NCBI RefSeq assembly: GCF_000014065.1
Contig: NC_008044.1
Span: 705,501-769,500 of the forward strand
Length of the DNA stretch: 64,000 nt
Direction of reading: 5' to 3'
DNA from: Ruegeria sp. TM1040
Lineage (GTDB): Bacteria; Pseudomonadota; Alphaproteobacteria; Rhodobacterales; Rhodobacteraceae
Shown: positions 1 to 64,000 of the stretch, piece after piece
How positions within the stretch are numbered: the first letter of the stretch is position 1
Layout of the letters: each line of letters begins with the position of its first letter
Translations under genes and position numbers: made by a program
The notes under the pieces: model-generated
Told to the model about the DNA's origin: nothing
Seen by the model: only the letters and a program-made list of their open reading frames with translations
Databases searched by the model: none

Positions 1-284
1 ATCTCCACAAAGCCAGAGCCAAACTGATCGCCCTCGCCGATATTGATAAGCCAGGCATCATACTCGGCGTCTTTGACGCCCGCCGCCAGAAGCTCCTCGA
101 GCATCACGGTGACCTTCACGCCATTCGGGGTCGCCAGTGAATAGAGCTGGAAGGGGTGCTCCCCGACCGGAAGCTCCTTGTCGTGGGTCGCGCCCGCGAT
201 CGGACGGTTGATCGAAGCGAACTGGCCGCCGCTTTCCTGTTCCCAAGTCCAGACCTTCGGAGGGGTGTAAGTCGTATCGCTCAT
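1..284 (-). CDS. yghU: YghU-type glutathione S-transferase / disulfide-bond oxidoreductase, 5' part only
   Basis: Cut by the left window edge; about 94 N-terminal codons are visible, starting at the ATG whose complement is at 282-284. The protein reads MSDTTYTPPKVWTWEQESGG and continues through INRPIAGATHDKELPVGEHP and QLYSLATPNGVKVTVMLEEL. This closely follows my memory of E. coli YghU, including its characteristic N-terminal extension before the thioredoxin-fold domain. Known members reduce small disulfides with two bound glutathiones and act in the cytoplasm. No enzymatic residue beyond the N-terminal fold can be checked because the C-terminal helical domain lies outside the window. It is transcribed leftward, divergent from the NYN gene. 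Confidence 0.85.
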   Translation of the reverse strand, partial: MSDTTYTPPKVWTWEQESGGQFASINRPIAGATHDKELPVGEHPFQLYSLATPNGVKVTVMLEELLAAGVKDAEYDAWLINIGEGDQFGSGFVE

Positions 285-542
285 GGAGGGCCTCTTTGTT
301 CCCGTGTCAGACAATTGTCGTCGAGCCGCCCGTGAGGCGACGTCGTTCCTCAGATGGGGACGATAATGAAAATTCCAATGACTGGAAGGTCTGTAGCTGT
401 AAAAAATCGCACAGGCTCTGTGCACAGGGGAGATTGCATTTCACCCATCGCCACTGTGCCAGCCATGCGCGCTCAGCGCTTTTCATTTGTGCACATCCGC
501 GTATGAAGGAGAGAGACTTCCTCACATGATACAGGACATCCA

Positions 543-1331
543 ATGGCCAACACCGAAAAACCCCCGCTTCTGGCGGTCCTGATTGACGCGGACAACATAT
601 CGGCGAAATTCGCCGGGGCCATGTTTGAGGAGATTGCTTCACTCGGAGAGGCGAGCATCCGCCGCATCTATGGTGATTTCTCGGGCGGCGGACCGCAGGG
701 CTGGAGCAAAGACAAGCTGGCGGCGTTTGCAATCGTGCCGCACCAGCAGTTTGCCAATACTACCGGGAAGAACGCCAGCGACATCGCTCTGGTCATCGAC
801 GCGATGGACATTCTGCACTCAGGCCGCTTTGATGGCTTTGTGCTGATCTCCTCGGATAGCGATTTCACCCGACTGGCGAGCCGCATTCGCGAACAAGGGT
901 TGGACGTCTACGGTATGGGTATGCGCAAGACACCTGCAGCCTTCGTACGCGCCTGCAAGCGCTTCATCTATGTCGAGAACCTTTTGACCGAGGTCCCGAA
1001 AGACGTGCCCAAGCCGCAGAAATCAAAGCCAAAACCCTCGACGCAATCCTCGGGCGCCACTCTCGAACAGACTGCCGCGCCGCAAGACGACGAAGCCCCG
1101 GCGGAACTTGAAGATCCGCAAAAGCTGGTCCTGCGTGCGATGGATGCGATCAGCCAAGAGGACGAGTGGTTCTCTCTTGGGCAGATCGGTCAGTACATTA
1201 CGGCGGCAAGTCCCGATTTTGACACCCGCAGTTATGGCAAGCGCAAACTGTCAGATCTGATCGCAACCATGAAAATATTGGAAACGCGCCGTGGAGAAGG
1301 CAATCAGATCCTCGTACGGAGGCTCGACTGA
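543..1331 (+). CDS. NYN domain (LabA/DUF88-like) protein with C-terminal LOTUS/OST-HTH domain
   Basis: 262 residues. The N-terminal part (about 10-150) is a PIN-like NYN nuclease domain: LLAVLIDADNIS gives the first acidic motif, followed by DIALVIDAMDILHSG and VLISSDSDFTRLASRIRE with the conserved SDSDF acidic cluster. A low-complexity Lys/Pro/Gln/Ala-rich linker (about 152-190) joins it to a C-terminal winged-helix-like segment (about 195-262, from LVLRAMDAISQEDEWFSLGQ) that matches the OST-HTH/LOTUS type. NYN proteins are predicted metal-dependent RNases, and LOTUS domains bind RNA, so a role in RNA turnover or processing is inferred. The stop overlaps the next gene's start (TGATG), implying translational coupling. 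Confidence 0.85.
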   Translation: MANTEKPPLLAVLIDADNISAKFAGAMFEEIASLGEASIRRIYGDFSGGGPQGWSKDKLAAFAIVPHQQFANTTGKNASDIALVIDAMDILHSGRFDGFVLISSDSDFTRLASRIREQGLDVYGMGMRKTPAAFVRACKRFIYVENLLTEVPKDVPKPQKSKPKPSTQSSGATLEQTAAPQDDEAPAELEDPQKLVLRAMDAISQEDEWFSLGQIGQYITAASPDFDTRSYGKRKLSDLIATMKILETRRGEGNQILVRRLD

Positions 1332-1741
1332 TGTCTGTACCGCAGGCAGCGGACGCGCCTGCGCGCATCTGGCAACGAATCGAGGGTGGCCTGATCTGTG
1401 CTGCGGGGCTTTGGCTTTATGCGGGGGCGGAGGCGGTGCTGCCGATCTGGGGCGCGATGCTTCTGTTCTTTGCCCCTGACCTCAGCTGCGTGGGTTATCT
1501 GTTTGGCCGACGCGCCGGGGCGTTTTGTTACAATCTGGTCCATCTCTACGCTGCTGGGGTCGTAACATTGGCCTTGGCGCATCTGTGGCAGTCCCCTCTG
1601 TTGTGGGAGATCGCCGCGCTTTGGCTGGCGCATTGCGGATTTGATCGGCTGCTCGGCTATGGGTTGAAATCCACGCAAGGGTTTGAATTCACTCACCTTG
1701 GGCGCATCGGTCGGGCGCGTGAACCACGCTCTGATGCCTAA
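1331..1741 (+). CDS. DUF4260 family membrane protein
   Basis: 136 residues with three to four hydrophobic segments (about 18-36, 38-52, 62-85, 88-102). The C-terminal signature LGYGLKSTQGFEFTHLGRIG is typical of the DUF4260 family as I remember it. Function is unknown; it is probably an inner-membrane protein. The start codon overlaps the stop of the upstream NYN-LOTUS gene, so the two are almost certainly one transcription unit. Nothing in the sequence links the membrane protein to RNA metabolism beyond that coupling. Confidence 0.75.
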   Translation: MSVPQAADAPARIWQRIEGGLICAAGLWLYAGAEAVLPIWGAMLLFFAPDLSCVGYLFGRRAGAFCYNLVHLYAAGVVTLALAHLWQSPLLWEIAALWLAHCGFDRLLGYGLKSTQGFEFTHLGRIGRAREPRSDA

Positions 1742-1902
1742 GGCGCCGGGGCGAGCTCTCCTCACAGGGTCTCTTCTTGCAACACAGCCGCGTGAGAGTG
1801 GCTTCGCGCGCGTCAGAACTTGCGTATCGTTGTGGCACGGGCCGATTGATGCGGCTCGATTGGAGCGTGCAGCGCCCGTGGGCGCAAGAAGAGGACTTTG
1901 TG

Positions 1903-2421
1903 ATGAAACGTTTTGCTTTGGCTGCGGTGGCGGCTCTGTCTTTTGGTCTGCCTGCCTTTGCGGGCGAGCAGTTTGTGGATGACACCGGATTTGCGGTTTC
2001 GGGCTATGATGTTGTGGCCTACCGCAGCCTTGAGCAAGCTCCGGTGGGGCAGGCCCAGCCTGCGGCGGTCCCGGGCAAAGCCGACATTACCGCCGACTAC
2101 AACGGCGCCACATTTGCTTTTGCGACGGAGGAAAACCGCGCGACGTTTTTGGAGAATCCTGCCTATTACGCACCGGCTTATGATGGTCACTGCGCCTATG
2201 GGGTCTCAAAGGGGGGCAAGGTGCCCGGTAACCCAAACCTGTGGCGCATCGTGGATGACAAACTCTATCTCAATATCACCAAGAATGTCGTGAGCTTCTG
2301 GGAAGAAGACATTCCCGGAAACATCACGCTGGCCGAAGGCAACTGGCCCGCGATCGACCCCAACCCTGCCTCTGGCAACCCGATCCCGAATTTCACCTCG
2401 AGCGCGCCAGTTCAGGACTGA
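1903..2421 (+). CDS. YHS domain-containing secreted protein
   Basis: 172 residues from the ATG at 1903, chosen because AAGAAGAGGA lies just upstream and because the resulting N-terminus MKRFALAAVAALSFGLPAFA is a clean Sec signal peptide cut after AFA. The mature protein starts with a YHS-like motif (GFAVSGYDVVAYRSL), followed by DYNGATFAFATEENRATFLENPAYYAPAYDGHCAYGVSKG, the usual YHS arrangement with a single Cys in HCAYG. Roseobacters carry many such YHS proteins in the periplasm. A metal-related role is often suspected, but nothing here shows the ligand. The gene stands alone and ends in a strong terminator. Confidence 0.85.
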   Translation: MKRFALAAVAALSFGLPAFAGEQFVDDTGFAVSGYDVVAYRSLEQAPVGQAQPAAVPGKADITADYNGATFAFATEENRATFLENPAYYAPAYDGHCAYGVSKGGKVPGNPNLWRIVDDKLYLNITKNVVSFWEEDIPGNITLAEGNWPAIDPNPASGNPIPNFTSSAPVQD

Positions 2422-2451
2422 CGCCTGCTTCCAGCGGATACCGAGACTCAG

Positions 2452-2479
2452 AAAGCCCCGCAGCGATGCGGGGCTTTTT
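2452..2479 (+). terminator. Rho-independent terminator of the YHS gene
   Basis: The arms AAAGCCCCGC and GCGGGGCTTT are complementary around a short AGCGAT-type loop, followed by a run of T. The hairpin begins 30 nt after the YHS stop codon. The A-rich 5' side could also serve leftward transcripts, but gcrA is convergent and ends 120 nt away. Confidence 0.9.
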
Positions 2480-2597
2480 GTCGAGCAGGCGCATGAAGAA
2501 ACGAAACCCCGGCGTGCCAGTGGCAGCCGGGGTTGAAATCTGTGTCGGCGCTGATTCAGCCATGATGGGCTGATGAGCGCAACGGCTGGTTAGCTGG

Positions 2598-3188
2598 TTA
2601 GCGTTTGCGGTCGCGGCGCGAGCTCATCGGCTGGAAGGCAACGCCCACATGAGCCTCGCAATAGGGTTTGCCCTGTTGCACGGGCAGGCCGCAGAACCAG
2701 AAATCTTCGGTTGCGGGATCGCCCACGGGCCATTTGCAGGTTCGCTCGGTCAGTTCCATCAAAGAGAGCTTCTTGGCTTTCTTCTCGATCTCATTGACCT
2801 TGGCCAGTGCCTCTGCCGGGATTTCATTGGCAGAAGGCTGCGGAGGCAGGGGCTGACCGGCGGGAATGATCTGCTTGCGCGCCGGGGTCGAGGGCTTCGG
2901 CTCTGCAGCGGGGGCCTCGGCCACTGGCTCCGGCGTCACCGGGCGCGCCGGTTCTGTCTTTGGCTGAGCCTTGGGCTTTGCGGCCGCCTTGGGCGCGGGC
3001 TTTTCTTTTGGCTCGGCTGCAGCCTTGCTGCCGCCGCCGGTGGTGCGGTTGGACAGACCGAGGCGGTGTACCTTGCCGATCACCGCATTCCGGGTCACGC
3101 CACCAAGTTCTTTAGCGATCTGACTGGCCGACTGGCCTTCGCCCCACATTTTCTTGAGCAGTTCGACGCGCTCGTCAGTCCAGGACAT
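2598..3188 (-). CDS. gcrA: GcrA cell cycle regulator
   Basis: 196 residues. The N-terminus MSWTDERVELLKKMWGEGQS followed by ASQIAKELGGVTRNAVIGKVHRLGLS is the GcrA helix-turn-helix (about 1-45). The middle (about 50-115) is Ala/Lys/Pro-rich linker, and the conserved C-terminal domain contains ERTCKWPVGDP...FWFCGLPV.QGKPYCEAH with its three cysteines and a histidine. In Caulobacter, GcrA associates with the sigma-70 RNA polymerase holoenzyme and activates promoters carrying CcrM-methylated GANTC sites. Length and domain order are normal for Rhodobacteraceae, apart from the long linker. It is transcribed alone, convergent with the YHS gene. Confidence 0.95.
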   Translation of the reverse strand: MSWTDERVELLKKMWGEGQSASQIAKELGGVTRNAVIGKVHRLGLSNRTTGGGSKAAAEPKEKPAPKAAAKPKAQPKTEPARPVTPEPVAEAPAAEPKPSTPARKQIIPAGQPLPPQPSANEIPAEALAKVNEIEKKAKKLSLMELTERTCKWPVGDPATEDFWFCGLPVQQGKPYCEAHVGVAFQPMSSRRDRKR

Positions 3189-3377
3189 AAGGTGCCTTTC
3201 AAAGCTAATAGCGGCCTCAAGAAACCTGTGGCCGCCATCGAATTCCAGAGTTCCGCCCTACAATAGTCACTGACGGGCGAGATACAAGTCATGAACCGAC
3301 GTCTCGGCCGACAGAAGCGCGGCTTGCATCCGCGTGATGAGACTTTATGCAAGGGGCAGCACGAAGATGAGGGTGGC

Positions 3378-4202
3378 ATGTCAGACAACAACGCACAGTC
3401 GAGCTTTCGGATCGAAGTGGGAGAACGCCGCTTTGGCAGAGTGAATTGGCTGGGTCTTCAGACGCTTGCCGGGCGCGAGATCAAACGCTTTATGGTGGTC
3501 TATACCCAGACCTTGCTGGCGCCGATGGTGACGGCGGCGCTGTTCCTGTTGATCTTCTCGATCGCAATTGGCCCACGACGCGGCGATGTCATGGGCGTGC
3601 CTTTCATTTCCTTTATCGCACCGGGCATCATGATGATGACCGTGATCCAGAACGCCTTTGCCAACACGTCCTCGTCGCTGGTGATCTCCAAAGTGCAGGG
3701 CAACATCGTCGACACGCTGATGCCACCGCTTTCCGGTTTCGAGATCCTCCTTGGGTATCTTGCGGGGGCGATCACACGCGGGCTGTTCGTCTCTGTCGGG
3801 ATTGGTCTCGGGCTGGCTCTGGTGCTGGGCATGGTGCCGGCGCATCCGCTCGTGGCGCTGGGCTTTGTGGTTCTGGGGGCAGCGTTTCTCGGGGGGCTTG
3901 GCATCGTCGCTGGCGTATTTGCCGACAAATTCGACCAGATGGCGGCCATCACCAATTTTGTGGTGACGCCATTGGCGTTTCTGTCCGGCACGTTCTACTC
4001 AGTCGAAGCCCTACCACCGGTGCTCTACGCGATCTCCCATGTGAACCCGGTTTTCTACCTGATCGACGGGGTGCGATATGGCATGATCGGCGTCTCCGAC
4101 AGCGACCCGGCCTTTGGCGCGCTAGTGTGCCTTGGGGCGACGGCTGTCATATTGCTGCTGGCCTGGCAGATGCTTCGGACAGGCTACCGGCTGAAGAACT
4201 AG
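3378..4202 (+). CDS. ABC-2 type transporter permease
   Basis: 274 residues from ATG 3378, preferred over an upstream in-frame start because GAGGGTGG sits just before it and the 29-residue extension is not protein-like. There are six hydrophobic segments in the ABC2_membrane pattern: AGREIKRFMVVYTQTLLAPM before TM1, the VQNAF-type segment after TM2, and FLSGTFYSVEALPP.. ..ISHVNPVFYLIDGVRYG before TM6, as in YadH/NodJ-type exporters. Such permeases need an ATP-binding partner, and none is encoded within several kb on either side, so the ATPase must be supplied in trans. The TAG stop shares bases with the convergent EamA gene's stop in the palindrome CTAG (4199-4202). Confidence 0.9.
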   Translation: MSDNNAQSSFRIEVGERRFGRVNWLGLQTLAGREIKRFMVVYTQTLLAPMVTAALFLLIFSIAIGPRRGDVMGVPFISFIAPGIMMMTVIQNAFANTSSSLVISKVQGNIVDTLMPPLSGFEILLGYLAGAITRGLFVSVGIGLGLALVLGMVPAHPLVALGFVVLGAAFLGGLGIVAGVFADKFDQMAAITNFVVTPLAFLSGTFYSVEALPPVLYAISHVNPVFYLIDGVRYGMIGVSDSDPAFGALVCLGATAVILLLAWQMLRTGYRLKN

Positions 4203-5125
4203 AGCACGGTGTCGCTGCGGGGCAGGGGCTCTGTCACCAGGGGACGCTTGCCGTTGACGCTCTCGCGCCAGGCAAGCAACCCCGCTCCAGAGAGGATGAT
4301 GCCAGCCCCCAAGACCGTGACCCAGTCAGGCAAAACTCCAAAGATCAGCGCATCATAGAGTGCGGCAAACACCAATGTGGCATAGGCGAAGGGAGCCACA
4401 AACGAGGCGTCCGCCCGCGCCATCGCATTGACAAAACACGCCTGCGCGCAGGCCATCAACGCCCCAAGCGCCACAAGGGCCGCCCATTGAGCGGGCGTTG
4501 GCATCTGCCAAACGGCCAATGCTGCCGTTGAGGCAATGACCATACCGATCAAGTTATTCACCCACAGGATCTGCAATGGTGGCTCGCGCCTTGCGAGGGT
4601 CTTGATAAAAATCAGTTCTGCGCCCATCGCAAGCGCCGCCCCAAATGCAAGCAGCGCCGCTGGCTGGAAACTCGCAGGTGTCGGTCGCAAAAGAACCATA
4701 GCCCCCAGAAGCGCGATCGCTGCCGCCAGCCAACGCCAGGGCCCGACCTTTTCACCCAGGAAAGGGATTGCGAGGATCATGCCGATCACAGGGTTGAGAA
4801 AAGAGATCGCTGTCGCATCCGCCAGAGGAATAAAGGCCACAGAGGCAAACATCAGCGTGACGCCGCCCCATCCAAAAGACGACCGCCCGATATGCAGTCC
4901 CCAATGCGGCGTGTGGATCTTCTGGCGCAGAACCACCACGGCGGCGGAGATCCCGATAAAGGCAAAAACAAACCGTCCCTGACTGATCTGCAAGGCGTGC
5001 AAAGGGGGGGCAAGCACCTCTGTGCCAAGTGATTTTGCCAGCAACGTGGTGCCGGCGATGAACACGGTGGCCAGCAGGATCAGCGCCGCGGCAAGGGGTG
5101 GGTTCTGTGGGGTCTCATGGGTCAT
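4199..5125 (-). CDS. DMT/EamA family transporter
   Basis: 308 residues from the ATG at 5125 (MTHETPQNPPLAAALILLAT). An in-frame ATG at 5191 would add 22 Arg-rich residues and cannot be excluded. About ten transmembrane segments are organised as two EamA repeats, with typical signatures such as SFLNPVIGMILAIPFLGE in the first repeat and ALYDALIFGVLPDWVTVLGAGIILSGAGLLAWRE in the second. Members are drug/metabolite exporters of the inner membrane; the substrate cannot be read from sequence. It is divergent from the argD-argF leader region and convergent with the ABC-2 permease. Confidence 0.88.
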   Translation of the reverse strand: MTHETPQNPPLAAALILLATVFIAGTTLLAKSLGTEVLAPPLHALQISQGRFVFAFIGISAAVVVLRQKIHTPHWGLHIGRSSFGWGGVTLMFASVAFIPLADATAISFLNPVIGMILAIPFLGEKVGPWRWLAAAIALLGAMVLLRPTPASFQPAALLAFGAALAMGAELIFIKTLARREPPLQILWVNNLIGMVIASTAALAVWQMPTPAQWAALVALGALMACAQACFVNAMARADASFVAPFAYATLVFAALYDALIFGVLPDWVTVLGAGIILSGAGLLAWRESVNGKRPLVTEPLPRSDTVL

Positions 5126-5191
5126 GGCGTCATCGGTGCGCTCTGGCTCGCCCAAAGGCAAGCGCAAAAGCCGCGGTCGCAACGTGCCCAT

Positions 5192-5284
5192 TGGCTATGA
5201 ATCGGTGCGCTTCTGCCGTTTTGTTGCAACTTGGGTGCCAAAGGGGGTTTTCAGTCGCGCTGCCTTCCGTTATGGAGCCGAACT
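5192..5284 (+). promoter_or_regulatory. Upstream region of the argDF leader (promoter expected, not resolved)
   Basis: This 93-bp stretch separates the divergent EamA gene from the 17-codon leader frame and must hold the argDF promoter if the leader model is right. I could not identify a convincing -35/-10 pair. A strong Shine-Dalgarno GGAG (5274-5277) at the right end precedes the leader ATG with a 7-nt spacer. Confidence 0.4.
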
Positions 5285-5338
5285 ATGATCAAACACGCAG
5301 TCCTCCTGTCGACCCGACGTCGACGCCAATGTGCCTGA
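5285..5338 (+). CDS. Putative arginine attenuation leader peptide of argD-argF
   Basis: A 17-codon frame reading MIKHAVLLSTRRRRQCA, ending in TGA. GGAG at 5274-5277 gives an excellent ribosome-binding site with a 7-nt spacer. Codons 11-14 are four consecutive arginine codons (CGA CGT CGA CGC), placed 160 bp ahead of two arginine biosynthesis genes on the same strand. This is the classical architecture of a transcription-attenuation leader peptide: ribosome stalling at Arg codons under low arginyl-tRNA would change downstream RNA folding. The frame, SD and codon run are seen directly; the regulatory role is inferred. I do not recall a described arginine leader of this kind in Rhodobacteraceae, but could not search. 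Confidence 0.7.
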   Translation: MIKHAVLLSTRRRRQCA

Positions 5339-5498
5339 TACGCTGCCCTCGCAGCGCCTTTGATCCCATGCGCCGCCTTGATCTTTCCAAATGGCGCTCC
5401 CTTCAAAACCTACCGGACCTCTTATTGACCGTCGCCCCGTAGTGGGGCACTGATTTGGTCCTGATCCCCGTTCGAACTCTCCATAAAGGATGTTTCAG
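5339..5498 (+). promoter_or_regulatory. argDF leader RNA with mutually exclusive stems
   Basis: Within the leader frame GTCGAC (5308-5313) can pair with GTCGAC (5319-5324) around the first Arg codon. After the stop, CGCTGC (5341-5346) pairs with GCAGCG (5351-5356). AGCGCC (5353-5358) can instead pair with GGCGCT (5393-5398), so these two stems exclude each other. A last GCCCC/GGGGC hairpin (5434-5438 with 5444-5448) precedes a TGATTTGG stretch, which is only a weak U-tract. The AAAGGA ribosome site of argD is at 5485-5490. The pairing is seen in sequence; which stem terminates or antiterminates is not established. Confidence 0.45.
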
Positions 5499-6674
5499 AT
5501 GATCCCCTCCGTTCTTCCGACCTATAACCGGGCGCCCTTGAACTTCGTCAAAGGCGAAGGGTCTTGGCTGATCGAGGCGGATGGACGACGTTTTCTGGAT
5601 CTGGGCTCTGGCATCGCGGTGAACGCGCTGGGCCATGCGCATCCTGCACTGGTGGAGGCGCTGACCGCGCAGGCGCAGAACCTTTGGCATGTCTCCAACC
5701 TCTATGAAATCCCGCAGCAGCAGGCTCTGGCCGACAAGCTGGTGGCGGAGAGTTTTGCGGATACGGTGTTCTTCACCAACTCCGGCACCGAATCCTGCGA
5801 GCTGGCCGTCAAGATGGCGCGCAAGTACCACTATGAAAAAGGCCACCCGGAAAAAGTCGAGATCATTACCTTCGAGGGTTCTTTTCATGGCCGCTCCTCG
5901 GCGGGGATCGCCGCCGCGGGATCTGAGAAAATGACCAAGGGGTTTGGTCCCCTGTTGCCGGGATTCGTACATCTCCCCTGGGGCGATGCGCAGGCGGTTG
6001 CGGCCGCCATCGACGACAAGACCGCAGCCATTCTGGTTGAGCCGGTGCAGGGCGAGGGCGGCATTCGCCCGATGCCCGATCAGGACCTCAAGGATCTCAG
6101 GGCGCTTTGTGACGAACATGGCCTCCTTCTCATTCTCGATGAGGTGCAATGCGGCGTGGGACGCACCGGTAAACTCTTTGCCCATGAATGGGCCGGTATC
6201 GCGCCCGACATCATGATGGTCGCCAAAGGCATCGGAGGCGGTTTTCCTCTCGGCGCCGTCCTCGCGTCCGAAGAGGCCGCCTCGGGTATGACCGCCGGCA
6301 CCCATGGCTCCACCTATGGAGGCAACCCTTTGGGCTGTGCTGTGGGTTGCGCGGTGATGGATCACGTTGCCGCACCGGATTTTCTGTCTGAGGTCAATCG
6401 CAAGGCGGGCCTCCTGCGCCAGAAACTCGAAGGTCTCGTGGCCTCTCACCCGGATGTTTTCGAGGAGGTGCGCGGCTCGGGCCTGATGCTTGGCCTCAAA
6501 TGTAGGGCTGTCAACGCAGAGGTTGTCAAAGCAGGCTACGATGCCGAAGTCATTACCGTGCCCGCCGCCGACAATGTGATCCGCCTCTTGCCCGCACTTA
6601 CCATCACCGACGCCGACATCGAAGAAGCGATCACCCGTCTTGATGCCGCGGCCACTGCGGTCGAAGCCGCCTGA
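5499..6674 (+). CDS. argD: Acetylornithine aminotransferase
   Basis: 391 residues from ATG 5499. The in-frame ATG at 5490 overlaps the AAAGGA Shine-Dalgarno, so 5499 is preferred. It is a class III PLP aminotransferase: [21 protein letters not shown] binds the cofactor phosphate, [20 protein letters not shown] contains the PLP-contacting Asp, and K243 in [15 protein letters not shown] is the Schiff-base lysine. It converts N-acetylglutamate semialdehyde and glutamate to N-acetylornithine in cytoplasmic arginine biosynthesis. The family can also act as succinyl-DAP aminotransferase in lysine synthesis. It is followed after 76 bp by argF in the same direction and preceded by the Arg-codon leader, which supports the arginine assignment. 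Confidence 0.95.
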
Positions 6675-6703
6675 CCTTCATCTTTTTACAAATAGCTCGG
6701 GGG

Positions 6704-6723
6704 TGCGGGGGCTGGCCCCCGCA
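6704..6723. repeat. GC-rich REP-like hairpin between argD and argF
   Basis: TGCGGGGG and CCCCCGCA form an 8-bp perfect stem around CTGG, preceded by TTTTTACAAATAGCTCGGGGG. The flanking A/T-rich lead-in followed by a G-run resembles the block at 49069-49118 after tex. This type of GC hairpin is common between roseobacter genes. It could attenuate argF relative to argD or stabilise the argD mRNA, but no T-tract follows. Confidence 0.55.
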
Positions 6724-6750
6724 TGTCCCTCTCCAGAAAGCGACGACAAC

Positions 6751-7677
6751 ATGAACCATTTCCTCGATATCCATAAAACCGCACCCGAAGATCTGCGTCA
6801 GATCATTGATCAGGCCGGGCAAATGAAAACCGCACGTCTTGGCCGCCCCAAAGGCACGCCAGATGACGAGCAGCCGCTTGCAGGGCATATGGTTGCGCTG
6901 ATCTTTGAAAAGCCCTCGACCCGGACGCGGGTTTCTTTTGATGTCGGGGTGCGCCAGATGGGCGGCGAAACCATGGTGCTCTCCGGCAAGGACATGCAGC
7001 TTGGTCACGGCGAGACCATCGCTGACACCGCGCGGGTGCTGTCGCGCTATGTGGACATGATCATGATCCGGACTTTCGACGAAACCGTGCTTACCGAGAT
7101 GGCAGAATATGCCGATGTGCCGGTGATCAACGGTCTTACCGACCGCACCCACCCCTGTCAGATCATGGCCGATATCCTCACCTATGAAGAACACCGCGGC
7201 CCCATCAAGGGCAAGAAGGTGGTCTGGACCGGGGACGGAAACAATGTTTGCGCGTCTTTTCTCCACGCGGCGGGTCAGTTCGGCTTCGACCTTACCTTTA
7301 CTGGTCCGGCGCAGCTTGACCCGGAAGATGAATTCATCGGGTTTGCGCGCAACGCGGGCTCCAAGATCACTATCGAGCGGGATGCGGCGAAGGCCGTTGA
7401 GGGCGCGGATCTGGTGGTGGCCGACACTTGGGTGTCGATGCATGACAGCCAATCCTCGAAGGAGCGGCGCCACAACATGCTGCGTCCCTATCAGGTCAAC
7501 GACGCGTTGATGGCGCATGCCAAGCCGGACGCGCTCTTTATGCATTGCCTGCCAGCGCACCGCGAGGAAGAGGTGACCTCGGCAGTGATGGATGGCCCCC
7601 AGTCGGTGATTTTTGACGAAGCCGAAAATCGCCTGCACGCGCAAAAGGCGGTCATGCGCTGGTGTCTGGGCGTCTGA
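6751..7677 (+). CDS. argF: Ornithine carbamoyltransferase
   Basis: 308 residues from ATG 6751 ([20 protein letters not shown]). Family motifs are intact: STRTR at residues 56-60 binds carbamoyl phosphate, THPCQ follows near 135, and the ornithine-loop Cys is in FMHCLPAHR near 265. It catalyses carbamoyl phosphate + ornithine to citrulline in the cytoplasm. The length is normal for the anabolic enzyme. It sits 76 bp downstream of argD with a GC hairpin between, so the two are likely one operon under the same leader. Two further hairpins follow the stop. Confidence 0.96.
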
Positions 7678-7686
7678 CGCTACACC

Positions 7687-7706
7687 ACGGGCGCACTCCC
7701 GCCCGT
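7687..7706 (+). terminator. Hairpin just after argF
   Basis: ACGGGCG (7687-7693) pairs with CGCCCGT (7700-7706) around CACTCC, starting 10 nt after the argF stop. No U-run follows, so factor-independent termination is doubtful; it may block exonuclease or cooperate with Rho. Confidence 0.5.
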
Positions 7707-7746
7707 CGGATGCAGTATTGAAATACTACCCCTCCCGTTGGGGATT

Positions 7747-7769
7747 GCGCCGGGCCTTTGGCCCGGCGC
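7747..7769. terminator. 10-bp perfect inverted repeat between convergent argF and phosphate transporter genes
   Basis: GCGCCGGGCC, loop TTT, GGCCCGGCGC. It lies midway between the convergent ends of argF and the PiT gene, so it could stop transcripts from both sides. A T-rich tail is lacking in both directions. A smaller dyad, AGTATT-GA-AATACT (7714-7727), lies just upstream. Confidence 0.5.
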
Positions 7770-7869
7770 TCGGCGTCTCAACAGGCTGCTTCAGCGCTGA
7801 CATGACAAACAAAAGAGCATGAGCATCGGGCACGCCGTGGAGGCCGGATGCCCCGCTTGCACTCTCTCG

Positions 7870-9360
7870 TTAGCCAGAAAACAGATGCAAGATCCCGTAG
7901 ATGCCCGCTGACAGCAAACCAGAAAGCGGCACGGTAATGAGCCAGGCTGCCAAGATTGTCAGAACATGGCTGCGGCGCACCAGTCGACGGCGGCTGCGAT
8001 CTTCGTGAGGCAGGCCGGGTCGGGTCTCCTTCTGGCCTGCGCGGCGCGCCTGTGCTGCGGCGTGCTCGCGGTAGAATCCAACCCCAAAGACGGCGCCGAC
8101 GGCCACATGGGTCGACGATACCGGCAGACCCAACCAACTGGCCATGATGACCGTGAGCGCGGCAGACGTGGACACGCAATAGGCCCGGATCGGGTTCAGC
8201 TTGGTGATCTGGTTGCCCACCATGTTCACCAATCTGGGACCAAACAGAACCACACCCATTGCCATGCCAAACGCTCCGATGATCAGAACCCAGACAGGCA
8301 CATCAAGAGTGGTGAACGCATTGATTTCGGCTGGGTGTGAGCCGGTGTTTTCCAGATCCATTGCCTGCACGATGCTGGCAAGCGGGCCGATGGCATTTGC
8401 CACATCATTGGCCCCATGCGCAAAGGACATCAGGATCGCGGCGATCACAAGGGGCAGGCGGAACAGGGCCTTTATCGCGCCCTTTTGGTTCTCAAGCTCT
8501 GCGGCGCGGCGCAGAATGAGCGGCCGAGCAATCACAAAGGACAACAGCCCGAGGCAACCGCCCGCCAGCAGGGCTTGGGCAGAGGTTGCGGCGGCAACGG
8601 TTTCAGGCAGCTTGAGCACGAAGAACGTCCCAAATGCGCCCCCCATACCGGCCAGCAGGATCGGCACCCACCGGCGCGCGGCTTCGAGCTTTTCATCCTG
8701 CTCGGTGATCACCTGTCGGATCAGGGCGAGGAGCGCCATCGCAAGCACGGCCCCGATCAGCGGAGAAAGCATCCAGCTTGTGGCGATGCTGCCAAAGGTC
8801 AGCCAATCCACCGCGCCAAAACCGGCCGCCGCTGTTGTCGCACCTAGAATGGCACCAATGATGCTCTGTGTTGTGGAAACCGGCGCCCCCATCCATGTGG
8901 CCAGATTGACCCAGAGAGCGGATGCAATCATGGCCGACATCATCGCCTGAATGAGCATATGCGGCGCGCTCATGGCGTCCGGCTCGATCAGGCGGGTAGA
9001 GACGGTTGCCACCACCTCGCTGCCTCCCAGAAGCGCGCCTGTAACCTCGGCCAAGGCGGCAGCAATCAAGGCTGCGGTCATCGGTAGCGCCTTAGCGCCG
9101 ACAGCGGGACCCATGTTGTTGGCCACATCATTGGCCCCGATGTTGAGTGCGAGATACGCGCCGAACATGGCTGCGACCATTGCCATCATCGTGGTTTGGG
9201 ATGTCCCCAGTACAAAGGCCGCTTCAACACCAGCCAAAGCCATGAAGGTCAGCGCCAGGCCAAACCCGAGGAGCGGGCGCACCACATAGCCTGTGGTCCG
9301 CTCCGTCTGGTTAAGGCGCACTAGGTCCTTGTCCAGTGATCTCCAGTCCGGCTGTGTCAT
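7870..9360 (-). CDS. PiT family inorganic phosphate transporter
   Basis: 496 residues. Two copies of the PiT signature are present, NIGANDVANNMGPAVGAKAL (about residue 73) and AHGANDVANAIGPLASI (about 310), together with roughly ten to twelve membrane segments. These are the inverted ProDom repeats of phosphate:H+ or phosphate:Na+ symporters in the inner membrane. An N-terminal cytoplasmic extension of about 28 residues precedes TM1, and a basic loop (about 440-470) precedes the last segment. No PhoU-like DUF47 gene, the common partner of PiT genes, is adjacent. A GGGGG stretch lies upstream of the ATG. The gene is convergent with argF. Confidence 0.93.
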   Translation of the reverse strand: MTQPDWRSLDKDLVRLNQTERTTGYVVRPLLGFGLALTFMALAGVEAAFVLGTSQTTMMAMVAAMFGAYLALNIGANDVANNMGPAVGAKALPMTAALIAAALAEVTGALLGGSEVVATVSTRLIEPDAMSAPHMLIQAMMSAMIASALWVNLATWMGAPVSTTQSIIGAILGATTAAAGFGAVDWLTFGSIATSWMLSPLIGAVLAMALLALIRQVITEQDEKLEAARRWVPILLAGMGGAFGTFFVLKLPETVAAATSAQALLAGGCLGLLSFVIARPLILRRAAELENQKGAIKALFRLPLVIAAILMSFAHGANDVANAIGPLASIVQAMDLENTGSHPAEINAFTTLDVPVWVLIIGAFGMAMGVVLFGPRLVNMVGNQITKLNPIRAYCVSTSAALTVIMASWLGLPVSSTHVAVGAVFGVGFYREHAAAQARRAGQKETRPGLPHEDRSRRRLVRRSHVLTILAAWLITVPLSGLLSAGIYGILHLFSG

Positions 9361-9481
9361 CGCGCGCCCCCGTCAATCACTGCGAGTTCCTGCCTTGCGC
9401 ACTGCTTTGCGCGCTGGCGTGGGAGAGGCCCGCGCGCGATGCAAAAGGATACAGTCTCGGGGGAGTTCAGGGGCGACAGGA

Positions 9482-9949
9482 TCAAGATGGGCTGAAACCG
9501 CGCAAAAGGTCCTGGAGTTGAGGCTCGCGCACCATCTCTGCGGCGTCCTTGGGGCTGACCCATTTTCGGGTACGTTCATGGGCTTCGGGGAAGTCGTCTC
9601 GCAACTCCTGCACTTCGATCGCGTAGACCAGTGTCTCCAGAGGCTCCAGTGCTCCGTTGTTCAGGCGCTTGTCATATTCAAAGCGCCCGACAGGAGTTTC
9701 CTCAAAACGGCCACAGCGCACGCCAGCTTCTTCCCAGGCTTCCTGAGCGGCACTCTCGGCGCTGGATTTGCCCTCCATTGGCCAGCCTTTTGGTACCACC
9801 CAGCGACCGGTGTCCCGGCTGGTGATCAACAGGACTTCGCACCCCGACTTGTCACGGCGATAGCATAGCGCTGCCACTTGCAATCTGCGCGGGCGCGACA
9901 ACATGGGCTGAAAGGTCTGGGACCAGATTTTATGCAGTAACTGTTGCAT
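9482..9949 (-). CDS. Nudix hydrolase with degenerate Nudix box
   Basis: 155 residues from the ATG at 9949; a TTG nine codons upstream is an alternative. The segment VVPKGWPMEGKSSAESAAQE followed by AWEEAGV is a Nudix box in the DIPP-like arrangement (PKGxPxxGK). Compared with the consensus G-x5-E-x7-REUxEExGU, the first Glu is Lys (residue 61) and the Arg of RE is Gln (69). The EExG metal-binding core (73-76) is kept. I recall the same variation in many alphaproteobacterial homologues, so activity is likely retained. The substrate is unknown, probably a nucleoside or inositol polyphosphate. It is followed at 122 bp by the PiT gene, which is suggestive but not proof of a phosphate link. Confidence 0.85.
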   Translation of the reverse strand: MQQLLHKIWSQTFQPMLSRPRRLQVAALCYRRDKSGCEVLLITSRDTGRWVVPKGWPMEGKSSAESAAQEAWEEAGVRCGRFEETPVGRFEYDKRLNNGALEPLETLVYAIEVQELRDDFPEAHERTRKWVSPKDAAEMVREPQLQDLLRGFSPS

Positions 9950-10128
9950 CGAGTGCTCGAAGCCTTTTTCGGCCAATTCTTATACTCTTTGGAGGATTGA
10001 GCAACGGGGTATAGTCCCGTTCGCCCTTGTGCACAACGTCTTTGCGCTCAAGTTTCGCAACCGTTGCTCTTATATCAATTCCCGCTAGCGCTGGGCCCCG
10101 GCGTTTATGATGGCTTATCGGTGTTGGC

Positions 10129-12654
10129 CTATTTGCGCGGTCGCGCCCGCAAGGTTGCCTCCGCCTTTGTGGGGTCTTCGGGCCAGGGGTGTTTGGGGTA
10201 TTGTGCCCGCATGTCCTTGCGGACATCGGCATATGATCCTGCCCAGAACCCCGGCAGATCGCGAGTGATCTGGATCGGGCGACGGGCGGGCGACAAGAGC
10301 GTGACCTTCAGCGCGACGCCTGCAACCGTGGGATGGCGGGTCACGCCGAACACTTCCTGCAGGCGTACCGCGATCCCGGGGATCTCGCCGTCGTAGTCGA
10401 TCGGGATCTTGCGTCCCAGTGGTGTCACAAAACTGCCGGGCACATCGCGGTCGAGCATTTGGGTTTGGTCCCACGTCAGGACAGCACGTAGGGCGGGGAG
10501 GGCGTCAAAGCTCTTCCAGTCCGCGTCGCTACGCATCCCTGAGATCATGGGCAAGAGCCAGTCCTCAAGCTTGGCCATCAAGCCCTCCTCGGAGAAATCC
10601 GGCAAGTCGCGTCCCTCAGCGCGCAGCAGCTCCACGCGCGTTGCAAGACGCGCCGCTGCAGGCGAGAGTCGCAGGCCCAGGTCACGCACCCCATCAAGCA
10701 TGGCGTGGGCCACGGCGTCAGGCGGGACATCTTTCCAGATCCGGTCGTCCAGCACCAGAGCGCCAAAGCGCTCTTGTTTGCGCGCGACCACGCGCCGGTC
10801 CCGTTTGGACCAGCTGCAGACCTCTTGCCACGCGATCTGATCGCCAAATAGCCCACGGATTTCGGCGAGGGTGATCTGTGCAGCCTGACGGATCTTGGCC
10901 TCGCGCGGGTTGCCATCGGTGTCGGTAACCACGAGGTAGGAGGCCCCCGCCAGCGGGTCAGCGTTGTCCAGCACAGCCCCCTTGCCCCCGGAGAGCACAA
11001 AACGTGCATCATCGCCCTTCCGGCGCTGGGCCACCCGGTCGGGATAGGCGAGCGCAGCCATTGCGGCAGGCGAGAGAGGCTCGCCGGACGGGGCAGCGGG
11101 GAACAGCGGAGCGGCGGGTCCGTCCACGGGATTGGGGGCAGCGGTGCCGTGCCCGCCGCGATGGCGCTTGAGACGCTTTGCCTCGGCAGTGATGGCCTGG
11201 TGCGCGGGGGCTTTTACCTCATAGGGGCGGCGGTCGCGAAAACGGCGCAGATCCTGCAAGGCCTCCAGGCGCAGCGCCAGATCCACCGGTGCCCCCCGCA
11301 ACGGGTCGCGGTCGGCCAGCAATGCGGCCAGCGTTGCGCTCTCGGGGCCTGCGATGGTGAACATATGCGCGAGGCGGGGATGCAAGGGCAGACGCGCCAG
11401 CGCGCGACCATGCTCTGTAATCCGCATCTTGGTATCGAGGGCGCCGAGCATCTGCAGAAGCAGCTGCGCCTCGGCAAAGCTGCCCGCAGGCGGTGGCGTG
11501 AGCAACGGCAAATCCTGCGGCTCCGCCCCCCACAGCGCCAGTTCCAGCGCGAGACTGGTGAGATCCGCCGCCTCGATTTCGGCCGGGGGGTAGGCGGCGA
11601 GTGCGCCTTCTTCACCCTGTGCCCAGAGACGATAGCAGACGCCCGCGCTCACGCGACCTGCGCGCCCCTGGCGTTGAGTGGCCTCGGCGCGGGTGACGCG
11701 CTCTGTCACAAGTCGCGACATTCCCGCGCCGGGATCAAACCGGGCGCGCCGGGCCTGCCCCATATCGACCACCACGCGGATATCCTCGATGGTGAGCGAG
11801 GTTTCAGCAATGGATGTTGCAAGCACAACCTTACGCCCCTCGGTGGCGGGGGCAATCGCAGCGCGTTGCTCGGCAAAGGGCAGCGCCCCAAAGAGCGGGC
11901 GAACCTGGCATGCGGCGGGCAGGCGGCGCTCAAGCGCGCTCGCGGCGCGGCGGATTTCGCCTTCGCCGGGCAAAAACACCAAAAGACCGCCGCTGCCCGC
12001 GCGATCATCCTTGTCGCGGGTCTCGGCCTCGGCTTGCACGACAAGATCCACCAAGGCATCGATCCGACGCGCCTTTGCGGGGAGCGGAGCAGGGAGCCAG
12101 CGGGTTTCCACCGGATAACTGCGCCCCTCCGAGGTCACAATCGGTGCGTTCATCAATGCCGCAACCGGGGCAGCGTCGAGCGTCGCGGACATCGCCAGCA
12201 GCAGCAGATCGTCGCGCAGGGCGCTTGCCACTTCAAGGCAGAAGGCCAGCCCGAGATCGCCGTTCAGAGAACGCTCGTGAAACTCGTCAAAGATCACGGC
12301 TCCCACGCCCGGCAGGTCCGGATCCGACTGCAGCATCCGGGTCAGAATGCCCTCGGTGACGACCTCGATCCGGGTGGATCTGGAAACCTTGGCCTCGCCG
12401 CGCACCCTGTAGCCAACGGTATGGCCTGCGGGTTCACCAAGTGTGGAGGCCATACGTTCCGCTGCCGTACGAGCGGCGAGGCGGCGCGGCTCGAGCATGA
12501 GGATGCGCCCTTCCGTCAGCTTCGCATCTAGGATCGCGAGCGGAACCTTGGTTGTCTTACCTGCACCGGGGGGGGCCTCCAACACGGCTCGCCCCCGTGC
12601 CCGCAGGGCCGAAATCAATTGAGGAAGCGCGTCGTCGATGGGAAGCCGTGTCAT
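10129..12654 (-). CDS. hrpB: ATP-dependent helicase HrpB
   Basis: 841 residues from ATG 12654. It is a DEAH/RHA superfamily 2 helicase. Walker A APPGAGKTT lies at about 27-35, motif II DEFH at 123-126, motif III is MSATLDAAP, and motif V/VI are ATSIAETSLTIEDIRVVVD and QRQGRAGRVSAGVCYRLW. The DEFH form and the C-terminal HrpB domain (LSGGKGAVLDNADPLAGASY onward) identify HrpB rather than HrpA. The molecular role is not well defined in bacteria; RNA helicase activity is inferred from the family. It is a monocistronic gene, divergent from meaB across a 246-bp gap. Confidence 0.95.
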   Translation of the reverse strand: MTRLPIDDALPQLISALRARGRAVLEAPPGAGKTTKVPLAILDAKLTEGRILMLEPRRLAARTAAERMASTLGEPAGHTVGYRVRGEAKVSRSTRIEVVTEGILTRMLQSDPDLPGVGAVIFDEFHERSLNGDLGLAFCLEVASALRDDLLLLAMSATLDAAPVAALMNAPIVTSEGRSYPVETRWLPAPLPAKARRIDALVDLVVQAEAETRDKDDRAGSGGLLVFLPGEGEIRRAASALERRLPAACQVRPLFGALPFAEQRAAIAPATEGRKVVLATSIAETSLTIEDIRVVVDMGQARRARFDPGAGMSRLVTERVTRAEATQRQGRAGRVSAGVCYRLWAQGEEGALAAYPPAEIEAADLTSLALELALWGAEPQDLPLLTPPPAGSFAEAQLLLQMLGALDTKMRITEHGRALARLPLHPRLAHMFTIAGPESATLAALLADRDPLRGAPVDLALRLEALQDLRRFRDRRPYEVKAPAHQAITAEAKRLKRHRGGHGTAAPNPVDGPAAPLFPAAPSGEPLSPAAMAALAYPDRVAQRRKGDDARFVLSGGKGAVLDNADPLAGASYLVVTDTDGNPREAKIRQAAQITLAEIRGLFGDQIAWQEVCSWSKRDRRVVARKQERFGALVLDDRIWKDVPPDAVAHAMLDGVRDLGLRLSPAAARLATRVELLRAEGRDLPDFSEEGLMAKLEDWLLPMISGMRSDADWKSFDALPALRAVLTWDQTQMLDRDVPGSFVTPLGRKIPIDYDGEIPGIAVRLQEVFGVTRHPTVAGVALKVTLLSPARRPIQITRDLPGFWAGSYADVRKDMRAQYPKHPWPEDPTKAEATLRARPRK

Positions 12655-12900
12655 GGCGGCGCTTATCGCCAATCATGGCTGCAAGGTCCAGTGGCGCACG
12701 CAGCCTTGCACGTTCGAAGTCACCCCATATGCGACGCGTTGGAGCGGCCCGCACATTCAAAGTGATACTGTCTTTTGCTCTGACGCGATGAGGACACTGT
12801 CCAGAGCCCTTGTGGGAAGCAGTCAGAGTTTATCCGCCCTCCACTGGACAAGCCCGCCCTGACTACGCCATCAATGCGCGGCACAGGTAAAGGGCGCGCC

Positions 12901-13902
12901 ATGGACATCACAGAGCTGAGCAAGAAAATCCTGCAGGCTGACCGAAGGGCGCTGGCCCGGGCGATCACACTGGTCGAAAGCGCACGCGCCGATCATCGCG
13001 CACAGGCAGATGCGCTGTTGTCCGAGCTCGCCAAAAGCGACCGTCAGGCATTGCGGATCGGGCTCTCCGGGACACCAGGCGTGGGAAAATCCACCTTCAT
13101 CGAAGCCTTTGGCATGATGTTGATCGAGCAGGGGCTCAGGGTCGCCGTTCTGGCGGTTGATCCAAGTTCGGCGCGTTCTGGTGGTTCGATCCTTGGCGAC
13201 AAGACTCGCATGGAGCGGCTGAGCCGGGAGCGCGCGGCCTTCATTCGCCCCAGCCCCAGCCAAAGCCATCTCGGTGGGGTAGCCCGGCGCACCCGCGATG
13301 CTGTTGCGCTCTGCGAGGCGGCAGGGTTTGATGTTGTGCTGATCGAAACCGTCGGTGTTGGTCAGTCGGAGACCGTCGTCTCGGAGTTGTCGGACCTGTT
13401 CTTGCTCCTGCTTGCGCCTGCGGGCGGGGACGAGCTGCAAGGGGTCAAGCGCGGCATCATGGAGATCGCGGACATGATCCTCATCAACAAGGCCGATGGC
13501 GATCTGAAGGCGACCGCAACCCGAACCTGTGCCGACTATGCCGGGGCCTTGCGGCTTTTGCGCAAACGTCCGCAAGATCCCGAGGGCTTTCCCAAGGCGC
13601 TCACGGTTTCTGCCATAGAGGCGGCGGGGCTCGATCAGGCCTGGGAAGAAATTCAGGCGCTTGCCGGGTGGCGACGAGAGAACGGCTTTTGGGACAAGAA
13701 CCGTTCACAACAGGCGCAATACTGGTTCGCAGAGGAAGTCCGGCAGGCCCTCCTGTCACGGTTGCAGACTTCCTGGGCCAAGTCCCGCATGGCAGACCTT
13801 TCGGCGCAGGTCGCGGGTGGGGCGCAAACACCACAGGATGCGGCGCGCGATATGCTCTTGGGGCTGGGCGTGGGTGATGTGGATCCTTCCGGCGCGCCCT
13901 GA
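12901..13902 (+). CDS. meaB: Methylmalonyl-CoA mutase-associated GTPase MeaB (ArgK family)
   Basis: 333 residues from ATG 12901, with AAAGGG just upstream; an ATG at 12874 in frame is less likely. P-loop GTPase: GTPGVGKST at 57-65, DPSSARSGGSILGDKTRM in the switch region, IETVGVGQSE, and NKADGD for guanine specificity. MeaB is the G-protein chaperone that loads and protects the adenosylcobalamin-dependent methylmalonyl-CoA mutase used in propionate and ethylmalonyl-CoA metabolism. The mutase itself is not in the window. Older databases label the family ArgK (LAO/AO transport ATPase), which is misleading despite the arg genes 5 kb away. Confidence 0.93.
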   Translation: MDITELSKKILQADRRALARAITLVESARADHRAQADALLSELAKSDRQALRIGLSGTPGVGKSTFIEAFGMMLIEQGLRVAVLAVDPSSARSGGSILGDKTRMERLSRERAAFIRPSPSQSHLGGVARRTRDAVALCEAAGFDVVLIETVGVGQSETVVSELSDLFLLLLAPAGGDELQGVKRGIMEIADMILINKADGDLKATATRTCADYAGALRLLRKRPQDPEGFPKALTVSAIEAAGLDQAWEEIQALAGWRRENGFWDKNRSQQAQYWFAEEVRQALLSRLQTSWAKSRMADLSAQVAGGAQTPQDAARDMLLGLGVGDVDPSGAP

Positions 13903-14203
13903 AGGAGCGACTCAGGGGCGTAAGCGGCGAAAACCCGGAGGACCAGAAGCCAGGCCCAGGCTTGTAAGCTGCGGCTAAAACTGTAAAAGCGCGCCAGCGC
14001 CAGTGGGGATCACGCGGGAATGTCGTCTGCTCTGCCATAAAAGCGTCGCATATGGCTTGACCATCTTCGCGATTCCTCCTAAACGCATCCAACCAGTTTT
14101 CGGGCGCAGCCAATGGCAGCGCCCTTGTAATTTGGCGACTGATTCCAAACGGCCGGGCAGGCCATAAACGGGTCGGGACGCCGCAGATACGAAGGATAAC
14201 ACC
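13903..14203 (+). promoter_or_regulatory. meaB-rpmB intergenic region with candidate rpmB promoter
   Basis: 301 bp without a credible gene. TTGACC (14057-14062) and TAAACG (14080-14085) are 17 bp apart and could be a -35/-10 pair about 120 bp ahead of rpmB; the -10 is poor. AAGGAT at 14190-14195 is the rpmB ribosome site. No hairpin terminator for meaB was recognised. Confidence 0.3.
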
Positions 14204-14494
14204 ATGTCGCGCCGTTGCGAACTGACCGGAAAAGGCCCGATGACTGGCAACAATGTCAGCCACGCCAACAACAAAACCAAGCGTCGTTTCTTGCCGAACC
14301 TGAACGACGTCACCCTGCAGTCCGAGACTCTCGGTCGCGGCGTGAAGCTGCGCATCTCCGCAGCAGCCCTGCGTTCGGTTGACCACCGCGGTGGTCTGGA
14401 CGCCTTCCTGGCCAAAGCCAAGGACGAAGAGCTCTCCGCCGCAGCGCTGAAGGTCAAAAAAGAAATCGCAAAAGCACAAGCTGCTGAGGCCTAA
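14204..14494 (+). CDS. rpmB: 50S ribosomal protein L28
   Basis: 96 residues. The N-terminus [20 protein letters not shown] followed by [20 protein letters not shown] is the full L28 signature, and the C-terminal tail is longer than in E. coli, as usual in alphaproteobacteria. L28 binds 23S rRNA in the large subunit near the E site. Only one candidate zinc Cys is present (Cys5), so it is the zinc-free form. It is transcribed alone, with an AAGGAT ribosome site and a strong terminator immediately downstream. Confidence 0.98.
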
Positions 14495-14530
14495 GCGCCC
14501 GCGATTTTTGATCCTGCCCAGATATTCTGG

Positions 14531-14565
14531 AAAGACCACCGTGCTTCGCGCCGGTGGTCTTTTTG
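14531..14565 (+). terminator. Rho-independent terminator of rpmB
   Basis: AAAGACCACC pairs with GGTGGTCTTT around a 12-nt GC-containing loop and runs into TTTTT. It starts 37 nt after the rpmB stop. Confidence 0.92.
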
Positions 14566-14655
14566 CATGCTGTAGGGGCGCAGGCTGCGACTCTTTGCCT
14601 GAGCTGTGCCGGCGGTCTTGCGATCCCGGCTCGGTCCTGAGATATCCATGACAAG

Positions 14656-15000
14656 ATGAAGGTCATGAGACGGTATATCGCCCTGCTTCTGGCAGCGGCC
14701 TTGCTGCTGACCGGCCATAGCGCCGCTGCCAGCCGCTTTGACCGTGATGCGACGGGGCAGGTGATCCTTTGCACGGGCAGTGGGCCTGTGACCGTCTATG
14801 TGGATGCAAACGGCACTCCAACGGGCGCGCCGCATATCTGCCCGGACTGCATCACGCATCTTCTTGATCTGGCGGAATATGCCCCACATCTGCGGGCGCC
14901 TTATGCACCTGTGCGGCTGGTCCACCGGGTGCTTTCGCGCGCGCAATCCACCGTCGCACCTCTCGAAGAGGTTCGCGCGCGCGCGCCGCCCTTGGTCTGA
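14656..15000 (+). CDS. DUF2946-like secreted protein beside the copper chaperone gene
   Basis: 114 residues. The N-terminus MKVMRRYIALLLAAALLLTG plus HSAAASR is a Sec signal peptide. The mature part carries GQVILCTGSGP and a conserved-looking HICPDCITHLLDL segment, giving three cysteines (one single, one CPxC pair) and a histidine. This is the pattern of DUF2946, a family commonly found next to copper-handling genes. A periplasmic metal-binding role is inferred. It lies 76 bp upstream of the PCu(A)C gene in the same direction, with no terminator between. Confidence 0.6.
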   Translation: MKVMRRYIALLLAAALLLTGHSAAASRFDRDATGQVILCTGSGPVTVYVDANGTPTGAPHICPDCITHLLDLAEYAPHLRAPYAPVRLVHRVLSRAQSTVAPLEEVRARAPPLV

Positions 15001-15076
15001 CGTCTGCTCTGTTTATAGCCAGACCGGTCGCCTGACAGCGCCCGGAACACTCAGATCTCATATCAAGGAAAAACTA

Positions 15077-15568
15077 ATGTCCTACAAATCCCTCGGCCGG
15101 TCTGCGGCCTTTGGTGTGTTCGCAAGCGTTGCATTCGCCACTTCGGCTTCGGCACAGATGCTTGTGCAGGATGCCTATGCGCGATCCTCCAACAAAATGG
15201 CGGGCGCGGCCTTTATGGAAATCACCAACCAAGGCGCATCAGAGGATCGCCTGATCGACGCACGCTCTGATGTGGCCAAGCGTGTGCAACTGCACACACA
15301 CCAGGAAGACGCCAATGGCGTGATGAAGATGATGCATGTCGAAGAAGGGTTTGCGATTCCCGCCGGAGAGACTCATCTGCTACGGCGTGGTGGCGATCAC
15401 GTCATGTTTATGGGGCTCACACGGGAACTCAAGGACGGCGAGACTGTCGATGTGATCCTTGTGTTTGAAAACGCAGGAGAAGTGTCGGTGCAGATCCCTG
15501 TCGACATGGATCGCGCACCCAAGGGCGGCCACGGAAATCACAGCGGGCACGGTGATCACTCGAACTGA
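15077..15568 (+). CDS. PCu(A)C copper chaperone, periplasmic
   Basis: 163 residues from ATG 15077, with AAGGAA 7 nt upstream. Signal peptide of about 26 residues ending in ASAQ. The copper motif H-x10-M-x21-H-x-M is present: LHTHQEDANGVMKMMHVEEG carries the first His and Met ligands and GGDHVMFMGL the HxM pair. A His-rich tail (GGHGNHSGHGDHSN) adds further likely metal ligands. PCu(A)C proteins deliver Cu(I) to the CuA or CuB site of cytochrome oxidase in the periplasm. It probably forms an operon with the DUF2946-like gene and ends in a strong terminator. Confidence 0.93.
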   Translation: MSYKSLGRSAAFGVFASVAFATSASAQMLVQDAYARSSNKMAGAAFMEITNQGASEDRLIDARSDVAKRVQLHTHQEDANGVMKMMHVEEGFAIPAGETHLLRRGGDHVMFMGLTRELKDGETVDVILVFENAGEVSVQIPVDMDRAPKGGHGNHSGHGDHSN

Positions 15569-15597
15569 TCTTGGCAGAGACACCCGAGATGTCAGAC

Positions 15598-15628
15598 AAG
15601 GCTCCGGTTATGACCGGAGCCTTTTTTT
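15598..15628 (+). terminator. Terminator of the PCu(A)C gene, overlapping the sirtuin stop codon
   Basis: AAGGCTCCGGT and ACCGGAGCCTT form an 11-bp perfect stem around TATG, followed by seven T in total. The T-run contains the last bases of the convergent sirtuin gene's stop (15627-15629). It is probably bidirectional, since the complementary strand also carries a short U-tract. Confidence 0.93.
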
Positions 15629-16325
15629 ACGCAGCGTCCCGCAGGAGGTCCTCTACCCAGATCGGAACAACGTCGGAGGCCTTGCCAAAGCGATGCTGTG
15701 CAAAATCTGCACTCACTTCCGAGGGTTCGAGGTTGAGTTCGAGCGTCTGCGCGCCGTATGTGGCCGCCTCTTGGACAAACGCCGCTGCCGGATAGACCTG
15801 ACCCGAGGTGCCAATGGCAACAAAGAGATCGGCCTCTGCGAGATGGCTTGCGATTTGCTCCATATGATAGGGAACCTCGCCAAACCAGACCACATCCGGC
15901 CGAGCCGTGTTTGCGTCACAGGCAGGACACCGGGTTTCGGGCGTCATCTGGAGCGGGGCGGGCCAACGGTGCGCACAGGCGGCACAGAGCGCGCCTGAGA
16001 GCGCGCCATGCATGTGCAGCACACCGCGAGAGCCTGCTTTCTCATGAAGGCCATCGACGTTCTGCGTTATGATGATCACGTCACCAGTCCACCGTTCTTC
16101 AAGACGTGCCAGCGCGTCATGGGCCGCGTTGGGTAGGGCTTCTGCCGCGTGCTGGCGCCGTGCGGAATAAAACCTGTGCACAAGTTCCGGATCGCGAGCA
16201 AATCCTTCGGGCGTTGCAACATCCTCGATCCGATGCTGCGACCACAGGCCTCCTTTATCGCGAAACGTGCCAAGCCCGCTTTCTGCTGAAATTCCTGCGC
16301 CGGTGAGGATCACGATTTTTTTCAT
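15627..16325 (-). CDS. cobB: NAD-dependent protein deacylase (sirtuin, CobB type)
   Basis: 232 residues from ATG 16325 (MKKIVILTGAGISAESGLGT). The NAD motif GAGISAESGLGTFR is at 10-23, the catalytic stretch QNVDGLHEKAGS is followed by LHMHG with the acid-base His, and a zinc ribbon is built from CAAC and CPAC. GTSGQVYPAA completes the NAD site. Sirtuins remove acetyl, succinyl or related acyl groups from protein lysines using NAD. Length and zinc ribbon fit class III CobB. It is divergent from the tyrosine phosphatase gene across an AT-rich 114-bp region. Confidence 0.95.
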   Translation of the reverse strand: MKKIVILTGAGISAESGLGTFRDKGGLWSQHRIEDVATPEGFARDPELVHRFYSARRQHAAEALPNAAHDALARLEERWTGDVIIITQNVDGLHEKAGSRGVLHMHGALSGALCAACAHRWPAPLQMTPETRCPACDANTARPDVVWFGEVPYHMEQIASHLAEADLFVAIGTSGQVYPAAAFVQEAATYGAQTLELNLEPSEVSADFAQHRFGKASDVVPIWVEDLLRDAA

Positions 16326-16439
16326 CTCAGTATCTTTGCCCTCTGGTTTCAAATTGGTTCCAGCATTGATGACCTGCGCTCTGGTGCCTATCAAAACTAT
16401 ATATATTATTTTGAAGTGCCAAAAACAAAAGGGGGCTTC

Positions 16440-16889
16440 GTGGAAAGCGTATTGTTTGTTTGTCTTGGGAATATTTGTCGATCTCCTGCCGCGGAGGCGA
16501 TATTTCGTGAAAGCTGTCCCAATATCCAATGCGATAGCGCGGGGACAGCTGGCTACCATGTCGGCAGTCCTCCCTATCCAGAGATGGCAAAGGCCGCCCG
16601 CGCGCGAGGAATTGACATGAGCGACTTGCGGGCACGGCAATTCTGCGCGGAGGATTTCCGGAACTTTGATTTGATCGTTGTAATGGATCAGGACAATCAG
16701 GAAAACGTCGAGTCCCTGCGCCCCGCGGGAGACCGGACACCGGTAGTTTTATTTGCACCGATGGCGGCGGGCTTTGATGTCGAGGCGGTACCGGATCCCT
16801 ATTACACGCGGGACTTTGATGGATGCCTTGATCTGTTGGAGAGCGCAGCACAAGGATTGAAGCGCTATGTCACTCAGGCCGGGGTGTGA
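16440..16889 (+). CDS. Low molecular weight protein-tyrosine phosphatase
   Basis: 149 residues with a GTG start at 16440. AAAGGGGG at 16428-16435 gives good spacing, and this places the catalytic loop CLGNICRS at residues 8-15 as in the family. The CX5R signature (C8, R14) and the C-terminal general acid in VPDPYY are intact. The family dephosphorylates tyrosine residues, or in exopolysaccharide systems Wzc-like kinases, and related enzymes include arsenate reductases. No kinase or polysaccharide gene is nearby, so the partner is unknown. The region upstream contains the AT-rich run ATATATATTATTTT, a likely shared promoter zone with the sirtuin gene. Confidence 0.92.
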   Translation: MESVLFVCLGNICRSPAAEAIFRESCPNIQCDSAGTAGYHVGSPPYPEMAKAARARGIDMSDLRARQFCAEDFRNFDLIVVMDQDNQENVESLRPAGDRTPVVLFAPMAAGFDVEAVPDPYYTRDFDGCLDLLESAAQGLKRYVTQAGV

Positions 16890-16996
16890 ACGGGGATCCC
16901 GGGCACGGGTATTGACGGCATAAAAGCCAAACTGGGCGCCATGTCGTATGCGGGAAATCGCAGTCTGGGCGCGGGTGACGCGCCCAGGCGCGAGGA

Positions 16997-17962
16997 TCAC
17001 TCTTCGATGACGCGCAGTTGTCCGGCAAGCCAAGGCAGGCGGTTGATGGCTGGGGTGATCATCTGGCTCTGGGTCAGTCGACGCACCGTGCCTGCCACCT
17101 CAAGCGGGACAGTGTCCGGCCAATCGGACTGTGCAAAGAGTGAAATGCGACGCGAGAACCCGGCAAATGGGAGCGCGTATGCGTCGATGTCCTCATGGAA
17201 GCGCACGGCCCGCATGTAGCCCAGCGGAGTCGTAATGGCCCAACCGATCCGGCGTGCCACCATGGCCATCAGCGCAAGATGTGAGCCGATCTCGAAACGG
17301 TCGTCAAATTCCATCTTGTTGCGGCTGAGATGCGACTCGATCTGCTGCGAGATCAGCTGATCCCGCGCGTAGCGCAGCAGCGGCAGGTGATTGAGCTGGT
17401 TCCCGACATCGTCGGGATCGGTTATGCAGCCCCGCGGGGCCACCAGGATAAAGGGCTCTTCCACCAGCGGATATTCGGTCACACCTGTGCGAAGTTCGCC
17501 GGTTGATGCCGCAACGCCGATGTGCAGATCCTTTTCAGCCATGGCTCTATGGATGTCATGGCTGGAGGCTGTGACCATCTTGAAACGGCACTGCGTGAGA
17601 CTGTCCGCCAGAATGGTCGCAAGGCGCGGTGTCAGGTCATTGTCAAAATCGTCAATCAACCCAATCGACAGCGCCGGCAAATGTGACAGATCCATCACGG
17701 TGAGTTCGCTTTGGGCGAGGCGCAGCTCGCTCAGGATCGCTTGGGTGCGCGACAGAAAGCTGCGTCCGGCAGAGGTCAGCACCATTGGGCGCCGTCCATG
17801 ATCGACCAGATCCGATCCAAGCGCCTTTTCGAGATTTCGAAGTTGCTGACTCACGGCGGGCTGGCTGAGTCCGGTAATATCTGCAGCCTGCGCGACAGAA
17901 CCCGATTTGGCCAAAGCTTCAAAAACTTCAAGCCCTCTGAGCGTGACGCCTTTCATAAGCAT
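16997..17962 (-). CDS. LysR family transcriptional regulator
   Basis: 321 residues. The start at 17962 is supported by GGGAG 7 nt upstream; a second ATG two codons on is possible. The N-terminal winged helix (about 4-64) contains FEALAKSGSVAQAADITGLS and QPAVSQQLRNLEKALGSDLV, the canonical LysR HTH. Residues about 90-310 form the periplasmic-binding-protein-like effector domain. The effector and targets are unknown. It is transcribed toward the tyrosine phosphatase (convergent ends), so there is no classic divergent target gene. Upstream is the AT-rich region that also holds the terminator of the 103-residue secreted protein. Confidence 0.92.
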   Translation of the reverse strand: MLMKGVTLRGLEVFEALAKSGSVAQAADITGLSQPAVSQQLRNLEKALGSDLVDHGRRPMVLTSAGRSFLSRTQAILSELRLAQSELTVMDLSHLPALSIGLIDDFDNDLTPRLATILADSLTQCRFKMVTASSHDIHRAMAEKDLHIGVAASTGELRTGVTEYPLVEEPFILVAPRGCITDPDDVGNQLNHLPLLRYARDQLISQQIESHLSRNKMEFDDRFEIGSHLALMAMVARRIGWAITTPLGYMRAVRFHEDIDAYALPFAGFSRRISLFAQSDWPDTVPLEVAGTVRRLTQSQMITPAINRLPWLAGQLRVIEE

Positions 17963-18160
17963 AGGTTAGCTCCCAAAAGTCCTATTAATTTCAAACTCCG
18001 TCACGCGATGCTTCTGCCGGGGGAGCGTCTGAACACTGAACAGCACAGGATTTCCCTGCGTATGAAACGATCTGCAATGTTTCTATTTTTATTTTATTAG
18101 TTTGAAAAGAGAAAAGTTCTCAAATTGTATCCGAGGCGGTGAGTTTTGCCTTTTTGAAAG

Positions 18161-18198
18161 AAAAAATGGTTAATTGCAGCGCGGATTAACCATTTTTT
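18161..18198 (-). terminator. Terminator with 14-bp perfect arms; contains a CtrA-like box
   Basis: AAAAAATGGTTAAT (18161-18174) and ATTAACCATTTTTT (18185-18198) are exactly complementary around TGCAGCGCGG. For the leftward gene ending at 18229 this is a textbook terminator with a U-run. TTAA-CCATTTT-TTAAC at 18186-18201 also fits the CtrA consensus TTAA-N7-TTAAC exactly. Confidence 0.85.
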
Positions 18199-18228
18199 AA
18201 CAGAGTTTCTGAGGTGGGGTCGGCGCGT

Positions 18229-18540
18229 TTATCCGCAGATGCGTTCGGCGTCCGTACCAAAGAGTTTGTAACGTTCCCACAGGCGGGCATCGCTGCGCCG
18301 GTCGGATTGGCGCACTTCCTGAGCGCGGTGGGGGTCTGCAAACCACTTGGCGACGGTGCGCTGCTCGGATTTGGTGAGCCGACGTTCTGCGACTTTCTGG
18401 ATGCAGCGGCAGATCGTGGGCTCTGCGGCCTGGCGGTCGGAGTTGCGACAGGCGCGTTCGATCGTGCCGGCCTGCGCCGAGGGCGCAAAAACAAGCGTTG
18501 TGGACAGGCAGAGGCAGGCGGCGAGGGTCAGGCGGTACAC
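18229..18540 (-). CDS. Small secreted protein with four mature cysteines, function unknown
   Basis: 103 residues from a GTG at 18540, with GGAG about 11 nt upstream. The signal peptide is MYRLTLAACLCLSTTLVFAP and is cut near AQAG (about 24). The mature protein carries Cys31, Cys44, Cys46 and Cys102, which could form two disulfides, and a charged helical middle (VAERRLTKSEQRTVAKWFAD). I recognise the type as a conserved Rhodobacteraceae protein. Some databases name similar proteins as transport-related, without support in the sequence. It is encoded opposite to lepA, with divergent starts about 210 bp apart. Confidence 0.7.
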   Translation of the reverse strand: MYRLTLAACLCLSTTLVFAPSAQAGTIERACRNSDRQAAEPTICRCIQKVAERRLTKSEQRTVAKWFADPHRAQEVRQSDRRSDARLWERYKLFGTDAERICG

Positions 18541-18750
18541 GATGATCTTTCTCCGGTTGGCACGGTGAAACTCTCTAAAAATTTGACCAACTATTCCACA
18601 TCTGAACAGGGCGTTTCAATGGGCTTGCAGCGGCCTTTGGTCTCTGGAATGCGCCAGCGCGGCGACCGGTCGCATCTTCGCGCCAATCCGGTGGGCAGTT
18701 GCGCATGATCCACCTTGACCAAAGGCGAAATCCCAATCATATGCGCATGC

Positions 18751-20550
18751 ATGACAGAGCTCTCGAAAATCCGCAATTTTTCCATCGTCGCCCATATCGA
18801 CCATGGTAAGTCCACGCTTGCAGACCGCCTCATCCAGTCGACGGGGACGGTGCAGGATCGTGACATGAAAGAGCAGTTGCTCGACGCCATGGACATCGAG
18901 CGTGAACGGGGCATCACCATCAAGGCGAACACCGTCCGCATCGACTACGAAGCCGATGACGGGGAACGCTATGTGCTGAACCTGATCGACACCCCCGGCC
19001 ACGTCGACTTTGCCTATGAGGTGTCGCGGTCCATGCGCGCGGTTGAGGGCTCTTTGCTCGTTGTCGACTCCACCCAAGGGGTCGAGGCGCAGACCTTGGC
19101 GAATGTCTACCAGGCGATTGATGCGGACCACGAGATCGTTCCGGTTCTGAACAAGATCGACTTGCCGGCGGCCGATTGTGACCGTGTGGCAGAGCAGATC
19201 GAGGACGTGATCGGCATCGATGCAACCGATGCGATCCGAGTCTCGGCCAAAACCGGCATCGGCATCAAGGACACGCTTGAGGCCATCGTGAAACGTCTGC
19301 CCGCCCCGACAGGAGAGCGCAACGCGCCTCTGAAGGCGATGCTGGTGGACAGCTGGTACGACGCTTATCTGGGCGTGATCGTTCTGGTGCGCATCATGGA
19401 CGGGGTCCTGAAGAAGGGCGACCAGATCAAGATGATGCAGACCAACGCGCGGTACGGTGTGGACCGGATCGGTGTATTCCGCCCTGCGATGCAGGTGGTG
19501 GACGAGCTTGGGCCGGGCGAGATCGGCTTTATCACTGCTTCGATCAAACAGGTGCGTGACACCAAGGTGGGCGATACCATCACCCACGACAAGAAAGGCG
19601 CAGAGACCGCATTGCCGGGCTTTAAGCCCTCTGTGCCCGTGGTGTTCTGTGGCCTGTTCCCGGTGGACAGCTCGGAATTCGAGGACCTGCGCGACGCGAT
19701 TGAAAAGCTGGCGCTCAATGATGCGTCCTTCTCCTACGAGATGGAAACCTCCGCCGCGCTTGGGTTTGGTTTCCGTTGCGGCTTCCTTGGGCTTTTGCAC
19801 CTTGAGGTAATCCGGGACCGGATCGAGCGAGAGTATAATATCGAGCTGATCACCACGGCACCGTCGGTTGTCTATCATATCTTCATGAAAGACGGGGAGA
19901 TGCTTGAACTGCATAACCCGGCTGACATGCCCGACCTGTCCAAGGTGGATCATCTCGAAGAGCCGCGCATCAAGGCGACCATCCTGGTGCCGGATGAGTA
20001 TCTCGGTGACGTGCTCAAGCTGTGTCAGGACCGCCGCGGCATTCAGCAGGACCTGTCCTATGCGGGCTCGCGGGCCATGGTGGTCTACGACCTGCCGCTC
20101 AACGAGGTGGTGTTTGACTTCTATGATCGTCTGAAATCGGTCACGAAAGGCTATGCGTCCTTTGATTACCAGATGATCGGCTATCGCGCGGACAATCTCG
20201 TAAAGATGTCGGTGCTGGTGAATGACGAACCTGTGGATGCGCTCTCGACCATGGTTCATCGCGACCGTGCCGAGCAGCGGGGCCGCGCCATGTGTGAAAA
20301 GCTCAAGGACCTGATCCCGCGCCACATGTTCAAGATTCCGATCCAGGCCGCGATTGGTGGCAAGGTGATCGCGCGCGAGACGCTCTCGGCCCTGCGCAAG
20401 GATGTGACCGCAAAATGTTACGGCGGCGACGCCACCCGAAAACGCAAGCTCCTTGAAAAGCAAAAAGCCGGTAAGAAGAAGATGCGCCAGTTCGGCCGGG
20501 TTGAAATCCCGCAAGAGGCGTTTATCTCCGCGCTCAAGATGGACGACTGA
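18751..20550 (+). CDS. lepA: Elongation factor 4 (LepA)
   Basis: 599 residues from ATG 18751, which gives the standard family length; no strong Shine-Dalgarno is seen. GTPase motifs: AHIDHGKST at 14-22, DTPGH, and NKIDLP. These are followed by domain II, then domain III and the LepA-specific C-terminal domain ([13 protein letters not shown]...[22 protein letters not shown]), whose basic end contacts the ribosomal P-site tRNA. LepA back-translocates or remodels stalled ribosomes and affects initiation under stress. The signal peptidase gene lepB, its partner in enterobacteria, is absent here. A terminator separates it from murD. Confidence 0.98.
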
Positions 20551-20553
20551 ACA

Positions 20554-20582
20554 AAAGGCCTCCCCTCGCGGGAGGTCTTTTT
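20554..20582 (+). terminator. Rho-independent terminator of lepA
   Basis: AAAGGCCTCCC pairs with GGGAGGTCTTT (one G-U) around CTCGC, followed by further T. It starts 3 nt after the lepA stop, which separates lepA transcription from the murD unit. Confidence 0.9.
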
Positions 20583-20692
20583 GATTGAGAGAGGGGGCTG
20601 GAAACAGCGGTCATCGCGCCAGCCCTGCTTGCATTTCGGTCCGACGCAGGTGCAATGTCGCGCCGACTTAGATTTCCAGAACGAGGTGAAGC

Positions 20693-22096
20693 ATGATCCC
20701 GGTCAAAGGTGTCGCAGGGCAAAACGTGGCTGTGCTGGGGCTTGGGCGCTCGGGGCTCTCTGCGGCGCGGGCCTTGCGCGAAGGCGGGGCAGAGGCGATC
20801 TGTTGGGACGATAACCCCGCTGCACGCGCCACTGCCGAGGCAGAGGGCTTCACCTGTCGTGAATTGACCAAGCAGGGCGCATTCGATGGCATCTCCGCCC
20901 TCATCGTGTCGCCCGGGATTGCGCATCTTTACCCGAAACCCAATCCGGTTATCCGGGCTGCCCTGGTGGCGGGTGTGCCGGTGGATAATGACATTGGCCT
21001 GTTCTTCCGCTCTGTTGCGACCTCGGAGTGGGACGAGTTTGACACCGCGCCGAAGGTGATTGCCGTAACGGGCTCAAACGGCAAATCGACGACGGTTGCC
21101 TTGCTGCACCACATTCTTGAACATGTCGGGCGCAACAGTCAGATGGCGGGCAATATCGGGCGCGGGGTGCTGGACATCGACCCACCCGTGGACGGTGGTG
21201 TCGTGGTGCTGGAGCTCTCCTCCTATCAAACCGATCTGGCGCGCGCGCTCACACCGGATGTCGCGGTCTTCACCAATCTGACGCCGGATCATCTGGACCG
21301 TCACGCTGGAATGGGGGGGTATTTTGCGGCCAAGCGGCGCCTTTTTGCAGAGGGTGGCCCGGATCGCGCGGTCATCGGAGTTGATGAGGACGAGGGGCTT
21401 TTCCTTGCAGGGCAACTGAGCGAAGGCGAGAGCGATGATCGCGTGATCCGCATCTCAGCGCGCCAGAAGCTCTCGGGCGGGGCAGGGTGGACCGTCTTTG
21501 CTCGCAAGGGGTTCTTGTCGGAGTATCGCAAGGGGCGGCAGGCCGGCTCGATTGATCTTCGCGACATTCCCGGTCTGCCCGGAGCGCATAACCATCAGAA
21601 CGCCTGCGCGGCCTACGCTGCAGCCCGTACGCTTGGGCTGGCGCCGCGGGTGATCGAGGCGGCGATGCGGACCTATCCGGGGCTGCCGCACCGCAGCCAG
21701 CGCATCGCGGAGGCGGATGGGGTATCTTATGTCAATGACAGCAAGGCCACCAACGTCGACAGCGCCGCCAAGGCGCTGAGCGCGTTCAAAAATATCCGCT
21801 GGATCTGCGGCGGCTTGGAAAAGGAAGGCGGGCTTGAGGCGCTGAAAGGTGCCACGGATGATGTGCTCAAGGCCTATGTGATCGGCCGCGAGGCGGCGCA
21901 ATTTGCCATGCAGCTCGATGTGGAGGCCGAGGTCTGCACCACCATGGCGCAAGCTGTCTCGCGTGCCATGGCCGAGGCCGGCCCGGGGGAGACAGTGCTT
22001 CTGGCCCCTGCGGCGGCGAGCTTTGATCAATACGACAGTTTTGAAAAACGCGGTGAGGATTTTATCGCTGAGGTCACGGCGCGCCTGAACGGCTAG
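20693..22096 (+). CDS. murD: UDP-N-acetylmuramoylalanine--D-glutamate ligase
   Basis: 467 residues. The N-terminal Rossmann-like domain opens with [20 protein letters not shown] and binds UDP. ATP site [16 protein letters not shown] is at about 124-139, with the central Mur ligase motifs [10 protein letters not shown] and [26 protein letters not shown]. It adds D-glutamate to UDP-MurNAc-L-Ala in the cytoplasm. Roseobacter dcw clusters usually have mraY upstream; here lepA with its own terminator lies upstream and the next gene is on the opposite strand, so murD looks monocistronic. Confidence 0.97.
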
Positions 22097-22101
22097 ACGT
22101 C

Positions 22102-23277
22102 TCAGCCCCGAATGGCGGTGCCTGCGGCGTGGCCCGACGCCCAGGCCCACTGGAAGTTATAGCCGCCGAGCCAGCCGGTCACGTCCACCGCTTCGCCGAT
22201 TACATAGAGGCCGGGCTGCGCCTTGGCCTCCATCGAGCGCGACGACAGTGCATCGGTGTCGATCCCGCCCAGCGTCACTTCGGCGGTGCGATAGCCCTCG
22301 GTGCCGGTGGGCTTCAGTCGCCAACTGTGCAGCCGCGCGCAGAGGGCTTCGAGCGCTGCATCGGACTGATCGGCCAAACGCCCCCTGAGGCTGCCGTCCT
22401 GCGCCAGCTCCTCCACCAACCGTGCAGGCAGGTGGCGCGCCAGTTCGGTTGTCAGATCCTTGCGCCCGCTTTCCTGACGTTGCGCGCGCAGGGCCGAAAA
22501 AAGATCCAGTTCCGGCAGCAGGTGGACCAAGATGTCCTCTCCTTCGCGCCAATAGCTCGAGATCTGCAGAACCGCCGGTCCAGAGAGGCCCCGATGGGTG
22601 AAGAGCAGCGCCTCGTCAAAACTGGCCGCAGTATTGGAGAGCCGTGCGGGCACCGAGACCCCGGCCAAAGGTTTGAAACGCCCCTCGCCAAAGGTGAGGG
22701 GAACAAGCCCGGGGCGGGTCTCAAGGACGGGCAGCCCAAACTGCCCCGCGATGTCATAGGCAAGACCCGTCGCGCCCATCTTGGGGATCGATTTGCCACC
22801 GGTTGCCAGCACGAGGTTCTGAGCCGTGATCGTCACGGGCTTGCCCTCGCGCTCGAGGCGGACGGTGTATCCGTCACGGCCATGCACCACATCCGCGACC
22901 GAGGTCTGCAACCACAGGTCAGCCCCGGCGTCGCGCAATTCTTTGACCAGCATCGCGACGATCTGGCGTGCGGAGTCATCGCAAAAGAGCTGGCCAAGCG
23001 TTTTTTCATGCCACGCGATGCCATGACGGCCCACGAGGTCAATGAAATCCCATTGCGTGTAGCGGGCCAGCGCAGATTTACAGAAATGCGGGTTCTGCGA
23101 GATGTAATTCTCGGGTGCGGCATACATATTGGTAAAATTGCAGCGCCCGCCGCCGGAGATGCGGATCTTCTCTCCGGGGGACTTGGCGTGGTCCACCACG
23201 AGGCAATCGCCCCCTGCATGGGCTGCACACATCATGCCAGCCGCGCCGGCGCCGAGAATCAAGGTTTTTATCCGCAT
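22102..23277 (-). CDS. NAD(P)/FAD-dependent oxidoreductase, HI0933/BaiN-like flavoprotein
   Basis: 391 residues from ATG 23277 (MRIKTLILGAGAAGMMCAAH); an ATG three codons upstream is possible. The FAD motif GAGAAGMMCA is at about 9-18, followed by the family hallmark GEKIRISGGGRCNFTNM. VLATGGKSIPKMGATG and the C-terminal GEAVDVTGWLGGYNFQWAWASG complete the FAD site. The family (TIGR00275-like) contains BaiN, reported to act on bile-acid intermediates in gut bacteria, but the general substrate is unknown. It interrupts the division cluster on the opposite strand and ends 5 bp from the murD stop, convergent. Confidence 0.9.
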   Translation of the reverse strand: MRIKTLILGAGAAGMMCAAHAGGDCLVVDHAKSPGEKIRISGGGRCNFTNMYAAPENYISQNPHFCKSALARYTQWDFIDLVGRHGIAWHEKTLGQLFCDDSARQIVAMLVKELRDAGADLWLQTSVADVVHGRDGYTVRLEREGKPVTITAQNLVLATGGKSIPKMGATGLAYDIAGQFGLPVLETRPGLVPLTFGEGRFKPLAGVSVPARLSNTAASFDEALLFTHRGLSGPAVLQISSYWREGEDILVHLLPELDLFSALRAQRQESGRKDLTTELARHLPARLVEELAQDGSLRGRLADQSDAALEALCARLHSWRLKPTGTEGYRTAEVTLGGIDTDALSSRSMEAKAQPGLYVIGEAVDVTGWLGGYNFQWAWASGHAAGTAIRG

Positions 23278-23500
23278 GGGGCGCATCGACCACGAAAGCG
23301 CGCACCGCGCAAGGCGCAGCAACAGATGCCATTCGGACCGATGCGCCTCGCAATTGGGGCATTTTCCCGCCCAGCAAGGCCGGAAGATGCTGGCCTGATC
23401 GTGTCAATCACGGTACACTTTGACTAATAAGTTCCAAAACCGGGACACATTGAGGCAAAACAGGCCCCTCATTTTGGGGTCCAACAAAGGCAGTGAACCC

Positions 23501-24670
23501 ATGACTGAGATGGTCTATGGCGCGCTTCCCGCGCAAGAGGGGGAGCCGATCCTCCCGAAATGGTGGCGGACACTGGACAAGTGGACGATGACTTTCATCG
23601 TTACCCTGTTTGTGATCGGCTTGCTTTTGGGGCTTGCGGCTTCGGTCCCGCTGGCGGCGCGCAACGGGTTTGACAACTTCCACTATGTGCAGCGACAGGC
23701 CTTCTTTGGGAGCACGGCGCTGGTGGCGATGGTGCTCACGTCTATGATGTCACCCACCTTGGTGCGCAGGTTGGCGGTCATCGGGTTTATCTTTGCCTTT
23801 GTGGCGCTTGCCTTCCTGCCGATCTTTGGCACGGACTTCGGCAAAGGCGCAGTGCGCTGGTACAGTCTGGGCTTTGCCTCGGTACAGCCGTCGGAATTCC
23901 TGAAGCCCGGTTTTGTGGTGCTGGCCGCATGGATGATTGCCGCCAGCCAACAGATCTATGGGCCGCCGGGCACGCTGTTGTCCTTTGGTCTCTGCATGGC
24001 GGTGGTGATGCTTTTGGTGATGCAGCCCGACTTTGGTCAGGCCTGCCTCATTCTCTTTGGTTGGGGGGTCATGTATTTTGTCGCGGGCGCGCCGATGCTG
24101 TTGCTTGTGGGGATGGCCGGGGTTGTCATTATCGGCGGCGTCATCGCCTATTCCAACTCAGAGCACTTCGCCCGCCGCATCGATGGCTTCCTGAGCCCTG
24201 ATCTCGACCCCACCACGCAGCTTGGCTATGCGACCAATGCGATCCGCGAGGGCGGATTGTTTGGTGTCGGCGTCGGCGAGGGGCAGGTGAAATGGTCGCT
24301 GCCGGATGCGCATACCGATTTCATCATTGCTGTAGCTGCCGAGGAATACGGGCTGGTGCTCGTCTCCATCATCATCTTCCTCTATGCGATGATCGTTGTG
24401 CGCTCGCTGTTCCGCCTGATGCGCGAGCGGGACACATTCATCCGCCTTGCCGGTGCGGGGCTTGCCTGCACTTTTGGGGTTCAGGCGATGATCAACATGG
24501 GCGTTGCGGTGCGTCTTCTGCCTGCGAAAGGCATGACTTTGCCGTTCGTGAGCTACGGTGGCTCCTCCCTCATTGCAGGCGGCATCGCGATGGGTATGCT
24601 CCTGGCCTTCACACGGACCCGACCTCAGGGCGAAATCGCGGACGCATTGCGCGGACGCGGGCGCGGCTGA
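23501..24670 (+). CDS. ftsW: FtsW peptidoglycan glycosyltransferase (SEDS family)
   Basis: 389 residues from ATG 23501, with AAAGG at 23486-23490; upstream in-frame starts give an unlikely hydrophilic extension. About ten transmembrane segments. SEDS signatures are [21 protein letters not shown] (residues about 124-144) with the catalytic-region motif, and [17 protein letters not shown] near the C-terminus. FtsW polymerises lipid II at the septum together with the transpeptidase FtsI. The C-terminus is short and basic. It starts the rightward run ftsW-murG-murC; 46 bp separate it from murG. Confidence 0.96.
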
Positions 24671-24716
24671 GCATGGTGGTCCGGTCAACGGACAAGAAGA
24701 CGAAGGCAGGCACGAG

Positions 24717-25814
24717 ATGACACAGAAACTGCTCCTGATGGCGGCAGGCGGCACCGGGGGGCATATGTTCCCCGCGCAGGCCTTGGCCGAGGCGATGCTG
24801 CGCAAGGGCTGGCGGGTGAAGCTCTCGACGGACCCGCGCGGTGCACGCTACACGGGCGGCTTTCCTCATATGACCGAGATCACGGAGGTCTCCTCGGCGA
24901 CATTTGCGCGAGGCGGGCTGCTGGCAAAGGCCATGGTCGCGCCGCGGATCGCCGCCGGCGTTGCGTCTATGGCGATGCAGATGCGCCGCGACCGGCCCGA
25001 TGTGGTGATCGGCTTTGGCGGCTATCCGTCCATTCCGGCACTCGGGGCAGCGACGCTTCTGGGACTGCCGCGCATGATCCACGAGCAAAACGGCGTGCTT
25101 GGCAAAGTGAACCAGAAATTTGCAACCCGCGTGGCCGAAGTGGCCTGCGGCGTCTGGCCCACGGACTTACCCGCAGGTGCCGAGGGTATTCATGTCGGCA
25201 ATCCGGTGCGGGCCGCCGTTCTGGAGCGCCAGGGCGCGCCCTATATCCCGCCCGGCGATTATCCGATGTCGCTTCTGGTGATGGGCGGCAGCCAGGGCGC
25301 GCGTATCCTGTCGGATGTGGTTCCCGGAGCCATCGCGGCGCTGCCCGAGACCTTGCGCCGCCATCTGCGCGTCAGCCATCAGGCCCGCGAAGAGGATATG
25401 GCACGGGTTGCGCAGTTTTATGCCGACGCAGGAATTGATGCCGAGGTCCAGACCTTCTTTGCCGATGTGCCGTCGCGGATCTCCGAGGCGCAGCTGGTGA
25501 TCTCGCGCTCCGGGGCGTCCTCGATTGCGGATATTTCGGTGATCGGCCGTCCGTCGATCCTGATCCCGCTGGCCACGGCCGCAGGCGACCATCAAACCGC
25601 GAATACCCGAGGGCTGGTTGAGGCCGGAGGCGCGATCCGTATTCCCGAGAGCGCCCTTGACACCACCTCGCTTGCAGAGCAAATCGCCGCAGTCCTGACC
25701 AATGCCGAAGGGGCCACGCAGATGGCCCATGCCGCTTTGAGCACAGGCATTCCAGATGCCACGGAACGTCTTGTGGCGCGTGTTGAACATTTGTCCGAGG
25801 AAGCTGCCCCATGA
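24717..25814 (+). CDS. murG: UDP-GlcNAc:undecaprenyl-PP-MurNAc-pentapeptide GlcNAc transferase
   Basis: 365 residues from ATG 24717, with AAGGCAGG upstream. N-terminal glycine-rich loop [20 protein letters not shown] (residues 5-24), [14 protein letters not shown] as the second G-loop, and [11 protein letters not shown]. The C-terminal domain shows [11 protein letters not shown] and the UDP-GlcNAc site [20 protein letters not shown] with [20 protein letters not shown]. It makes lipid II on the cytoplasmic face of the membrane. Its TGA overlaps the murC ATG (ATGA), indicating coupling. Confidence 0.97.
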
Positions 25815-27220
25815 CCCCTGCCACCAAACTGCCCGGCGACGTCGGCCCGATCCATTTTGTCGGTATTGGCGGCATCGGGATGTCTGGCATCGCCGAGGTG
25901 CTTTTGAACCTTGGCTATGTGGTGCAGGGCTCGGATCTCAAGTCCTCCAGGATCACCCAGCGGCTCGAACGCCTTGGCGCAACGATTTTTGAAGGCCAGC
26001 GCGCCGAGAACCTCGAAGATGCCGAGGTCGTGGTGATCTCGTCCGCGATCAAACCCGGCAACGCCGAACTCGACGAAGCCCGCTTGCGTGGCTTGCCGGT
26101 GGTGCGCCGCGCTGAAATGCTGGCCGAGCTCATGCGGCTCAAGTCCAATATTGCCATTGGCGGCACCCACGGCAAAACCACCACCACCACCATGATGGCA
26201 GAGCTGATGGTGGCGGGTGGCTTTGATCCGACCGTTGTGAACGGAGGCATCATTCATGCCTATGGGTCGAACGCGCGGATGGGGCAGGGCGAATGGATGG
26301 TGGTGGAGGCCGACGAGAGTGACGGCACCTTCAACCGTCTGCCTGCCACGATCGCGGTTGTGACCAATATCGACCCCGAGCACATGGAGCATTGGGGCGA
26401 CTTTGATCGCCTGCGCGACGGATTTTATGAATTTGTCTCCAACCTTCCGTTCTATGGTCTCGCGGTATGCTGTACCGACCACGCCGAAGTACAGGCGCTT
26501 GTTGGCCGGATCACCGATCGCCGCGTTGTCACCTACGGGTTCAACGCGCAGGCTGACGTGCGCGCGGTGAACCTCACCTACAAAGGAGGCGTGGCGCATT
26601 TCGACATCCTGCTGCAGGCTGAGGGTCAAAAAATCGAAGGCTGTACGCTGCCGATGCCTGGGGATCACAATGTCTCCAACGCGCTCTCTGCGGTGGCCGT
26701 CTGTCGTCACCTCGGCATGAAGCGCGAAGAGATCCGCACAGCCCTTGCCGCCTTTGGTGGGGTCAATCGTCGCTTTACCAAAGTGGGCGAAGTGGATGGT
26801 GTCACCATCATTGATGATTACGGCCATCACCCGGTGGAAATTGCCGCCGTCCTCAAAGCTGCGCGACAAGCCATCGGCACCGAGGGCGAGGGGCGCGTGA
26901 TCGCCGTCCACCAGCCGCACCGCTATTCGAGGCTCTCCAACCTCTTTGACGATTTCTGCGCCTGTTTCAATGACGCCGATGTCGTGGCCATAGCCGAGGT
27001 GTTTGCCGCCGGCGAAGATCCCATCGAAGGTGCGAGCCGCGACGATCTGGTGGCAGGGTTGATCCGGCATGGTCATCGCCATGCCCGCGCGATCCTCAAC
27101 GAAGATGACCTGCTGCGCCTCGTGCGTGAACAGACGCGCCCCGGTGACATGGTGGTGTGCCTTGGTGCAGGGACGATTTCGGCATGGGCAAACGGATTGC
27201 CCGAGAGGCTTCGGGGGTGA
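25811..27220 (+). CDS. murC: UDP-N-acetylmuramate--L-alanine ligase
   Basis: 469 residues. The N-terminal domain [20 protein letters not shown] binds UDP; ATP motif [17 protein letters not shown] lies at about 115-131. The signature [16 protein letters not shown] and the HQPHRYSR loop of MurC follow. It adds L-alanine, the first residue of the stem peptide, to UDP-MurNAc. Translation starts inside the murG stop codon. The next gene in the same direction is a small DUF2484 membrane protein 166 bp downstream. Confidence 0.97.
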
Positions 27221-27386
27221 ACCCGGGCGCCCTCCTGCCCCGGATGGCACAGGGTGGCGAGGCTGTCTGCGGTCCGCGCCCGTGCCGTATGGTCCGACAT
27301 TGCGCCGACCAGACGGTAAGCGAAGCGCCGCGCTGCGGCGCCCAGTGCTGGAATTACGGCGGTGGCAACGGGTGGAGGGCCATTTG

Positions 27387-27626
27387 ATGAATATCTCCCT
27401 GATCCTTGCGTGCATTTGGATCTTGGTCGCCAATGTGCTGGCGCTCATACCCTCGCGCGACAATCACTGGACACGCGCTTATGTACTGATCGCGATCGGC
27501 ATACCGCTGTTGGGCTATGTGACATATGAAAACGGCCCCTGGTGGGGGCTGGCGATGCTGGTGGCCGGTATGTCGATCCTACGCTGGCCCGTGATTTACC
27601 TGTTGCGCTGGATGCGACGCGGCTAG
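27387..27626 (+). CDS. DUF2484 family small membrane protein
   Basis: 79 residues from ATG 27387, with GGAGGG upstream. Three hydrophobic segments cover most of the protein: MNISLILACIWILVANVLAL, VLIAIGIPLLGYVTYENGP and WWGLAMLVAGMSILRWPVIY, ending in the basic tail LRWMRRG. This fits DUF2484, a family I know mainly from Rhodobacterales at this same spot between murC and murB. Its fixed position in the cell-wall cluster suggests an envelope or division role, which is inference; no catalytic motif is visible. Confidence 0.75.
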   Translation: MNISLILACIWILVANVLALIPSRDNHWTRAYVLIAIGIPLLGYVTYENGPWWGLAMLVAGMSILRWPVIYLLRWMRRG

Positions 27627-27767
27627 GCGAGTGATGCTCGATCTCAGCGCGCTTGCCGCGCGGGCCTGCACGGGAATGTCGTTCTGAAGGCGCCCGAGAT
27701 CGGACAGAGGGGTTTTCCTCGCAATGGGCATGGCCTAAACCCTCGGGGAAACCACAAGCGAGCCATC

Positions 27768-28694
27768 ATGACCGACCTTCCTGCTGTGCGCGGGCGCCTG
27801 ACGCCGAACCGAGACCTTTCCGATCTGACTTGGCTGCGTGTCGGAGGTCCAGCGGATTACCTGTTCCAGCCAGCCGATCTGGAGGATCTGCAAGAATTCC
27901 TGCGGAATCTACCGGCAGATATGGACGTCTTTCCCATGGGCGTTGGCTCCAATCTGATTGTGCGTGATGGCGGGTTGCGTTCGGTGGTGATCCGTCTTGG
28001 GCGCGGCTTCAACGGGATCGAGGTCGACGGCGACACGGTGACTGCGGGCGCGGCGGCGCTTGATGCACATGTGGCACGAAAATCGGCCGAGGCAGGAGTG
28101 GACCTGACGTTTCTGCGCACGATCCCCGGCAGTATTGGCGGCGCCGTGCGAATGAACGCGGGGTGCTATGGTTCGTATGTGGCGGATGTCTTTATGTCCG
28201 CGCAGGTGGTGCTGCGGGACGGCAGCCTTGCGACGCTTTCGGCAGAGGATCTGCAGTTCAAGTACCGCCAGACCGAGCTGGCGCCCGGCGCAGTTCTCGT
28301 GTCCGCAACGCTGCGAGGCCCCAAGGGGGACCCGGATGCCCTGGCGGCGCGCATGGAGGACCAGCTGCGCAAACGCGACGAGACCCAGCCGACAAAGGAA
28401 CGCTCTGCGGGGTCCACCTTCCGCAACCCGGCGGGGTTCTCGTCCACTGGCAAGGCGGATGATGTCATGGATCTCAAGGCCTGGAAGGTGATTGACAACG
28501 CAGGCTTGCGCGGTGCCACCCTTGGAGGGGCGCAGATGAGTGAAAAACATTCCAACTTCATGATTAACGCCGGTGGCGCAACCGCCGCCGATCTGGAAGG
28601 ATTGGGCGAAAATGTGCGAAAAAAGGTTTACGCGGACTCAGGCATTTGGCTAGAATGGGAAATCATGCGTGTGGGCGATCCTAAGCGGTCGTGA
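27768..28694 (+). CDS. murB: UDP-N-acetylenolpyruvoylglucosamine reductase
   Basis: 308 residues. FAD-binding segments [17 protein letters not shown] and [20 protein letters not shown]. The catalytic Ser is in [14 protein letters not shown] and the conserved Glu in [11 protein letters not shown] near the C-terminus. The layout is the type II MurB lacking the extra YX-loop insert of E. coli. It reduces enolpyruvyl-UDP-GlcNAc to UDP-MurNAc with NADPH. A 322-bp gap follows before ddl, the only long break in the murB-to-ftsA run, and it holds the candidate promoter for ddl-ftsQA. Confidence 0.96.
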
Positions 28695-29016
28695 CCCTCG
28701 AAAACTCAAGTCAATTCATGAATTTGGGCCGATCAGCGGAATGTCTGATCCGGCTCGGTGGAGCGATCTGAGCAGGGGCATGGTCGTTTGGCTGCTCAAC
28801 TGGCAGGTCACTTTGGTTAATGAAGCGGTAACGCTTTTGTCATAACTTGGACCACGTCAACGCCAGCATCTCGGTGCGCGCAGACAGGACACTACTGCAA
28901 AGGGGAGCAGGCCCCCGATGCTAAGACAGACAAATTGCTGTGCGGGAGCCGGAAAACCGACCCCGTTATAATGATAAAATGGGCGAAAATGCCCGGGTAC
29001 AATTGAGGCAGTGATC
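28695..29016 (+). promoter_or_regulatory. murB-ddl intergenic region with CtrA-like box and a TATAAT
   Basis: No gene is seen. TTAA-TGAAGCG-GTAAC at 28817-28832 matches the CtrA consensus TTAA-N7-TTAAC except for one base. A perfect TATAAT lies at 28967-28972, but I found no good -35 at the right distance. GAGG at 29004-29007 is the ddl ribosome site. This is the most likely promoter region for ddl-ftsQ-ftsA. Confidence 0.45.
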
Positions 29017-29937
29017 GTGGGTGGAGCGAGCGGAACACTCCCGAAGGTTGCGATGTTGATGGGTGGCCCCTCGGCCGAGCGCGAGGTGTCTTTGTCGACG
29101 GGGCGCGAATGCGCCCGCGCACTCAGAGGACAGGGCTACGAGGTGGTCGAGGTCGATGCAGGCCCCGACCTTGTAGCGCAACTCAATGACATCAAACCGG
29201 ATGTGGCTTTCAACGCTCTGCATGGGCGTTGGGGAGAAGACGGGTGTGTGCAGGGGCTTCTTGAGTGGCTGCGCATCCCCTACACCCATTCCGGCGTGCT
29301 GGCCTCTGCACTGGCGATGGACAAGGAGCGCTCCAAGGCGGCCTATCGTACCGCAGGCCTGCCGGTGGTCGACAGTGTGATCGCCGCCAAAGCAGACGTG
29401 ATGGCCCGCCATGTGATCGCGCCGCCCTATGTGGTGAAGCCTAATAATGAGGGTTCGTCGGTTGGCATTTACATCGTTCACGAGGCCACCAACAGCCCGC
29501 CGCAGCTCTCTGAAGAGATGCCTGCACAGGTGATGGTCGAGGCCTATGCGCCTGGTCGCGAGATGACAGTGACCGTGATGGGGGATCGCGCGCTCTGTGT
29601 GACCGACATCCTCACCGATGGCTGGTACGACTATGAGGCCAAATATGCCACGGGTGGCTCGCGCCATGTATTGCCTGCCGAGATCCCGGACGAAATCGCC
29701 GATCTATGCCATGATTACGCCCTGCGCGCCCATCAGGTGCTTGGGTGTCGCGGGATTTCGCGTACGGATTTTCGCTGGGATGAGGCGCGCGGCGCTGATG
29801 GGCTGGTGCTGCTTGAAACCAACACGCAACCGGGGATGACGCCGACCTCGTTATCGCCTGAACAGGCCGAGCATGTTGGTCTCACATTCGGGCAACTGTG
29901 CGCCTGGTTGGTGGAGGACGCGTCATGCGAGCGCTGA
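29017..29937 (+). CDS. ddl: D-alanine--D-alanine ligase
   Basis: 306 residues from a GTG at 29017, 9 nt after GAGG; a GTG two codons upstream is too close to the ribosome site. ATP-grasp enzyme: KVAMLMGGPSAEREVSLSTG at the N-terminus, PYVVKPNNEGSSVGIY for ATP binding, and GCRGISRTDFRWDE with LLETNTQPGMTPTSL for Mg and D-Ala binding. It makes D-Ala-D-Ala for the muropeptide in the cytoplasm. The ftsQ start lies 13 nt inside the end of this gene, which is the usual ddl-ftsQ coupling. Confidence 0.96.
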   Translation: MGGASGTLPKVAMLMGGPSAEREVSLSTGRECARALRGQGYEVVEVDAGPDLVAQLNDIKPDVAFNALHGRWGEDGCVQGLLEWLRIPYTHSGVLASALAMDKERSKAAYRTAGLPVVDSVIAAKADVMARHVIAPPYVVKPNNEGSSVGIYIVHEATNSPPQLSEEMPAQVMVEAYAPGREMTVTVMGDRALCVTDILTDGWYDYEAKYATGGSRHVLPAEIPDEIADLCHDYALRAHQVLGCRGISRTDFRWDEARGADGLVLLETNTQPGMTPTSLSPEQAEHVGLTFGQLCAWLVEDASCER

Positions 29938-30824
29938 CCTCTCGTTTGTCCCGCAGCCGCGCAGGTGAAAGCAAAGCTGACCCAGCGCCTTCACGATTGA
30001 AATACCGGATCCAGCGCTGGATGTTGACGCCGGGCATTCGAACCGGTTTGCGGGTGGGGCTTCCGCTCGGGGTTCTTTTTATCGCTGCCGGGAGTTATCT
30101 GGCCAGCGAGACCCGCCGCGATCATCTGATGGCTCTTTATAATGAGGCCCGCGCCTCCTTTGAGACCCGTCCGGAATTCATGGTCAACGTCATGGCAATC
30201 GACGGCGCGGGCGAAAGTGTGGCGACCGATATTCGCGAGGTGACCTCGCTGGATCTTCCGGTCAGTTCCTTTGATCTTGATCTGGCGGCCATTCGCGATC
30301 TGATCGTGGGGCTTGATCCTGTGAAAACCGCATCGGTGCGGATCCGGCCCGGAGGGATCCTGCAGGTTGATGTGGAAGAGCGCGAACCAGCAATTGTCTG
30401 GCGCAGCCGCGATGGGCTGGCGCTGCTGGATGAGACCGGTGCATTTGTGGCCGAGCTTGGCCAGCGCAGCCTGCATCCGGATCTGCCGCTGATCGCTGGG
30501 CGGGGGGCGGATGAACGCGCTCCCGAGGCACTGCGCCTTTTTGCGGCCGCGCGCCCGCTAGGCAGTCGTTTGCGCGGCATCGTGCGTATCGGCGAGCGCC
30601 GCTGGGACGTGGTTCTGGACCGTGGCCAGCGTATTCAGCTGCCTGTAAAGCGCCCTGTCGCGGCGCTTGAGCGGGTAATCGCGGTCAGCGAAGTCAAAGA
30701 TCTGTTGGAACGGGATGTCGCAGTCGTGGATCTGCGCCTGCCCACGCGTCTAACCGTTAGAATGAACGCGCCAGCCGTAGAGGACTGGTGGCGCATCCGT
30801 CAATTGAATGAGAGCTCCTATTGA
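29925..30824 (+). CDS. ftsQ: Cell division protein FtsQ
   Basis: 299 residues from ATG 29925, inside the ddl 3' end, with GTGGAGG at 29911-29917. A basic cytoplasmic tail (1-45), one membrane segment (VGLPLGVLFIAAGSYLA, about 47-63), a POTRA-like domain (about 85-150, including VTSLDLPVSSFDLDLAAIRD) and the FtsQ beta domain with VDVEEREPAIVWR and QLPVKRPVAALERVI. FtsQ anchors the FtsB-FtsL complex in the divisome. FtsA begins one base after the ftsQ stop, so the pair is tightly coupled. Confidence 0.94.
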   Translation: MRALTSRLSRSRAGESKADPAPSRLKYRIQRWMLTPGIRTGLRVGLPLGVLFIAAGSYLASETRRDHLMALYNEARASFETRPEFMVNVMAIDGAGESVATDIREVTSLDLPVSSFDLDLAAIRDLIVGLDPVKTASVRIRPGGILQVDVEEREPAIVWRSRDGLALLDETGAFVAELGQRSLHPDLPLIAGRGADERAPEALRLFAAARPLGSRLRGIVRIGERRWDVVLDRGQRIQLPVKRPVAALERVIAVSEVKDLLERDVAVVDLRLPTRLTVRMNAPAVEDWWRIRQLNESSY

Positions 30825-30825
30825 T

Positions 30826-32160
30826 ATGACAGACCTGTATCAATCCCAACGTGCGATGCGGCAAATGCGCCGCCAGGCGATGCAACGCGGTGTGGTGGCC
30901 ATTCTGGATGTGGGCAGTTCCAAGATATCCTGCTTGGTACTGAGGTTTGATGGCGTCACGCGCCTGAGCGAAGACAATTCGATCGGGTCTCTTGCGGGGC
31001 AGTCGGGTTTTCGCGTGATTGGCGCGGCGACGACCCGTTCGCGCGGGGTGCAGTTTGGCGAAGTCTGCGCCATGCAGGAAACCGAGCGCGCCATTCGCAC
31101 CGCCGTGCAGGCGGCGCAAAAGATGGCTGAAGTCCGGGTTGACCATGTGATCGCTTGTTTCGCCGGCGCACTGCCGCGGTCTTATGGGCTTGATGCCACG
31201 GTGGAACTCGAAGGGCAGGAAGTCACCGAGAATGAGATCGCACGTGTGCTGGCGGCCTGCGAAGTGCCGGAATACGGCGCCGGGCGCGAGGTTTTGCACG
31301 CGCAACCTGTGAACTTCGCGCTCGACAACCGATCTGGTCTTGAAGACCCGCGCGGCCAGATGGGGCAGGCGCTCTCTGTTGATATGCATATGCTCACGGT
31401 CGAAGCTGCCGCCATCCAGAACCTGGTGCGCTGTGTGCAGCGCTGCGATCTGGAACTGGCGGGGATTGCCTCTTCGGCCTATGTCTCGGGGATCTCAGCC
31501 CTTGTGGAAGATGAGCAAGAACTCGGCGCGGCCTGCATCGACATGGGGGGCGGCACCACTTCGGTGTCGATCTTCATGAAGAAACACATGATCTATGCCG
31601 ATGCGGTGCGCATGGGGGGGGATCACGTTACCAGTGATATTTCCATGGGGCTCGGCGTGCCCACAGCAACTGCCGAGCGGATCAAGACCATGTCTGGCGG
31701 CGTACATGCGACTGGTGCGGATGATCGCGACATGATCGACATCGGCGGCGAGACAGGCGATTGGGAGCGGGATCGCCGCACCGTTAGCCGGGCGGAGCTC
31801 ATTGGGATCATGCGTCCCCGCGTCGAGGAAATCCTGGAAGAAGTGCGCGTCCGTCTCGATGCCGCCGGATTCGACCATCTGCCGAGCCAGCAAATCGTGC
31901 TGACCGGCGGCTCCAGCCAGATCCTCGGGCTTGATGGTCTTGCAAGCCGCATACTCGGCCAGCAAGTGCGCCTTGGGCGACCGATGCGTGTGCATGGTCT
32001 GCCGCAGGCTGTGACCGGGCCGGGCTTTGCCTCTGCCGTCGGCATGTGTCTGTTTGCAGCGCATCCGCAGGACGAGTGGTGGGATTTCGACGCGCCGGTG
32101 GACCGGATGGCTGGCGGCTCGATGCGCCGCGTCGTGCGTTGGTTTAAGGACAACTGGTGA
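30826..32160 (+). CDS. ftsA: Cell division protein FtsA
   Basis: 444 residues from ATG 30826. Actin-like fold: phosphate-1 motif VVAILDVGSSKISCLVLR (about 24-41), SHS2/1C domain after FRVIGAATTRSRGVQFGEV, phosphate-2 ACIDMGGGTTSVSIF, and the adenosine motif IVLTGGSSQILGLDGLA. The C-terminal amphipathic helix MRRVVRWFKDNW is the membrane-targeting sequence. FtsA tethers FtsZ filaments to the inner membrane. A 424-bp gap with DnaA-box-like repeats separates it from ftsZ. Confidence 0.97.
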   Translation: MTDLYQSQRAMRQMRRQAMQRGVVAILDVGSSKISCLVLRFDGVTRLSEDNSIGSLAGQSGFRVIGAATTRSRGVQFGEVCAMQETERAIRTAVQAAQKMAEVRVDHVIACFAGALPRSYGLDATVELEGQEVTENEIARVLAACEVPEYGAGREVLHAQPVNFALDNRSGLEDPRGQMGQALSVDMHMLTVEAAAIQNLVRCVQRCDLELAGIASSAYVSGISALVEDEQELGAACIDMGGGTTSVSIFMKKHMIYADAVRMGGDHVTSDISMGLGVPTATAERIKTMSGGVHATGADDRDMIDIGGETGDWERDRRTVSRAELIGIMRPRVEEILEEVRVRLDAAGFDHLPSQQIVLTGGSSQILGLDGLASRILGQQVRLGRPMRVHGLPQAVTGPGFASAVGMCLFAAHPQDEWWDFDAPVDRMAGGSMRRVVRWFKDNW

Positions 32161-32584
32161 TCTGCGCGGCGCTCGGCAAACCTTTGCCGATTGCCGCGGG
32201 CCTCCACAAAGTTATGCACAGGTTTCCCACAGCTTCTCCACAATGGCCGTGACAGGCCTCCGAGGATCAGTTATATCTACCCTAAACACGCTGAAAATCA
32301 GCGACGTGCGAGGCCGAGCAGAGGATCTCCGCAATCTGAATTCAAGGCTCCGAACCGCCCGCAGTCCGCGCGCGGGGTGATGTCCTGTTGTGTTTCAGGT
32401 TGCCGCGTTACACCATATCTCGCCAGAAGGGCGATATTCGGCAAGTTCCCACGCCTTTTGACCCATATTTTGTGGGCGAATGCGCTTTTGGGGATGACGA
32501 GACTCACGCGTCGCGGTAGGATTAAGGCAGAAGAGTGACAATCGACGCCCTTGCGGGAGGGCTAAAAACACAGGCGGAAAAAGC
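32161..32584 (+). promoter_or_regulatory. ftsA-ftsZ intergenic region
   Basis: 424 bp without a credible gene. The left part holds the DnaA-box-like array at 32200-32242. One GANTC site (GACTC, 32501-32505), the CcrM methylation sequence that GcrA uses, lies about 80 bp before ftsZ. The length implies a separate ftsZ promoter, as in Caulobacter, but I could not fix its -35/-10. Confidence 0.5.
32200..32242 (+). promoter_or_regulatory. Phased DnaA-box-like array upstream of ftsZ
   Basis: TTATGCACA (32212-32220) matches the strict DnaA box TTATNCACA. TTTCCCACA (32223-32231, two mismatches) and TTCTCCACA (32234-32242, one mismatch) follow with starts exactly 11 bp apart. GCCTCCACA (32200-32208) keeps the TCCACA half 12 bp upstream. 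All four have the same orientation, which puts them on one helix face. Confidence 0.6.
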
Positions 32585-34258
32585 ATGACCCTGAACCTTT
32601 CGATGCCCGGACAAGAAGAGCTGAGCCCCAAGATCACCGTCTTTGGGGTTGGTGGTGCGGGCGGGAACGCCGTCAACAACATGATCGCCAAGCAGCTCGA
32701 GGGTGTGGATTTTGTTGTTGCCAACACCGACGCACAGGCGTTGCAGCAAAACGCAGCCAAAAACCGGGTGCAGCTCGGCGTCAAGGTGACCGAAGGCCTT
32801 GGCGCAGGTGCACGCCCCTCGGTCGGCTCTGCTGCCGCTGAGGAAAGCATTGAGCAGATCGTTGACCATCTCGCGGGCGCGCACATGTGCTTTATCACCG
32901 CTGGCATGGGCGGGGGCACCGGAACCGGCGCCGCCCCGATCATCGCGCAGGCCGCGCGTGAGCTTGGTGTGCTGACCGTCGGGGTTGTCACTAAGCCGTT
33001 CCAGTTCGAAGGCGCCAAGCGGATGCGCCAGGCCGAAGAGGGCGTCGAGAGCCTTCAGAAGGTTGTTGATACGCTTATCATCATTCCGAACCAGAACCTG
33101 TTCCGTCTGGCCAATGAGAAGACCACCTTCACCGAAGCCTTCTCTATGGCGGACGATGTGCTTTATCAGGGTGTCAAAGGCGTGACCGACCTGATGGTGC
33201 GTCCGGGCCTCATCAACCTCGACTTTGCGGATGTACGTGCCGTGATGGACGAGATGGGCAAAGCGATGATGGGCACTGGTGAGGCCGAGGGCGAAGATCG
33301 CGCCATCCAGGCCGCCGAAAAAGCCATCGCCAACCCGCTGCTGGACGAAATCAGTCTCAAGGGCGCCAAGGGCGTGCTCATCAACATCACCGGTGCGCAT
33401 GATCTGACCCTGTTTGAACTGGACGAAGCGGCCAACCGCATTCGCGAAGAAGTTGATCCCAACGCCAACATCATCGTGGGCTCCACGCTCGACACCGAGA
33501 TGGAAGGCAAGATGCGCGTCTCCGTGGTTGCAACCGGGATTGATGCGTCTGAGGATGCCAATGAGGTGCCGGTCCCGCGTCGCCCGATGTCCGCGCCGCT
33601 GACCAAAACCGTGAGCGTCGAAGAAAATCGTCAGGCGCCGCTTGAACTCACTGAGCAGGTAGACGCTCCGACGCCCGTCGCCGCGCAAGCCGGTGCAGGC
33701 CAGGAACCTTCGTTGTTTTCCGAGTTTGACGCTGATGAAGGCGCTGCAAGCGACGATGTGATCGAGGACACCAACGAAGCTGCAGATGCCAATGATGGCC
33801 TGCCGCCCCCGGCGTACCAGCCGCAGGCACAGCAGCCCGCACCTCAGCCGCAACCGCAGCCTGCACAACCGGCTGTGACCCAGGCCGAAGTCTTTGTGGC
33901 ACCGCGCGCCCCGGCTCCGGGCACCCCGTCGCAGGATGCCATCGTGCGCCTGCGTGAGGCGGCACAGCGCCACCAGGCCTCGCAGCAACCGCAGCGCCCG
34001 GCACAGCAACCCGCCGCAGCGGCGCCGCAGCAAGAGCGTCGCAGCGCAGAAGCGCAGGAGCAGCGCCGTTTCGGCCTGAACTCGCTGATCAACCGGATGA
34101 CTGGCCACCCGCAAGAGACGTCGCAAAACCGTCCTCAAGCGGCGCAACGGGTCCAGCCCAGCATGCAGAGCGCACAGCCGCAGCAGGCTGAGCAGCCCCA
34201 TGACGAGGATCAAGAGCGCATCGAAATCCCGGCATTCCTGCGCCGTCAAGCCAACTGA
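32585..34258 (+). CDS. ftsZ: Cell division protein FtsZ with long Q/P/A-rich linker
   Basis: 557 residues. The tubulin-like GTPase domain (about 15-320) contains [13 protein letters not shown] and the signature GGGTGTG at 109-115, then NTDAQAL and the T7-loop region [11 protein letters not shown]. After about residue 330 comes a disordered linker of some 200 residues, extremely rich in Gln, Pro and Ala, ending in the conserved C-terminal peptide [12 protein letters not shown] that binds FtsA. Long linkers are known in alphaproteobacteria, but this is at the long end. FtsZ polymerises into the division ring. It is probably transcribed from its own promoter; a terminator follows. Confidence 0.97.
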
Positions 34259-34282
34259 TCGGTCATAAATCACACCCAAAGA

Positions 34283-34307
34283 GACCGCCGAGAGGCGGTC
34301 TTTTTTT
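34283..34307 (+). terminator. Rho-independent terminator of ftsZ
   Basis: GACCGCC (34283-34289), loop GAGA, GGCGGTC (34294-34300), then seven T. It starts 24 nt after the ftsZ stop and separates ftsZ from lpxC. Confidence 0.92.
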
Positions 34308-34456
34308 GTTTTGTTTCAAATGAGTAGAGTGGCTTCGGCGGGGTTTTGCCAAGTTGTAATATTCATGTTTCATTCGGTTACAAAGATTGAATTGAGGCTC
34401 GCGGCAGGAGCGCTTAGGTGTACCGGCGAGACGGTCCCTCAGGGCCGAAGCTATCC

Positions 34457-35404
34457 ATGAGGCACATTGTGCAGAATACGCTCAAAGCAGCAGTCACCTT
34501 TGAAGGCACCGGCCTGCATTCTGGCAAACCGGCCAAGATGGTTGTGCATCCGGCTCCGGCTGGTCACGGCATCACCTTCGTGCGTGTGGACATTGCTCTG
34601 GGCAATACCCTCATTCCGGCACGCTGGGATATGGTGGAGCGCACCGCGCTCTGCACCCGCCTCGTAAACGGGGCCGGGGTATCCGTGTCGACGGTCGAGC
34701 ACATCATGGCAGCGCTTGCAGGCTGTGGTGTTCACAATGCACGTGTGGAGATCGACGGGCCCGAAGTTCCGATCATGGACGGCTCCTCGGCAGAGTTTGT
34801 GCGTGAGATCATGGCCACGGGTATTCAGCGCCTTGGCGTCCCCGTGCGCGCCTGGAAAGTGCTGAAGCCGGTTATGGTTGAAACCGAAGATGCGCGCGCG
34901 ACATTGCTGCCCTGCGATCGACTAAAAATCTCCTTTGATATCGACTTTGCGGAAGAAGGTATTGGCCATCAGAGCCGTGAGCTGGATCTGCGCAACGGTA
35001 CCTTCGCGCGCGAACTTTGCGACAGCCGCACCTTCTGCCGCCGCGCAGATGTCGAGACGATGCAGGCCAACGGTCTTGCGCTTGGTGGTGTGCCGGGCGA
35101 AAACGCGGTCGTGTTTGATGGCCCCACCGTGCATGCAGGGTCCGGCCTTCGCCATCCTGATGAGCCTGTGCGTCACAAGATGCTGGATGCGCTTGGTGAT
35201 CTTGCATTGGCGGGCGCGCCGATCTTTGGTCACTATGTTGGTGAACGGGCAGGGCACTCGCTCACCAATACGCTTCTTCGTGCGCTTTTTGACACCCCTG
35301 GCGCAGTGCGCGAAGTCACCTGCGACCCGATCATGACCGCGCGCCTGCCTGGTCAGGGGCTCGTCTGGTCCGAAATCCCCGCGCAGGTGCGCCGCGTCGC
35401 CTGA
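34457..35404 (+). CDS. lpxC: UDP-3-O-acyl-N-acetylglucosamine deacetylase
   Basis: 315 residues from ATG 34457; GAAG lies 6 nt upstream. Zinc ligands are His82 (in EHIMAAL), His240 and Asp244 (in RHKMLDALGD), and the catalytic base region includes His267 (GERAGHSLTN). IDGPEVPIMDGSSAEF is the family core. It catalyses the first committed step of lipid A synthesis, so the organism makes an LPS outer membrane. The gene follows the ftsZ terminator after 150 bp and ends in its own hairpin. Confidence 0.97.
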   Translation: MRHIVQNTLKAAVTFEGTGLHSGKPAKMVVHPAPAGHGITFVRVDIALGNTLIPARWDMVERTALCTRLVNGAGVSVSTVEHIMAALAGCGVHNARVEIDGPEVPIMDGSSAEFVREIMATGIQRLGVPVRAWKVLKPVMVETEDARATLLPCDRLKISFDIDFAEEGIGHQSRELDLRNGTFARELCDSRTFCRRADVETMQANGLALGGVPGENAVVFDGPTVHAGSGLRHPDEPVRHKMLDALGDLALAGAPIFGHYVGERAGHSLTNTLLRALFDTPGAVREVTCDPIMTARLPGQGLVWSEIPAQVRRVA

Positions 35405-35453
35405 TCCGCGCGGGCCTCATTTAGCGCGCCGCGAAACGGTCGAGTGCTCTTGG

Positions 35454-35482
35454 AAACGGTCGATGACATCGGCCGTTTTTTG
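35454..35482 (+). terminator. Terminator of lpxC
   Basis: AAACGGTCGA pairs with TCGGCCGTTT (one G-U) around TGACA, followed by further T. The block GAAACGGTCGA is duplicated 21 bp upstream (35432-35442), a partial repeat. Confidence 0.85.
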
Positions 35483-35749
35483 CATTTCCGCTGCATCCTG
35501 AGCCGTCCCGTTGCAGGGCATCTGCCAGAAGTTTGGGGTACCTGAACAGGTATGCAGACTTGACCCTCGGCCGCTTTCTCTGCCAATTGAACATCAACAG
35601 TGCGAAAGGCGTTTTGCACATCATATGAATGTGCTAGACCGTGGCGACGCTGTCGCCCACACGAGGGGTCGAACGGCCTCGCCCGCGCCAAGACGCAGGC
35701 GAAAGACGCGGTCGCAAGGCTGTAAACGAGACGGTGAAGTGAGGCAGGA
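35483..35749 (+). promoter_or_regulatory. lpxC-bamD intergenic region with a 19-bp dyad
   Basis: With the lpxC terminator this makes a 345-bp gap with no convincing gene. GCACAT-CATATGA-ATGTGC (35616-35634) is a short dyad centred about 125 bp before bamD that might be an operator. AGGCAGGA just before 35750 is the bamD ribosome site. No clear -35/-10 pair. Confidence 0.3.
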
Positions 35750-36601
35750 ATGATCGGCATCAGGGCAGCAGCCAAAGGGATCGGAGTGGTCGCGCTGATG
35801 GCGACCCTTGCCGCATGCGGCGGCGCGGATGGGGATGCGCAGCGGTCGTCTTTGGATCTTGAAGGGTTCTCGCCCGCCCAGATTTACGAGCGCGGCGAAT
35901 TCGAACTGGCCCGCAGTCGTGAAAAAGATGCGGCCTATTTCTTTTCCGAGGTCGAGCGGCTCTATCCCTATTCCGAATGGGCCAAGCAGTCCCTGATCAT
36001 GCAGGCCTTCACCTACCATCAGGCCGAAGACTACGAGAACAGCCGTTCCGCCGCGCAGCGCTATATTGACTTTTATCCGACAGATGCTGATGCCGCCTAT
36101 GCGCAGTATCTTCTCGCCCTGAGCTACTATGACCAGATTGACGAAGTCGGGCGTGATCAGGGGCTGACCTTCCAGGCTCTGCAAGCGCTGCGGACCGTAA
36201 TCGAGGTCTATCCCGAGAGCGAATATGCCAGCTCTGCCATCCTCAAGTTTGATCTCGCCTTTGACCACCTTGCGGGCAAAGAAATGGAAATCGGTCGCTA
36301 TTATCTGAAACGCCAGCACTATTCGGCAGCGATCAACCGCTTCCGTGTGGTGGTGGAAGATTTCCAGACAACGTCCCACACGGCAGAGGCGCTCTATCGC
36401 CTGATCGAGGCGTATCTGTCGCTTGGTCTCACGGATGAGGCGCAGTCTGCTGGCGCGATCCTCGGTCATAACTTCCAGTCGACTGATTGGTACGAGGATG
36501 GCTATCGGTTGCTGACCGCTCAGGGGTTGAAGCTCAAGGATCGCGGCAACAACTGGCTTGCCAAGATCTATCGTCAGTCGATCAAGGGCCAATGGCTCTG
36601 A
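35750..36601 (+). CDS. bamD: Outer membrane protein assembly factor BamD
   Basis: 283 residues. Lipoprotein signal with the lipobox L20-A-A-C23 (MATLAACGG), so Cys23 is predicted to be lipidated. The mature protein consists of tetratricopeptide-like repeats, including SPAQIYERGEFELARSREKD, FFSEVERLYPYSEWAKQSL and YPTDADAAYAQYLLALSYYD, as in BamD/YfiO. BamD couples BamA to the other lipoproteins in beta-barrel insertion and faces the periplasm. It is followed after 76 bp by recN, a frequent neighbour in alphaproteobacteria. Confidence 0.95.
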   Translation: MIGIRAAAKGIGVVALMATLAACGGADGDAQRSSLDLEGFSPAQIYERGEFELARSREKDAAYFFSEVERLYPYSEWAKQSLIMQAFTYHQAEDYENSRSAAQRYIDFYPTDADAAYAQYLLALSYYDQIDEVGRDQGLTFQALQALRTVIEVYPESEYASSAILKFDLAFDHLAGKEMEIGRYYLKRQHYSAAINRFRVVVEDFQTTSHTAEALYRLIEAYLSLGLTDEAQSAGAILGHNFQSTDWYEDGYRLLTAQGLKLKDRGNNWLAKIYRQSIKGQWL

Positions 36602-36677
36602 CGCACAACAGGACAGCGCATTTGACTCCGGGCGGCGGACTGCGCCGCGCGGATGGCGCTCAACACGGGGCATCTAG

Positions 36678-38327
36678 ATGCTGCGCGCGCTTGATATTCG
36701 CGACCTTCTGATCATCGACCATCTGGAGCTGTCGTTCCAGCCGGGTCTGAACGTGCTGACCGGGGAAACCGGCGCCGGTAAATCCATCCTTCTTGACTCT
36801 CTGGGCTTTGTGCTGGGCTGGCGCGGGCGGGCCGCTCTGGTGCGGCAAGGGGCGGATCAGGGCGAGGTCGTGGCCGAGTTCGATCTGCCGGAAGGGCACG
36901 CGGCGCGTGCGGTACTCGAGGAAGCAGGGCTGCCGGTCTCTGACACATTGCTGCTGCGACGCGTGAACACGTCAGATGGGCGCAAGACCGCCTGGGTGAA
37001 TGATCGACGCTGCTCTGGCGAAGTTCTGCGGGCGCTCTCGGACACATTGCTGGAGCTGCATGGTCAGCACGACGATCGAGGTCTGCTGAACCCGCGTGGC
37101 CACCGGGCGATGCTGGATGACTTTGCCAATGTTCAGGCGCAGCTTGATGAGGTGCGCGCTGCCTGGGGGGCCGCGGCCCGCGCCCGCAAGCAAGTGGAAG
37201 AGACCCGCGCCGCTCTGGAGAGCGTGCGTGCAGAAGAAGAGTTCCTGCGCCATTCTGTGTCGGAGCTCGACAAACTCAGCCCCGAACCCGGCGAAGACGA
37301 AAGCCTCGACACCCGCCGGCGCCAGATGCAGGCCGCCGAGCGCATCCGCGGCGATATTGCCCGCGCGCACGGTCTGCTATCGGAAGGCGCCGAAGGCGCG
37401 ATGGGCGAGGCGCAGCGCTGGCTTGAGGCGGTTTCCGGAGACGCAGGCGAGGCGCTTGATGCCCCGCTGGCCGCACTGAGCCGCGCGATGATCGAACTTG
37501 GCGAAGCGCAGGATGGCGTCGAGCGCTTTCTGGAAGGATTAGATTTCAATCCCGGCGATTTGGAAGACTGCGAGGAGCGCCTCTTTGCCATTCGCGCATT
37601 GGCGCGCAAACATGATGTGCAGCCGGATGATCTGGCCGATCACGCGGATGTCCTGCGCGAGAAACTGCAGGCGCTGGATGCTGGGGATCAGAACCTCGCG
37701 GACCAGGAAGATGCCCTTCGCGCAGCGGAGGCGACGTATGCGGCGGCTGCCGAACGCCTATCGGCCAAACGGCGGGACAGTGCCGCAACGCTTGACGCAG
37801 CCGTGATGGCAGAACTGGCGCCGCTCAAGATGGAGCGCGCAGTGTTTGAAACCAAGATCACGGAGGCCGAGCCCGGCCCGGATGGCGTGGATGAGGTCGC
37901 GTTCACTGTTGCCACCAACCCAGGCGCGCCTGCGGGTCCGCTGAACAAGATCGCTTCGGGTGGCGAGCTGAGCCGCTTTCTCTTGGCGCTCAAGGTCTGT
38001 TTGCGGGGCGAGGATGCCGCAAAGACGCTGATCTTTGACGAAATCGACCGTGGTGTTGGGGGCGCAACCGCCGATGCGGTCGGGCGCAGACTGAAGGCGC
38101 TTGCCGATGGCAGTCAGGTATTGGTCGTCACACATTCTCCTCAGGTTGCTGCGCAAGGAGCCCACCATTGGCGGGTCCAGAAATCCGTGACCGAGGGCGT
38201 GACGCTGTCGCAGGTGGTGCCCCTGAATGAGGGCGAGCGCGTCGATGAGATCGCGCGCATGGTCTCTGGTGACAAGATCACACCAGAAGCCCGCGCCGCC
38301 GCCAAAGCGCTTCTGGCAGACGTCTAA
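36678..38327 (+). CDS. recN: DNA repair protein RecN
   Basis: 549 residues. SMC-like ATPase: MLRALDIRDLLIIDHLELSF and Walker A GETGAGKS at 29-36. The central coiled-coil arms (about 150-360) are Glu/Ala/Arg-rich. The C-terminal half has the signature ASGGELSRFLLALK, Walker B LIFDEIDRGVGGATADAVGR and LVVTHSPQVAAQGAHHWRVQK. RecN holds or brings together DNA ends during double-strand break repair. It is coexpressed with bamD by position, and no LexA-type box was recognised upstream. Confidence 0.97.
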   Translation: MLRALDIRDLLIIDHLELSFQPGLNVLTGETGAGKSILLDSLGFVLGWRGRAALVRQGADQGEVVAEFDLPEGHAARAVLEEAGLPVSDTLLLRRVNTSDGRKTAWVNDRRCSGEVLRALSDTLLELHGQHDDRGLLNPRGHRAMLDDFANVQAQLDEVRAAWGAAARARKQVEETRAALESVRAEEEFLRHSVSELDKLSPEPGEDESLDTRRRQMQAAERIRGDIARAHGLLSEGAEGAMGEAQRWLEAVSGDAGEALDAPLAALSRAMIELGEAQDGVERFLEGLDFNPGDLEDCEERLFAIRALARKHDVQPDDLADHADVLREKLQALDAGDQNLADQEDALRAAEATYAAAAERLSAKRRDSAATLDAAVMAELAPLKMERAVFETKITEAEPGPDGVDEVAFTVATNPGAPAGPLNKIASGGELSRFLLALKVCLRGEDAAKTLIFDEIDRGVGGATADAVGRRLKALADGSQVLVVTHSPQVAAQGAHHWRVQKSVTEGVTLSQVVPLNEGERVDEIARMVSGDKITPEARAAAKALLADV

Positions 38328-38413
38328 GGGTATCGGACGCTCGCAAAATTATTGTTAACTACCATGGGGTAGGTGTGGCACTGATAGGTCAGTGAACAGA
38401 TCGGAGAACCTGG

Positions 38414-40108
38414 ATGGCGCGACGGGAAAGTAGTCCCCTGTCTGAATATCTCGCCAATACCAAGGCGCGCTTGCGGGATGCCCGTCGTGTATTGGTTCAC
38501 CGTGGACCAAGTCAGCTGCAATTCTGGTTGATTGCTCTGGTCATTGGGGTGCTCGCTGGCTTTGCCGCTTTGTTCTTTCGCAAAGGCATTACCGCGCTAC
38601 AAGGGGCCGTCTACGGCGCCGAGGATGTGGACTACCTGCATAGTTTCGCCGCAACGCTGCCGTGGTACGTGCTGTTGCTGGTGCCGGTATTCGGCGGGTT
38701 GATCGTCGGGATCATTCTGCACCGCTTTACGCCAGACGGGCGGGTACGATCCGTCGCCGATGTGATCGAAGGCGCGGCCCTCAGAGATGGGCGCGTCGAG
38801 ATCCGCGAGGGGTTGGCCTCGGCCTGCGCGTCCTTTTTGACCCTCTCGACCGGGGGCTCTTCCGGGCGCGAGGGGCCGGTGGTCCATATCGCAGGCATGA
38901 TCTCTACCTGGGTGAGCGACCGCATCCGTGCCGATGGCATCACTGGGCGGGACCTCCTGGGTTGCGCGGTTGCGGCAGCGGTTTCTGCCAGTTTTAACGC
39001 CCCGATTGCCGGCGCTCTTTTTGCCATGGAAGTGGTGCTCAGGCATTTTTCCGTAAACACCTTCGCGCCCATCGTGGTGGCCTCGGTGGCAGGCACTGTC
39101 ATCAATCGGCTTGAGTATGGGGATGTCACGGAATTTGTGCTCACGACGCCCGGTGCGTTGCAATTCTACGTCGAGTTGCCAGCGTTCCTGATGCTTGGTC
39201 TGATCTGTGGCGTCGTCGCGGTTGTGCTGATGCATTCAATCTTTTTGGCGGATCGGGTGGGGACGGCTGTGCAATCGGCGCTTGGCATGCCGCGCTGGTT
39301 GCGCCCGACCGTAGCTGGGTTTTTGCTTGGTCTGGTCGCAATCTGGTATCCGCATATCATTGGTGTTGGATACGAGACGACCGTGCTCGCCCTGTCTGGG
39401 AGCCTGCTGCTCAGCCAGGCTATCCTGTTCACGATTGTCAAAGTGGCTGCAGTCTCCATCACCATGGGCGGGCGCATGGGGGGCGGGGTGTTTTCCCCCT
39501 CGTTGATGGTTGGGGCGCTGACCGGGCTTGCCTTTGGCCTCATTGCGACGAATTTCCTGCCGGATGTCTCGGGTACGCATACGCTCTATGCTTTTGCGGG
39601 GATGGGCGCTGTCGCCGCTGCGGTGCTGGGTGCGCCCATTTCGACCACGCTCATTGTGTTTGAACTGACAGGCGACTGGCAGATCGGCCTTGCGGTGATG
39701 GTATCGGTGTCGATGTCCACGGCGTTGGCCTCGCGGATGGTGGACCGCTCGTTCTTCCTGACCCAGCTTGAAAAACGCGACCTGCATTGCGCGGCGGGTC
39801 CGCAGGCCTACCTCTTGGGCACTCTGCGGGTGGGCAAGGTCATGCGGCCCTTGGCGGATAGTGATCCCGAGAGCGCACAGGCGCTGATCGATGAAGGCAT
39901 CGCCATCAGCCCCACCTCCACGCTGGAGGCGGCGCTGCCGATTTTTGACCGGGCAGGGGTGGAGTATATCCCGGTGGTCACTGAAGAAGAGTTCTCAGAA
40001 GAGACCGGAGAGCCACTGATGACCCTGATCGGCGTGCTCCATCATGTAGACTCGCTCAAGGCATACAACAGCGCGCTCGTGGCCATTGCGGCCGAAGAAC
40101 ACCGGTAG
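38414..40108 (+). CDS. ClC family chloride channel/antiporter with C-terminal CBS region
   Basis: 564 residues; GGAG is just upstream of the ATG. Twelve-odd helices in the ClC fold. The selectivity motifs are STGGSSGREGPVVHIAG, where GREGP supplies the gating glutamate, and GGRMGGGVFSPSLMVG, the GxFxP loop. The first motif reads GSSGREGP rather than GSGIP, as in many bacterial ClCs. A soluble C-terminus of about 110 residues contains the pair VGKVMRPLADSDPE and LPIFDRAGVEYIPVVTEEE, typical of CBS domains. Transport of chloride, with or without protons, in the inner membrane is inferred. Upstream is a small CACTGA-TAGG-TCAGTG dyad (38379-38394). Confidence 0.92.
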   Translation: MARRESSPLSEYLANTKARLRDARRVLVHRGPSQLQFWLIALVIGVLAGFAALFFRKGITALQGAVYGAEDVDYLHSFAATLPWYVLLLVPVFGGLIVGIILHRFTPDGRVRSVADVIEGAALRDGRVEIREGLASACASFLTLSTGGSSGREGPVVHIAGMISTWVSDRIRADGITGRDLLGCAVAAAVSASFNAPIAGALFAMEVVLRHFSVNTFAPIVVASVAGTVINRLEYGDVTEFVLTTPGALQFYVELPAFLMLGLICGVVAVVLMHSIFLADRVGTAVQSALGMPRWLRPTVAGFLLGLVAIWYPHIIGVGYETTVLALSGSLLLSQAILFTIVKVAAVSITMGGRMGGGVFSPSLMVGALTGLAFGLIATNFLPDVSGTHTLYAFAGMGAVAAAVLGAPISTTLIVFELTGDWQIGLAVMVSVSMSTALASRMVDRSFFLTQLEKRDLHCAAGPQAYLLGTLRVGKVMRPLADSDPESAQALIDEGIAISPTSTLEAALPIFDRAGVEYIPVVTEEEFSEETGEPLMTLIGVLHHVDSLKAYNSALVAIAAEEHR

Positions 40109-40226
40109 TCTCGCATTTCGGATCTCGCACGGCTGCGCTGCCTGATGGGCGCTCCGTTTGTCCCGGGATTATTCGTGCCGCATTCCTGATGGGGGCGGGG
40201 GCGCAAATGCTCCCCTGCGCCAAAGC

Positions 40227-40919
40227 TCAGCGCCAGCGCCAGAGCGCGTGGAAGATATGCGTGAAGGTTGCCGCGCCAAGTATCGGGATCAGCAAGTTCA
40301 CCAGTGGGATCGACAAGGGCATCGCCATCAGCACGCCCGCCGCCCAGATCGTCGCCCCATGGCGACGGCGCAGGCGCTTGGCCTCGATCAAGCCGACCCG
40401 ACGGGCGGCCGCGAGGGTGAAATACTCCCGCCCAAGCAAGAACCCATTGAGCCCCCAGAAGATAAAGGGCGCGGCAGGGGGGAACATCACATAAAGCACC
40501 AAGGCCAGCACGTTGGCGGTGATCAGCACGCCGAGGAAATTCACCGTGTCTTTTACGCCCTCCCAGACCGACAGCCCCGGCACCGGAGGCAGGCCTGGAT
40601 AGTGTTTGGCTTCGACGGCGGCGGCGACCTCATCAAGAAACATGGATGTGATCGCCGAAGCTACCGGTACCATCAGAAACACCGACAACAGCATCATGAA
40701 GAAGAAGGAGCCCACCGACAGCAGGTCGTTGAGCCACGTAACCTGACCAATCAGCGGCAGCGAGGTCTCAGGTCCCACAAACATCTGGATCAGGACCAAA
40801 AGCCCGACATATGCCGCGACCAGCAGAGCAAAGGTGAGCCCCACCCCAAGCAGGAGGACCCGCTGAAACCGCGGATCCCCAATCTGGCCAAGGGCTTTGC
40901 CAAAGGCGGTGAAAATCAT
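40227..40919 (-). CDS. EI24 domain (CysZ-like) membrane protein
   Basis: 230 residues from ATG 40919, whose ATG overlaps the nitroreductase TGA (ATGA). Four to six hydrophobic stretches. Signature pieces of the EI24/CysZ family are FFFMMLLSVFLMVPVASAIT, FLDEVAAAVEAKHYPGLPP and NGFLLGREYFTLAAARR. E. coli CysZ takes up sulfate, but the alphaproteobacterial members next to nitroreductases have no established substrate. Translational coupling to the nitroreductase argues for a shared function or regulation. Confidence 0.85.
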   Translation of the reverse strand: MIFTAFGKALGQIGDPRFQRVLLLGVGLTFALLVAAYVGLLVLIQMFVGPETSLPLIGQVTWLNDLLSVGSFFFMMLLSVFLMVPVASAITSMFLDEVAAAVEAKHYPGLPPVPGLSVWEGVKDTVNFLGVLITANVLALVLYVMFPPAAPFIFWGLNGFLLGREYFTLAAARRVGLIEAKRLRRRHGATIWAAGVLMAMPLSIPLVNLLIPILGAATFTHIFHALWRWR

Positions 40920-41494
40920 GTCTCGACCCATGTGGTAAGCGCCGTCACATCGGGGCGCGGACGTTCCGGCGGCGCGGCGCCTTCGGCGGCAATATGGATG
41001 AGACCGGCGATACGCTCGTTCTCGGCCAGATCAAAGGCGGCTTCACAAAAGCCCCGGTCATGGCTCATCCAGCCAGAGAGCCAGTTTGCGCCCCAACCCG
41101 CAGCTAGCGCGGCATTCAACAGGGCAAGGCAGACCGCACCTGCGGAATAGGTCATCTCGATCGGCGGGATCTTTGGGCTCTCTTTCTGGATCTCGACGAC
41201 GACCACAGCCAGTTGGCCCAAATCGAACTGGCTGCGCGCCTTGGCGATGTCCTCTGGCGACTTGCCAAGCCGCAGGCCGGCCTCGGCGGTCAGGTCGCCG
41301 AGCCGCTGCATGGCAGCTTTCTCGACCACGATGAACCGCCAGGGTTCCATCTTGCCATGGTCGGGCGTACGCGCGGCGGCGGTCAAGAGCGGCATCAGCT
41401 CTGCACGGGTCGGGGCGGGAGCCTGAAGCGTCTTGGCCGGGCGGGACCGGCGGGTTTGCAGAAAATCGAGAGCGGCATCATTGCGTTGCGGCAT
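40916..41494 (-). CDS. Nitroreductase family protein (YdjA-like)
   Basis: 192 residues. FMN-dependent fold: FLQTRRSRPAKTLQAPAPTR at the N-terminus supplies the RRS-type FMN-phosphate contacts, PDHGKMEPWRFIVVE is the YdjA-subfamily motif, and SAGAVCLALLNAALAAGWGA follows in the dimer core. The reaction is an NAD(P)H-dependent reduction with unknown physiological acceptor. A perfect 19-bp dyad abuts the start codon and contains the AAAAAGG ribosome site, so translation or transcription is probably controlled there. The gene is coupled to the downstream EI24 gene. Confidence 0.92.
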   Translation of the reverse strand: MPQRNDAALDFLQTRRSRPAKTLQAPAPTRAELMPLLTAAARTPDHGKMEPWRFIVVEKAAMQRLGDLTAEAGLRLGKSPEDIAKARSQFDLGQLAVVVVEIQKESPKIPPIEMTYSAGAVCLALLNAALAAGWGANWLSGWMSHDRGFCEAAFDLAENERIAGLIHIAAEGAAPPERPRPDVTALTTWVET

Positions 41495-41513
41495 ATGTAA
41501 AACCTTTTTACAT
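41495..41513 (-). promoter_or_regulatory. 19-bp perfect dyad overlapping the nitroreductase ribosome-binding site
   Basis: ATGTAAAA-CCT-TTTTACAT on the plus strand, with 8-bp perfect arms, directly adjoining the nitroreductase ATG complement (41492-41494). On the coding strand the sequence AAAAAGG is the only Shine-Dalgarno, and it lies within the dyad. It could be a repressor operator or an RNA hairpin masking the ribosome site. Confidence 0.65.
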
Positions 41514-41761
41514 CTTGTCCTGCCCTATGTCGGGCAGCTTGAGGCGGGTTTCAAGGGGAAAGCGGCCTGGCGGGACGGTCTCGCGACGCGGAGCGCGGCA
41601 AAGCTGGGCGCAGCTTGGGCAAAGGTGTAAGCAGGCATCAAAGCCGAGTCCATGGTCGCTCTTGCACAGAGGATCCCGCGTCAGAGCGCATATGGACGAT
41701 CGGGTGACGGATCAGGCCGCGCACGCGGCGTTGGCGCCGGGAGATTAGGACGGGTGGAGGC

Positions 41762-42040
41762 ATGGCAAAACCAAAGGCACGAGATTTGGCGGATCTTCGG
41801 GACCTTGCGCAACCCGGGGCGCAGATCGCTGTACGAGTGACGCCCAAGGCGGCGCAGAACGCGGTGCTGCGCAAGCGGGATGAGATCAAGGTGCTGGTCA
41901 CAACGGTCCCGGAAGGGGGCAAGGCAAATGCTGATGTGGTCGCACTTCTGTCCCGCGCACTCGGGGTCTCACCGTCGCGGCTGACACTCCTGCGTGGTGC
42001 GACAAGTCGCGACAAGGTCTTTCTTGTCACCGCCCCTTGA
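41762..42040 (+). CDS. DUF167 (YggU) family protein
   Basis: 92 residues, with GGTGGAGG directly upstream. The core AVRVTPKAAQNAVLRKRDEI ... TTVPEGGKANADVVALLSRALGVSPSRLTLLRGATSRDKVFLV matches the small DUF167/UPF0235 fold. Function is unknown. It lies alone between an oppositely oriented nitroreductase unit and a short hypothetical gene, so context does not help. Confidence 0.88.
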   Translation: MAKPKARDLADLRDLAQPGAQIAVRVTPKAAQNAVLRKRDEIKVLVTTVPEGGKANADVVALLSRALGVSPSRLTLLRGATSRDKVFLVTAP

Positions 42041-42147
42041 GTTGTTCCGGCTAGGCACCGGGATAGGTCCTGTCGCGATCACCGGGAGAGGTGCGGGTTT
42101 GCCGCATCATGGCGCTGAGGCGCTCTGCAGCGCGCCTCACCCCTTCC

Positions 42148-42390
42148 TCAGCGCGATTTGTCCAGAACCAGGCGATAGACCCCCTCGGGAAGGTCGAGCG
42201 CAGCGGCGAGATCTTGTAGCTGCTCTGGCGAGAGCGTGATGCGATGAGTTGAATGGGTGCGCGGATCAAACTGCTCGATCGTGACACATTCGGCAAACGC
42301 ATTGATGATCACATCCTCGGTCAGATGGGGTTTTCCCTCATCGACCAGGGTGATCACCGTGGAATCAAATTCATGCTCGATTGTAAACAT
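42148..42390 (-). CDS. Conserved-looking small acidic protein, function unknown
   Basis: 80 residues from ATG 42390 (MFTIEHEFDSTVITLVDEGK). It is a soluble, acidic protein: the N-terminal strands EHEFDSTVITLVDE and VTIEQFDP precede a helical ITLSPEQLQDLAAALDLPEG. I do not recognise a named family. The start is chosen on protein-like composition; the ribosome site is weak. It is divergent from the M48 protease lipoprotein gene, whose start is 129 bp away. Confidence 0.6.
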   Translation of the reverse strand: MFTIEHEFDSTVITLVDEGKPHLTEDVIINAFAECVTIEQFDPRTHSTHRITLSPEQLQDLAAALDLPEGVYRLVLDKSR

Positions 42391-42518
42391 AAGCAAAGCT
42401 TGCCACCTGCATCCGCGCGCTGGCAAGGCGCGATTGTCGTCGCGCCTCTGGACGGTGCCTCTAGCCGTTTGCACATGTTGTGAAATCTGCGTTAGCCTGA
42501 CCCCCATACAGGAGTCCC

Positions 42519-43178
42519 ATGCGCCGTTTTTTGATTCTTTTTGTGCTGTTGGTCGCCGGCTGTACCGGCGTTGACCCCAACAACCCGCAATACCGTGCGT
42601 TTGTTGCGGTTGCAGAGGATGTGGAACCCGTTGGCGAGGCGCAGTGCCGCAGCAAGGACCCCGAGCGCAACTGCGATTTTCAGATCCAGCTGGATCTCAA
42701 TCCCTCCGCCCCCGCAAACGCCTTTCAGACGGTCGATCGCAGTGGACGACCTGTGGTGATCTTCACGCGCAGCATGCTCGATAGTTTTCGCAATCCTGAC
42801 GAGATGGCGTTTGTGATGGGGCACGAGATGGCGCATCACATTCTCGAGCATCTCGACCAGCAGCGGATCAATGCGGTCAAAGGTGCGGTCTTTCTGGGCG
42901 AGTTGGTATCGCTCGAGGGAGGCACGCCCGAACAGGTCGCCAACGCGCAATATGTCGGCGCCGTGGTTGGCTCGCGCAGCTATTCCAAAGCGTTCGAGTT
43001 GGAGGCGGATGCGCTTGGAACGCTCATCACCTATCAGGCGGGGTATCGCCCCAGCGTCGGGGTGAAGTTCTTCGAAGAGATCCCGGACCCGGGAGATGTA
43101 TTCCTTGGCACCCATCCGGCCAATCCCGACCGCATCCGTATCGTGCAAAGAACGATCCGCAAATACGGTTTGAACTGA
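42519..43178 (+). CDS. M48 family metalloprotease, lipoprotein
   Basis: 219 residues. The N-terminus MRRFLILFVLLVAGCTGVDP has a lipobox ending at Cys15, so it is predicted to be membrane-anchored in the periplasm. The zinc site HEMAH lies at 102-106 and the third ligand Glu162 in LEADALG, as in M48 peptidases such as BepA and LoiP. HPANPDRIRIVQRT near the end is the family C-terminal His motif. It lacks the TPR domain of BepA, making it a minimal type. Envelope quality control is the inferred role. The IMPACT-family gene follows 10 bp downstream. Confidence 0.93.
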   Translation: MRRFLILFVLLVAGCTGVDPNNPQYRAFVAVAEDVEPVGEAQCRSKDPERNCDFQIQLDLNPSAPANAFQTVDRSGRPVVIFTRSMLDSFRNPDEMAFVMGHEMAHHILEHLDQQRINAVKGAVFLGELVSLEGGTPEQVANAQYVGAVVGSRSYSKAFELEADALGTLITYQAGYRPSVGVKFFEEIPDPGDVFLGTHPANPDRIRIVQRTIRKYGLN

Positions 43179-43188
43179 GGTTCCCCCG

Positions 43189-43569
43189 ATGACAAAAAAG
43201 ACAGAGGCCGCCGAGAAGGCGCTTACAAAGCTTGGTGTGGTGCTCACGGACCGAGGGTCAAAATATGCTGTAAGCGGTGCCCCTGTGCAAAGCCGGGAGG
43301 AGGTGGATGCGGTGCTGTCCACGCTCAAGGAAGACCGCAGCTATGCCAAGGCAACGCACAATACCTGGGCTGCCATGCTTCCGAGCGGTGGGCTCAAGGC
43401 CGATGATGGGGAAAGCGGAGCAGGCATGGTGATCCTGCGGATGATGGAGCGCGAGGCCCTCAGCAATCATGTGATTATCGTCACGCGCTGGTATGGCGGC
43501 AAGAAACTGGGCGGCGACCGCTTCCGACGGGTGCAGGACGCGGTGCGTGCCTATCTCGACGCTGGCTGA
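43189..43569 (+). CDS. IMPACT/YigZ family N-terminal domain protein (UPF0029)
   Basis: 126 residues. The motifs ATHNTWAAMLPSGGLKADDG, ESGAGMVILRMMEREALSNH and VIIVTRWYGGKKLGGDRFRR-VQDAVRAYL are the UPF0029 core with the conserved His, DDGE and RxYGG(x)KLG blocks. Unlike E. coli YigZ (about 200 residues), it lacks the second ferredoxin-like domain. Eukaryotic IMPACT controls Gcn1-dependent stress signalling; the bacterial role is unknown. The gene is 10 bp from the M48 lipoprotein gene and likely cotranscribed. Confidence 0.85.
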   Translation: MTKKTEAAEKALTKLGVVLTDRGSKYAVSGAPVQSREEVDAVLSTLKEDRSYAKATHNTWAAMLPSGGLKADDGESGAGMVILRMMEREALSNHVIIVTRWYGGKKLGGDRFRRVQDAVRAYLDAG

Positions 43570-43590
43570 GTGCGGGGCCAAAACCTCTAT

Positions 43591-43604
43591 TTGACCTGCA
43601 TCAA
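43591..43604 (+). promoter_or_regulatory. FNR/FnrL-type box upstream of the DUF6455 gene
   Basis: TTGACCTGCATCAA fits TTGA-N6-TCAA exactly and the FNR consensus TTGAT-N4-ATCAA with one mismatch. It is 60 bp before the start codon of the Cys-rich DUF6455 protein, an appropriate place for activation by an oxygen-sensing CRP/FNR regulator. Confidence 0.7.
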
Positions 43605-43664
43605 GGCGCGCGCCTTCCAGATCTCATATGACGCTATGGGACCTTATGAGGAGGAACGCGCATC

Positions 43665-43940
43665 ATGATCGATCCTGACAAGCTCAAAACCCACGCCGCC
43701 CTCTTTGACAGAATGGGCAAGGCGGTTGGGCTCGACCTTGAAGAAGAGGCCATCAGCGGCTCGCTTCAGTTTGAAGAAATTGCCGAAGCGGTTCTGCGCT
43801 GCACCCGTTGTGCGTGCCTCAAAACCTGCTCGCGCTACCTTGGGACCCTGACCCAAGAGATAGACCGCACCCCGGACTATTGCCGCAACTCCGACCTGCT
43901 TGCCTATCTCAAGGAAGAACGGGGCTTGGCGGCAGAATAA
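43665..43940 (+). CDS. DUF6455 family cysteine-rich protein
   Basis: 91 residues, preceded by a strong GGAGGAAC ribosome site. Five cysteines (46, 49, 51, 55, 73) sit in the segment RCTRCACLKTCSRYL and PDYCRNSDLL, the pattern of DUF6455, which is frequent in Rhodobacteraceae. The spacing suggests a metal or Fe-S site, but no activity is known to me. The FnrL-type box 60 bp upstream suggests low-oxygen induction. A bidirectional terminator follows. Confidence 0.82.
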   Translation: MIDPDKLKTHAALFDRMGKAVGLDLEEEAISGSLQFEEIAEAVLRCTRCACLKTCSRYLGTLTQEIDRTPDYCRNSDLLAYLKEERGLAAE

Positions 43941-43967
43941 GCATCACCGTCCGTCTCTGACGTGAAA

Positions 43968-43993
43968 AAGGCGACCTTGCGGTCGCCTCTTTT
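43968..43993. terminator. Bidirectional terminator between DUF6455 gene and gatB
   Basis: AGGCGACC, loop TTGC, GGTCGCCT, preceded by five A and followed by TTTT. It lies between convergent genes, 28 nt after the DUF6455 stop and 23 nt after the gatB end. Confidence 0.9.
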
Positions 43994-44015
43994 GTCTTAC
44001 GTTCTGGCTGGACGC

Positions 44016-45524
44016 TTAGCCAAGCTTCTTGGCTACAAGCTGGTTCACCGCCTTCGGGTTGGCCTTGCCGCCGGTGGCTTTCATCACCTGACCGACGAAC
44101 CAGCCCGCAAGCTTCGGGTTTTCCTTGGCCTTTTCAACCTGTGCGGGGTTGGCGGCGATGATCTCGTCCAGAGCCGCCTCAATCGCACCGGTGTCTGTGA
44201 CCTGCTTCATGCCACGTTCTTCGACGATCTGGGCCGGGTCTCCGCCTTCGGTATAAACGATCTCAAACAGATCCTTGGCGATCTTGCCGGAGATGGCGTC
44301 AGAAGCGATCAGATCAATCACACCACCCAGTTGCGCCGGGGAGACGGGGCTGTCAGTGATGTCTTTGTCGTCCTTCTTCAGGCGGCCAAAGAGTTCGTTG
44401 ATGACCCAGTTCGCCGCCAGCTTGCCGCTGCGACCTTTTGCAACGGCGTCAAAATAATGCGCACTCTCCAGATCCGCCGTCAGCACGGACGCATCATAGT
44501 CTGTAAGGCCGAAATCTTTGATAAAACGGGCTTTCTTTTCGTCCGGCAGTTCGGGGAGCTTCGACTTGATGTCGTCTACCCAAGCCTGCTCGATCTCGAG
44601 CGGCAGAAGGTCCGGGTCGGGGAAGTAGCGATAGTCATGCGCCTCTTCCTTGGAACGCATCGAACGCGTCTCGCCCTTGTCTGGATCGTAAAGGCGGGTT
44701 TCCTGCTCGACTTCGCCACCGGCTTCTACAATGGCGATCTGGCGACGTGCTTCGACCTCGATGGCCTGCTGGATAAAGCGCATGGAGTTCATGTTCTTGA
44801 TCTCGCAGCGGGTGCCGAGATGCGAGAAATCCTGCGTTTCCTGATACTTCTCGTAGGCGCCGGGGCGGCAGATGGAGACGTTCACATCCGCGCGCAGGTT
44901 GCCGTTCTGCATGTTGCCGTCACAGGTGCCAAGGTAACGCATGATCTGGCGCAGCTTGGCGATATAGGCGGCCGCTTCCTCGGGGCCACGGATGTCCGGG
45001 CGCGAGACGATTTCCATCAGGCAGACGCCGGTCCGGTTCAGGTCCACAAAGGACATGGAGGGGTCCATATCGTGGATGGATTTGCCCGCGTCCTGCTCCA
45101 TGTGGATGCGCTCGATACGCACCATGCGCGCCGTGCCATCGCCAAGCTCTACCAGCACTTCGCCTTCGCCCACGATGGGGTGATAGAGCTGGGAGATCTG
45201 ATAGCCCTGCGGCAGGTCGGGGTAAAAATAGTTCTTGCGGTCAAAGGCAGACCAGAGGTTGATATCCGCCTTGAGGCCAAGACCCGTGCGGACCGCCTGT
45301 TCGACGCAGTATTCGTTGATGACGGGCAGCATGCCGGGCATGGCCGCATCCACAAATGCCACGTTGGAGTTGGGCTCCGCCCCAAACTGGGTGGAAGCGC
45401 CCGAAAACAGCTTGGCATTGGAGCTGACCTGGGCATGCACCTCCATACCGATGACCAGTTCCCAGTCATGCTTGGCGCCCGCGATTACCTTGGGCTTTGG
45501 GAGTTCATATGTCAGGTCGAGCAT
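44016..45524 (-). CDS. gatB: Asp-tRNA(Asn)/Glu-tRNA(Gln) amidotransferase subunit B
   Basis: 502 residues from ATG 45524, with GGCGGAAAA upstream. [40 protein letters not shown] and [13 protein letters not shown] mark the GatB cradle domain; the C-terminal YqeY-like tail domain ends [20 protein letters not shown]. GatCAB converts misacylated Glu-tRNA(Gln) (or Asp-tRNA(Asn)) to the correct Gln or Asn form. GatC and GatA are not in the window, so the subunits are encoded at separate loci, as is common in alphaproteobacteria. Confidence 0.97.
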
Positions 45525-45683
45525 GGTTTTCCGCCGTATCCGAATGTCCTTGTTTGCCAAGCGTTCTAGGCGCGCAGAGGCCGAGGAGCAAGGGGCAATG
45601 GCGGCGAGCGGTGTTCTTGCCCTTCGAAACGCGGGACTGGCGCCCCATACGGGACGCCAGTCAGGCAAGGTTTGTCGCCAAGA

Positions 45684-46418
45684 TCAGTTCAGATAGGCGC
45701 TGACGATGGCCTCGTAGCTGCCATCAGCTTTCATATCTTCAAAGGCCTGCGCAAGTTTGGCGGCGACTTCGGGATCGAATTCGGCGTTTGAAGCCAGCCA
45801 AAGGCGCAGACTGCCCACCGGTGTGCCGATCACGATGGTGCTCGGGTCGAGCCCCTCTGACTTCACGGCGTGCAGGACGCGCTGACTCAGTGTGAACCAG
45901 GCATCCACGCGCCCGCCGGTCAAGAGACGTGCAGCCGTCGCGGTATCGGGGGTGGACTGCACATTGCCGAACTCCAGCTTTGCGAGCCGTTTTTCTCGTG
46001 GCGCCCCCCCAAGTGTGGCAATTCGAGAGAGCTGGCGCGCGTCCTCAAGAGAGTTCACCGCCTCGGTGGTGGTCGCGAATACTTCGTCAGCCACAATAAA
46101 CTCTGCGATCCACTTGTAGACGGTTTCACGCGACTCGGTGCGCGCGGCGGTAAAAAGCAGGGCGTTCGGCGTTTTCTGCGCCATCGATTGCGCGCGCTTC
46201 CAAGGAAGATATTCGATCTCGATTGTCACGCCCGAGCGTTTCGACATCTCTTCCAAAATCTCGTGAGAGATTCCCGGCATCTCGAGGTCCGGTGCGATCG
46301 TGTAGGGCGGTAGGGCTGCGGTGTACGCTTTGATCGCCTCTGCCCGCGCGCTGTCCATGCCCGCCATTAAAAACGAGACACTCAGAGCGATGGCCCACTT
46401 TGTTGATCTTAAGATCAT
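45684..46418 (-). CDS. Periplasmic solute-binding protein (SBP_bac_3 family)
   Basis: 244 residues. Signal peptide MILRSTKWAIALSVSFLMAG with cleavage near ARA (about 26). The mature protein has the two-lobe amino-acid-type pattern: AYTAALPPYTIAPD at the ligand strand, PGISHEILEEMSKRSGVTIE, and the late GTPVGSLRLWLASNAEFDP hinge. No ABC permease or ATPase adjoins it. It may serve a distant transporter, or be one of the orphan family-3 binding-type proteins with a sensory or enzymatic role. The substrate is unknown. Confidence 0.85.
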   Translation of the reverse strand: MILRSTKWAIALSVSFLMAGMDSARAEAIKAYTAALPPYTIAPDLEMPGISHEILEEMSKRSGVTIEIEYLPWKRAQSMAQKTPNALLFTAARTESRETVYKWIAEFIVADEVFATTTEAVNSLEDARQLSRIATLGGAPREKRLAKLEFGNVQSTPDTATAARLLTGGRVDAWFTLSQRVLHAVKSEGLDPSTIVIGTPVGSLRLWLASNAEFDPEVAAKLAQAFEDMKADGSYEAIVSAYLN

Positions 46419-46672
46419 GAAACAGAAACCTCATATTCATTGCCGAGACGCCAATTCGGATCTCTGCAAGCAAATGATTGACCCAGCGTCACTTTGAGTA
46501 AGCGGGTTTCAGATTAAGAATATGCAAATTGTGGGCTGGTTTTCGACGCAGCTTGCCCGCAACGTTTCCTGATCTCGGCTTGGCCTTGATGTTCCGGACC
46601 GCTAAGACGGTACTCCGGCCTCAGTGGTTGCGCATCATCGTGGCCGACGCCAAAGCAAAGGAGCAGCAGGTT

Positions 46673-49033
46673 TTGGATACGACCCTTCGAATTGCGCGGA
46701 AGATTTCCGAAGAAATCGGATCATCGGTACAGCAGGTGAACGCAGCCGTGGGGCTCTTGGACGAGGGGGCGACTGTACCTTTTGTCGCGCGCTACCGCAA
46801 AGAGGTGACCGGGGGCCTTGATGACACGCAATTGCGGACCTTGTCGGAGCGGCTGGAATACTTGCGCGAGCTGGAAAAGCGACGGGCCGCGATCCTGGAG
46901 ACGATTACGCAGCAAGACAAGTTGACCGATGATCTGGCGGCATCGATTGCCAAGGCGGAGACCAAGGCGCAGCTCGAAGACATCTATCTCCCCTTCAAAC
47001 CCAAGCGTCGCACCAAGGCGATGATCGCGCGCGAAAACGGGCTTGAGCCTCTTCTGGAGGCTATTCTCGCGGATCGCTCTGCTGATCCCGAGGTTTTGGC
47101 CGCGAACTACCTCTCCGGGGAAGTGGCAGACACAAAGACCGCTTTGAACGGTGCACGTGATATTCTCACCGAGCGTCTCACCGAGAATGCCGAGCTTTTG
47201 GGGCGGCTACGTAATTTCATGCAGTCTGAAGCCATTTTGCGATCCAAAGTGGTCGAAGGACAGGAGCAGGCGGGTGCCAAATTCTCGGATTACTTCGATC
47301 ATTCCGAGGCTTGGAAAACCACCCCGTCGCATCGGGCTCTGGCGATGCTGCGCGGCTCCAACGAGGGCGTGCTGACGCTCGATATTGCCCCACCGGGCGA
47401 AGAGGGGGTCACGCGAGCCGAAGAAATGGTCGCCGCTGTTCTGGAGGTGCGAAGCTCGGCTCCGGGCGACAAGTGGCTGCGCAAAGCGGCTGGTTGGACC
47501 TGGCGGGTCAAACTGTCGCTGTCGATGATGCTGGAGCTGATGGGCGATCTGCGCAGCCGGGCGCAGGACGAAGCTATTTCGGTTTTTGCGCGCAATCTCA
47601 AGGATTTGCTCTTCGCTGCCCCAGCCGGTGCGCGGCCGACCCTCGGGCTGGACCCGGGCATTCGCACCGGCGTCAAGGCCGCAGTGGTTGATGCGACCGG
47701 GAAATTGGTGGCCACAGAGACCCTCTATCCGTTCCAGCCGAAAAACGATCTGCGTGGTGCGCAGGTCTCCATTCTGAAGCTCATCGCCGAGCACGGGGTT
47801 GAGCTGATCGCGATCGGCAATGGTACGGCCAGCCGCGAGACCGAGCGCATGGTCGCCGAAGTTCTGAAAAACCTGCCCGCCAAGGTCAAAGCGCCGACCA
47901 AGGTGGTGGTTTCTGAGGCGGGCGCCTCGGTCTATTCCGCCTCCGAACTGGCTGCGCGTGAATTCCCGGATCTTGACGTCAGCTTGCGTGGTGCGGTTTC
48001 GATTGCGCGGCGCCTTCAGGATCCGCTAGCGGAACTGGTCAAGATTGAGCCCAAGAGCATTGGGGTCGGACAATATCAGCATGACGTGGACCAGCATAAG
48101 CTTTCCAAGTCACTCGAAGCCGTGATCGAAGATGTGGTGAACGCGGTTGGTGTTGATCTCAACATGGCGTCCGCACCGCTTTTGGCACATGTCTCGGGTC
48201 TTGGTCCCGGCCTTGCCGAAGCCATCGTGGCGCATCGCGACCTCAACGGCGCTTTCAAGACCCGCAAAGAACTCTTGAAGGTTGCGCGTCTTGGCCCCAA
48301 GGCGTTTGAGCAATGTGCAGGTTTCCTGCGTATCCAAGGCGGCAAAGAGCCTCTGGACGCCTCTGCGGTCCACCCCGAAAGCTATGATGTCGCGCGCAAG
48401 ATCGTGAGCGCCTGCGGCCGCGATATTCGCGAGATCATGGGGGACGCCACGGCGCTGAAATCCCTCCGGGCTGAGCAATTCGTCTCTGGTGAGGTCGGCC
48501 TGCCCACCGTACATGACATCTTTGCGGAGCTGGAAAAACCGGGGCGTGATCCACGTCCCTCTTTCGTCACCGCAAGCTTTACCGATGGCGTGGAGGAGAT
48601 CACTGATCTCAAACCCGGTATGGTTCTTGAGGGCACAGTGACCAATGTTGCGGCCTTCGGGGCCTTCGTGGACATTGGTGTGCACCAAGACGGTCTTGTG
48701 CATGTGAGCCAGCTGGCCGACAAATTCGTCAAGGACCCGCATGAGATTGTGAAAACCGGTCAGGTGGTCAAGGTCACGGTGGTCGAGGTGGACGTGCCGC
48801 GCAAACGCATCGGCCTGACCATGAAAAAGGACGGTGGCGCATCTGCGCGAGAGGATCGCGCAGGCCGTGGGCCCTCCCAGAATGCAGCGCGCGGTGGTGC
48901 CAAAGGGCGCAATTCCTCCTCACCCAAACGCCACGGCTCTGCCGCGCCCAGAGGCAAATCCGCCTCGGATAACGGCGCAACGGGCAATGGCGCATTGGGG
49001 GCCGCCTTGATGGATGCCTTCAAGAAGAAATAG
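46673..49033 (+). CDS. tex: Tex-type RNA-binding transcription accessory protein
   Basis: 786 residues from a TTG at 46673, 9 nt after AAAGGAG; this gives the family N-terminus [20 protein letters not shown]. Upstream in-frame ATG or GTG would add up to 48 atypical residues. Tex N domain, then the YqgF/RNase H-like domain ([20 protein letters not shown]), helix-hairpin-helix ([20 protein letters not shown]), and a C-terminal S1 domain ([20 protein letters not shown]). A basic Gly/Ser-rich tail of about 60 residues follows. Tex (YhgF) binds RNA and the polymerase and affects transcription elongation or recycling. Confidence 0.96.
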
Positions 49034-49068
49034 CCCTCGACTGACACGCACCGGCGCCCCTTCTTCTA

Positions 49069-49118
49069 ACGGAAAATATCCCGGGGGAGGGGGCCGGAAG
49101 GGACCACCGCGGGCAGAG
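49069..49118. repeat. GC-rich REP-like block after tex
   Basis: AACGGAAAATATCCCGGGGG, then a long G-rich and C-rich stretch ending GCAGAGCCCCCC. It shares the A/T lead-in plus CGGGGG...GGGGGC pattern with 6683-6723 between argD and argF. It lies 35-85 nt after the tex stop and may act as its terminator or as a dispersed repeat. Confidence 0.45.
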
Positions 49119-49155
49119 CCCCCCTTTTGATCGTGAGCGGTTTATCGTACGTCGC

Positions 49156-50502
49156 TTACCCGGCGGTCAGTTCAGGTCCATCCGCGGTAAAGACGACCCG
49201 GTATCCGGCTTCGATATCGTCGCGAAAGGACTCTGCGATTGCGCGCAGCGCGTCCATCCGGCCACGCTCGGCAAACTGTCGCAACGACCTGACCTGGGCG
49301 TCATTGTCAAAACCTGCCGCCGCATGCGCCCAGACCATCGGGTGCAATTCGCGCAGATGCTCACGGATGAGCCAATGCGCGGCCTGAGCGATCTGTTGGC
49401 GCACCGCTGCGGCGTCGGCTGCGGTCTCGGGCTGAGGCTTCAGCGCGATGCTGCAATAGGCCGACAGGAGATTGATCCGCTCCTGATTGGCAGCGCGGGC
49501 CACGATGTCCGCCACCCCATCGAGGAAATAGGGCACATCGACCTCGAGACAGGCCGCATCGGATTGCGCCACCGCATCAAAATAGACCCAAGCATAGCCG
49601 GCGGCGCCCCACTGCGCTTGAACCAGTGCTGCAACGCGCCGCGCTTCGAGTTCAAGCGCGCGCAGCCCCTCTGCGCCTTGCTCTGCCAAATGGGTGCCCA
49701 ATGCGCGCAGGTGGCGCGGGTTGCCGGGATCGAGCCGGATCAGGTCAAAGTAGTCATCTGCGATTTGTCTGCATCCGGCCGAAGCCTCCACACTGTAAAG
49801 GGCGCAGCGTGCGGCGGCCACGAAGGGCCGTGCGCGGGCGTCATTCGGGATTTGAGACAATAGCGTTTTGGCGCGCGCGTGATGGGCCTCGGCGCGGGCG
49901 TGCAAGGTGTCACGCTGGCGATGTGACTTGCGTTTGGAGATCCGTCGAAACGCCCAGGCAATATCCAGATGAGCAAGCGCGACAACCGTCGTCATCACCG
50001 GGGTGCGCGCGCATTCAAGGCGGGTGCGTTCCAGCGCCATGATCCCATCGAGTGTCACCCGCTCGGTGAGACTAAGACCCTCACTCAACGCATGCTCCAC
50101 CGCATTGATAATATCTGCGCGCGCCCCGTAGGCGATCAGATCCGCAATGGGGGTCCCCCCGGGCGTCGCGCGCCGCGCCGTATCAGCGGCGAGGATCTCG
50201 GCCTCGATCCTTTCCCAATCTTCCTGCCGGGCGAGGAACTGCCCTTCGGCAATCGCGCGGTCACAGGCTTCGTCCTCGGCGTTGGTTTCCGGCGTTGGAA
50301 TGGTCAGCACATCCTCAAGACTGAGCGGTTCTGATGACAGCGTTTCCGGCGCGCCACGGGTCTTTTTCAGCGCCTCGGGCCAGCTGCGCAGGGCTCTGGG
50401 CAGGATTTCCCCCGCGCGCGTGATCGGCAGCGGCATGCGCGCAGACAAGAGGCGCATGAGGTGTTTCAAACCGTCTTTTGCCGGAGGCGCAGAGAATGGC
50501 AT
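49156..50502 (-). CDS. Large hypothetical protein, predicted all-helical
   Basis: 448 residues from ATG 50502. I do not recognise the family. The N-terminal part (about 1-60) is Pro/Arg-rich; the rest is rich in Ala, Leu, Arg and Glu with helical-repeat character, for example LGTHLAEQGAEGLRALELEA and VRQQIAQAAHWLIREHLREL. No signal peptide or membrane segment is seen and no catalytic motif stands out. A tetratricopeptide-like scaffold is a reasonable guess, no more. It is convergent with tex across the REP-like block. Confidence 0.6.
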   Translation of the reverse strand: MPFSAPPAKDGLKHLMRLLSARMPLPITRAGEILPRALRSWPEALKKTRGAPETLSSEPLSLEDVLTIPTPETNAEDEACDRAIAEGQFLARQEDWERIEAEILAADTARRATPGGTPIADLIAYGARADIINAVEHALSEGLSLTERVTLDGIMALERTRLECARTPVMTTVVALAHLDIAWAFRRISKRKSHRQRDTLHARAEAHHARAKTLLSQIPNDARARPFVAAARCALYSVEASAGCRQIADDYFDLIRLDPGNPRHLRALGTHLAEQGAEGLRALELEARRVAALVQAQWGAAGYAWVYFDAVAQSDAACLEVDVPYFLDGVADIVARAANQERINLLSAYCSIALKPQPETAADAAAVRQQIAQAAHWLIREHLRELHPMVWAHAAAGFDNDAQVRSLRQFAERGRMDALRAIAESFRDDIEAGYRVVFTADGPELTAG

Positions 50503-50687
50503 CAGGTGGTTCCCGTTGTAGCAGTCTTTTCGTGGGAGCCACTGTCGGAAAGATTTGGGGCGCAAACATGGCAGCCGCGCGGTGTTCACCGGATCAATTT
50601 CGGCACCGCGACAGCAGATGGCGGCAAAAGCGCGGCATTATGTTTGCAGGGCAAAAAATGCCGGCAAGAAGCGCGGATTGGAACCGC

Positions 50688-51143
50688 TCAGAGAACAGTA
50701 AAATGCTGTATTTTTAAGGCAACTTGCCGCTGTTGAAGTGCGGCTTCCAGGACTGACGCCTTGGGGGTGACTTCGGGAGGGATCTGATGATGGGTGCCCG
50801 GGCGTGTATGGATCGTGGCCCGCACCGAAAAATCGCTCCGCGTGACCATCCGGATATGATCGATCTCGGCCAGTGAGATGTCACCAGAGCTGCGCAGGCT
50901 GCGCCAGCTCAAATGAGTGTCGGTGATCCGGAGCCAGGCTGCATGGGGGCGCCACAGCTCCCAGAGCGAGGGCAGCAAAGGCAACGCAAGGAGCGCCAGC
51001 ACCCAGCCCCGTGCGTCGAACACGACCCAGATCAGACCGACAGCCGCGGCCCAGGCCGCGACCAAAACAATCGACCTAAGAGAGCGCGCGTCTCTTTGAA
51101 ACAGGAACACGTCCTGCGGCTGGGCCTCCGGGTCAGGCGTCAA
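50688..51143 (-). CDS. Membrane protein with two N-terminal helices and a soluble domain, function unknown
   Basis: 151 residues, TTG start at 51143, 11 nt inside the end of pepN. No better start was found and coupling to pepN translation is likely. A 25-residue cytoplasmic start is followed by two adjacent hydrophobic helices (SIVLVAAWAAAVGLIWVVFD and VLALLALPLLPSLWELW, about 24-60). The soluble remainder (TDTHLSWRSLRSSGDISLAE-IDHIRMVTRSDFS) has a beta-rich look similar to bacterial PH-like domains. Function cannot be assigned. Confidence 0.6.
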   Translation of the reverse strand: MTPDPEAQPQDVFLFQRDARSLRSIVLVAAWAAAVGLIWVVFDARGWVLALLALPLLPSLWELWRPHAAWLRITDTHLSWRSLRSSGDISLAEIDHIRMVTRSDFSVRATIHTRPGTHHQIPPEVTPKASVLEAALQQRQVALKIQHFTVL

Positions 51144-53697
51144 GGATACGGCTCACCATCTCGTTGGTATCCCGGCTCAGCCCCTCGGTTGCCTTGATCC
51201 GCTTGAGTTCTGCTCTGATCTTGTCCTGACGTCCGGCATCATAGCGCTTCCATGTTTGGAAGGCGCTGCACATACGCGCGGTGGTCTGCGGGTTCAGCGG
51301 GTCCAGCGCGATCAACTGATCGGCGAGCAAGCGATATCCGCTGCCGTCGGCCTTGTGGAACCCGGCATGGTTCATTGCCAACGCCCCCATCACAGCCCGA
51401 AAACGGTTGGGGTTCTTGATCGTGAACAGCGGATGTTCGGTCAGGCTCTGGGCGATGGCAGGTGCGCGTTCGGGGCGGGCCGTGGCCACCTGAAGCCCGA
51501 ACCACTTGTCCATTACCAGACGATCATCTTGCCACTGCTCAAAGAAGGCCTGTGATTGCGCGTCACCCTTCTCGGCCTTGAGCAGGCAAGCCAGCGCCGA
51601 GTTCTGCACGGTCATATTGTTGGCGGTCTCAAATTGCTTGGTCGCGGCCTCGCCCCCATCAATCCGGGTCAACAGTCCAAGGATACGCCCGTTGAGCGCC
51701 CTCAGTCCGGCGCCCTTGGCATCCGGCACATAGGCGCCATCGACCAAAGTGGCTGCAAACAGGCGTGGGAGGCTGTCGGACAGGCTCTGTGCCAATGTCT
51801 GCGCAAAGGTCTCTGCCGCGTCGTGGATTGCGTCCGGGTCGGGTGTTACGCCCTGATCTGCCAGTGCCTGTGCAATCTCGCTCTCGGTGGGAGGTGCCAG
51901 AACCAGGGCGCGAAAGGCCGGATCAAGGTGATCGTCGCGCACCAGGGACTGCAGCGCCTCAAGATAGTTCGAGTCTGGGCTGGCACCGTCGGTTACCATC
52001 GCGATGCGAGAGGCTTTGGCAAGCTCACGGCCCGCTTCCCAACGGGTAAAGGGGTCGGTGTCATGTGCCAGCAAGAAAGCGCGTTCTTTGGCAGAGCTTT
52101 CGCGGGTCAGGATCACCGGAGCAGAGAAATCGCGCAAGATCGACGGGATCGGTCGCGTCTTGAAGCCTTCAAAGGAAAAGCTCTGCTCTGCCTCTGTCAT
52201 TTCGAGCACGGTGGTTGGCAGCACTTCGTCGCCAGTGGGGCTGAGCAGCCCCACCGCAATCGGGATCACCTTTGGATCCTTGTGGTCCTGTCCAGGTGTG
52301 GGGGGAGTCATCTGCCGGAAGGTGAGCGTGTAGGTGCCATCCTCAAAGCTCTCTTCGACCGAGAGGCGCGGCGTGCCGGCCTGGCTGTACCAATTCTTGA
52401 ATTGTGCCAGATCTCGTCCCGTGGAGTCCTCGAACACCTTGATCCAGTCCTCGATGGTGCAGGCCTGCCCATCGTGACGATCAAAATAGAGATCGAGCGC
52501 CTTGTAATAGGCCTCATCACCGACCAGACGTTTGAGCATGCCGATCACCTCGGCACCCTTCTCATAGACCGTTGCGGTGTAAAAATTGTTGATCTCTTGG
52601 AAGGCTTCGGGGCGGACAGGGTGGGCGAGCGGACCGTTGTCCTCGGGGAACTGGCGCGCGCGCAACTCGATCACGTCTTCGATCCGTTTCACCGGAGCAG
52701 AGCGCATGTCGGCGGTGAACTGCGCATCGCGATAGACTGTCAGACCTTCCTTGAGGCACAGCTGGAACCAGTCCCGGCAGGTGATCCGGTTGCCGGTCCA
52801 GTTGTGAAAATACTCATGGGCGATGATCGCCTCGATCCGTTCGAAATTGGCATCTGTCGAGGTTTCAGGGCTGGCCAGAACGCAGGAGGAGTTGAAAATG
52901 TTCAATCCTTTGTTCTCCATTGCGCCCATGTTGAAGTCATCGACTGCAACGATGTTGAACACGTCGAGATCGTACTCACGCCCATAGACCTCTTCGTCCC
53001 AGGTCATCGACTTCTTGAGCGCCTCCATCCCAAAGGCGCATTTGCCCTCGTCACCGGGCCGCACCCAGATATTGAGTTCCACATCCTTGCCCGAGCGCGT
53101 GGTGAAACGATCGGGATGGTTGACCAGATCGCCCGCCACCAATGCAAAGAGATAGGCTGGTTTGGGCCAGGGATCGTGCCATTCGGCAAAGCCCTCACCG
53201 CTTTCGCCAGGGTTGCCGTTGGACAGCATCACCTTTTCGTCGCCCTCGATACGGACATTGAAGGTGCTCATGACATCGGGGCGGTCGGGATAATAGGTGA
53301 TCTTGCGGAACCCTTCGGCCTCGCATTGGGTGCAATACATGCCATTCGACATATAAAGCCCCTCGAGCGCGGTATTGGCCTTTGGGTTGATCTCGACCTC
53401 TGCTTCCCATGTGAAGGGCGTGTCCGGCACCTCGCAGCTGAGGCCCGTGTCGGTGACATTGGGCGCGACCTCTTCCCCATCAATCTGTGCTGAAATCAGC
53501 TTAAGCTTCTCGCCATGCAGAAAGAACACCCGATCTGAGACATCAGGGTTGGGTGCAAAACGGATCTTGGACAGCACCCGTGTTGCCTCGGGCGAGAGAC
53601 GAAATACCAGCTCGACGCGCTCCACCACATAGCCAAACGGGGTGTAGTCCTTCAGGTAGAAGGTCTCTGGCTGCGTGCTTGGGGCGGCGTCTTTCAT
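51133..53697 (-). CDS. pepN: Aminopeptidase N
   Basis: 854 residues from ATG 53697, with AAGGATG seven bases upstream. M1 peptidase: the exopeptidase motif GAMEN appears in MGAMENKGLNIF, and the zinc site HEYFHNWTGNR lies near residue 295, with the third ligand Glu in CLKEGLTVYRD. The length and long helical C-terminal domain fit the E. coli PepN subfamily. It trims N-terminal residues from peptides in the cytoplasm. The gene is followed by an overlapping membrane protein gene and is divergent from a small membrane-peptide gene. Confidence 0.97.
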   Translation of the reverse strand: MKDAAPSTQPETFYLKDYTPFGYVVERVELVFRLSPEATRVLSKIRFAPNPDVSDRVFFLHGEKLKLISAQIDGEEVAPNVTDTGLSCEVPDTPFTWEAEVEINPKANTALEGLYMSNGMYCTQCEAEGFRKITYYPDRPDVMSTFNVRIEGDEKVMLSNGNPGESGEGFAEWHDPWPKPAYLFALVAGDLVNHPDRFTTRSGKDVELNIWVRPGDEGKCAFGMEALKKSMTWDEEVYGREYDLDVFNIVAVDDFNMGAMENKGLNIFNSSCVLASPETSTDANFERIEAIIAHEYFHNWTGNRITCRDWFQLCLKEGLTVYRDAQFTADMRSAPVKRIEDVIELRARQFPEDNGPLAHPVRPEAFQEINNFYTATVYEKGAEVIGMLKRLVGDEAYYKALDLYFDRHDGQACTIEDWIKVFEDSTGRDLAQFKNWYSQAGTPRLSVEESFEDGTYTLTFRQMTPPTPGQDHKDPKVIPIAVGLLSPTGDEVLPTTVLEMTEAEQSFSFEGFKTRPIPSILRDFSAPVILTRESSAKERAFLLAHDTDPFTRWEAGRELAKASRIAMVTDGASPDSNYLEALQSLVRDDHLDPAFRALVLAPPTESEIAQALADQGVTPDPDAIHDAAETFAQTLAQSLSDSLPRLFAATLVDGAYVPDAKGAGLRALNGRILGLLTRIDGGEAATKQFETANNMTVQNSALACLLKAEKGDAQSQAFFEQWQDDRLVMDKWFGLQVATARPERAPAIAQSLTEHPLFTIKNPNRFRAVMGALAMNHAGFHKADGSGYRLLADQLIALDPLNPQTTARMCSAFQTWKRYDAGRQDKIRAELKRIKATEGLSRDTNEMVSRILDA

Positions 53698-53818
53698 GGG
53701 TACATCCTTCGCGATTTTTGGGAACACGCGGCGGGGGGCGTGCGTTGCTACCACAAGACCTATGCAACCGAGGGCAGGGGGGCAAGCGCCCTTCGCCCTC
53801 ATTTGAAAGGAGAAGCTC

Positions 53819-54025
53819 ATGGCCGATGCCGACACACCGATGACCACTCAGCGCGAGGTTCGTCAGCGCAAACGTGGGCTCTACTGGATCATTGCGGTTC
53901 TCGCAGCGGTCCTGTTTGGGCTTGCGATCTTTGGGCTGGGAGAAGATCTCACCGGGATTGAGGGCGTTGGGGCCGAGACAAGCGCCCCCAGTAGCGTGGT
54001 GGTGGAGGGGGAAATCGGCGGTTGA
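53819..54025 (+). CDS. Small single-pass membrane protein
   Basis: 68 residues with one of the best ribosome sites in the window, AAAGGAGAAG at 53806-53815. The charged N-terminus (about 1-21, ending RQRKRG) is followed by one helix, LYWIIAVLAAVLFGLAIFGL (about 22-41), and a short acidic outside tail. I recognise no domain. The orientation is probably N-in/C-out by the positive-inside rule. It is divergent from pepN and its transcript runs into the hairpin before pntB. Confidence 0.65.
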   Translation: MADADTPMTTQREVRQRKRGLYWIIAVLAAVLFGLAIFGLGEDLTGIEGVGAETSAPSSVVVEGEIGG

Positions 54026-54077
54026 TTGCCCCAGCCGTTTCTTGAGTCATCGCAAAAGATGCCGTGCATTCAAAAAG

Positions 54078-54106
54078 AAAGGGCGCCCTGATTGGGGCGC
54101 CCTTCT
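54078..54106. terminator. Terminator between the small membrane protein gene and pntB
   Basis: AAAGGGCGCCC and GGGCGCCCTT form a near-perfect stem around TGATTG, flanked by AAGAAA and TTCTT. It lies between convergent genes, so it may act in both directions. Confidence 0.85.
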
Positions 54107-54128
54107 TGGTATTTGGGGTCTCTCTCGA

Positions 54129-55562
54129 TCAGTCGATGAGATTTAGCAGCGTTGCGAGAGACTGTTTTGCGTCGCCGTAGAACATGCGGGTGTTTTCCTT
54201 AAAGAACAGCGGGTTCTCGATTCCGGAATAACCCGTGCCCTGACCGCGCTTGGAGACAAAGACCTGCTTCGCTTTCCAGCACTCCAGAACCGGCATGCCA
54301 GCGATGGGCGAGTTGGGGTCTTCCTGGGCGGCCGGGTTCACGATGTCGTTAGAGCCAATAACGATGGCCACATCCGTCTCCGGGAAATCATCGTTGATCT
54401 CATCCATCTCCAACACGATGTCGTAGGGCACCTTGGCCTCGGCCAGAAGCACGTTCATGTGTCCGGGCAAGCGGCCCGCCACCGGGTGGATCGCAAAGCG
54501 CACGTTCTTGCCCTTGGCGCGCAGACGGCGGGTGAGCTCGGCCACATTGGACTGCGCCTGCGCCACCGCCATGCCGTAGCCGGGGATGATGACGATGCTG
54601 TCGGCGTCTTCCAGGGCCGTGGCCACGCCATCGGCGTCGATCGCCACCTGTTCGCCCTCAACTTCCATTGCGGGACCAGCGCTGCCGCCAAAACCGCCAA
54701 GGATCACCGAGACAAACGAGCGGTTCATCGCCTTGCACATGATGTAGCTCAGGATCGCGCCAGAAGAGCCCACCAGAGCGCCGACCACGATCAACAGATC
54801 ATTGCCGAGGCTGAAGCCAATCGCCGCAGCGGCCCAGCCGGAGTAGCTGTTGAGCATGGACACCACCACCGGCATGTCCGCACCACCAATGCCCATGATC
54901 AGGTGATAGCCGATGAACAAGGCCGCCAGCGTCATCAGCACCAGCGGCAGCATGCCACCTGCACCGAGGTACCAGAACAGGCACAGAAGCGAGATGCCCG
55001 CTGCGCCGATGTTCAGCATATGCCCACCGGGCAGCTTGGTCGCCGCCGAGGACACTTTGCCGGAGAGTTTGCCATAGGCAATCACCGAGCCCGTAAAGGT
55101 CACCGCCCCGATAAAGACGCCAAGGAAAACCTCGACCCGCAGGATGTTGATCTCCACGCTGTCTTTCTTGGCGAGGAGCGCGGCAAAGCCTTCGAGCGAT
55201 TTGCGCGCGCCTTCGTCCATCGCGAGCACCCGGCCCAGTTCGATATGAGCGTTGAAGCCCACCAAAACCGCGGCCAGACCCACCAGCGCATGCATGCCTG
55301 CCACCAGTTCCGGCATCTGGGTCATCTCGACCTTCGAGGCCAGCATGTAGCCGATCACACCGCCTGCGCCGATCAGCACCAGAGACAGGAACCACAGGCC
55401 AGAGCCCGGCCCGATGAGGGTTGCAAAGACCGCCAGCGCCATGCCGACAATCCCGTACCAGACTGCACGTTTGGCGCTTTCCTGGCCCGAGAGTCCGCCC
55501 AGCGAAAGGATAAAGAGAACCGCTGCGACCACATAGGCCGCCGTCGTGAATCCAAAGTCCAT
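54129..55562 (-). CDS. pntB: NAD(P) transhydrogenase subunit beta
   Basis: 477 residues. The first about 280 residues hold eight or nine transmembrane helices forming half of the proton channel ([20 protein letters not shown], and [20 protein letters not shown] with the conserved channel His region). The C-terminal domain III binds NADP(H): [38 protein letters not shown], and [20 protein letters not shown]. With PntA it uses the proton gradient to drive hydride transfer from NADH to NADP+. It starts 13 bp after pntA, in one operon. Confidence 0.97.
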
Positions 55563-55575
55563 GATCTCTCCTCCT

Positions 55576-57150
55576 TTAGGATTTCTGGAACATGGCGAGC
55601 ATGCGCCGTGTCACGAGGAAGCCGCCAAAGATGTTGATCCCGGCCATAAAGACACTGAGAGCGGCCAGGAAAATCACCAACCAGGAACCAGAGCCGATCT
55701 GCATCAGGGCGCCGAGAATGATGATCGAGGAGATCGCATTTGTGACCGCCATCAGCGGCGTGTGTAGGGAGTGCGAGACGTTCCAGATCACCTGGAAGCC
55801 CACAAAGACCGAGAGCACAAAGACGATGAAATGCTGCATGAAGCTTGCAGGGGCCACCAGCCCCACCGCCAGGAGCAACGCAGCGCCGACCGCAAGCAAT
55901 GTGACCTGATTTTTGGTCTGTTGTTTGAAGGCGGCGACTTCTGCGGCGCGTTTTTCCTCGGCCGTCAGCTCCTTGGGGGCTTCGGGCTTCTTTTGCGCCG
56001 CAATGGCCTGCACCTTGGGCGGCGGCGGTGGGAAGGTGATCTCGCCTGCGTGGGTCACAGTGGCCCCGCGGATCACGTCATCCTCCATGTCATGCACCAC
56101 CTGACCGTCCTTTTCCGGGGTGAGATCGGTCATCATGTGACGGATGTTGGTGGCATAGAGGCTGGAGGACTGGCTCGCCATGCGGCTTGGGAAGTCGGTG
56201 TAGCCGATGATGGTCACGCCGTTATCGGTGACGACTTTCTCGTCCTTCACGGTGCCTTCGACGTTGCCGCCGCGCTCGGCCGCAAGGTCCACAATCACTG
56301 AACCGCGCTTCATCGCCGCGACCATATCCGCCAGCCAGAGCTTCGGCGCCTCGCGGTTGGGGATCAGCGCGGTGGTGATCACGATGTCCATTTCGGGCGC
56401 CAGTTCGCGGAATTTGGCCAGCTGGGCCTCTCGGAACTCGGGGCTCGAAACAGACGCGTAACCGCCTGTGGCCGCGCCATCCTGCTGTTCTTCCTCAAAG
56501 TCGAGGTAGACAAACTCGGCACCCATCGACTCGACCTGTTCGGCCACTTCGGGGCGCACGTCAAACGCATAGGTCACCGCGCCTAGCGAGGTGGAGGTGC
56601 CGATTGCCGCGAGGCCCGCAACTCCTGCGCCCACGACCAGCACCTTGGCCGGGGGCACCTTGCCCGCAGCGGTGATCTGGCCGGTGAAGAACCGGTCAAA
56701 GTTGTTGCCCGCCTCGATCACCGCGCGGTAGCCCGCGATATTGGCCATGGAGCTCAGTGCGTCCATCTTTTGCGCGCGGCTGATGCGCGGCACCATTTCC
56801 ATAGCGATCACGGTCGCGCCCTTGGATTTCGCGAGCTCGAGGCCCTCTTCATTGCCGCCCGGGTTGAAGAAGGAAATCAGGGTCTTGGATTTGTTGAGCC
56901 GCTTCAGCTCGGTCTCGGAGGGCGCGCGCACCTTAGCGATGATATCGGCGGCCTTCCACAGCCCGGCGGCGGTCTTGATGACCTCAACACCGGCTTCGGC
57001 GTAGGCCGCATCGGTAAAGCCCGCAGCTTCCCCGGCGCCTGCCTCAATGCAGCACTCAAACCCCAGCTTCTGAAGATCTTTTGCCGAGGCTGGCGTCATC
57101 GCAACGCGCGACTCGCCCTCGGCTATTTCTTTTGGTGTGCCTATTTTCAA
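55576..57150 (-). CDS. pntA: NAD(P) transhydrogenase subunit alpha
   Basis: 524 residues from a TTG at 57150, with AGGGGGA six bases upstream; this matches the usual MKIGTPKE start. Domain I (1-380) binds NAD(H): [40 protein letters not shown] and [10 protein letters not shown] Lys/Ala/Pro linker (about 385-410) leads to four membrane helices at the C-terminus. This is the fused two-subunit form of E. coli, not the three-gene PntAA/AB/B form of some alphaproteobacteria. The enzyme makes NADPH at the inner membrane. The upstream region carries a dense TTGC/GCAA cluster. Confidence 0.96.
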
Positions 57151-57283
57151 CAGTCATCCCCCTGTCTGCACCGATGGTTGCGAATGCTTGCGCACGTTTC
57201 GCAAACACATTAAATACACAGCGCAACAAAATTGCGCAAGCAATTTGCTGCGTTGCGGCAAGAAACTGAAATTTCGCCCACAA
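57151..57283 (-). promoter_or_regulatory. pntA upstream region with TTGC/GCAA cluster and 10-bp inverted repeat
   Basis: TGCTTGCGCA (57185-57194) and TGCGCAAGCA (57233-57242) are exact complements 38 bp apart. The tetramers TTGC or GCAA recur nine times between 57188 and 57261, including the palindrome TTGCGCAA (57232-57239) and GCAA-T-TTGC (57240-57248). This is likely the control region of pntAB; the regulator is not identified. Confidence 0.5.
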
Positions 57284-57472
57284 ATGCCCGAAATCGAGCC
57301 AAGGGGCGGTCTTCGTTTCACCGCTGGCACACAGCAGCAGATGTTGCAGGAAATGAAAAGCACTGGATGTGAGATTTGGCTCTTTTGCGACATTTCAACC
57401 GCCGATACCGCCAAGATTCCGGATAAGATCGACAAACTGACCGTTGTCGCGGGCGATTTGGCAGCAAAATGA
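57284..57472 (+). CDS. Possible small hypothetical protein
   Basis: 62 residues from ATG 57284 (MPEIEPRGGLRFTAGTQQQM). It has protein-like composition: a helix-like QQQMLQEMKSTGCE, then IWLFCDISTADTAK and a C-terminal IDKLTVVAGDLAAK. It fills most of the gap between pntA (divergent) and the amidotransferase gene (convergent). No good Shine-Dalgarno is seen and codon usage is only partly like the neighbours, so this may be a chance frame. Confidence 0.35.
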   Translation: MPEIEPRGGLRFTAGTQQQMLQEMKSTGCEIWLFCDISTADTAKIPDKIDKLTVVAGDLAAK

Positions 57473-57487
57473 CGCAAAAGTCGTGGG

Positions 57488-58279
57488 TTAGGCCGACAGC
57501 GACAGGGCAGCGGGGCGCCGGTCTTCTGACCAGCTGTGGACCGCGCGGCCAAAGGCCTCAAAGAGGGGGCGCGACACCGGATCCTCGCCTGCACGATACT
57601 CGGGGTGCCATTGCACGGCGAGTGAAAATCCAGCCGCGTCCTTGACATAGAGGGCTTCGGGTGTGCCGTCTTCGGCTTCGCCTTCCACAACGATGCGGGC
57701 ACCAGGTGTTTTGATCCCCTGTCCATGCAGCGTGTTGGTCATCACCTCCGCGGCGCCCAGAAGCTGATGGAATATGCCACCTTCGCGCAGCTTGACCGGA
57801 TGGCGCAGCGCGAATTTCTCTTCGATGGTGCCATCGGGGGGCATGCGGTGGTTCATACGTCCGGGTAGGTCGCGAATTTCAGGGTAGAGCGTGCCGCCCA
57901 TGGCGACGTTCACCTCTTGAAAGCCTCGGCAGATCCCAAAAAACGGCTGGCCGCGTTTCACACATTCCCGCACCAGCGGCAGGGTGATGGCATCGCGCGC
58001 GCGGTCAAAATCTCCATGAGCCTCGGTGGGGTCTTCGCCATATTCCTGCGGGTGCACGTTCGGGCGGCCGCCGGTCAACAAGAAACCATCAAAGCTCTCG
58101 AGCAGTTCCTCGACAGAAACAAATCGCGGGTCGGTCGGGATCAACAGAGGCAGGCACCCCGCCACATTGGCGACAGCATCCGAGTTCATGGTGCCCCCGG
58201 CATGTGTCGGGTACTGGTCATTCATGAGGTAGGAATTGCCGATGATGCCGACTTTGGGGCGCACGTTTGATCTCCACAT
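57488..58279 (-). CDS. Class I glutamine amidotransferase-like gamma-glutamyl hydrolase (peptidase C26, PuuD-like)
   Basis: 263 residues from ATG 58279; a GTG ten codons upstream is possible. RPKVGIIGNSYLMNDQYPTH at the start, LLTGGRPNVHPQEYGEDP in the oxyanion region, the nucleophile Cys117 in FFGICRGFQEVNVAMGG, and the His/Glu pair in AVQWHPEYRAGED complete the triad. PuuD-like enzymes hydrolyse gamma-glutamyl-GABA in putrescine use. No other puu gene is present, so the substrate is only a family inference. It is transcribed in the same direction as the malate synthase gene upstream, after a 143-bp gap with a 12-bp hairpin. Confidence 0.9.
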   Translation of the reverse strand: MWRSNVRPKVGIIGNSYLMNDQYPTHAGGTMNSDAVANVAGCLPLLIPTDPRFVSVEELLESFDGFLLTGGRPNVHPQEYGEDPTEAHGDFDRARDAITLPLVRECVKRGQPFFGICRGFQEVNVAMGGTLYPEIRDLPGRMNHRMPPDGTIEEKFALRHPVKLREGGIFHQLLGAAEVMTNTLHGQGIKTPGARIVVEGEAEDGTPEALYVKDAAGFSLAVQWHPEYRAGEDPVSRPLFEAFGRAVHSWSEDRRPAALSLSA

Positions 58280-58380
58280 CGTTTGGTTCAGGGTCTGTTG
58301 CCCTATCACCTTAATGTGGCTTGTCTTTTGCGCAAGCCCGAGGCGAGGCGCATTGGCCTGTTCACCTATGCACAGACCTC

Positions 58381-58408
58381 ATGTCTCAGCCCCTTCGGGC
58401 TGAGACAT
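58381..58408. terminator. 12-bp perfect hairpin after glcB
   Basis: ATGTCTCAGCCC, loop CTTC, GGGCTGAGACAT. It begins 15 nt after the glcB stop in the leftward direction. Neither side has a U-run, so it may be a Rho-assisted or mRNA-stabilising structure rather than a classical terminator. Confidence 0.65.
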
Positions 58409-58422
58409 TGTATCAAGGGCTG

Positions 58423-60552
58423 TTAGCCCTGAGCCTTCAGTTCCAGACGGCGGGCATGCAGCACCGGCTCCGTATAGCCGGAGGGCTGAATGCGGCCCTT
58501 GAACACCAGATCGCAGGCGGCCTGAAAGGCGATGCCGTCGAACCCGGGAGCCATCGGGCGATAAGAAGGATCGGCAGCGTTTTGGCCATCCACAACGGCG
58601 GCCATTTTCTGCATCGCGGCCATAACTTGCTGTTCGGAGACAACGCCATGATGCAGCCAGTTCGCCAAGGCCTGACTAGAGATCCGGCAGGTCGCCCGGT
58701 CTTCCATCAGCCCCACATCATTGATGTCTGGCACTTTGGAGCAGCCCACACCCTGATCTACCCAGCGCACCACATATCCGAGAATGCCTTGAGCGTTGTT
58801 CTCGATTTCACGCGTAATGGCCTCGTCCGAGAGGTTCTGGCCTGCCATTACCGGGATCGTGAGCAGATCATCCAATGTGCCCCGCGCGCCCTCAGCCTTG
58901 AGCTCGTTCTGGCGGCTCAGGACATCCACCTTGTGATAATGGGTGGCATGCAGGGTCGCAGCGGTCGGCGAGGGCACCCAGGCGCAGGTTGCGCCGGATT
59001 TCGGGTGGCCGATCTTTGCGTCCAGCATCTCGCCCATACGGTCAGGCATCGCCCACATGCCCTTGCCAATCTGGGCACGCCCCTGCAGACCACAGGCCAG
59101 ACCGATATCGACGTTGCGATCCTCATAAGAGGCAATCCACGCGGTCGATTTCATCTCGCCCTTGGGCAGCATTGCGCCTGCTTCCATCGAGGTGTGGATC
59201 TCATCGCCGGTGCGATCGAGGAACCCGGTGTTGATGAAGGCCACCCGCGATTTTGCGGCACGGATGCATTCCTTGAGGTTGGCCGAGGTGCGGCGTTCCT
59301 CGTCCATGATGCCGATCTTGACCGTGTTGCGCGGCAGGCCCAGTGCGTCTTCAACGTGATCAAATATCTTTACCGCAAAGGCGACCTCTTCGGGACCGTG
59401 CATCTTAGGTTTCACCACATAGACCGACCCATGCAGCGAGTTGCCGCCTTCGGATTTTAGGTCATGCATGGCCACCATGACAGTGATCATCGCATCCATC
59501 AGGCCTTCGCCCGCCTCGCGGCCCGCACTGTCCAGGATGGCCGGGTTTGTCATCAGGTGGCCGACATTGCGCACCAACAGGAGAGAACGCCCCTTGAGCT
59601 TCGACGCCTCGCCGGTGGGGGTGGTGTAGGACAGGTCGTCGTTCAATACGCGGGTAAAGGTCTTGCCGCCCTTGCTGACCTCTTCACTAAGGTCGCGCTT
59701 CATCAGGCCTAGCCAGTTGGCATAGGCGCTAACCTTGTCTTCGGCATCCACACAGGCGACCGAATCCTCGCAGTCCATGATGGTCGAGAGCGCCGATTCA
59801 AGCGTGATGTCGTTGATGTTGGCGGCATCGCCTTTGCCGATGTTGCCGCTTGCGTCGATCTCGAGGATCGCGTGCAGGCCGTTGTTTTTCAGCAGGATGC
59901 GGCGCGGACTGGTCGCGTCGCCAGCGTAGCCTGCAAACTGGGTTGCGTCCTTGAGTGCGGGCGCGAGGGCGCCATCCTGCACCTGAAGCGCTGCCACATC
60001 GGACCAGGAGCCCGCCGTAAGCGGGAAGGTCTCATCGAGGAATTGACGTCCCCATGCGATCACCCGTGCGCCACGCTCCGCATCGTAACCCGAACCGCTC
60101 GGAAGATCGCCCATGGCATCGGTGCCATAGAGCGCATCATAAAGACTGCCCCAGCGGGCGTTCGCTGCATTGAGCGCAAAGCGGGCGTTGGTGATCGGAA
60201 CCACCAGCTGCGGCCCAGGTACATGCGCGATCTCGGGGTCAACATTCTGGGTTTCCACCTCAAAATCCGGTCCCTCCGGCACCAAATAGCCAATCTCGGT
60301 CAAAAAGTCCTTGTAGGCTGCGGCATCATGCGGCTGGCCACGGTGTTCCAGATGCCAGGCGTCGATCTGTCCCTGAATCTCCGCACGTTTGGCAAGAAGG
60401 GCGCGGTTTTCATCGCCCATACCCTCGACCAGCCCCGCAAGCCCGGCCCAGAACGCCTCCTTGCTGACGCCGGTGCCCGGCAGCGCCTGGTCCTCTACAA
60501 AAGCCACCAGTTCGGAGGCGACCTGAAGTCCATTGCGTTCAATCCGGCTCAT
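58423..60552 (-). CDS. glcB: Malate synthase G
   Basis: 709 residues from ATG 60552, with the strong ribosome site AAGGAGAG. Motifs of the G isoform: [37 protein letters not shown] with the catalytic acidic residues, [40 protein letters not shown], and [20 protein letters not shown]. Glyoxylate plus acetyl-CoA gives malate. In roseobacters this serves glycolate use or the ethylmalonyl-CoA pathway as well as the glyoxylate cycle. No isocitrate lyase gene is visible here. The upstream gap holds a possible long-range stem. Confidence 0.97.
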
Positions 60553-60871
60553 TGTTCTCTCCTTCTGATGGTGCACGATTGCATGCGATTAGATAGGCGA
60601 TAAGTTTCCGATCGGCAACAAATCGTGCTCTCTGGAAATGCAAACGCATCTGTTTGTTTTTCAAGAAAGTGCTGTAGATTTTCGCAACGCTGAGCAGGAG
60701 AACTGCGCATTGATGCGGGGCGAGGTCGCAGATTGCCGCTTGGAACAATGGCCCAGGGCAAATCTGGGTTTGTATACCGTTGCATCCCGCTAACGCATTG
60801 ATTGGGAAGTAAAACTTTACACAAGGGGGGCGTTTTCGCTACGGTCTGGAAACTCTTGTAGGAAGGTTCCT
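60553..60871. promoter_or_regulatory. glcB / DUF3422 divergent intergenic region
   Basis: 319 bp with no credible gene. GCACGATT (60573-60580) and AATCGTGC (60621-60628) could pair in the glcB leader. GTAAA-AC-TTTAC (60809-60820) is a small dyad about 50 bp ahead of the DUF3422 start. No clear promoter hexamers; the region must serve both genes. Confidence 0.35.
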
Positions 60872-62152
60872 ATGGCCGCGATAGAAGATCACCCCCTGCG
60901 CTATCAGCTCGCCAACGAGCTGCACGCGCGCCCGTTTCCCACCATTTCCGTGCCCGGCACGGTGGCCTATCTTGCGGTGAAACAACCCAGCGAGGCGGTG
61001 CATCGCGACCGCATGGCGGATCTGCAGCATCTGAAGGATCTGCTGGACCGTCACGGCGCAGCTCATCCGCAACCAGGTGCCACCCATCACACGGCCCAGC
61101 TCGGACGTTACACGTTGAAATGGGAGCAACACACGGAGTTTGTTTCTTATACGCTTTATGGTGATGGGGTGAGTGATCGCGCCTTTGATCCGCAGGATTT
61201 TGATCTGTTTCCATCGGATTGGCTGGCCAAGGCACCGGGACAGCGGATCACTTCAGCTTTGATTCGCGTGGTTGCGCGTCCTGATGCGGAGCAGATCAAA
61301 GCGCGGGTGCGGGACTGGTTTGTCCCTGAAAGCCTCGCGATGGCGTCGGTGCTGGATGACAATGCGGTGGTGGCAGGGGACTTTCGTATCGACCCTGCCG
61401 GGCATGTCCGCTTTGCCCTGTTCGTGAACGAGGAAACCGGCCCGCAGCGGGTCGGTCGTGTGGTGCAGCGGCTTTGCGAGATCGAGACCTATCGGGCGAT
61501 GTCCATGCTGGGGTTTTCGCGGGCCCGTGGCCTGACGCCGACCATCAGTGCCATGGATGTCTCGCTCTCGGAGATGATGCGGGAAATGACCCGTGGCGAA
61601 GTGCCCGCCGAGCAGACCTTGAGCCAGCTCCTGACCATCTCCGCAGAACTGGAGGCCATGGCGGCGCAATCGGCCTTTCGTTTTGGGGCGACCGGTGCCT
61701 ATGCGGCGCTCGTCAATCAACGGATTTCGCTGTTGCGCGAAGAGCGTTTTGTCGGCTTTCAGACAATGACGGAGTTCATGCTGCGCCGGTTCGAACCCGC
61801 CATGCGCACGGTGGAGTCGACAGAGAAACGTCTCGAGGTGCTGGCTGACCGGGCCCGGCGTGCCGGGGAGCTGTTGCGCACTAGGGTGGATGTCGAGCGC
61901 TCCGCGCAGAACTCGGCCCTGCTGGAGAGTATGGACCGCCGCGCGGATCTGCAACTGCGGCTGCAGCACACGGTTGAGGGGCTCTCGGTGGTGGCGATCA
62001 GCTACTATGCCGTTTCGCTGGCGGGCTATGCGCTCTATCCTCTGGGCACTATGCTCGGTCTTAGCAAGGGGATCCTGACGGCGATCCTGACGCCTTTGGT
62101 GATTGGCGCTGTGTTTCTGGCGGTCCGGCGCATTCGAAATAGCCTGCACTGA
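60872..62152 (+). CDS. DUF3422 family membrane protein
   Basis: 426 residues, with AGGAAGG upstream. The N-terminal block HPLRYQLANELHARPFPTIS is the DUF3422 signature, followed by a long soluble region with VLDDNAVVAGDFRIDPAGHV and a helical stalk (about 300-375, TEKRLEVLADRARRAGELLR). Two membrane helices close the C-terminus (GLSVVAISYYAVSLAGYALYP and ILTAILTPLVIGAVFLAV). This is a cytoplasm-facing protein anchored at its C-terminus, function unknown. It is divergent from glcB and ends in a strong terminator. Confidence 0.88.
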   Translation: MAAIEDHPLRYQLANELHARPFPTISVPGTVAYLAVKQPSEAVHRDRMADLQHLKDLLDRHGAAHPQPGATHHTAQLGRYTLKWEQHTEFVSYTLYGDGVSDRAFDPQDFDLFPSDWLAKAPGQRITSALIRVVARPDAEQIKARVRDWFVPESLAMASVLDDNAVVAGDFRIDPAGHVRFALFVNEETGPQRVGRVVQRLCEIETYRAMSMLGFSRARGLTPTISAMDVSLSEMMREMTRGEVPAEQTLSQLLTISAELEAMAAQSAFRFGATGAYAALVNQRISLLREERFVGFQTMTEFMLRRFEPAMRTVESTEKRLEVLADRARRAGELLRTRVDVERSAQNSALLESMDRRADLQLRLQHTVEGLSVVAISYYAVSLAGYALYPLGTMLGLSKGILTAILTPLVIGAVFLAVRRIRNSLH

Positions 62153-62196
62153 CCGGGCGCGAGGGCCGTAAGCCGAGCAAGTAGTCCAGAAACGCA

Positions 62197-62226
62197 AAAG
62201 GCCGCCTCACCGGGCGGCCTTTCTTT
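62197..62226 (+). terminator. Terminator of the DUF3422 gene
   Basis: AAAGGCCGCC (62197-62206) pairs with GGCGGCCTTT (62213-62222) around TCACCG, followed by CTTTT. It lies between convergent genes and may also stop the leftward ABC permease transcript. Confidence 0.9.
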
Positions 62227-62241
62227 TGGGTGTAGGGTGCT

Positions 62242-63234
62242 TCAGCGGCCCCGGATACGCGGGTCCAGCGCGTCGCGCAGACCGTCACCCAGATAGTTTA
62301 CCGACAGAACCGTCAGCGAGATCAGGATGCCGGGCCAAAGCACGCGCTCGGGGAAGAGGGTCATCCGGTCCACGGCATCATTCAGCAGGCGGCCCCAGGT
62401 CGGGAAGTCCGGCGGGAAGCCAAAGCCGAGGAAGGACAGCGCCGATTCGGTGATGATCGCGGTGGCGATCCCCAAGGTGGCCGACACCATGATGGGCGAG
62501 AGCACGTTCGGCAGGATGTGACGCGAGATGATATTGCCGGGCTTGGTCCCGATGGAACGGGCCGCCAGCACGAACTCGCGTTCCTTGATCGCCAGCACGT
62601 CGCCGCGCACGATCCGTGCGGTCGGCATCCAGGAGGTGATCCCGATCAGACAGACGATCAGTACAAAGATGCCGCCTTCTGGGCCGATGGTTTTCGACAG
62701 GCTCTCGCGAAACAACACCGCTGCGACGAGGATCATCGGCAAGAGGGGCAGGGCGAGAAACAGATCAGTCATCCGCATCAGGAGGCCGTCGAGCTTTTTG
62801 AAGTAGCCCGCCAGCACCCCGATCAGGCTGCCGAGGATCAGCGCGAGGATCATCGCCGCCATGCCCACGGCAAGCGACACACGACCGCCAAACATCAGAC
62901 GCGCCAACGTGTCACGGCCAAGGTTGTCGGTCCCGAGCGGATAGGCCCAGTCCATCTTGGCCGAGGGGTCCCACAGCGCGTGATAGATCGGACGCATGTC
63001 CCGCAACGTGATGAAGTCACGGCCCGTGGGTACGAACTTGGCATCATTCCAGTAGATGAACGGGCCAACCACCACGCCCAGCACGATGAACAGGAACAGG
63101 CAGCCCCCGAACAATGCGCCTCGGTGCGATTTGAACTGAACCCAGATCTCGCGCCACTGGCTGCGGGCGGGTGTGGCGAGTTCGTCCTGCACGCTGGAGT
63201 GCTGCAGGGTCTTTTCTTTTGCAGCGTCAGTCAT
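62242..63234 (-). CDS. ABC transporter permease, OppC/DppC type
   Basis: 330 residues from ATG 63234, which overlaps the end of the upstream permease gene by 8 nt. N-terminal OppC_N segment (FKSHRGALFGGCLFLFIVLG) followed by the binding-protein-dependent transport domain: LGTDNLGRDTLARLMFGGRV and the EAA loop EREFVLAARSIGTKPGNIIS-RHILPNV, the site that contacts the ATPase. Six membrane segments. It forms the second permease of a peptide/nickel-type importer. The ATPase genes normally downstream are not at this end, because a terminator and DUF3422 follow, so they are probably upstream beyond the right edge. Confidence 0.92.
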   Translation of the reverse strand: MTDAAKEKTLQHSSVQDELATPARSQWREIWVQFKSHRGALFGGCLFLFIVLGVVVGPFIYWNDAKFVPTGRDFITLRDMRPIYHALWDPSAKMDWAYPLGTDNLGRDTLARLMFGGRVSLAVGMAAMILALILGSLIGVLAGYFKKLDGLLMRMTDLFLALPLLPMILVAAVLFRESLSKTIGPEGGIFVLIVCLIGITSWMPTARIVRGDVLAIKEREFVLAARSIGTKPGNIISRHILPNVLSPIMVSATLGIATAIITESALSFLGFGFPPDFPTWGRLLNDAVDRMTLFPERVLWPGILISLTVLSVNYLGDGLRDALDPRIRGR

Positions 63235-64000
63235 AGCGGATCCTCGGGTCGAGAATGCCGTAGAGCACATCGGCGATCAGGTTGAACAGCACGATGAGCA
63301 CGGCAAAGATGAAGGTAAGCGTCTGCACCATAGGCAGGTCGTTGGCCTGGATGGCGCCGATCAGCAACTGGCCAATCCCGTTCACCTTGAACACCTGTTC
63401 GGTGATGATGGCGCCGCCAAAGATCGACGGAATGCCCAGGGCGATCACGGTGACAACCGGGATCATGGAATTGCGCAGCACATGCACCATGACAACCGTA
63501 TACTCGCCCAGGCCCTTGGCGCGCGCGGTGCGCACGTAGTCCTGGTTAAGGTTGTCGAGCATGGAGGCGCGCATGAACCGGCTGAGCTGTGCGGTGATCT
63601 GAAGTGCCAGTACCATCACCGGCATCACCATCTGCTGGAGCTGCTTCACGAAGGTTTCCCAGCTGTTGACCTCGAGCGTGGTGTCATAGATCGACGGGAA
63701 CCAGCCAAGCTGAACCGAGAAGATCACGATGACCAGAACACCAGAGAAGAACGGCGGCACCGAGAAGCCCACCATGGAGACGAATGTCCCCATCTGGTCG
63801 AACCAGCTGTACTGGCGGTAGGCAGAGTAGATGCCGATGGGCAGGGCGATCAGGATGGCCACGATATAGGCGGTGCCCACAACCCAGAGGGTCTGCGGCA
63901 AGCGCTGCACCACGATGTCCATCACCGGAGACCGGGTCTGCCAGGAGATGACACGCAGATCGCCTGCGGAAAAGGATGTGCCAAAGATATGGTCGATCAG
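63227..64000 (-). CDS. ABC transporter permease, OppB/DppB type, 5' end cut by the window
   Basis: 258 codons are visible; the frame stays open to base 64000, so the start lies beyond the edge. VVQRLPQTLWVVGTAYIVAI begins the membrane domain, and the EAA loop DYVRTARAKGLGEYTVVMVH-VLRNSMIPVVT and the C-terminal FNLIADVLYGILDPRIRYD are typical of OppB/DppB. The residues before it (LIDHIFGTSFSAGDLRV) are the usual periplasmic loop after TM1. It pairs with the OppC-type permease, whose start overlaps this gene's stop. The substrate is undetermined. Confidence 0.92.
   Translation of the reverse strand: MIDHIFGTSFSAGDLRVISWQTRSPVMDIVVQRLPQTLWVVGTAYIVAILIALPIGIYSAYRQYSWFDQMGTFVSMVGFSVPPFFSGVLVIVIFSVQLGWFPSIYDTTLEVNSWETFVKQLQQMVMPVMVLALQITAQLSRFMRASMLDNLNQDYVRTARAKGLGEYTVVMVHVLRNSMIPVVTVIALGIPSIFGGAIITEQVFKVNGIGQLLIGAIQANDLPMVQTLTFIFAVLIVLFNLIADVLYGILDPRIRYD

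Follow-up and report, generated by a model that had tools for sequence, protein, structure and literature searches.

Comparison of upstream regions indicates that a short open reading frame (uORF) bearing a run of arginine codons is conserved ahead of argD across much of the family Rhodobacteraceae, and we regard it as probable that this frame belongs to a ribosome-mediated, attenuator-type leader, which tunes the expression of argD and argF to the supply of arginyl-tRNA. The frame lies in the window, i.e., the whole 64,000-nt stretch of the Ruegeria sp. TM1040 genome analysed here, to which all coordinates of argD-argF features given below refer (all on the + strand). Positions 5285-5338 read ATG ATC AAA CAC GCA GTC CTC CTG TCG ACC CGA CGT CGA CGC CAA TGT GCC TGA and encode the 17-codon uORF MIKHAVLLSTRRRRQCA, with the start codon ATG at 5285, the Arg codon run CGA CGT CGA CGC at 5315-5326 and the stop codon at 5336-5338. 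The 17-codon frame with four consecutive Arg codons, two of them CGA, which the original prediction had described, is present exactly there, and the next two genes are, as it had claimed, both for arginine biosynthesis: argD for acetylornithine transaminase (5499-6674; NCBIfam NF002325, E 2e-190) and argF for ornithine carbamoyltransferase (6751-7677; NCBIfam NF001986, E 2.9e-133), each exceeding the cut-off of its model. Four of the 749 short ATG ORFs of the window encode RRRR and 193 encode RR; in one sequence alone, four Arg residues in a row are thus uncommon but no proof, and it is the conservation in relatives that raises the frame above chance. A search of the window against Rfam at gathering scores, T-box RNA families included, returned no match.

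The close set comprised 97 argD upstream regions, of which 93 are distinct; the genus contributed 17 and named genomes the other 80, the nearest named relatives including Phaeobacter, Pseudophaeobacter, Tritonibacter and Ruegeria. The leaders of three genus members recur in Tritonibacter records, and that of one recurs in the record of Phaeobacter sp. HF9A. In an uncontrolled count under a loose rule, which required RR in any codons, an Arg-run uORF was found in 97 of 97 regions. These frames start with ATG, are 10-18 codons long and carry the Arg run near the end; the peptides follow the pattern MIKxAxIxxLRRRR, give or take about three extra residues, and the shortest forms are MTHATRIRRA and MTKLIDIRRDI. 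Further argD upstream regions were screened under a strict rule, which asked for CGA with an Arg codon directly after it, a length of 7-24 codons and a position from -330 to -60. Of these regions, 136 of 167 were positive; the reverse strand gave 5 of 167, and ten first-order Markov resamplings gave 1-11 of 167. These 167 regions combine 145 from a one-genome-per-genus survey of the other genera of the family, 114 of which had the uORF, with 22 from an order-level search; the close and survey sets overlap, so that 233 leaders correspond to 219 distinct ones. Doubtful strict-rule positives exist (e.g., L224, at -322), and by eye L185 (GTG start) and L236 (CGC first) resemble versions of the uORF yet were scored absent. 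In other alphaproteobacterial families the strict rule was positive in 6 of 57 regions against 3 of 57 on the reverse strand, i.e., at background; this set holds 57 of 81 match rows, from 56 genomes, the remainder being the 21 weakest, two from the own family and G341, at a contig end. The 31 survey regions lacking the uORF all fall among loci L149-L264, and several of these family members (L150, L155, L161, L187, L203 and others) keep a TTGAC before argD.

The uORF is under selection as a frame. Taking as anchors the CGACG motif, which was located in 197 of 264 regions (duplicates included), and an ATG having TA 10-15 nt before it, we found the distance from the ATG to the Arg run to be divisible by three in 176 of 179 cases. 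Across 52 distinct leaders of 17 codons, no variation was seen in the start codon, in the codon that opens the Arg run or in the T of the stop codon, and most residues on either side of the run varied. Pairwise differences amounted to 8318 at third, 7177 at first and 7695 at second codon positions; since third positions vary just slightly more, what is kept is the start, run and stop, and not the rest of the peptide. The run itself is biased toward the rare codon CGA, which opens it in 97 of 97 close regions and accounts for 195 of 352 run codons (55%); among the Arg codons of argD its share is 7.4%. Part of this conservation may be structural, as the run forms one hairpin arm in Ruegeria-type leaders (see below). 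CGA would not be needed in principle either, because in the speF leader arginine sensing worked equally well with frequent and with rare Arg codons, according to the portion of the report available (PMC6386406).

The RNA probably begins at the uORF itself, making the frame leaderless, i.e., translated from the first base. The best -10-like hexamer starts at -14 to -12 in 86 of the 93 distinct close regions, T occupies positions -36, -35 and -34 in 68, 82 and 52 of them, and -1 is a pyrimidine in 91; together these point to transcription starting on, or immediately next to, the A of the ATG. In the window, the putative promoter P1 (5248-5276) consists of a -35-like TTTTCA (5248-5253), a 17-nt spacer and a -10-like TATGGA (5271-5276). 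The original prediction had instead given the uORF an ideal ribosome site, GGAG with a 7-nt spacer. The letters are there (GGAG at 5274-5277, 7 nt before the ATG), but GGAG, AGGA or GAGG precedes argD in 92 of 93 distinct regions (AAAGGA at 5485-5490 in the window) and the uORF in just 8 of 93, and the GGAG overlaps the conserved -10-like region. We thus discarded GGAG as a ribosome site of the uORF and favour the leaderless reading. Where an alignment of argD upstream regions had been proposed as a check, it bore out the start, the Arg run, the frame and the stop but not the Shine-Dalgarno (SD) sequence.

The leader is predicted to be structured, the regulatory codons included. RNA running from the ATG to the TTGAC before argD folded with a mean z of -2.0 (n = 199 leaders), the shorter (45 nt) control stretch before the ATG gave -0.42, and the window leader (5285-5470) reached -4.0; leader L011, folded alone, was no better than its shuffles (z +0.92). 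The fold of 5285-5370 (z -3.57) contains a hairpin just past the uORF stop, CGCUGC-CCUC-GCAGCG (5341-5356), which also emerged from the alignments and whose 5' arm is formed by the Arg codons in Ruegeria-type leaders. Around this hairpin, a 5'-end stem pairs GAUCAAA of the start-codon region (5287-5293) with UUUGAUC (5359-5365), and a third stem, GCGCC ... GGCGC, follows (5370-5397). A second copy of TTGATC, at 5378-5383 and after the first UUUGAUC, could pair with the uORF 5' end instead.

Two alignments built from the 219 distinct leaders, A1 (53 of 89 group sequences) and A2 (35), both of them biased toward the MIK...RRRR type, were inspected for compensatory changes. In A1, 11 of 21 named pairs changed on both sides, a number reached in 0 of 500 shuffles, and sliding the partners reduced the paired cells from 90% to 26-41%; all 6 pairs of the third stem were doubly changed, and this stem accounts for 24 of the 29 doubly changed cells, the 5'-end stem having three. 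Covariation was weaker in A2 (6 of 21 pairs, 1 of 500 shuffles; for paired cells, 10 of 500). The 5'-end stem rests mainly on a test that needs no alignment, in which a complement of at least 6 nt was sought after the uORF: 43 of the 127 distinct 5' ends not beginning with ATGATCAA (34%) had one, compared with a mean of 8% and a maximum of 15% in 500 permutations, which ignore the relatedness of the leaders, and with 5.5% when nt 12-21 of these leaders took the place of the 5' end. Examples are GGTCAAAG with CTTTGACC (L052), TTCAAAC with GTTTGAAC (L114), GATTAAAC with GTTTAATC (L173) and TGACAACG with CGTTGTCA (L095). By this comparison, compensatory changes are shown to support the predicted third stem and 5'-end complement.

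Folds of six leaders and of A1 under constraints yielded no conserved pair of mutually exclusive structures, and constraining them by a stalled, terminating or initiating ribosome produced no consistent switch; a textbook antiterminator is therefore not claimed. We also considered whether the argD ribosome site (GGATGATCC) pairs with the uORF 5' end, as it did in several folds, and rejected this: among the 108 leaders without an ATGATC start, covariation between the two sites was 0.046 as observed and 0.043 after permutation, and the window is without GGATGATCC. TGATC occurs near the argD ribosome site in 65 of 114 leaders with an ATGATC start versus 13 of 105 without, an association that shared ancestry may explain, and between the argD ribosome site and ATG in 0 of 31 uORF-less regions. 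Although spacers usually drift, many relatives show strong conservation of AAAGGATGATCC (A1) in the stretch from the argD ribosome site to the ATG (window 5485-5498), where the window itself has ATGTTTCAG.

A covariance model with an automatic structure of 6 pairs (R1) was replaced by R2, whose structure was named by the author. A model built from other genera matched the window weakly (29 bits, E 0.0024), and had the argD leader as its top match in 16 of 17 argD-bearing genus genomes, with E values for argD leaders of 1e-8 to 0.44; in G016 the argD leader came second, behind a leucine leader. R2 also gave a secondary match in G000, within a long ORF (L345), and the one in G004 looks like the same sequence.

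Downstream of the uORF lies a second promoter-like element, P2 (5425-5453), consisting of TTGAC (5425-5429), a 17-nt spacer and a weak -10, CACTGA (5448-5453), which is probably argD's own promoter. TTGAC stands before argD in 208 of 219 uORF-bearing and 29 of 31 uORF-less regions, where the chance of a given 5-mer is by arithmetic about one in ten; after a 17-nt spacer, A occupies the second -10 position in 119 of 178 uORF-bearing and 20 of 29 uORF-less regions, and the -10 of P2 is poor in uORF-bearing genomes. A transcription start downstream of 5338, which would speak against the original prediction, is thereby suggested in part, by an element that uORF-less regions have as well. P2 is overlapped by the hairpin GCCCCG-UAG-UGGGGC (5434-5448), a weak terminator candidate with a strong stem in 181 of 199 leaders versus 55% of resampled sequences, and with a poor U-tract (the 9-nt tail has 3.2 T on average). 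The transcript that carries the uORF may continue into argD, end at this hairpin, or do both.

The uORF appeared to be specific to argD within the genus. Matches of the argD kind were found ahead of argG in 1 of 17, argJ in 0 of 18, argH in 0 of 17 and argB in 2 of 18 regions, with strands fixed by tblastn and the argG and argH loci L371 and L401 skipped since their upstream parts were too short; the three matches lie in different places and encode unlike peptides, and the reverse strands gave 0. The argS upstream regions had the uORF in 0 of 17, a fragment (L443) being left out. Hence argG, argJ, argH, argB and argS share no uORF of the argD kind in the genus. In the TM1040 genome the pattern ATGN{6,36}CGACGNCGACGN matched 19 times, and only the argD match looked alike when the matched letters were compared by eye. 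Two genus members carry another leaderless-looking leader (L347:1008-1094, +; L348 around 1023-1117, -): the L347 frame, MTMNADILSLDATTRGAALRGLLLLVRL, has Leu codons including CTA; a TATAAA box stands 8 nt ahead of its ATG, a GC hairpin follows the frame, and what looks by eye like the start of leuA lies downstream. At nt 13-21 the frame has GCAGATATC, common to many arginine leaders (GCACATATC). As to repression, a search for ArgR (TIGR01529) gave no match in the TM1040 genome and was positive in 9 of 14 control genomes, which agrees with the suggestion of a control other than an ArgR repressor. ArgR is described as highly conserved in many gammaproteobacterial groups and absent in other classes, in the part of the source available (PMC5343134).

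From these observations we infer control of argDF by charged tRNA-Arg, which could proceed as follows. RNA polymerase would start at or next to the A of the uORF ATG, as the promoter logo suggests, giving a leaderless mRNA, on whose bare 5' end a ribosome would load and translate the CGA-led Arg-run frame. If arginyl-tRNA is short, above all the poor reader of CGA, the ribosome would stall on the run, short of the stop. Its position would decide which structures form among the 5'-end stem, the post-stop hairpin and the later hairpins before argD, and stalling is expected to raise argD-argF expression from the leader transcript through read-through, RNA stability or access, while P2 probably supplies a basal level of argD. 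The start codon may itself be part of the switch, the first ~10 nt pairing with a stretch that in most cases lies 5-45 nt past the uORF stop and so blocking reloading; this extension we hold tentatively and would sooner doubt than assert. If it is true, the 5' end closes once the pioneer ribosome has moved on, and each transcript reads the arginyl-tRNA supply about once. A short RNA would then be a closed small RNA, which may act in trans, and RNA structure would gate initiation at the bare 5' end rather than work as a terminator switch alone.

The attenuator-type leader draws its support from the conservation of the uORF far above the resampled controls (at most 11 of 167), the kept frame and the CGA excess, from the -10-like box, the pyrimidine at -1 and the scarcity of SD motifs that fit a leaderless start, from 5'-end complements, A1 covariation and the z values of the leaders and of the window, and from the arginine-making genes downstream, the missing ArgR match and the precedents of speF and rbfL. 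Against it stand the poor U-tract, the constrained folds lacking an exclusive pair, L011 and the weaker A2 covariation, as well as the weak match of the other-genera model to the window, the other arg genes of the genus without a shared uORF, and P2, which could make the uORF transcript unnecessary for argD. The last point leads to the alternative that a separate small leaderless transcript ends before argD and that P2 alone drives argD-argF, with the RNA or the Arg-rich peptide acting in trans like rnTrpL/peTrpL, for in Sinorhizobium meliloti a leaderless attenuator RNA and its peptide are reported to act in trans (available portions of PMC7298713 and PMC10117765). TTGAC is present with and without the uORF, hairpins precede argD, and a start ~20-27 nt before argD would, by the author's estimate, still include its ribosome site. 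Nevertheless, conservation is poor in the residues from the start to the Arg run, the uORF keeps its place ahead of argD while four other arg genes and argS are without a shared copy, and the -10 of P2 is poor where the uORF is present, so that we judge a trans-acting product with P2 as sole promoter unlikely.

Less readily set aside is a version that dispenses with an intrinsic terminator, in which the uORF ribosome governs the entry of Rho, the decay of the RNA or the accessibility of the argD ribosome site; we think it rather improbable, although it overlaps with the attenuator explanation and the two are compatible. In speF of Salmonella, ribosome pausing on orf34 sets Rho-dependent termination and decay by RNase G; a pause at its two Arg codons, short of the stop, lets a post-stop hairpin form and the mRNA stays stable, with no intrinsic terminator involved (PMC6386406, available part). 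The same logic is possible for the argD leader, given the hairpin at 5341-5356 just past the stop. Leader peptides without obvious terminators are also described for Mycobacterium cys operons (PMC1262725, available part), and in the argD leaders C is the commonest base at -14 to -8 before TTGAC and the U-tracts are poor; on the other hand, the lack of covariation between the 5' end and the argD ribosome site in 108 leaders does not favour the branch concerned with ribosome-site access. Finally, the inverted and CGACG repeats might be DNA operators of an unknown repressor, with the frame incidental. A GCCC-GGGC palindrome does surround the -10 region of P2, but an in-frame distance in 176 of 179 cases, a stop kept after variable lengths and compensatory changes in stem arms would be unexpected for an operator, and we regard such a DNA element as very improbable.

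Set beside known systems, the argD leader works like a leader-peptide attenuator and shows three of six listed features of the class: consecutive Arg codons in a short ORF just upstream of an arginine-biosynthesis operon, selection on that ORF as a frame, and a structured leader that takes in the regulatory codons. It resembles the classical his, trp, leu, thr, ilv and phe attenuators in having a leader peptide with regulatory codons ahead of a biosynthetic operon. The classical attenuators of Proteobacteria have a ribosome site and a clear U-tract terminator, and to our knowledge arginine is not among their amino acids. T-boxes bind tRNA directly, without a uORF. Arg-specific T-boxes sense the state of tRNA-Arg, as mentioned in the available part of PMC1262725. 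Arginine sensing by a leader peptide is not new as such, since orf34 of speF and rbfL are known. In orf34, ribosome pausing at two consecutive Arg codons senses arginine (PMC6386406, available part); it is like the argD uORF in its tandem Arg codons and the regulatory hairpin just past the stop, but it controls ornithine decarboxylase and thus putrescine, has an SD in a ~516-nt leader, belongs to gammaproteobacteria and is not leaderless. The rbfL leader of Staphylococcus aureus likewise senses arginine limitation via rare Arg codons (PMC13009471, available part), but there, under limitation, the ribosome site of a biofilm regulator is covered and its translation thereby repressed, and the leader has an SD and a GUG start. 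Nearest in build is trpL/rnTrpL of S. meliloti, an alphaproteobacterial uORF that is leaderless from its ATG (PMC7298713, PMC10117765, available parts) and has codons for the amino acid made downstream; it differs in sensing Trp and in that its terminator, sRNA and translated peptide have been demonstrated, and the available parts of both reports describe no base pairing between the 5' start region and sequence beyond the uORF. Nearest in lineage is uORFC-8-2 before cysS in Rhodobacterales, with tandem Cys codons and a stem containing them (PMC8632094, available part), i.e., a short uORF with tandem codons in the same order of bacteria; it differs in sensing Cys, in preceding a tRNA-synthetase gene and in a U-run at the 3' end, and the term argD is absent from the main text of that report. 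The open-access literature searched yielded no leader peptide before argD or an arginine-synthesis operon, and arginine synthesis as the target, the leaderless start and the self-pairing start region would be the new part.

If the attenuator-type leader is genuine, the argD leader would be an arginine-sensing leader peptide for arginine synthesis itself, and would suggest ArgR-free regulation of argD-argF in a large family of marine and soil bacteria. The fixed CGA would tie a poorly decoded codon to the sensing of starvation, and the pairing of the start region makes the gating of leaderless mRNAs by their own 5' ends testable.
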